Shown here: positions 1 to 22,896 of the stretch, in pieces
Layout of the letters: the number at the start of each line of letters is the position of its first letter
Numbering within the stretch: position 1 is the stretch's first letter
DNA from: a virus
Length of the DNA: 22,896 bases
Direction: 5' to 3' (one strand)
IMG/VR virus record: IMGVR_UViG_3300045919_000003
Span: 1 to 22,896 of that record
Program-made: the position numbers and the translations under genes
The notes under the pieces: model-generated
What the model was told of the DNA's origin: nothing
Database searches by the model: none
Seen by the model: the letters and a program-made list of their open reading frames with translations, nothing else

Positions 1-791
1 CCAAATACCCCGCCTACGGGACCACCCATCTGATTACCGACATACTGTCCAGCCATCATAGATAGGGGTTTATTTACATCTTTACCAGTACCATAATCAG
101 TACCCAATCCTGCGATGTTAGCAAGATTGGTATCGACACCAGCTTTAGCTAGTCCACCTGTTACAGCAGAACCATAGTTGCCTAGATAGGCATTGCCAGC
201 AGCACCAAAGTAACCTCCAAGGCCTGTAGCGCCCTTGGCTATGGCATTACCCACATCCTTGGTAGGATCGGCTTGGTAGCCTCTGTAAGCTCCGTATAAG
301 CCTAAACCCATACGCATAGGGGCTGGCATCATGGCACCCACAAAAGCATTACCAACCACACCAACAGCATTACCAATCATACCCATACGATCGTCTCGTT
401 GAGCAGCAGTCTCTTTGTCAAATGAAAATCCGGGTGTAATACCTAGACGTTTCCAAACACCTGGAGTTGTGTCTCCATAAGTATTCTGATTGTCAGAGAC
501 ATACTGATCTTGGTTAGGAACAACAGGATTAATGTACTCAGAACCAATCGGTCCTTTGAACATCTGAGACAACTCATTCAACCTACTAAACTGATTTACA
601 GGGGGAGCATTAGCTTGTCCTGTTGGACTAGCTGTTGGGTCTTGATTACCAGTTGTATCCGCTGGGTTATGCCATGTAGGATCAACTGGATTATTATATT
701 CAGAACCTATTGGTCTAGTGGGAGTAGTGGTATCTTCTGTTCTACCACCATATGACGAGTCACCCGAATCGGAGTTTTGATTTTCACTCAT
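1..791 (-). CDS. Partial Gly/Ala-rich virion or ejection-type protein (N-terminal 263 residues)
   Basis: An open frame starts at ATG 791 and runs off the left edge without a stop, so only the N-terminus is visible. Residues 1-110 are polar and disordered-looking (Ser, Asn, Pro, Thr, Gly). They contain an internal duplication: PIGSEYNNPV at about 27-36 and PIGSEYINPV at about 81-90. From about 135 the protein becomes Gly/Ala/Met-rich with several stretches that could be amphipathic or membrane-active helices. It is the last gene seen in the leftward operon, after the tail fibre. That is where P22-like phages often place internal or DNA-ejection proteins, so an ejection role is an inference from composition and position. 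No catalytic motif was recognised. The ribosome binding site is weak. Confidence 0.72.
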   Translation of the reverse strand, partial: MSENQNSDSGDSSYGGRTEDTTTPTRPIGSEYNNPVDPTWHNPADTTGNQDPTASPTGQANAPPVNQFSRLNELSQMFKGPIGSEYINPVVPNQDQYVSDNQNTYGDTTPGVWKRLGITPGFSFDKETAAQRDDRMGMIGNAVGVVGNAFVGAMMPAPMRMGLGLYGAYRGYQADPTKDVGNAIAKGATGLGGYFGAAGNAYLGNYGSAVTGGLAKAGVDTNLANIAGLGTDYGTGKDVNKPLSMMAGQYVGNQMGGPVGGVF

Positions 792-825
792 TTAGGAAGT
801 CCCAGATTAATACCACTAGGGTTTG

Positions 826-1203
826 TTAAGCTATGCCGATTTCACCTTCAGCTTGAAGCACAAGGGCAGTTGTAGTACCAGCACCACCGACCAAAAAGTC
901 AGCAGTATCCATACGAAGCTGACCATACCAGTCAACATAGGAGTTAGCAGGAACTGAAGTACCAAGACCCAAGAATTCAGTACCAGCAGTATTACTAGCA
1001 GTAGCACCAATGTAAAGGGAGAAGGTAGCAGCACTAGCGGTCTTGTTAACAATACGCAAGTGACGAAGTACAAAGTAAGTAGCGGTATTAGAAGTACCAC
1101 CAGCAGACACACCACCAGTAAGGGTGGGAGGATTCAAGATGTTAGTTGTCGTAGTAGTTGTCAGAGCGACGGGACCCATACGAACAATTTTATTAGCAGC
1201 CAT
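826..1203 (-). CDS. Small virion protein, beta-rich, unknown function
   Basis: A 125-residue protein starting at ATG 1203, with AGGA about 10 bases upstream. It is rich in Thr, Ala, Gly and Val and has no charged clusters, no transmembrane segment and no enzyme motif. This is the composition of the small all-beta phage virion proteins seen elsewhere in this operon (for example the genes at 11622-12017 and 12744-13058). The N-terminus has a six-threonine run. The C-terminal half alternates hydrophobic and polar residues, as in a beta-sandwich. It lies between a tiny exported protein and the partial protein at the left edge, all in the same orientation with short gaps. A decoration or tail-accessory role is an inference only. 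Confidence 0.8.
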   Translation of the reverse strand: MAANKIVRMGPVALTTTTTTNILNPPTLTGGVSAGGTSNTATYFVLRHLRIVNKTASAATFSLYIGATASNTAGTEFLGLGTSVPANSYVDWYGQLRMDTADFLVGGAGTTTALVLQAEGEIGIA

Positions 1204-1226
1204 GTGAGGAGTTTCCTGTAAAAATA

Positions 1227-1397
1227 TTATCCGCGAGAATCTAAGACGGATGTTGGTTCAAGTTTAATGGGACATACATCTAATGTTTTACCATCAGACA
1301 TAATACACATCGGTTGAAAAGCTTGCTCAGAAATATAACCGCTAGGTTCTACTGGAAGCGAAAGAGTGGCTAATACAGCCATTAAAAATATAAACAT
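1227..1397 (-). CDS. Tiny exported two-cysteine protein (56 aa)
   Basis: A short frame fills the otherwise empty 197 bases between the fibre gene and the 125-aa virion gene. It starts at ATG 1397, three bases beyond the fibre stop codon, and ends with TAA at 1227-1229. The first 15 residues (MFIFLMAVLATLSLP) are hydrophobic, like a signal peptide or membrane anchor but lacking the usual basic N-terminus. The remaining ~40 residues carry two cysteines (C31, C42) that could form a disulfide in the periplasm. The tight fit between neighbours and the lack of any other content support a real gene. Function is unknown; a lysis or superinfection-exclusion accessory is possible but unproven. It recalls the two-cysteine exported protein at 22055-22285. 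Confidence 0.6.
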   Translation of the reverse strand: MFIFLMAVLATLSLPVEPSGYISEQAFQPMCIMSDGKTLDVCPIKLEPTSVLDSRG

Positions 1398-1399
1398 AA

Positions 1400-4378
1400 T
1401 TAAACGAAGTAAGTTATAGTAAAAGCAATAGAAGTTGTGGCAGCTATTGCTCCTGCCGATGAAGCCGAGGTTGTTTGAACAGGAACTCCCGTAGTAACAG
1501 TAAATGCTGCATTCACAGCAGTACCTACAAAAGTTGTAGATGCTATTGCCGAATAGGGTAAATTACTAGTAATAACTCCAGCAGCAGATACAGCAACAGA
1601 TGTTGCACCATTAACTTGCCCTTGAACTGTAACTTTTCTGCCTATTTTTGTATAAGTTCCAGAACTACTAAAAGCGCCTACAAGCGTAAGACCTGCTCCT
1701 TGATTTGGCGTCCATGTGCCTTCCGCATAGTCGTCCAAGGTATTAGCGTCAGAACTTGCAGACTGGGATGCCGGGAATGCAACGCCTGTGCCTGCCGTTT
1801 GTGTAGCCGCTTGAAGTGCTAGTGTTTGGCTACCAGTTATAGATAGAACATTTGTAAGTGTGGAACGAGGGGTTCCTGCTGTACCCGAAGGTAAGTAGTA
1901 CCAGTTGTGCACCCCGTTAGCTTGGCTGTATATTGATGCTGCCGCAGTTGTCTTGTAATAGTATGAGGCCCCATGCAGGTACAGGTTTTGCCAAAGTTGA
2001 ACTATATTACTGGCATTAGAATATACAGCACCCCCATTAAGCTCAAGTGCGTTAGCACCTGAATCCCACGCACTTATGGTAGACCCGAACGACACGTTAC
2101 CACCGCCGTCTATAATCTGACGTGCAGTTCCTGCACCATCAGAAAGTACAATATAGTTTGAACCTGTAAGTGATATAGGTGCAGCAGAACCTGTATAGCT
2201 TCCAATAATTACATTGTTAGCTCCAGTAGTAATGGCACTACCTGAGTTATACCCAATAGCTGTATTACCACTTCCACCTGCAACAGTCCCTAATGCATAA
2301 TACCCAAATCCAGTGTTTTGAGAATCAGTATTACTATTAGATACTGCAAAATATCCCATCCCTGTATTGTAATTTCCAGTTGTAATACGAGCACAAGCGA
2401 ATAGACCTAAAGCAGAGTTATAACTTCCAGAATTAGTTAACCATAAAGATTGATACCCTACAGAGGTATTGTTACTTCCTGTAGTTATCGCAGATAAGTT
2501 ATTTACCCCTAGCGTTGTATTTGTGGCTACGCTAGAGGCTCCTTTACCTATGGTATTACCATTAACTGTAATATCTGTAGTAAATGTAGGGCTTGCAGTT
2601 AAAGCAAGTTGGGTTCCAGTACCACTAGTAGTATAGCTTGTACCCCATGCAGCACCTGTTGAGTTAGCAATACCAGCACCGGGATAAACCATACTTCCAC
2701 CACCGGAGCTTACTGTATTAATTCCACGCTGACTTAATGCTATACCCTCAATATCTAAATCATCAATAGTACTCTGAGTAAAATAAGCGGCTGGACCTTG
2801 AGGTCCTTGTGCACCTGTACCACCATTGGAACCAGTAGGTCCTTGTAACCCTTGGTTGCCCGGTATAGGCATACCATCATCCCCATCAGCACCATCCATG
2901 GCTATTGGGAATGCTGTTTGCCCAGAGATACCGGGAATACCTTGTATACCTTGTAAACCTTGTGGACCTATAACGGTATGTCCATCTAGTCCATCATCTC
3001 CATCTATACCGATACCAATAGGTCCTTGAGGACCAATTAATCCAGTGATACCTTGTATGCCTTGGATACCCTGAATGCCTTGATTACCTTGAACCAAAAA
3101 CATATCTGGTTCAATTACATCTGCTTCCAAATATACGGCAGGACCAGAAGGTCCTTGAGAGCCTATAGAACCTGTGGCACCAGTTGGACCAACAGGACCG
3201 GGAATACCCATGCCATCTATACCATCTTCACCATCTAAAGGATGTGGTCCAGCATAACTACCAGCAGTAATTGGTCCATCCACGTGAAGTGAACCACGTA
3301 CTTGTAATGTGGCGGCACCATCATCAATGGGATTCAATCCAACAACTAAATTTCCTGTTGAAAATAAACGTGCATATTCATTTCCAAAAGAAAAAAATCT
3401 AATTACATCCGGCCTAGAACTTCCCGTTGATGTTAATGTAAAACCTGTATTTGTTGAAGATGTAAGACCCGTAGATAATCCTCCAGCACCAGCAGACCAT
3501 TTTGCTGCAAGAACTGCATTATTATATAAATTAATAGAACCGCCATTATTGGCATTAACTGTTACAGTTTCATTTACTCCATCACCAAGGGCATTAATAA
3601 CCAATGCTCCACCTGTATTAACTACACTGGCTGGAATTAATTGATTGTTAACTGCTAATGGGCCAAGAACGGTGGTTGGACCTATTACTCCGCCATTAAA
3701 ATGTTGCGATAACGCCACTGAGGCAATATCTTCACTTAAGTCATCTGCAACAAAATTAGCAGATACCCCCGGCAATCCTTGAAGTCCTATAGTTCCCTGA
3801 ATACCCTGTGAACCTTGTGGTCCTATTGGACCCGGAGTCATTGAGTCTAAACCATCTTCCCCATCAACTCCAAAACCAGCAGGACCGGAAGGTCCAGTAG
3901 CTCCTTGCACACCCGGAGCACCGATTGGGCCGGGTACTGGAAAACCATCTAACCCATCTTCTCCATCATTACCAAATCCCGGAGGACCAGATGGACCTGT
4001 ATTACCTGTTAAACCAGTAGCTCCACGCGGACCGGGAACTACTTGTCCTTCTTCACCATCATTACCTTCAATGAAAATCTGTGTAAATCCAGATGTACCA
4101 GAACCACCACCACCTCCGCCACCCATGGCGGTTTGAACATAAGTGTGTTCAGCAGTGGTTAAATGGTAATATTGTCCAGCAGTACCACCTTGAATACTAG
4201 TGAGTAGATTATGGCTATGATTAGCCAAATCAGCTATTGAACTTCCAGCCTTGTTAACCAGACTCCAAGAAACTGATCCAGTTGTCGATAAAAGTGCATA
4301 TAATTGGTTATACCATGCTGTCCAAGCAAAGTCACCATTAGCTGCTCTTATCGGAGGAGGAGGAAGTCCACCAGCCAT
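1400..4378 (-). CDS. Long tail fibre with collagen-like and beta-roll segments
   Basis: A 992-residue fibre. Residues 1-85 look like a virion-anchoring head, including a segment HSHNLLTSIQGGTAGQYYHL that resembles a motif common in phage fibres. A poly-Gly hinge follows (86-92). Collagen-like Gly-X-Y stretches lie at about 106-206, 380-414 and 430-531, punctuated by acidic blocks such as DGEDGLDG. Residues about 260-372 form a beta module shared with the protein at 7935-8684. Residues about 606-730 carry Asn/Gly-rich repeats (SNNTSVGYQ, NYNTGMGYF, SGNTAIGYN) like the left-handed beta-roll heads of trimeric adhesins. Near the C-terminus, NTLDDYAEGTW (879-889) is a common fibre-tip motif, also present in the protein at 6573-7178. 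It starts at ATG 4378, overlapping the nozzle stop as TAATG. The likely role is receptor binding as a trimer. Confidence 0.93.
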   Translation of the reverse strand: MAGGLPPPPIRAANGDFAWTAWYNQLYALLSTTGSVSWSLVNKAGSSIADLANHSHNLLTSIQGGTAGQYYHLTTAEHTYVQTAMGGGGGGGSGTSGFTQIFIEGNDGEEGQVVPGPRGATGLTGNTGPSGPPGFGNDGEDGLDGFPVPGPIGAPGVQGATGPSGPAGFGVDGEDGLDSMTPGPIGPQGSQGIQGTIGLQGLPGVSANFVADDLSEDIASVALSQHFNGGVIGPTTVLGPLAVNNQLIPASVVNTGGALVINALGDGVNETVTVNANNGGSINLYNNAVLAAKWSAGAGGLSTGLTSSTNTGFTLTSTGSSRPDVIRFFSFGNEYARLFSTGNLVVGLNPIDDGAATLQVRGSLHVDGPITAGSYAGPHPLDGEDGIDGMGIPGPVGPTGATGSIGSQGPSGPAVYLEADVIEPDMFLVQGNQGIQGIQGIQGITGLIGPQGPIGIGIDGDDGLDGHTVIGPQGLQGIQGIPGISGQTAFPIAMDGADGDDGMPIPGNQGLQGPTGSNGGTGAQGPQGPAAYFTQSTIDDLDIEGIALSQRGINTVSSGGGSMVYPGAGIANSTGAAWGTSYTTSGTGTQLALTASPTFTTDITVNGNTIGKGASSVATNTTLGVNNLSAITTGSNNTSVGYQSLWLTNSGSYNSALGLFACARITTGNYNTGMGYFAVSNSNTDSQNTGFGYYALGTVAGGSGNTAIGYNSGSAITTGANNVIIGSYTGSAAPISLTGSNYIVLSDGAGTARQIIDGGGNVSFGSTISAWDSGANALELNGGAVYSNASNIVQLWQNLYLHGASYYYKTTAAASIYSQANGVHNWYYLPSGTAGTPRSTLTNVLSITGSQTLALQAATQTAGTGVAFPASQSASSDANTLDDYAEGTWTPNQGAGLTLVGAFSSSGTYTKIGRKVTVQGQVNGATSVAVSAAGVITSNLPYSAIASTTFVGTAVNAAFTVTTGVPVQTTSASSAGAIAATTSIAFTITYFV

Positions 4379-5856
4379 TATTGATTACCTTTATTAATAT
4401 CAATCTCAAATGCTTCTAGTCGAAGCAGATAAGGTTGTGAATAACTTATTTTAAACGCTCGTCGTCTAAACCTACCTAGTTGTGCAATACATGGAAAGTC
4501 ATAGTCAAAGGATAAGTCTCTTGCTGTTGACCAAGTGACATAATCATCATCAGTCCAAGACACCTGTAATACATTACCGGTACCAGATGTAGTTGGGATA
4601 TCCCCAATTAAACTAAACCTAGAACCAAACTTAACATTGAATGTATCAAAGTCATATTTGGGAGTTACTATCTGACATGTAAATCCTGTACCAGCATCTG
4701 TATGGTTATCTTCTGAAACAGTGTGTACATCACCTGTTGTTTTATTGTAGATGTAAGCCATACCATTTGGACCATCAGTACCCCATTTACCAATAAAGGA
4801 AGCAGAGTTATCTAATCCAGAATTCCAAAAACTCCACATCTTAGTATCAAAACTATAGACTAGAGTCACTGATGTAAGGTTAACAACATATAACTTTTGA
4901 CCAGATACACGAATACAATAGGCAACAGCATTAGGTAGAGCAGAACCTTCACCACGCAAAACAGATCGTATTGCTGGCGTACCTATTTCTGTTTCTTTGA
5001 ATCCATCAATAGTCCAAACTGTATGCCCACCATTTCCTGTTTGACCCAGTAAGATAACTTCTTTTTCTGTTTGTACAACGGTTGCTGCTGCAACAGTACC
5101 AAATTGTTGTACGGCTGATTCATGTCTTGCTAATGGTGAGTTAGGAGCAGCAGTTCCAGCATCATAAAAGTATTCAATTGAATCAGTTCCTACTGCATAG
5201 ATATAATTGTTATTTTTAGACAATGCTACAATTGTATCAGGATACATTTCAGCAGAAATATAAGTACCCGCTGTCCACGAAGTTGGATCATCAATTACAC
5301 AATTGTAAATGTCTTCTGTATTCTTTTTAGCAAGAAACAAATAACCATCTAAGAAGATGGGCATTGGTACATGTGGTGTAGGAAAGTTTGGTGCACTAGT
5401 TGAATCAACAGTTACTGGTGCTCCTAATGATGGATTGGGACAAATATAACATTTGATACCATCAACCATAATCAAAGATACAGTTCCCGTAGATGTAACA
5501 TATTCAGTGAATCCCACTGGTCCAGTTGATGTGGTAATGAACTGTTGCAATACACCATCAATATAAAACAAGTTGGCAACAACAGAATAAAAATGTCCTA
5601 CACCATTAATTACCCAGTAATAGCAACCACGAGCTTCACCGGGATTAGTTGTCATTACTGGGGTTGAAAGACCGGGCCTACTCTTGACAAACACACGTTG
5701 GTTAACATTGTCTGGAGTCTGTACAACTTCAACAAGCATGTTAACCAATTTAGCATCCTTAGTTAGCAAAGAGCCACTGCGTTGCATAGGATTGATTACA
5801 AAGTTAACACGCTTTGTTTCGTATGTGGATACGCGAGGGGAATTGCTAAATGCCAT
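4378..5856 (-). CDS. P22 gp10-like tail hub / nozzle (packaged-DNA stabilisation protein)
   Basis: A 492-residue protein resembling the P22 gp10 family (P22 gp10 is 472 aa), which forms the hexameric tail nozzle and plugs the DNA channel after packaging. Family-like features include NFVINPMQRSG near the N-terminus, SRPGLS, a central VGTDSIEYFYDAGTAAPNSP, and later a beta-propeller-like run ending in KMWSFWNSG. I chose ATG 5856 (MAFSNSPRVS). It sits one base past the upstream stop codon and begins the conserved part. An in-frame ATG at 5931 would add 25 residues that overlap the upstream gene and only mimic a signal peptide. It lies directly after the gp4-like adaptor, the same pairing as in P22. 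Family assignment is by recognition and has not been searched. Confidence 0.87.
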   Translation of the reverse strand: MAFSNSPRVSTYETKRVNFVINPMQRSGSLLTKDAKLVNMLVEVVQTPDNVNQRVFVKSRPGLSTPVMTTNPGEARGCYYWVINGVGHFYSVVANLFYIDGVLQQFITTSTGPVGFTEYVTSTGTVSLIMVDGIKCYICPNPSLGAPVTVDSTSAPNFPTPHVPMPIFLDGYLFLAKKNTEDIYNCVIDDPTSWTAGTYISAEMYPDTIVALSKNNNYIYAVGTDSIEYFYDAGTAAPNSPLARHESAVQQFGTVAAATVVQTEKEVILLGQTGNGGHTVWTIDGFKETEIGTPAIRSVLRGEGSALPNAVAYCIRVSGQKLYVVNLTSVTLVYSFDTKMWSFWNSGLDNSASFIGKWGTDGPNGMAYIYNKTTGDVHTVSEDNHTDAGTGFTCQIVTPKYDFDTFNVKFGSRFSLIGDIPTTSGTGNVLQVSWTDDDYVTWSTARDLSFDYDFPCIAQLGRFRRRAFKISYSQPYLLRLEAFEIDINKGNQ

Positions 5857-5857
5857 A

Positions 5858-6568
5858 TTATTTACGCCAATCAGTGCTAGGCATGAAGAACAAAGAACCT
5901 TCTTCAGTACCAAAGGAAAGAGCTTTCTCATGGAACATTTCAGCAGCTTTCTGGAGTTCCTGTCGATCTAGAATGGGTGTTCCATACTCGTAAGACATAC
6001 GCCAAGCTAGTCCGTAGATCAAAGCCTCTTCCCAATAGGAAGGAAAATCAAAATCATCAGTTGCAGAATTCATATCCTCAAAGGGACGTTGATAAGTCAA
6101 CTGGATAACTGTATTAGAATCACTAGGAGTGGGCCAAAGTTGCAATGTACCAAAAGTAGAAAACGGTTGGTAAAATACATTAACTGGTTCACCAGCAGTA
6201 GCATTTATAGGTAGCAAGTTAAAGTCATAATGAGTCTTAATTTCCATTGGAACATTCATTGCTCCAGTAGACTCTACCCTAGCACATTGAATCAGCTTCA
6301 AAGGCATTGGTGTATTAGTTGTTTGACCTACTCCAATGTTGTAAGAAGCTTGTCCTGCTACTGTGGTCAGTGAATAATCCTTAATTGCCCATACTGGCAT
6401 ACCATCTACTTGAAACCCTTTAATCATTGCATTCAATGCTTCAGCAGCATTAGTGGTTTCATAAGCAGCAGGTGGACTTCCTCCAGAGAGGACAACTAGT
6501 TTGCGTAGTGCTGAGTTAATAACAGCGTCACGTTTAAGTGACCAGATGGAAGTTCCAGAAGTACTCAT
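5858..6568 (-). CDS. P22 gp4-like head-to-tail adaptor
   Basis: A 236-residue protein with the layout of the podoviral adaptor family that binds under the portal (P22 gp4, 166 aa; this one is longer). It opens with a helical segment (SLKRDAVINSALRKLVVL), followed by AAEALNAMIKGFQVDGMPVW, where the DG-x-x-x-W element is typical of the family. A beta-rich insert follows (about 70-165). A second helical part comes next (FDFPSYWEEALIYGLAWRM, then RQELQKAAEMFHEKA). It is followed after one base by the gp10-like nozzle, so the two form a tail-completion pair. No clear Shine-Dalgarno precedes ATG 6568, so it may depend on translation of the gene ending five bases upstream. Confidence 0.83.
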   Translation of the reverse strand: MSTSGTSIWSLKRDAVINSALRKLVVLSGGSPPAAYETTNAAEALNAMIKGFQVDGMPVWAIKDYSLTTVAGQASYNIGVGQTTNTPMPLKLIQCARVESTGAMNVPMEIKTHYDFNLLPINATAGEPVNVFYQPFSTFGTLQLWPTPSDSNTVIQLTYQRPFEDMNSATDDFDFPSYWEEALIYGLAWRMSYEYGTPILDRQELQKAAEMFHEKALSFGTEEGSLFFMPSTDWRK

Positions 6569-6572
6569 AATT

Positions 6573-7178
6573 TTATAACATGTAAGTTACAGAAACAGCA
6601 GCCAATCCTTTAGTACCAGTTGAAGTAAAAGGAGTTAAATTTGGATCTTTATATAAATTCATAACACCCGCTGTATCTATTACCATATACCCCCATTGCC
6701 AATTACCGCCATTATCAAAAATAGGAACCAGTAAAGCCCTTTGTGCGGAAGGCCAAATAGTAGATGGTGAACCTGTAATAGTAAATGTAGTAGCACTAGA
6801 TGTTCCGGCAGTACCACCAGCTTTTGTTAAATGAATAATGTTTCCAATAATAGTGTATGAAAATGTTCCTGTTGGAACAGTTGTCATACCAGTACAACTA
6901 CCTGTAAACGTACCCTCTGCATATCTATCTAATGTATTTGGATCAGTAGATGTTACTGCTGTAGCAGGAAACCTAATACCATCTTTTGTTTGTATAGAGG
7001 CATTAATACCACCAGTTGGAGTAATACCAAAACCAACCCCATTAGCATTATTTAATGAAGCTATGGTAGTATTAGTCGAAGTACCCAATGCTGGAACTGT
7101 TGTATAAGTGGCAGTATTTACATCATTTAACCAATCCGCATCAATCACTGTACCCGATGTGAATGTTTTACTTGTCAT
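6573..7178 (-). CDS. Short tail-fibre-like protein
   Basis: A 201-residue protein combining two fibre signatures. The N-terminus has VIDADWLNDVN (residues about 12-22), a motif found at the start of many phage fibres and spikes; the protein at 7935-8684 has the equivalent ITAGWLNDVN. In the middle, NTLDRYAEGTFTG closely matches NTLDDYAEGTWTP in the tip of the 992-aa fibre. The C-terminal 110 residues are beta-rich, with many Thr, Gly and aromatic residues, compatible with a receptor-binding or chaperone-like tip. AAGGAT precedes ATG 7178 at good spacing. It could be a side fibre or an alternative tip module. Which of these it is cannot be told from sequence alone. Confidence 0.82.
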   Translation of the reverse strand: MTSKTFTSGTVIDADWLNDVNTATYTTVPALGTSTNTTIASLNNANGVGFGITPTGGINASIQTKDGIRFPATAVTSTDPNTLDRYAEGTFTGSCTGMTTVPTGTFSYTIIGNIIHLTKAGGTAGTSSATTFTITGSPSTIWPSAQRALLVPIFDNGGNWQWGYMVIDTAGVMNLYKDPNLTPFTSTGTKGLAAVSVTYML

Positions 7179-7180
7179 AT

Positions 7181-7699
7181 TTATCCTTGATTTGGAGTTG
7201 AGTTGGCAAGAAGTACATCTTTTTCTTTTGATCCTTGACTAGAACCAAACCAATATTGAAGAACAGCTTTCATTTCAGAAACAGCATAACCAATCAATGT
7301 ACCAGCAAGAACTGAATCAGCATGAGCATATCCAAACAACACACTCCACATCATTGCTCCACCACCAATGAGAACCCCATAGGATAAAATTGTGGGGGTT
7401 GTGGACTTAGTGGCAATCTGCATCTGACGAGCAGAATCTACATCCTTGTAGGCCAACTCAGCGTATTTAAACCCACGTTCTTTTTCGTTGTCTTGGTATT
7501 CCAATTCCAACTTACGAATCTCTGCTAAATGGTCTGGAGTTATTTGTCCATCCTGAAACATCTTAGCAATGTTCTCTTGAGTTGGCTGAGATACACCCAA
7601 GATAGAACCAATAGCCGATACTGCGGCTCCAGCTAAAGGACCACCAAGTGCTGTAGCAACTGTGGGGGCTAGTGATTTGAGTGTATCAATCCAATTCAT
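7181..7699 (-). CDS. Holin-like protein (three-TM holin family)
   Basis: A 172-residue protein resembling the family named 'holin of 3TMs, for gene-transfer release'. It has a hydrophobic Gly/Ala segment at about 15-35. A charged helical middle follows (LELEYQDNEKERGFKYAELA), then the family-like stretch KDVDSARQMQ. Two further membrane segments lie at about 103-123 and 128-150. The tail is polar. Such proteins permeabilise the inner membrane at the end of infection. ATG 7699 overlaps the stop of the upstream membrane protein by four bases (ATGA), which suggests coupled translation of a lysis pair. No endolysin is visible in this window, so the cell-wall enzyme must lie elsewhere or be unrecognised. 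Confidence 0.83.
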   Translation of the reverse strand: MNWIDTLKSLAPTVATALGGPLAGAAVSAIGSILGVSQPTQENIAKMFQDGQITPDHLAEIRKLELEYQDNEKERGFKYAELAYKDVDSARQMQIATKSTTPTILSYGVLIGGGAMMWSVLFGYAHADSVLAGTLIGYAVSEMKAVLQYWFGSSQGSKEKDVLLANSTPNQG

Positions 7700-7932
7700 T
7701 TGTCTGCCTTATGATCTAGTTTTTCAAATATTGCTTTAAGCATTTCTTTTAGTTCGTCACCAAGACGATTAAAATCGTTGCGAGGTACATAATCTTTTGC
7801 TATCTCAACTCGTAGATTGCCTAGATCAGTTTTGAGTTCTTGTACAGCATCCCACAAGGTTCGTGCAAACCAACCACCAGCGGCGATGAGTATTCCTGCT
7901 ACAAGATTAATTACTGCTTGATATTCGCTCAT
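7696..7932 (-). CDS. Small membrane-anchored coiled-coil protein, probable lysis accessory
   Basis: A 78-residue protein with one N-terminal membrane segment (about 7-24, AVINLVAGILIAAGGWFA). A long charged helix follows, ending in MLKAIFEKLDHKADK, an ending I recognise from many small phage proteins next to holins. The topology, anchor plus coiled coil, would suit a holin accessory or i-spanin-like part. I chose ATG 7932 because it lies just after the upstream stop. An in-frame ATG at 7962 would add ten residues that overlap the end of the upstream fibre-like gene. It overlaps the holin-like gene by four bases. Confidence 0.75.
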   Translation of the reverse strand: MSEYQAVINLVAGILIAAGGWFARTLWDAVQELKTDLGNLRVEIAKDYVPRNDFNRLGDELKEMLKAIFEKLDHKADK

Positions 7933-7934
7933 AC

Positions 7935-8684
7935 TTATGCTGCCGTTACTAGATTGGTCCATCCAGTTGTTCCATTGGTATTGACATACATTCGAGTAGA
8001 AGTACTAGAACCATCAGTACGCATATACAATGAACCTTGTGCTGCACTGAACGTCGGTGCACCACTTCCAAAATACACACCAAAATTAGCAACATTAGAT
8101 AAATTAATACCTGCTGTTGCAGCACCACCAGCAGGAGGAGATGTATTAGTACTTACATTTGTTTGTCCAACACTGGACAATGTATTAGCTTGTAGACCTT
8201 GTGAAACCCTAACCGAGCCTGTTACTTGCAATGTATCTACACCATTATCTGTTGGAGCAGATGTACCAAATACCCAACGACCAGATGAAAACATTCGAGC
8301 TTGTTCAATCCCAGTAGAAAAAAACCTAATACAATCAGGTCTACTACTTCCTGTAGCTGTGAATGTGACTCCCGTGTCTGTAGCGGATCGGAGGTTCATA
8401 GTTAAACCCCCAGCCCCTGTTGTCCATTTTGCACCTAATGCTGCATTGTTATACAAATTAACACCAGCACCATTACTTGCATTAATACTTAGAGTTTCAT
8501 TAACACCATCCCCTAAAGCATTAATATTTACACGACCTAAATTAGTTTCGGTAAATCCACCAACGGGACCAATTCTAAACGATACAGGTGTTCCAGAAAG
8601 AGAACCATAAATGTAAGAATTAACATCATTTAGCCAACCGGCTGTAATAGGTGTTGAAAAATCAACAAATGTGGTACTAGGCAT
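7935..8684 (-). CDS. Fibre-like virion protein sharing a module with the long tail fibre
   Basis: A 249-residue beta-rich protein. It opens with TPITAGWLNDVN, a fibre N-terminal motif also present in the protein at 6573-7178. Residues about 52-163 align without large gaps to residues about 260-372 of the 992-aa fibre. Shared runs include INALGDGVNET, NLYNNA, AKW, GAGGL and TGSSRPD.IRFFS. This shows a duplicated or exchanged module. The C-terminus (about 200-249) has GSLYMRTDGSSTSTRMYVN, a segment seen in many fibre tips. ATG 8684 overlaps the upstream stop by eight bases and has CGGAG before it. It is probably a second fibre or fibre-associated subunit of the virion. Confidence 0.82.
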   Translation of the reverse strand: MPSTTFVDFSTPITAGWLNDVNSYIYGSLSGTPVSFRIGPVGGFTETNLGRVNINALGDGVNETLSINASNGAGVNLYNNAALGAKWTTGAGGLTMNLRSATDTGVTFTATGSSRPDCIRFFSTGIEQARMFSSGRWVFGTSAPTDNGVDTLQVTGSVRVSQGLQANTLSSVGQTNVSTNTSPPAGGAATAGINLSNVANFGVYFGSGAPTFSAAQGSLYMRTDGSSTSTRMYVNTNGTTGWTNLVTAA

Positions 8685-9060
8685 GAAAAACTCCGGGAGT
8701 AGAATAACCAGCTATAGCATAACCGGAAATGGCATTAGCACTAAAAATACTAGCAATTAATGCTATGTTAGTATTACCACCAACAGTAGCACAACCTGCT
8801 GTACCATAATTTGCTAATGGTGAATTAGTCCAAATATTGCAATATGATAAAAAAGTATCTGCAATAGGTTCTGGACGAGGAATTGGTACTTGTTGTTTAT
8901 CTCCTTGTACCTTTAAGGAGAGTTGGGGATGCTTATATTCAAAGTCTTCGTGACATACGAATAAACCATCCCAACGTTTACGCATGGTAGAGGCTTTAAA
9001 CTTTCTACCACATGAATCACATATGGCGTTATAGTCGCCAAGTTTAAGCCAGTTTTGCAT
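8677..9060 (-). CDS. Zinc-ribbon-containing virion-region protein (127 aa)
   Basis: The N-terminal half carries C14-x-x-C17 (ICDSCGRK) followed by KRWDGLFVC36HEDFEYKHPQ. This resembles a small phage protein I know as C-x-x-C ... KRWDGL-x-V-C-x-E-D-x-E-x-RHPQ, probably a metal-binding fold. The C-terminal half is Ala/Gly/Ile-rich with repeated short glycine turns. I chose ATG 9060, which overlaps the upstream stop as TAATG and begins just before the Cys motif. A longer frame from 9171 would overlap the repeat protein by 112 bases and adds no recognisable domain. The precise role is unknown. Confidence 0.75.
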   Translation of the reverse strand: MQNWLKLGDYNAICDSCGRKFKASTMRKRWDGLFVCHEDFEYKHPQLSLKVQGDKQQVPIPRPEPIADTFLSYCNIWTNSPLANYGTAGCATVGGNTNIALIASIFSANAISGYAIAGYSTPGVFHA

Positions 9061-9818
9061 TATAACACCATGACTAGATTCGACCCTAATGGCACTACAA
9101 GCGAACCTGTTGCCAATTCTAAACTGTATGGAGGTATTAGGAAGTAGTATTCTATTCCAGTTGGACCCCATGTGTAATCTGTAACTGTACCATTGGTTCC
9201 AGTTAAGTGAGCTATGTTATTAGCCTGAGTAGCTCCAATTACACCTGTAATGGGGTTTAAAACGGCCCCAGTAAGGCTTGCAGTGTTAGCTGCTTGGGTA
9301 GCCCCTATGGTTCCACTAAATGTCTCTACAGCCGTTATAGCAGCTTGGTTATTAGCTTGGGTAACAACTATAGTAGCAGCAAAGGTTTGAGTAGCAGTTA
9401 TTGCCGCTGTGTTATTTGCTTGGGTAACTGTAATAGTACCAGAGAATGTTTCTGTACCAGTTAATGAACTAGTGTTATTATCTTGTGTTGCAACAATAGT
9501 ACCAGTAATACCTACACCTGAAACTGTACCTGTCATTACTGAGGTATTGCTATTTTGTGTAGAAGCTATTGTTCCACTGAATAACAATGTACCTGTAAGG
9601 GCACTAGTATTGGATGCTTGAGTAGCACCAATAGTACCACTGAATGTTAAACTACCAGATAAGGAAGCTGTATTAGCAGCTTGCGTTGCTCCAATAGTTC
9701 CAGTAAATAGTAAGGAGCCTATTATTGCTGCTGTATTGTTACTTTGGGTAGCAGCAATAGTTCCTGTTACTGGAGTAGGTCCACCACCACCTGTTATTAG
9801 CGCAAGTAGTAGGGACAT
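9060..9818 (-). CDS. Tandem-repeat virion protein (nine ~21-residue repeats)
   Basis: A 252-residue protein consisting largely of nine imperfect repeats with the pattern GTI-x-ATQ-x-NNT-A-x-LTGT-x-x-FS. The units begin at about residues 19, 40, 61, 82, 106, 127, 148, 169 and 192; units 4 and 8 are two or three residues longer. The spacing of Thr, Asn and small hydrophobic residues suggests a beta-solenoid or stacked beta-hairpins. A non-repeat C-terminal part (about 215-252, with YTWGPTGIEYYF) may dock to the virion. GGGAG lies well placed before ATG 9818. Surface adhesion or a head or tail spike is a reasonable guess, but no function is recognised. The repeats are visible in the DNA as a 63-base period. 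Confidence 0.85.
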   Translation of the reverse strand: MSLLLALITGGGGPTPVTGTIAATQSNNTAAIIGSLLFTGTIGATQAANTASLSGSLTFSGTIGATQASNTSALTGTLLFSGTIASTQNSNTSVMTGTVSGVGITGTIVATQDNNTSSLTGTETFSGTITVTQANNTAAITATQTFAATIVVTQANNQAAITAVETFSGTIGATQAANTASLTGAVLNPITGVIGATQANNIAHLTGTNGTVTDYTWGPTGIEYYFLIPPYSLELATGSLVVPLGSNLVMVL

Positions 9819-9822
9819 TTAT

Positions 9823-11328
9823 TTACTCCCAACCGTATACTGGAGTAACCCTATGTACTACGGTTCCTGTTGTACCAGCAGTTCCCAAGTGGCGTGTACA
9901 CAATTGGATGAACTCGCCCGGGTTGACAAAGATCGGGGCATCGCCAAAGTCTACAAAGGTAACGGGTTGAGCTACAAACGTTGTCACAGCCTGTGCCGCA
10001 GTCACCGTCTGAGTGAATGGCAATGCAATCCGGCGCGGAGCCTTGGTAGCTGCCGCCTCTGCCGTAGCAAGGGAAACCGCTGTATGACCAAAGGCTAGGA
10101 AATACTCTGCAATATACGGGCCACCGACAATCACAGTCTGAACGTAGCTATGTAGATACATTCCACGCAGTACTAAACGCCGTGCAGGGCTGTTCACAGA
10201 CCCCACTGGCACCTGATACGACATGATGATTGCGTCAGTGTTGACCGCAAGGGATACAGTTTCCCAGAACGTGCCACCTAGACCTGTACCAAGTGCTGCC
10301 GTAGTCGTTGTCGGTACAGCAGCCGTACGGTTTGCTTCATTGCCCGTGGTGATCGTGCCAGTCTGAGCAATCGTGCCATAAGTAGCAGAACCTGCCAAAG
10401 CCTGATAGCTACCGTACAGACGCGAACCCTGAGTAGATGGGGTTGTGGCAATCTGAATACCACCTTGACGCACGTTGTAGCGTGTGACGTTGGCTGCAAT
10501 GATTGCACCACCAGCACCACCAACAATGCGGTGCTTGAAGAACACCTGGCCAGAGCCAGTCATTGAAACTGCACCCGTAGCCGTTGGCAGTTCAATTTCA
10601 CCCAATAGCACCGCACCCGTACCGTCATCAACCCAGAAGTAAGCCTCTGTGCATGATTGATACAGGATGAACTGATAACGCTTATTGTTGGTGTATGTCC
10701 AAGTACCAACACCCGCTACACCTGTGAATATGCCTGTAGATATTTCAGTGCCGTTGATGGATGCGATACCCTGCAATCCAGCAGAACTCAGACGGAAGAA
10801 AACACCGTCAGTGGGTGCAATCAACTGCGTACCCGGCAAACCCACACCCCACTCAAAGAACGTGTTTGCTTGCGGTTGAGCAGTGAAACCTAGTTCTGCA
10901 TCGAGCGAAAGAGTAGTCGTACCCAACACAGGAAATGATGCGTAGGTGTTTAGCTGACAACCAGAGCTGACCGCCAATGTACCCGCGCCACTGTTCAACG
11001 TCATCGTGCCAGCAGCGAAGCCTACTGTGCTTGTAGTGGACAGTGTACTGTGCTTTGCCGTATTCTGCGCCGTGTAGCTGAAACCCTCGTCATCAAGCAG
11101 CAAGTCTTGAGATACGCGAACTCGGTAATCAAAGTCAGCTTCGGGTGACTTCAGAGTTGGGAAGTTGGTCAGATAGCCTTGGTCAACCTCAGAGAATATC
11201 CGCACACCACCAATATTGGCAGAGTTAGTAATTGCATTTGTCTCAGGGACAACCTTCAATGCATTGAATGTGTTGGCTTCTACCTTGTTACCAGTAGTTC
11301 CACCAACAAGAGAGGTATCCATTGCCAT
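9823..11328 (-). CDS. Large virion surface protein, lectin-like beta fold suspected
   Basis: A 501-residue protein. After an N-terminal segment (1-85), residues about 120-275 read like a concanavalin/LamG-type jelly roll (FFEWGVGLPG, DGVFFRLSSAGLQG, RYQFILYQSCTEAYFWVDD). Residues about 330-501 form a second beta-rich domain with VSLAVNTDAIIMSYQVPVGS and a C-terminal HRVTPVYGWE. Proteins of this outline occur widely in structural operons of environmental phages. The fold name is an inference. The gene is visibly richer in G and C than its neighbours on both sides, so it may have been acquired separately. GGAG precedes ATG 11328, and a second in-frame ATG lies two codons later. Confidence 0.8.
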   Translation of the reverse strand: MAMDTSLVGGTTGNKVEANTFNALKVVPETNAITNSANIGGVRIFSEVDQGYLTNFPTLKSPEADFDYRVRVSQDLLLDDEGFSYTAQNTAKHSTLSTTSTVGFAAGTMTLNSGAGTLAVSSGCQLNTYASFPVLGTTTLSLDAELGFTAQPQANTFFEWGVGLPGTQLIAPTDGVFFRLSSAGLQGIASINGTEISTGIFTGVAGVGTWTYTNNKRYQFILYQSCTEAYFWVDDGTGAVLLGEIELPTATGAVSMTGSGQVFFKHRIVGGAGGAIIAANVTRYNVRQGGIQIATTPSTQGSRLYGSYQALAGSATYGTIAQTGTITTGNEANRTAAVPTTTTAALGTGLGGTFWETVSLAVNTDAIIMSYQVPVGSVNSPARRLVLRGMYLHSYVQTVIVGGPYIAEYFLAFGHTAVSLATAEAAATKAPRRIALPFTQTVTAAQAVTTFVAQPVTFVDFGDAPIFVNPGEFIQLCTRHLGTAGTTGTVVHRVTPVYGWE

Positions 11329-11622
11329 TTAATCGCTCCAAACCCACCGTACAGACCAAGTGCCTTGCATCTTGTGTTCTGACCGTGCATAAATTGTAAA
11401 ACCCGTTGCAGCAGTGGGGGTTCCACATGTCAACGAAAAGAATACTGGTGCATACCTATGATCAGCAGCAGTATGGTTAGTTGATGTGTCATCACCCATA
11501 ATCCAAGCTTCTGCTTTACTTGTTGCACTAATTGTAGTCTGCCCAGTAACTGCAACAGACGCTTCAGATGTTCCGGGGAAAGCCCCGAAGTTAATCGTTG
11601 CTGTTCCAGTTCCATTAGCCAT
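11329..11622 (-). CDS. Small beta-sandwich virion protein (97 aa)
   Basis: A 97-residue protein of a type common in phage structural operons. It has FGAFPGTSEASVAVTGQ near the N-terminus, a TAADHRY segment in the middle and a C-terminal GTWSVRWVW. The pattern of an N-terminal VTGQ strand and a C-terminal W-x-V-x-W strand recurs across many phages, but I know no assigned function. The start ATG 11622 overlaps the upstream stop as TAATG and has no good Shine-Dalgarno, so it is probably translated by re-initiation. The stop (11329-11331) directly abuts the start of the 501-aa protein. Confidence 0.82.
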   Translation of the reverse strand: MANGTGTATINFGAFPGTSEASVAVTGQTTISATSKAEAWIMGDDTSTNHTAADHRYAPVFFSLTCGTPTAATGFTIYARSEHKMQGTWSVRWVWSD

Positions 11623-12017
11623 TATGCATTACCACAAGTAATTGTATGGGCAGTAATAGACACTGTAGCACCACTAGAAATGGCGACACTGTTCAACTGA
11701 CAATCTCCACCACCGCCTGTGGCACTAACTGAACCATCCATTACAAACGCAGCAGCACTCGTAACGATCCGATACCAAGTAGCAGTACCAGCGAGAAGAG
11801 CAGTAACATTAGAAGGCAAAGTCGGAGACAAAACTCCAGCAGATGCAGCGGCAGCAAAAGGACTACCCAACGTAAATTCTGCCAGCTTATTAGTTGCCGT
11901 ACCGCCTGTAGCAGGTCGCGTACCATCATAAATTTGAAGTTTTCCTGCTGAACCCACTGCCGTAGTGATGGCATCTAGTTGAGCATTGCGTAGGGTTGTT
12001 ACATAACCTAATGCCAT
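11622..12017 (-). CDS. Conserved-type phage virion protein (131 aa)
   Basis: A 131-residue, Ala/Thr/Gly-rich protein with a recognisable pattern: a short N-terminal helix (LRNAQLDAITTAV), then LQIYDGTRPATGGTATNKLA, then ATWYRIV and MDGSVSATGGGGDCQLNS, ending in ITCGNA. I have seen this arrangement in numerous phage structural operons, always as an uncharacterised virion-region protein. AAGGAA precedes ATG 12017. It forms a tight run with the genes on both sides (TAATG overlap downstream, nine-base gap upstream). It probably contributes to the virion surface, but no function can be claimed. Confidence 0.82.
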   Translation of the reverse strand: MALGYVTTLRNAQLDAITTAVGSAGKLQIYDGTRPATGGTATNKLAEFTLGSPFAAAASAGVLSPTLPSNVTALLAGTATWYRIVTSAAAFVMDGSVSATGGGGDCQLNSVAISSGATVSITAHTITCGNA

Positions 12018-12026
12018 TTGTATTCC

Positions 12027-12269
12027 TTAAGAGTAACTGAGAGAAGCACGATTGGTCCAGATGTTAGCATTGGAATCATTTCCATTTGCCCACTCAGTTA
12101 TCACCAACGTTCCAGAGAATGTAAGACGTTTAATGCTCCATGTCGGATCACCATCCAATGTTCCAAAAGGAGCCGTACCCACATACACAGTTGTAGTTAA
12201 ATTATCTATCCTTTGTGCTGAAGGTTGAGCATAGCCATTGGCTAAATACGAAACATTGGAAATCGACAT
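12027..12269 (-). CDS. Small phage protein, W-x-x-R-ASLSY type (80 aa)
   Basis: An 80-residue protein whose C-terminal half (WSIKRLTFSGTLVITEWANG, then IWTNRASLSY) matches a short beta-hairpin pattern common in uncharacterised phage structural-operon proteins. No membrane segment, signal peptide or catalytic motif is visible. ATG 12269 follows the upstream stop (12271-12273) by one base and lacks a clear ribosome binding site, so it is probably translated by coupling to the coiled-coil gene. The role is unknown, but it is likely a virion component given its neighbours. Confidence 0.78.
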   Translation of the reverse strand: MSISNVSYLANGYAQPSAQRIDNLTTTVYVGTAPFGTLDGDPTWSIKRLTFSGTLVITEWANGNDSNANIWTNRASLSYS

Positions 12270-12270
12270 G

Positions 12271-12744
12271 TTAGTTCATTACTTGACGAAGTTTATCTAG
12301 ACGCTGGTCAACTTCCAATTGCTTATTAGCAAGATCAGCTTGATCAGCTTGAAGTTGTGCACGGGCAACAGCCAATGCTTTTTCACCTGCACGCAGTTCA
12401 TCAGAACGTACAGCAAACGAGTTCTTCATTGTATTGTAATCAGCAAGAGCTTGGTCAGCAACTACTTCACGTAGTTGGAGATCAGCGTGACGTTTGTCAA
12501 ACACTGTTTCAGCATTGCTTATAATTGTGCGGGCATCTGCTGTTGCATTAGCAAGAATCAAATCTGCTTTAGCAACCAGAGCGTCAGCCGTAGACTGAGC
12601 TTTTGCAATATCACCCTTAATACCCAATTCAGCGATGGACGCTTGAATGTCATCATTCCGTGCTTGCAGTTCAGCAACTTTAGCTTCATACTGTGCAGGG
12701 TCTTTTAGAAGGTCAACGACCTTTAGGAAGTCATCGAATTGCAT
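12271..12744 (-). CDS. Coiled-coil protein (157 aa)
   Basis: A 157-residue protein predicted by eye to be almost entirely alpha-helical. Long heptad-like runs of Ala, Leu, Asp, Glu, Gln and Lys extend from about residue 15 to 155 (AELQARNDDIQASIAELG, then QLQADQADLANKQLEVDQRL). There are no cysteines and no obvious membrane segment. Its setting, inside a run of small virion genes, suggests a structural rod, an assembly chaperone or a scaffold-like protein. None of these can be preferred from sequence. ATG 12744 overlaps the upstream stop as TAATG and has AAGGA about nine bases upstream. Confidence 0.82.
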   Translation of the reverse strand: MQFDDFLKVVDLLKDPAQYEAKVAELQARNDDIQASIAELGIKGDIAKAQSTADALVAKADLILANATADARTIISNAETVFDKRHADLQLREVVADQALADYNTMKNSFAVRSDELRAGEKALAVARAQLQADQADLANKQLEVDQRLDKLRQVMN

Positions 12745-13058
12745 TAACGTAGTCCTTGAATGATTGTCATAGCAACTACAGGTGAAGCACCAGCAGTTAC
12801 ATTAAGACGGATAGCCTTGACAGGAGCAGCATAGTTCCCATCTTTATTAGTTGTTTGGGCTGTAATACCTGAGTTTTGAAAAGCTACTGGAGTAACTGTA
12901 AGATCAAAAACATCATCAAAGGTATGTTCAACGGAGTATGTTGCTGTACCTGATACAATCACGCAGCCAATACCAACGTTAAACGGAGCTTGTTTGTTGT
13001 CCAAAGGAATCCACGCAGAAGTGCCTGTTCCTGTGACTGTAATTTTCTTTGCGCGCAT
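12744..13058 (-). CDS. Small beta-rich virion protein (104 aa)
   Basis: A 104-residue protein with alternating hydrophobic and polar residues, beginning MRAKKITVTGTGTSAWIPLD. It contains a central VSGTATYSVEHTFDDVFD and ends in VAMTIIQGLR. I recognise the GTATYSVEHTFDD pattern from small phage virion-region proteins of unknown function. It is the first gene after the strong terminator at 13072-13109 and has a good AAGGAA before ATG 13058. Its transcription must come from read-through or from a promoter I could not identify between the terminator and the start. A head-completion or decoration role is possible. Confidence 0.82.
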   Translation of the reverse strand: MRAKKITVTGTGTSAWIPLDNKQAPFNVGIGCVIVSGTATYSVEHTFDDVFDLTVTPVAFQNSGITAQTTNKDGNYAAPVKAIRLNVTAGASPVVAMTIIQGLR

Positions 13059-13071
13059 TTAAATTCCTTAG

Positions 13072-13109
13072 AAAAAAAAGGGGATACCTTTATCAGATAA
13101 TCCCCTTTT
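13072..13109 (-). terminator. Intrinsic terminator after the capsid block
   Basis: A perfect 10-base-pair stem (AAAAGGGGAT at 13076-13085 and ATCCCCTTTT at 13100-13109) with a 14-base loop. On the minus strand it is followed by an eight-T run (13079 to 13072). This is a textbook rho-independent terminator for leftward transcription. It sits 17 bases beyond the stop of the 153-aa gene. The stem is flanked upstream by a perfect 14-base palindrome (13111-13124, TACCCAATTGGGTA). Confidence 0.9.
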
Positions 13110-13125
13110 CTACCCAATTGGGTAA

Positions 13126-13587
13126 TTATCGAACGTATTCGATTGCTAGATACATTTCACCAGAGGTTGGATTACCTGTGGTTGCAATACCTTGAACCCA
13201 AATATCAATATCAGTTCCATACGGAATGTTATAGTTTTGGAAGATACCAGTTACAGCAGGCATTGTGGTATACGTCCCTGCCGTACCAAAAGCCAATGCC
13301 GAAGCGCTGACAAATTGAGTACCACCAGAAGCAGAACCAATACTAGCAGTAGCAGCAGTGATACCACCACCAGCCAACTGAGTTTTAACCCAGAATTTAA
13401 GACTGATAATAGATGCATCTGCTGGAAGACGCGCAACCATGGTATTAGTACCACCAGTGGAGAAATTAGCTGATGTAAGCTTTACAGCCTTTACAACTAT
13501 ATCCTTAATGTTACTAGTAGCAGATGGTCCAGTTCCGGCAGCGGGATCAGATACAGCGACCTGACCTTGTGTGATAATAAGTGCCAT
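13126..13587 (-). CDS. Putative capsid decoration protein (153 aa)
   Basis: A 153-residue protein directly after the major capsid gene. It is rich in Ala, Thr, Gly, Ser and Ile, with LPADASIISLKFWVKTQLAG and a C-terminal SGEMYLAIEYV. Its predicted beta fold and its position suggest a head decoration or cement protein, though no family is recognised. AAAGGA is well placed before ATG 13587. Its stop is followed immediately by a palindrome and the terminator at 13072-13109, so it closes the capsid transcription block and should be made at similar levels to the capsid protein. Confidence 0.8.
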   Translation of the reverse strand: MALIITQGQVAVSDPAAGTGPSATSNIKDIVVKAVKLTSANFSTGGTNTMVARLPADASIISLKFWVKTQLAGGGITAATASIGSASGGTQFVSASALAFGTAGTYTTMPAVTGIFQNYNIPYGTDIDIWVQGIATTGNPTSGEMYLAIEYVR

Positions 13588-13607
13588 ATTATTCCTTTAT
13601 TAGAGAA

Positions 13608-13625
13608 GGTGACATTGCTGCCACC
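13608..13625 (-). terminator. Weak hairpin between capsid and decoration genes
   Basis: In the 50-base gap after the capsid stop, GGTGACA (13608-13614) and TGCCACC (13619-13625) can pair with one A-C mismatch around a four-base loop. On the minus strand it is followed by TTCTCT rather than a T-run, so it is at best a partial terminator or an mRNA 3'-end stabiliser for the capsid message. Confidence 0.3.
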
Positions 13626-13637
13626 CTCAAAAGTTAA

Positions 13638-14546
13638 TTAGGCGCCAGCACTACCGTACAGAGCGCGAGGATCAGTCCAACCAAACGAGTAACGAGCAGT
13701 AGCCTTGTACTTAGCGTTTTCAGTGTCCCAATCATTATCCATGTCGAAAGAATCAGCACGACGTTCCATATATTTCATACCGTTCTGGACATTCGTACCA
13801 ATGAACCATGCATCGGTGTCAGTCAAGAAGTGGTTAGTAACCACGGTAGGAATAGAACCAAGAGTCTTGATTGCATTCAGATCGTTGTTATCAGTACCAA
13901 CACGGCCTTCGGTGCCGAGAATACGCTTTGCTTCAAAAATCAATTGACGCGGAATGACGAGCTTCTCTGGGCGCACAGCGATCAACAGACCAGCATCATT
14001 GGTGAAACCAGCGATATCGATACATGCTTGTTCGAGAGCAGCTTCAGACAAGTCAGCAGCCGTTGCAATTTGATTAGACCAAGTACCACCCTTGATATTA
14101 GGGTGAGCAGCATTGATCAAAGAAACACCATCACCACCAGTATACAAGCTGTTGAAAGCGCGGTTGTACACGTTGGCACCCAGTACTTCCTTGGTTTGAC
14201 GCATAGAGAAGGCAAGACCTTCAGCTTTACGCTTACCGATGATATCGTACTGGTCATCTTCCATCATTTCACGAGTGATGATGAAGCCAAGTGCGTACAC
14301 AGCGTGTTGGTAGCGAGTGATGAAACCTTGACGTTCCGAATCATAAGAGATCGGTGCGCCTTCAGATTTCTGCACTGCAAGACCAAACGAGCTTACACCA
14401 ACGTCTTCTTCAAACGCTTTAGTAGAAGTTTGCTTTGTGAAGAGCTTTGTGTACTCTTCGGGGTATTGATCATAGGCTCGGCCATACCATGCGTTTACAC
14501 CGGGCCATAGGGCCTTGGCAAATGAGCCACTATTAATTACGGACAT
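13638..14546 (-). CDS. Major capsid protein (Mu gpT-like, HK97 fold)
   Basis: A 302-residue protein resembling the Mu gpT type of major head subunit (about 305 aa), a branch of the HK97 fold. Supporting pieces are the sequence FIITREMMEDDQYDIIGKRK (89-108), the following helix LAFSMRQTKEVLGANVYNRAF (the long spine-helix position), the TGGDGVSLINAAHP segment typical of this group, and a C-terminal WTDPRALYG. The strong Shine-Dalgarno AAAGGAGC six bases before ATG 14546 fits a highly made protein. It lies in the expected order after portal, scaffold and a decoration-like protein. No N-terminal protease domain is fused, so assembly would rely on the separate scaffold at 15652-16407. Confidence 0.9.
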   Translation of the reverse strand: MSVINSGSFAKALWPGVNAWYGRAYDQYPEEYTKLFTKQTSTKAFEEDVGVSSFGLAVQKSEGAPISYDSERQGFITRYQHAVYALGFIITREMMEDDQYDIIGKRKAEGLAFSMRQTKEVLGANVYNRAFNSLYTGGDGVSLINAAHPNIKGGTWSNQIATAADLSEAALEQACIDIAGFTNDAGLLIAVRPEKLVIPRQLIFEAKRILGTEGRVGTDNNDLNAIKTLGSIPTVVTNHFLTDTDAWFIGTNVQNGMKYMERRADSFDMDNDWDTENAKYKATARYSFGWTDPRALYGSAGA

Positions 14547-14564
14547 TTATTGCTCCTTTATATA

Positions 14565-15188
14565 TTAGACGCCAGCTTGACCAGTTCCAGTACCATTCTG
14601 AGCATTGTTCAGTTTGACATAGTACGAGAAATATTGATCGCCGGGAATGTTATCAGGGCGATTGGGGAAACCAACAACCTTGAGGGGCAATGTAGCCGTA
14701 GTAGCGGACAAAGCAGCAATGGACATACCAGAAGCACCAGAGGTGGTGGAACCAGCGGTCACGTCCCAGCTACCATTGAGGCCAACGTTAGCAGTGATGG
14801 TAGCAGCAGCAACAGACTGAGTCAGATATTGAGCTTCATAAATCACATTAGGATCGGTACATACGAGTACATAACGATCAGTAGAGGCACGACGATATAC
14901 AGGAGTATTCAGATCAGTGACAGGAGGAACGTTTTGAATGTCACCCACACCAGAGAACAAAATACCAACAACCACACCGAGAGCGATATCAGTACCAGCA
15001 GAAACGCGAGTAACAGTAGGAACACCAGTAGCTGCACGGGCATCACCCAACAGCTTAACGGCATCACCAACCATCACTACGGACGAGTCAGATGCCGGAA
15101 TAAAGGCAATCTCACCTTGGCCGTTATAAGGGCTACCAGTGAGGGTTTTAACAGGACGGAACCCGTTAAGACGATTAACACTTGACAT
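14565..15188 (-). CDS. Putative head decoration / capsid-associated protein (207 aa)
   Basis: A 207-residue beta-rich protein just upstream of the major capsid gene. It contains MVGDAVKLLGDARAATGVPTV, GTDIALGVVVGILF and a C-terminal FSYYVKLNNAQ. This resembles the small barrel-type proteins placed next to capsid genes that often cement or decorate heads, where a VGD-x-V-x-L-x-G strand is common. GGAG precedes ATG 15188. The gap to the capsid gene is 18 bases, so the two are surely co-transcribed. The exact role is inferred from position. Confidence 0.78.
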   Translation of the reverse strand: MSSVNRLNGFRPVKTLTGSPYNGQGEIAFIPASDSSVVMVGDAVKLLGDARAATGVPTVTRVSAGTDIALGVVVGILFSGVGDIQNVPPVTDLNTPVYRRASTDRYVLVCTDPNVIYEAQYLTQSVAAATITANVGLNGSWDVTAGSTTSGASGMSIAALSATTATLPLKVVGFPNRPDNIPGDQYFSYYVKLNNAQNGTGTGQAGV

Positions 15189-15241
15189 TAGTAATTCTCC
15201 AAATAGTCAAATTTGTATAATCCTAATGGCAACAGAATAGG

Positions 15242-15649
15242 TTAGTCTCGTGAAATTTCGAGTTTACCATAAGTACCATCAAGAGCTTTTTCTTTGATGG
15301 AGGCTTCTTGGAGGTTCACATAACCTTGCTTAGCTTGTTGATCTTCATGGTACAATTCTTTAGGAATTCGCATGAGATGGCCTTTAACGCCCTGACCAAC
15401 AGAGAAGATTTTTTTGGAACCAACACTTGTATCTTGCGATACACGTTTGTCACCCACATCGTGAGTTGCCTTGTCAACGAGTTCATACCCACCTTCAAGG
15501 AACTGCGCGACACGATCATCTACATCGTTCACGACTCGGTATACATAGTTAGGGTCTTTTCCCTTTACCGTAAGGATGTTACGCTGGCTCACAGGCACTC
15601 GCGTAACTCGGCCCACTGGGGCTTTGGAAATTGCTTCTTTTTCGGCCAT
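15242..15649 (-). CDS. Unknown structural-operon protein (135 aa)
   Basis: A 135-residue, charged, mixed alpha/beta protein lying between the scaffold and the decoration-like gene. Notable stretches are RNILTVKGKDPNYVYRVVND, DRVAQFLEGGYELVD and a C-terminal KALDGTYGKLEISRD. I have seen the DPNYVYRVVND pattern in uncharacterised podophage head-operon proteins, but its function is not known to me. The GAGG before ATG 15649 and the two-base gap to the scaffold stop mean it is made together with the scaffold. It may be a minor head protein or an assembly factor. Confidence 0.78.
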   Translation of the reverse strand: MAEKEAISKAPVGRVTRVPVSQRNILTVKGKDPNYVYRVVNDVDDRVAQFLEGGYELVDKATHDVGDKRVSQDTSVGSKKIFSVGQGVKGHLMRIPKELYHEDQQAKQGYVNLQEASIKEKALDGTYGKLEISRD

Positions 15650-15651
15650 TA

Positions 15652-16407
15652 TTAACCTCGAACTTTCTTAAGTTGCTCAACGTATTCTTTTTCGGTCATC
15701 ACGCCTTGGCGGACAAACTTATTCATAACTGAGCGTTCTTCATCTGAGAGAGTGAATTTGCCAGTAGTGGTAACACCACGACCAGAACCACCTTCAACTG
15801 CTCCTGCTTTATCCTGATTAGGATTGCGGAATTTATTTGGAAACTCTTTGCGAACTTCAGCAGCTACTTTTCTAAGTACTTCTGAAGGACTGTTTCCTGC
15901 TCTAGCAAGCTCTTGTCCCAAAGCATCAGCAAATGCTTTCATGGGAGTAGAGGATTTATACCAGTTATTCTGTTCCGTCCATGCAACGAATTCCGGATGT
16001 TCTTGACCTTCGTCTTGAACAGTGGGTGCTTGCTGGAGCGCCTTTTGCTGTTCCCGAACCATGTCAATTCGATCATCCGCAGCAATAACTGCTTCGGCGT
16101 CGCCGTCCTCTAATGCAGCTTTCTTTTGAGCTTTTAGAGTTTCTAGAGCGCGCTTATACTCAACTTCTTGAATCTGTCCGTTGAGCTTTTTCATTTCATT
16201 CAAGGCAGCACGAACGTCTTTCAGTTGCTTGCCTTGGTCTTCAATCTTCTTGAAGAGTTCGCCACGACGCAAGAATTCTCCTGCGTCTACCCACTTATGT
16301 TCATCACCTTGGAACTCTTCCTTTGGAACCCAACCGGAGTCCATAGCTTTTTGTTCTGTAGGGGAAACTTCTGGGGCTTCCAATTCTGGTGTAATTTCGT
16401 CTGCCAT
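15652..16407 (-). CDS. Capsid scaffolding protein
   Basis: A 251-residue, highly charged, helical protein with no cysteines in view. After an acidic disordered start, residues about 45-130 form a coiled coil (KIEDQGKQLKDVRAALNEMK, LETLKAQKKAALEDGDAEA). The basic C-terminus (FTLSDEERSVMNKFVRQGV, then EYVEQLKKVRG) looks like the helix-turn-helix coat-binding end of podoviral scaffolds. Its position between the portal and the major capsid gene is the standard place for scaffolding. AAGGA precedes ATG 16407 and only one base separates it from the co-chaperonin stop. Confidence 0.85.
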   Translation of the reverse strand: MADEITPELEAPEVSPTEQKAMDSGWVPKEEFQGDEHKWVDAGEFLRRGELFKKIEDQGKQLKDVRAALNEMKKLNGQIQEVEYKRALETLKAQKKAALEDGDAEAVIAADDRIDMVREQQKALQQAPTVQDEGQEHPEFVAWTEQNNWYKSSTPMKAFADALGQELARAGNSPSEVLRKVAAEVRKEFPNKFRNPNQDKAGAVEGGSGRGVTTTGKFTLSDEERSVMNKFVRQGVMTEKEYVEQLKKVRG

Positions 16408-16408
16408 T

Positions 16409-16735
16409 TTATTCCTTAGTAAGTATAGCTACAATGTCTTCGTCATTTAACGCGACATATTCTTCTTCATCTGCTGGATCAATAATTGTCTTGCCGCTAA
16501 ACCTAGCGAAAGCAACTACATCTCCAAGGTTAATTGGACAGGGTACGTTAAAGTCTCGATAAGCCGTAGGGCCAATCTTAACAACAGTTCCTTTATCCAC
16601 ACCTGCTTGTGCTCGTTTAGTATCCTCATGTTCTGGGATAACTATACCTAGAGCCTCAGCGCGTTTGTACTCTTTATGAGCCTCACTAAGCTTTTGCTGC
16701 TTAACAAGGATTCGATGAAGTAGGGGTGTAATCAT
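16409..16735 (-). CDS. GroES-like co-chaperonin
   Basis: A 108-residue protein with the GroES fold signature. Residues 1-12 (MITPLLHRILVK) match the first strand. A long mobile loop (about 14-46) carries IVI at 31-33, in place of the GroES I-V-L that docks to GroEL. Then follow GTVVKIGPTAYRDF, GDVVAFARFSGKTI and a final VALNDEDIVAIL, matching the canonical last strand. The loop is longer than in GroES (about 97 aa), as in T4 gp31. Phage co-chaperonins cap host GroEL to help fold the large capsid protein, and this one sits within the head operon. GAGGAA precedes ATG 16735, and the gene overlaps the upstream stop by four bases. Confidence 0.92.
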   Translation of the reverse strand: MITPLLHRILVKQQKLSEAHKEYKRAEALGIVIPEHEDTKRAQAGVDKGTVVKIGPTAYRDFNVPCPINLGDVVAFARFSGKTIIDPADEEEYVALNDEDIVAILTKE

Positions 16736-16938
16736 ACTTGTGTTTCCTCAAACCAATCTACATCCGTAATATCACGTAAAGCTGTTATTGCCCCTCGTTT
16801 GACAGCGTCCCATTTAGGATCATCTGCTGCACTCTGGGCTAACTCCTCTTTCAGTAGCTCAATGCGATTGGCAATGGCTAGAAAGTAGGCTTTCGTGATT
16901 GGTTGTGATTGCCAATCTTTAAAATCCTGACGATTCAT
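16732..16938 (-). CDS. Small acidic phage protein (68 aa)
   Basis: A 68-residue helical, acidic protein: MNRQDFKDWQSQPITKAYFL, a helix with Glu and Ala, then RGAITALRDITDVDWFEE. Small proteins with this layout (a W-x-x-x-P-x-T segment, then a charged helix) occur between portal and scaffold genes of podoviruses, without known function. AAGGGA precedes ATG 16938. It overlaps the co-chaperonin start by four bases (ATGA), so it is translationally coupled to it. It could be a minor assembly factor. Confidence 0.78.
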   Translation of the reverse strand: MNRQDFKDWQSQPITKAYFLAIANRIELLKEELAQSAADDPKWDAVKRGAITALRDITDVDWFEETQV

Positions 16939-16943
16939 TTACT

Positions 16944-19139
16944 TTATTTCCCTTTGGAAGGTGGCTTTTGTTTGGCAGCCTGTTGCCGTTGGACTTGGCC
17001 CATCTGTTCAGTTTGTCGTACCTTTTGCACATGATCTATGTGCTTATGTACTACTTGCTGCCTATGGTCCACATGATTCTGCATCATTGCTTGATTAGCT
17101 GCCAATTGATCCTGTGCGGTTTTCATATTGGCTGAGTGAATTTGAATTGCTTCCTCAAGTTTAGCCAACATTGCTTTAGATTGCAAATCATGTTGTGCTT
17201 GCTGAGCAGCCATAGCTTGTTTAAACTGTGTGTTCTGCTGTTCCATTTGCATCTTCTGAGCAGCTTCTTGCTGCTTGATCTGAGACACTTGTTGGATAGC
17301 TTGAACCTTAGCTTGACTCTCCTGAAGTTTAGGATCAGGACGTTGAGGCAATTGACCAGTTTGTGCTACTTGAGGATTCAGTAGGTCTTGGATGTTTGGT
17401 TGCTCTTGAGCTTCCAACATACGCAAGGCTACCTTAACAGGATCAAGAACTCCCATGGGAAGCATCTCTTGAAGACCCTGTGCTTTGATTAGTTTCTCTG
17501 TCTGGGAGATTGCTGAAGGATCAGCACCCGGACAAATCTTGTATTGTTTCTGAGCAAAGTCAGCAGGACCAATGGTAACGTTAATTACCTCTTGGTAGGT
17601 ATTGGGGTTTAGATACGCTGCATTCAACTCAAAGAGCTTCTGGAATTCTTCGTGCAATGAACGGTAGATTCGTTTATATACAGCGGTGAAAACCTTCATC
17701 CCTTGGTCAATGGTAGCCATTGTCGTAGTGGCTGGTGTGTTTTGACCGGGCATCTTACCAACAAAGATTTCCGCCACACTCGCAAGTTCTTTTCCTGAGG
17801 TAATCATTGACCCCATGAGTTGGAAGAGTACAGCAGAAGGTTCCTTGCTAGGCAACGGAACAATTTGTTGTTTTAGATCACTACCTGTAGAGTTTACTGC
17901 TTTCCATTCTCCGGGCATGAATTTGGTTTCTCCCAAGCGGACCTTAAGGCCTTTGCCCAGAAATCCGGACTGGAGATTGTTGAGTGTCCCTGAGTCAATA
18001 AGTTGGTTGATGAGCGAATTAACTGCTTCGTTAATTGGTCCAAGCAAGACGCCGAATCCCAAGTCGTAGAAACTTCCATCGGGATTAGGGATGAATCCGA
18101 ATTTGGTGAAATATTCAATTGGTTCAATCTTAATGACCTTCTTACCCTCATCATCATGGGTAATAGTATTCTCATCAAACCTTGCGGCAATGCGAAGTAC
18201 CTTACCAGATTCTAGGTGGAAGGTTACAATGTAGGGTTCTGGATAATCGTCGTCATCCAAGTCAATGTAAGTGTGTTGCTCAATCAGAGTGTATGGAGTA
18301 GTCTTATCATTGGGAGGTAGTGCCCTATCATCCGTTTTAAGGGGAGTAGGAACAGAACCCAAATCAACATCCAAGAAAACACCAGCTAGTTGCCGTTCCT
18401 TCAGGATACGAGGACTCATTTCAATCACTTGAGAGACACGCTCAGCTTCCTTAAGACTCTTAGCCCAGTAGTTGACTACTAGGTTCTTAGGCAGGATAAC
18501 ATCAGACTTAACTTGCTTGGTAATAGAATCCCAATAGGTCTTCTTAAAGATTGTACCAACCACAGGAAGCATGATAAGGAGTTTATCCATGCCTTCTTCC
18601 CAACCAGTCATCTCATGCATCAACTGGTACGACATGTACATAGACACTCGATCAGCTTGAGCATACTTGGACCCATCGGGGTCTTTACCAATCACTGTAG
18701 ACTTGACTACTTTGCCATCACTAGGGATAAGGCTAGGGTAGGACCGAGCAGCAAACTGCATAGCAGCAGTAGTGAGCAAAGGGTATTTAACATTAGATGC
18801 TTTGGGCCACGGGTAGGTCTTTTCCTCTTTATGTTGAGTGGCTAGTTTAGTCCACTCCTCCATTGCTTTCTCCCACTCCATCCGAGATTCTACATCTTGC
18901 AGATAACCTTCAAGGGCTTCTGATCCAATTGTGTGGAGTTTCTCGTCTTCCAATCCATCAGCGATGTTTTTAGATTCTATGATGCCACGAAGTGCATCAG
19001 TAGGCTGTTGTTGAGTCGGAGGTTGTAGTGCTTGGGTTCCCATTTGATTGGGAAGGGCTTGCGGTTCACTCGGTAACTGGCTAATATCCTGTTGTTGCTG
19101 ACTGCCCGCTTGCTGCCCCATCATTCCGGGATTCTGCAT
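16944..19139 (-). CDS. Portal protein
   Basis: A 731-residue portal, close in length to the P22 gp1 portal (725 aa). The N-terminus is Gln/Pro-rich (1-50). A recognisable portal-family stretch YPWPKASNVKYPLL lies at 109-122, followed by AMQFAARSYPSL. The middle holds IFKKTYWDSITKQVKSDVI, where the wing begins, and SLINQLIDSGTL, with FLGKGLKVR nearby. The C-terminal ~140 residues are Gln/Ala/Met-rich, predicted helical, like the barrel at the top of podoviral portals. They contain five histidines between 689 and 703. AAAAGGAAA is well placed before ATG 19139. The gene's first 59 bases overlap the preceding HNH frame. The portal joins the head to the adaptor and forms the DNA entry ring for the terminase. 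Confidence 0.9.
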   Translation of the reverse strand: MQNPGMMGQQAGSQQQQDISQLPSEPQALPNQMGTQALQPPTQQQPTDALRGIIESKNIADGLEDEKLHTIGSEALEGYLQDVESRMEWEKAMEEWTKLATQHKEEKTYPWPKASNVKYPLLTTAAMQFAARSYPSLIPSDGKVVKSTVIGKDPDGSKYAQADRVSMYMSYQLMHEMTGWEEGMDKLLIMLPVVGTIFKKTYWDSITKQVKSDVILPKNLVVNYWAKSLKEAERVSQVIEMSPRILKERQLAGVFLDVDLGSVPTPLKTDDRALPPNDKTTPYTLIEQHTYIDLDDDDYPEPYIVTFHLESGKVLRIAARFDENTITHDDEGKKVIKIEPIEYFTKFGFIPNPDGSFYDLGFGVLLGPINEAVNSLINQLIDSGTLNNLQSGFLGKGLKVRLGETKFMPGEWKAVNSTGSDLKQQIVPLPSKEPSAVLFQLMGSMITSGKELASVAEIFVGKMPGQNTPATTTMATIDQGMKVFTAVYKRIYRSLHEEFQKLFELNAAYLNPNTYQEVINVTIGPADFAQKQYKICPGADPSAISQTEKLIKAQGLQEMLPMGVLDPVKVALRMLEAQEQPNIQDLLNPQVAQTGQLPQRPDPKLQESQAKVQAIQQVSQIKQQEAAQKMQMEQQNTQFKQAMAAQQAQHDLQSKAMLAKLEEAIQIHSANMKTAQDQLAANQAMMQNHVDHRQQVVHKHIDHVQKVRQTEQMGQVQRQQAAKQKPPSKGK

Positions 19140-19632
19140 AGTATGAATTTCCTTTTCGTAAATTGTCTATTGCAAGTAAATATTGCAAATTTGGAATTGT
19201 ATGCAATCCACAAACATTAGGGTTATTTAAGGGTATAATGTGATCCACATGGTAACCAATAGGACAATTTTTATAGAAAAGTTTTAATTCGTCTAAGTTT
19301 TCCCAGCAAGGGAGAGCTTGTTTTATTCCTTTTCTACGATAAGAAGAATGAAACCGCAAAACATCTTTATTTAAATCACGCCATTTTTTACAATATTCTG
19401 CATGAAGTTCTGGATTTTTTTTCCAAGAAAAATCTTTTGTAATTTTAGTAGTTCTATTATAGTAATCTACTTTTTTCTTATTACTGCATATTTTACACAT
19501 TCTAGCAATACCGTTTGGGCATTTTTTAGCTTTAATAAAACCAGAATATGGAGTTAATATACCACAATAACGACACTCAATATCCTGTTGTTGTAGATTG
19601 CCCTGAGTTGCTTGAACTAGAGAGTTGTTCAT
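19081..19632 (-). CDS. HNH homing-type endonuclease inserted at the terminase/portal junction
   Basis: A 183-residue protein. Two C-x-x-C pairs (C20/C23 and C46/C49) suggest a zinc finger. They are followed by a basic linker and the HNH core YHVDHIIPL (H128, D130, H131) with CGLHTIPNLQYLL (H144, N148) and N157/N162. This is the pattern of free-standing phage HNH nucleases. Its DNA is clearly more AT-rich than the flanking genes. It overlaps the terminase end by 56 bases and the portal start by 59 bases. Residues 7-18 (QATQGNLQQQDI) resemble portal residues 8-19, and its last residues (SGQSATTGY) resemble the terminase end (SGQSTTTGY). This supports an inserted mobile gene that rebuilt both junctions. 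ATG 19632 has no clear Shine-Dalgarno. Confidence 0.9.
   Translation of the reverse strand: MNNSLVQATQGNLQQQDIECRYCGILTPYSGFIKAKKCPNGIARMCKICSNKKKVDYYNRTTKITKDFSWKKNPELHAEYCKKWRDLNKDVLRFHSSYRRKGIKQALPCWENLDELKLFYKNCPIGYHVDHIIPLNNPNVCGLHTIPNLQYLLAIDNLRKGNSYYAESRNDGAASGQSATTGY
19083..19097. repeat. Direct repeat, portal-side copy
   Basis: AATATCCTGTTGTTG is found here and exactly again at 19579-19593, 496 bases away. The similarity extends on the right to about 25 bases with three mismatches. The two copies bracket the HNH gene. Confidence 0.8.
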
Positions 19633-21091
19633 TTAAGTACTCATCTTCCTCTATTTCTTCTTTAGTCGGAGCCTCAATGAGTTTGTCTAGCATTAGACCC
19701 AGATAAGCAAATGCATCTACTTGGTCATCATGCTTACCACGAGGAAAGGTTAAACATTCATTCTCAAAGGTGGGATACCAATCCGCTTCCTTGTTAAACT
19801 TCACACTATGGGCGCGCATACGGGCCTGAATGGAACGAGAACGTGTAATTTTGTCCTTACCCCCATGCTTTAACGGCACAAGACTAAGGTAATTGTTGTT
19901 TTTAATCATCTCTTCCCGTAGGAAGGGTCCAATTGACTTGGAAACCTGCATATCTTCGATACCAACAGCCTCTGGATCATAGACTTGGTTCATAAAAAGC
20001 AAGTTATCTACGATTTGACGTCCATCTAGACGCTCTCGGATAACATCCTTGATGTGAATAATCTTGTTTTCATCAACTCCAGCAAGAATGAAGACAGAGT
20101 AATCTGCCTTTTCTGATTCTGAGATGGCTAAGTCGGCTGTGATGTAGTGATGCATCTTGTGGCTACGGTCTTCTTCAGTAGTAGCCAAGAAATCACTCTT
20201 CTTAAAGAAGGTAACTGACTCATCAAGAGGTACATTCAAGTACTCTTGCGAGTAAATATCTGTTGTTCCATCCCTGACAGCCTCTTCATACATCATCTTA
20301 AACTCAGCAGCACTCTTCTTGGAAGGCCAAAGAAGGTCTGAGAAGTCCTCGTTATGAGCACGATATTTAACTGCTTTCCACATCGACTTGCGTGTGGTGA
20401 ATGTCTTTAGTCCAACTCGTTGTGTTTGCTTGTCCGAGTCATTTGGCATGAAGGATTCCAGCAAGGAGTCATTGTGCAGGATGGTTCCTACGATACGGAT
20501 GATTCCGTTATCAGATCGGCAGGGCAGCAAGGCTCCCTTGAACCATCTACGCATCTTATCTCGACGTTCCTTATTCATCACAAGTTCATCGTTCTCCATG
20601 TCGTCGCACATAATGATGTCAGGACGCGACCCGTTCCAGATTAATCCACGGAGCTTCTGTTCTGCTCCCTTGGCAATGATCCGAAACTTATGTCCGTCCT
20701 CACATTCAACTATAATGTCAGTTTCTGAATCTTTCACAAACTTGACTAAACCATTCTCGCTCCGCTTGATGCGGAACAAATCAATCAACTCATCATTATC
20801 TTGGAGTTCTTGTTTAAACGTACCTAGGAACAAGGACGCTTGGGACTCAGTGTCCGAAACAAGAAGCATGAACTTACGTTCACGAAACAGCAGGGTGGAT
20901 AGCCCATAGCCTAGGGTAACAGCCGTTGACTTAGCGTGCCCTCGTGGGGCAGCTATAGCCACAAACTTATGATCGCTTGTGCAAAGCTCCCAACACTCTT
21001 TGTGAAAGGGTGGGGTAGCACTACGTCCATCGAATCGGTTACCGAGGACAGAGCCGACTAATCCGGCTATAACATCTGCTGTGAGAGTCAA
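19577..21091 (-). CDS. terL: Terminase large subunit (packaging ATPase/nuclease)
   Basis: A 504-residue DNA-packaging motor. The ATPase half has Walker A (APRGHAKST, 48-56), Walker B (DIIMCDDMEND, 158-168; acidic pair D163/D164) and a coupling motif VGTILH (201-206). The nuclease half has an RNase H-like set: TADLAIS (D320), GIEDM (E379) and HDDQVDAF (D455, D456, D459). It cuts concatemers and drives DNA through the portal. The start is TTG 21091, with AGAAGGA about eight bases upstream. No ATG lies close enough to compete. The C-terminus ends NSGQSTTTGY and overlaps the next gene by 56 bases. A 4-base overlap with a reading frame ending at 21088 is noted separately. Confidence 0.95.
   Translation of the reverse strand: MTLTADVIAGLVGSVLGNRFDGRSATPPFHKECWELCTSDHKFVAIAAPRGHAKSTAVTLGYGLSTLLFRERKFMLLVSDTESQASLFLGTFKQELQDNDELIDLFRIKRSENGLVKFVKDSETDIIVECEDGHKFRIIAKGAEQKLRGLIWNGSRPDIIMCDDMENDELVMNKERRDKMRRWFKGALLPCRSDNGIIRIVGTILHNDSLLESFMPNDSDKQTQRVGLKTFTTRKSMWKAVKYRAHNEDFSDLLWPSKKSAAEFKMMYEEAVRDGTTDIYSQEYLNVPLDESVTFFKKSDFLATTEEDRSHKMHHYITADLAISESEKADYSVFILAGVDENKIIHIKDVIRERLDGRQIVDNLLFMNQVYDPEAVGIEDMQVSKSIGPFLREEMIKNNNYLSLVPLKHGGKDKITRSRSIQARMRAHSVKFNKEADWYPTFENECLTFPRGKHDDQVDAFAYLGLMLDKLIEAPTKEEIEEDEYLNEQLSSSSNSGQSTTTGY
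19579..19593. repeat. Direct repeat, terminase-side copy
   Basis: This is the second copy of AATATCCTGTTGTTG. It encodes the last residues and first stop base of the large terminase in one frame and QQQDI of the HNH N-terminus in another. The portal-side copy does the same for the HNH end and the portal start. Confidence 0.8.
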
Positions 21092-21375
21092 TCTGTATTC
21101 CTTCTGCCTTTGTTAGGCGTGTCCGTCGTTACGCTTAAGAGAGCCATCTGAATTTCTTGAAAAACTTCGGTTCTGATGTTCGGAAACAACTCGCGTATTA
21201 GACAACTTATTTGCTCCACCTTTTGAAAGTGGTTTGATGTGGTCAAGGTCTTTGCCATCGCCCTTGTGCGTGATGCCTGCTTTATTAGCTTGTCTGCGTA
21301 AAGTAGTCCGTTCACTTCGGGCGTGTATAGCTGCGGGTTTTCCTGCGTAGAGTTTGTATTCTTTTTTGTAGTCAC
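21088..21375 (-). CDS. Possible overprinted reading frame over the small HNH gene (uncertain)
   Basis: A second open frame of 95 codons, GTG start at 21375, covers 263 bases of the small HNH gene in another frame. It ends with TGA overlapping the terminase TTG start by four bases. The product is a mixed helical sequence (YADKLIKQASRTRAMAK, SCLIRELFPNIRTEVFQEIQ) with no recognised domain. No Shine-Dalgarno precedes its GTG. The neat 4-base overlap with the terminase would suit coupled translation, but the HNH frame is the one with recognisable motifs. This is probably spurious. Confidence 0.25.
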   Translation of the reverse strand: MTTKKNTNSTQENPQLYTPEVNGLLYADKLIKQASRTRAMAKTLTTSNHFQKVEQISCLIRELFPNIRTEVFQEIQMALLSVTTDTPNKGRRNTD

Positions 21376-21400
21376 GATGGCCGTTGGTCATGTATGGCAT
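21113..21400 (-). CDS. Small HNH-motif protein, packaging-associated type
   Basis: A 95-residue basic protein. A helix of ARSERTTLRRQANKAG is followed by HKGDGKDLDHIKPLSKGG (D53, H54), then N68 in SNTRVV and N77 in EHQNRSF. This is the compact HNH form (D-H ... N ... N) that many phages carry next to the terminase. In some phages (HK97 gp74) the HNH protein works with the terminase in DNA cutting. That role is an analogy, not something shown here. I chose ATG 21400; ATG 21391 is an alternative. The gene ends 21 bases before the terminase start, leaving room for its ribosome binding site. Confidence 0.85.
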   Translation of the reverse strand: MPYMTNGHRDYKKEYKLYAGKPAAIHARSERTTLRRQANKAGITHKGDGKDLDHIKPLSKGGANKLSNTRVVSEHQNRSFSRNSDGSLKRNDGHA

Positions 21401-21478
21401 AAAATTCTCGGTTACGACAATCCGAGTCCTTGTTTAATTTGTTACCCAACTGGATTCACAGGTTCCAGTCACCCCAGC

Positions 21479-22054
21479 TTAACCCACATTTGTTTGGGTA
21501 GGACGATTTTCTTCTACATCCTCTACATCCACTGTTCGGGATGCATTTGTATTTTGTTCAATCTTCTTCGTAGCCATGTCAGCGAACTTCTCAGCCAACT
21601 TGAGCAGCTTATCCTCGACATGTTCCTCTGTCTGTTCAGGACGTTCAGAGCGTTCAATCTGTTCATGCTTGTCAGCCATATCAATGGCAACCTTGTGGGC
21701 ATCTTTCATGTTAACTGGTTTGCGTACCACTACACCAGTTTTCTGGTCATACTGGAAGTCACCGTTTGTCAATCGGTCCTCTACCACCGCTAACGCACCA
21801 TCAACAAGCTTCCGAATACGGGCAGATAGCTGAACCTTCTCAGAGGCTTTAATCTCAGCTACAGCATCCTTCCACCATGGTTGTGCTTTCCAAACACGCA
21901 AGGTGATTTCGGGGATATTAAGGATTCGTCCAGTCAATGCTAGGTTACCCAACAGCAGATAGCTGTTCACAGCTTCCATCCGTTGTTTCTCAGACCAACG
22001 CAAGTTAGTCTCTGCCAAGGTAGATCGATCTTTCGATACAGGTTTGTAAGCCAC
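21479..22054 (-). CDS. Terminase small subunit-like DNA-binding protein
   Basis: A 191-residue protein placed before the large terminase. Residues about 20-55 (EKQRMEAVNSYLLLGNLALT, then EITLRVWKAQPWWKDAV) look like the helix-turn-helix of small terminase subunits. A charged helical middle follows (VQLSARIRKLVDGALAVVEDRL, oligomerisation-like), then an acidic disordered tail. The small subunit recognises the packaging start site and feeds DNA to the large subunit. The start codon is GTG 22054, directly abutting the upstream stop, with GAGGA seven bases before it. The small HNH gene lies between it and the large terminase. The assignment rests on the helix-turn-helix and position, and no exact family is claimed. 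Confidence 0.78.
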   Translation of the reverse strand: MAYKPVSKDRSTLAETNLRWSEKQRMEAVNSYLLLGNLALTGRILNIPEITLRVWKAQPWWKDAVAEIKASEKVQLSARIRKLVDGALAVVEDRLTNGDFQYDQKTGVVVRKPVNMKDAHKVAIDMADKHEQIERSERPEQTEEHVEDKLLKLAEKFADMATKKIEQNTNASRTVDVEDVEENRPTQTNVG

Positions 22055-22285
22055 TTATGCGTCCTCACCACATGCTACAGCAGCACGATATTGTCCACCT
22101 TCAGGTGTCGTGAATTGGAAAGGAATTACACCTTTAGCACCGGGTTGACAAACCCATTTCATCTCAGCACCATCTTCAAACTTACCACTGAAGACTTTAG
22201 GATTGGCTCCAAATGCCTTGGAGCTAACGAAGATAGCGACAAGGATTAACAGGAAGGTTAACAAGTAAGCTTTAATGTTTGACAA
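22055..22285 (-). CDS. Small exported protein with two cysteines, first gene of the late operon
   Basis: A 76-residue protein starting at TTG 22285, with AAGGAAA about seven bases upstream. A basic N-terminus (K5) is followed by a hydrophobic core (YLLTFLLILVAIFV, about 7-20) and a likely signal-peptidase site after AFGA (residue 27). The mature part would be about 49 residues with two cysteines (C46 and C72) able to form a disulfide, and short beta segments (GAEMKWVC, GGQYRAAVAC). No family is recognised. Being the first gene after the leftward promoter and before the terminase is unusual for an exported protein. A superinfection-exclusion or envelope role is a guess. Confidence 0.72.
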   Translation of the reverse strand: MSNIKAYLLTFLLILVAIFVSSKAFGANPKVFSGKFEDGAEMKWVCQPGAKGVIPFQFTTPEGGQYRAAVACGEDA

Positions 22286-22306
22286 GATGTTTCCTTAAAC
22301 AAGATT

Positions 22307-22365
22307 ATTTTAGTCTGCTAAAATCAATTTTAATTGATGCTTATTACGCCAGCCCTAAGCTGGCG
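22307..22365 (-). promoter_or_regulatory. Leader RNA with three hairpins before the first gene
   Basis: The ~86-base leader predicted from the leftward promoter contains three perfect inverted repeats. CGCCAGC (22347-22353) and GCTGGCG (22359-22365) enclose a 5-base loop close to the predicted 5' end. ATCAATT (22323-22329) and AATTGAT (22332-22338) enclose a 2-base loop. ATTTTAG (22307-22313) and CTAAAAT (22318-22324) enclose a 4-base loop. The last two share two bases, so they compete. None has a strong T-run, so they may stabilise or regulate the message rather than terminate it. Confidence 0.55.
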
Positions 22366-22377
22366 ACATATAACTAT

Positions 22378-22406
22378 ATTATACCATATCTGAATACAAA
22401 AGTCAA
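22378..22406 (-). promoter_or_regulatory. Sigma70-type promoter for the leftward structural operon
   Basis: On the minus strand, TTGACT (-35, 22406-22401) is followed by a 17-base spacer and a perfect TATAAT (-10, 22383-22378). A TG pair one base before the -10 makes it an extended -10. The start of transcription would be near 22371, about 86 bases before the first gene. Both boxes and the spacing are close to ideal for host RNA polymerase. Confidence 0.82.
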
Positions 22407-22407
22407 G

Positions 22408-22425
22408 TGTTTTCTTATGAAAACA
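22408..22425. promoter_or_regulatory. Inverted repeat between the divergent promoters
   Basis: TGTTTTC (22408-22414) and GAAAACA (22419-22425) are perfect inverted repeats around four bases, just outside the leftward -35. This could be an operator for a dimeric regulator. No binding protein is identified. Confidence 0.4.
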
Positions 22426-22465
22426 AGATATATTTACAAGATTGTTAAATAAATGCTTTGAGTAC

Positions 22466-22494
22466 TTGACAAAGTACGAAAAGTATGATACCCT
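22466..22494 (+). promoter_or_regulatory. Divergent sigma70-type promoter reading rightward
   Basis: A perfect TTGACA (22466-22471) is followed by a 17-base spacer and TACCCT (22489-22494). The -10 keeps the key T, A and final T and is preceded by TG at 22486-22487 (extended -10). It overlaps two small symmetric elements: GTACTT/AAGTAC around the -35 (22462-22477) and GTATGATAC around the -10 (22483-22491). Transcription would leave the window to the right. Confidence 0.65.
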
Positions 22495-22514
22495 AATATA
22501 TAAGTTATATATTA
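22494..22514. promoter_or_regulatory. 21-base perfect palindrome at the rightward start site
   Basis: Arms TAATATATAA and TTATATATTA flank a single central G, spanning the predicted transcription start (about 22501) of the rightward promoter. This is a plausible operator for a repressor, or an easily melted AT-rich element. AT-richness lowers the significance somewhat. Confidence 0.5.
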
Positions 22515-22521
22515 ATATATT

Positions 22522-22545
22522 ACAAGAATACTTAGGTATTCTTGT
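22522..22545 (+). promoter_or_regulatory. 10-base-pair hairpin in the rightward leader
   Basis: ACAAGAATAC and GTATTCTTGT pair perfectly around the loop TTAG, about 20 bases downstream of the rightward start. No immediate T-run follows, so it looks like a leader hairpin or a second operator rather than a terminator. Confidence 0.5.
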
Positions 22546-22550
22546 TAATG

Positions 22551-22616
22551 TATTGTATTCTTTCTTTTCTATTCTTTCTTTTATGTTACTTTTCTTTCTG
22601 TTCTTTTCTTTCTTAT
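22551..22616. repeat. Pyrimidine-rich tract with short direct repeats
   Basis: About 65 bases are almost all T and C on the plus strand, with TATTCTTTCTTTT repeated exactly at 22556-22568 and 22570-22582 and further TTCTTT units after. Only a few purines interrupt it. Possible roles are a replication-related unwinding element or an unstructured leader. Confidence 0.6.
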
Positions 22617-22625
22617 GACTGTAAC

Positions 22626-22774
22626 TTGTACGCGAGGCCTAAGCCGAGCGCAAGAAGGTGTCTAGAATGCATTAGAATAGCCTACAGTAAGCTGTAAGCC
22701 TACAGGTAAGGGGTATGTAGCCACAACACCTTTTAATCGCTCCTAGGTCCTATAAGAGCCTTTAAACAAGGCTC
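22626..22774. other. Cluster of hairpins, possible structured non-coding RNA
   Basis: No gene is seen here. CTTG-CGC-GGC pairs with GCC-GCG-CAAG (22626-22654) around the loop CTAA, with a two-base bulge and facing GA/GA mismatches. AAGGTGT (22655-22661) pairs with ACACCTT (22726-22732) and closes a 64-base interior. That interior contains TACAG, CTGTA and TACAG in series (22683, 22692, 22701), which allow two mutually exclusive hairpins. GAGCCTT and AAGGCTC (22756-22774) form a further 7-base-pair stem. The strand of any RNA is unknown. Confidence 0.4.
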
Positions 22775-22896
22775 GATCCCCCCACCTCTAAAAATTTATA
22801 AAAAATGTAGTTTGCTGGGTTACGTAAAATCCCAGGCGGCCAAGTTTTCCCCCCACCCCCCCTTCAGTGTACGGAATGGGTCCTGATTTGGTGTCA
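22775..22896. other. Gene-free right edge with C-runs and a small stem
   Basis: No open frame of note. CCCCCCACC occurs at 22778-22786 and again at 22849-22857, where it extends to six Cs, an A and seven Cs. Between them CTGGG and CCCAG (22815-22835) enclose an 8-base palindrome TTACGTAA (22820-22827). Nothing here can be assigned a function. Confidence 0.45.

Follow-up and report, generated by a model that had tools for sequence, protein, structure and literature searches.

The closest described systems are the mORFs of fungal mitochondria, found in Allomyces macrogynus atp6 and in Glomus atp6, atp9, cox2 and nad3, where a carboxy-terminal duplication flanks an endonuclease ORF, with the carried end being foreign and the native end matching that of relatives (PMC3630166). 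In T4-like phages, the seg and mob genes are free-standing and sporadic, and several of them overlap the upstream reading frame (PMC2988022). In the Cluster J mycobacteriophage Omega, lysin A acquired a new 3' end through the HNH insertion gp51 and 35 bp were lost, possibly by an error of repair (PMC3706429). Additionally, a synthetic home-and-rescue drive named HomeR has been built, in which a homing drive placed on an essential gene also provides its rescue (PMC7968924).

The locus described here comes from a viral record of IMG/VR (IMGVR_UViG_3300045919_000003), and what we call the window is the whole stretch of DNA analysed, of 22,896 nucleotides. On its minus strand the gene order is terminase, HNH gene and portal, and most likely (probability of about 0.85) a free-standing HNH homing gene invaded the terminase/portal overlap carrying a diverged replacement end, with cleavage, mobility and donor being inferred. 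The insertion, the foreign replacement end, the displaced native end and the recurrence of the pattern are shown from the sequence. The features are as follows, L029 (on the same contig as L048) being the closest relative at this site and having no HNH gene:

19577..21091, minus strand: terminase large subunit (phrog_38, E=2e-79), with 97% identity to L029 in the part before the insertion
within 19577..21091, minus strand: final 19 codons of the terminase, the carried (foreign) copy
19081..19632, minus strand: whole HNH reading frame of 183 codons, made of a portal-frame leader, the core and the displaced terminase tail
16944..19139, minus strand: portal protein (phrog_1216, E=2e-21), 98% identical to L029
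19140..19635, minus strand: insertion of 496 bp when compared with the empty site L029/L048, with its end directly in front of the portal ATG (blastn and base-by-base comparison)
19577..19635, minus strand: carried terminase 3' end (left copy), LNEQLSSSSNSGQSTTTGY and stop
19140..19576, minus strand: HNH nuclease core, ECRYC...GNS (phrog_1035; AlphaFold2; 29% G+C)
19081..19143, minus strand: displaced native terminase 3' end (right copy), which is the HNH C-terminus YAESRNDGAASGQSATTGY and stop
19579..19593, minus strand: exact 15-base repeat, left copy
19083..19097, minus strand: exact 15-base repeat, right copy

The terminase and the HNH gene overlap by 56 bases (19577-19632) and the HNH gene and the portal by 59 bases (19081-19139), and both junctions have the same relative frame because the two copies are spaced 496 bases apart, which is 1 mod 3. 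Translated in the portal frame, the left copy is the HNH leader MNNSLVQATQGNLQQQDI, and the right copy in its other frame is the portal start. Between the junctions, 22 of 25 bases are identical, including the exact 15-mer CAACAACAGGATATT (minus-strand 19593-19579 and 19097-19083). All of these relations, namely the two overlaps, the common frame shift and the 22/25 match with its 15-base run, had been claimed by an initial annotation of the sequence and held. That annotation would have been refuted if the match arose only from low-complexity CAA-rich coding, but such coding cannot account for it, since the best 25-mer match in 300 codon-shuffled versions of both gene ends was 18 vs. the 22 observed. 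Outside the conserved 25-mer, the two copies diverge like the terminase ends of unrelated lineages, with only 34 of 69 bases identical overall. The decisive evidence for the observation is the empty-site relative L029/L048 rather than this match statistic.

In IMG/VR, 44 relatives were recovered by a terminase search, and L029 is 97% identical to the window. Its terminase ends in YYAESRNDGAASGQSATTGY before the stop codon, its portal begins with MQNPGMMGQQAGSQQQQDISQLPSEP, and the two overlap by 59 bases. Compared base by base with this empty site, the window has its insertion at TACT^ATG, directly 5' of the portal ATG and with zero recipient bases lost, the boundaries being uncertain by 4-5 bases given that TACT is present at both ends; this base-level comparison covers only the junction of the window. 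The right flank of the insertion has 0 mismatches to L029 in 114 bp, and the left flank has 3 in 338 bp, two of them close to the insertion, at 5 and 8 bases. Of the two copies, the right one, that is, the HNH tail and portal start, represents the native end of the terminase. The left copy, in turn, shares at most 40/69 bases with any of 149 distinct terminase ends, and since it is only 34/69 identical to the right copy while the window and L029 differ elsewhere by about 3%, it is foreign and arrived with the HNH core, without being a fresh duplicate; the two copies are thus more than a simple duplication. With the right copy native and the left copy foreign, the HNH frame is a chimera of a portal-frame leader, a nuclease core and a displaced terminase tail. 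A donor having the terminase end of the left copy was not found in IMG/VR by an exact-pattern search limited to TAA and TGA stops.

The HNH core follows the terminase stop codon without a gap and has a zinc-finger-like CxxC module together with an HNH motif (VDHI..GLHxxxNLQ). The protein matches phrog_1035, "endonuclease VII" (E=5e-17), with Pfam HNH appearing only below the cut-off, and the presence of an HNH/EndoVII-type nuclease domain is satisfied. Residues D130, H131, N148 and N157 are invariant across 32 relatives, the PDB fold matches to HNH domains are weak, and no close relative was found in a search of sequenced genomes. The AlphaFold2 pLDDT is mostly 74-98 for most of residues 11-160 and falls to 52-55 in the first ten and last twenty or so residues, which are the borrowed sequence at both ends. 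The core has 29% G+C vs. 45% in both neighbours. A group I intron was rejected in the absence of any Rfam match in the window, and an intein was rejected given that the terminase ends at a stop codon of its own and the HNH gene is read in another frame.

The initial annotation had further predicted that an HNH-less relative would show a terminase end near RNDGAASGQSATTGY and a portal overlap of about 59 bases, and this held to the base in L029/L048, which also supports its proposal of an ancestor with terminase directly overlapping portal. Its claim that the displaced terminase tail became the HNH C-terminus with its stop codon held as well, with no mismatch in the right flank, and its own refuter, an HNH-less terminase ending unlike the HNH tail, failed because the L029 end matches. 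Likewise upheld were the intron-free and intein-free character of the insertion and, as far as the sequence tells, the intactness of both essential neighbours, since the replacement end completes the terminase and the native end keeps the portal start. The insertion of an AT-rich HNH gene held for the sequence, with homing itself remaining inferred. The claim that the insertion brought a copy of the junction held only in part, since the carried left copy is foreign. To this model we add that foreign left copy, the site directly 5' of the portal ATG without recipient loss, and the recurrence of the pattern.

Only 4 terminase/portal junctions are occupied vs. about 149 distinct terminase ends, and the HNH gene is therefore sporadic; the sporadic occurrence and exact empty site in a close relative that are required of a homing endonuclease are both seen here, L029/L048 being the empty site. 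Locus L242, which holds the closest relative of the window HNH (phmmer 4.5e-27), has the same junction and architecture: the ATG that opens its frame lies within the terminase end, its core lies directly after the terminase stop (..LLDIKCYSC), and after the core comes the right copy, a second terminase end, reading ..GNKYYGE, stop, IRESGYGKSGVSSVTGY, stop. In L005, an Endonuclease_7 core (Pfam E=6e-24) is fused to a portal-like leader MNSGAPNQTMQGSHLQQV, to be compared with the L004 portal MNSGAPAQTLQGNQASQAID, and a terminase-end remnant, ..KPESTTGY and stop, follows the stop of the EndoVII-type gene. In L065, the HNH gene starts on the terminase stop (TGATG) and the remnant GGGTACTAG stands just before the portal ATG, but with only about 9 bases this is a fainter case than L242 and L005. 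Unrelated nuclease types thus occupy this junction, HNH in the window and L242 and EndoVII in L005, and none of about 215 HNH-free junctions has TGY and stop within 500 bp after the terminase.

As separate observations on this region, L144, L146 and L148 have non-HNH genes between terminase and portal, and in L052, L053, L054 and L068 the portal is 71-75% identical to the window while the terminase is only 50-52% identical, pointing to a recombination breakpoint near the same junction. In L022 a group I intron (231-882; Rfam, 52.5 bits) with an open frame inside lies in the terminase gene, and in L038 (830-1620) and L039 the terminase is broken after ..PDIIM by an apparent split intein (starting CHAEGTMINTPETG, ending GISHN, followed by residue C), and an HNH gene in another frame lies between the terminase halves. 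One terminase family hence hosts an intron, an apparent intein and end-replacement insertions.

The pattern was also sought at other genes by comparing the C-termini of 128 HNH-like ORFs (some redundant) with that of the gene directly upstream. Seven matched, those of the window, L242, L034, L237, L066, L052 and L251, with scores of 31-53, the next own pair scoring 18. Scores of at least 31 occurred in 11 of 30,842 cross-locus pairs, about 7 of which compare two occupied TerL/portal junctions and 4 of which involve one spurious L004 ORF. The cases away from the terminase/portal junction are these:

L034:6310-6795: HNH gene between GroES-like and scaffold-like genes, tail matching the GroES-like end (DEDLICVIKH/DEDLICIIKG)
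L237:7026-7496: HNH gene between GroES-like and scaffold-like genes, tail matching the GroES-like end (DIDILAKVDV/DIDILAKVEE)
L066:4333-4803: HNH gene between GroES-like and scaffold-like genes, tail matching the GroES-like end (DEDCLGVLK/DDDLLGVIK)
L052:4797-5276: EndoVII-type gene, tail repeating the end of the upstream scaffold-like gene (ELRKVRG/ELKKVRG)
L251:181-660: HNH gene, tail repeating the end of the upstream tail-like gene (IPATAR/IPATAR)

The three GroES-site genes (L034, L066, L237) may descend from a single ancestral insertion. Outside the case of the window, the copies differ mostly at third codon positions (synonymously at the GroES-like sites), and therefore both copies evolved as coding ends before meeting; for the same reason, scanning the HNH flanks simply for DNA repeats was a weak approach, and the protein comparison was the more sensitive one. 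No tail mimicry was obvious on inspection of eleven HNH genes from named phage records. The idea that HNH genes generally mimic the N-terminus of the gene downstream was rejected, the best own pair scoring 25 and some cross pairs higher. Within this non-significant class, the HNH genes L131:2092-2607, L233:2158-2694 and L004:5123-5512 begin similarly to the downstream gene family (MPFMKN.., MNQSD/MTHSD), and the resemblances in L131 and L004 are possibly no more than anecdotal.

It could be argued that the HNH protein is a packaging cofactor of the HK97 gp74 type, or like Skunavirus HrdP, and no homing parasite, given that HrdP occupies the same terminase/portal position in all 89 Skunavirus genomes analysed (PMC12724721). 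We find this very unlikely, however, because a 97% identical relative and nearly all junctions lack the HNH gene, which thus fails the conservation beside the terminase throughout the phage group that marks a packaging HNH (4 of about 149 distinct junctions), because the junction hosts nucleases as unrelated as HNH and EndoVII, and because another, small HNH gene, found upstream of the terminase in 52/113 distinct loci, is a better packaging candidate. In the window, this candidate is a 95-aa gene at 21113-21400 on the minus strand.

An in situ tandem duplication of the junction, with the HNH gene filling it later, has in its favour the two direct-repeat copies with their 15-base exact run. 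Against it, copies only half alike in a window about 3% different from L029 elsewhere rule out that the right copy gave rise to the left one by recent duplication, so this rival is very improbable, and in the window it is refuted barring a later gene conversion of the left copy from another phage. Just as improbable is an ancestral HNH state lost from L029 by deletion between short repeats: the presence of TACT at each end of the insert speaks for it, but the HNH gene is likewise missing from L001-L003 and from about 145 other distinct junctions, and L001-type terminase ends resemble the right copy.

In our preferred reading, invasion by an HNH homing gene with a replacement end, the mobile unit would be a replacement terminase 3' end plus the HNH core. 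The sequence shows that the replacement end keeps the terminase whole, that the displaced native end preserves the portal start and gives the HNH gene its C-terminus and stop codon, and that the HNH start is an ATG within the replacement end, where an overlapping portal would begin. By inference, without cleavage or mobility data, the HNH protein would cut relatives that lack the HNH gene, at the native terminase end or close to it, repair would copy the unit into the cut recipient, and the diverged replacement end would rescue the essential gene while being a poor target for re-cutting, the putative donor being a related phage whose terminase ended differently. Such a unit would in effect be a natural home-and-rescue element. 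A bolder reading, which we offer tentatively and with the odds slightly against it, is that 3'-end invasion of essential genes is a general, undescribed phage homing strategy beside introns and inteins, in which diverged, protein-preserving replacement ends would rescue the gene and resist re-cutting as natural home-and-rescue drives, and displaced gene ends would accumulate as homing-gene C-termini.

The locus illustrates a way for a selfish gene to invade two overlapping, essential phage genes with no need for splicing. It accounts for odd HNH C-termini and for the unusual variability of adjacent gene ends, its signature of an HNH tail equal to the tail of the upstream gene can be scanned across all phage genomes, and it suggests that home-and-rescue drives may exist in nature, with cleavage and immunity inferred. 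No phage description of a carried replacement end was found in the open-access literature searched, with subscription papers mostly outside, which is weak evidence of novelty.

Compared with the known systems, the window shares with mORFs an endonuclease gene in the 3' part of a gene, with a foreign in-frame C-terminal replacement end and a native end displaced downstream and matching relatives, thus fulfilling the mORF architecture. The mORF enzymes, however, are LAGLIDADG or GIY-YIG and organellar, a requirement that the HNH/EndoVII enzymes of phages do not meet, and in the window the displaced end still serves as the start of the next gene in a two-gene overlap. The T4 seg and mob genes are likewise free-standing, sporadic and overlapping with the upstream frame, but they are described as intergenic, with no carried or displaced ends in the relevant sections of PMC2988022. 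Omega gp51 is also an HNH gene at a gene end that gave its host gene a new 3' end, but no second copy of the gene end was reported for it (PMC3706429), and HomeR resembles the window element in its essential target and rescue, except that it is engineered whereas cleavage and immunity are inferred here. Most likely, then, with homing inferred, the window element is a phage, HNH, overlapping-gene variant of the known C-terminal-replacement homing element.
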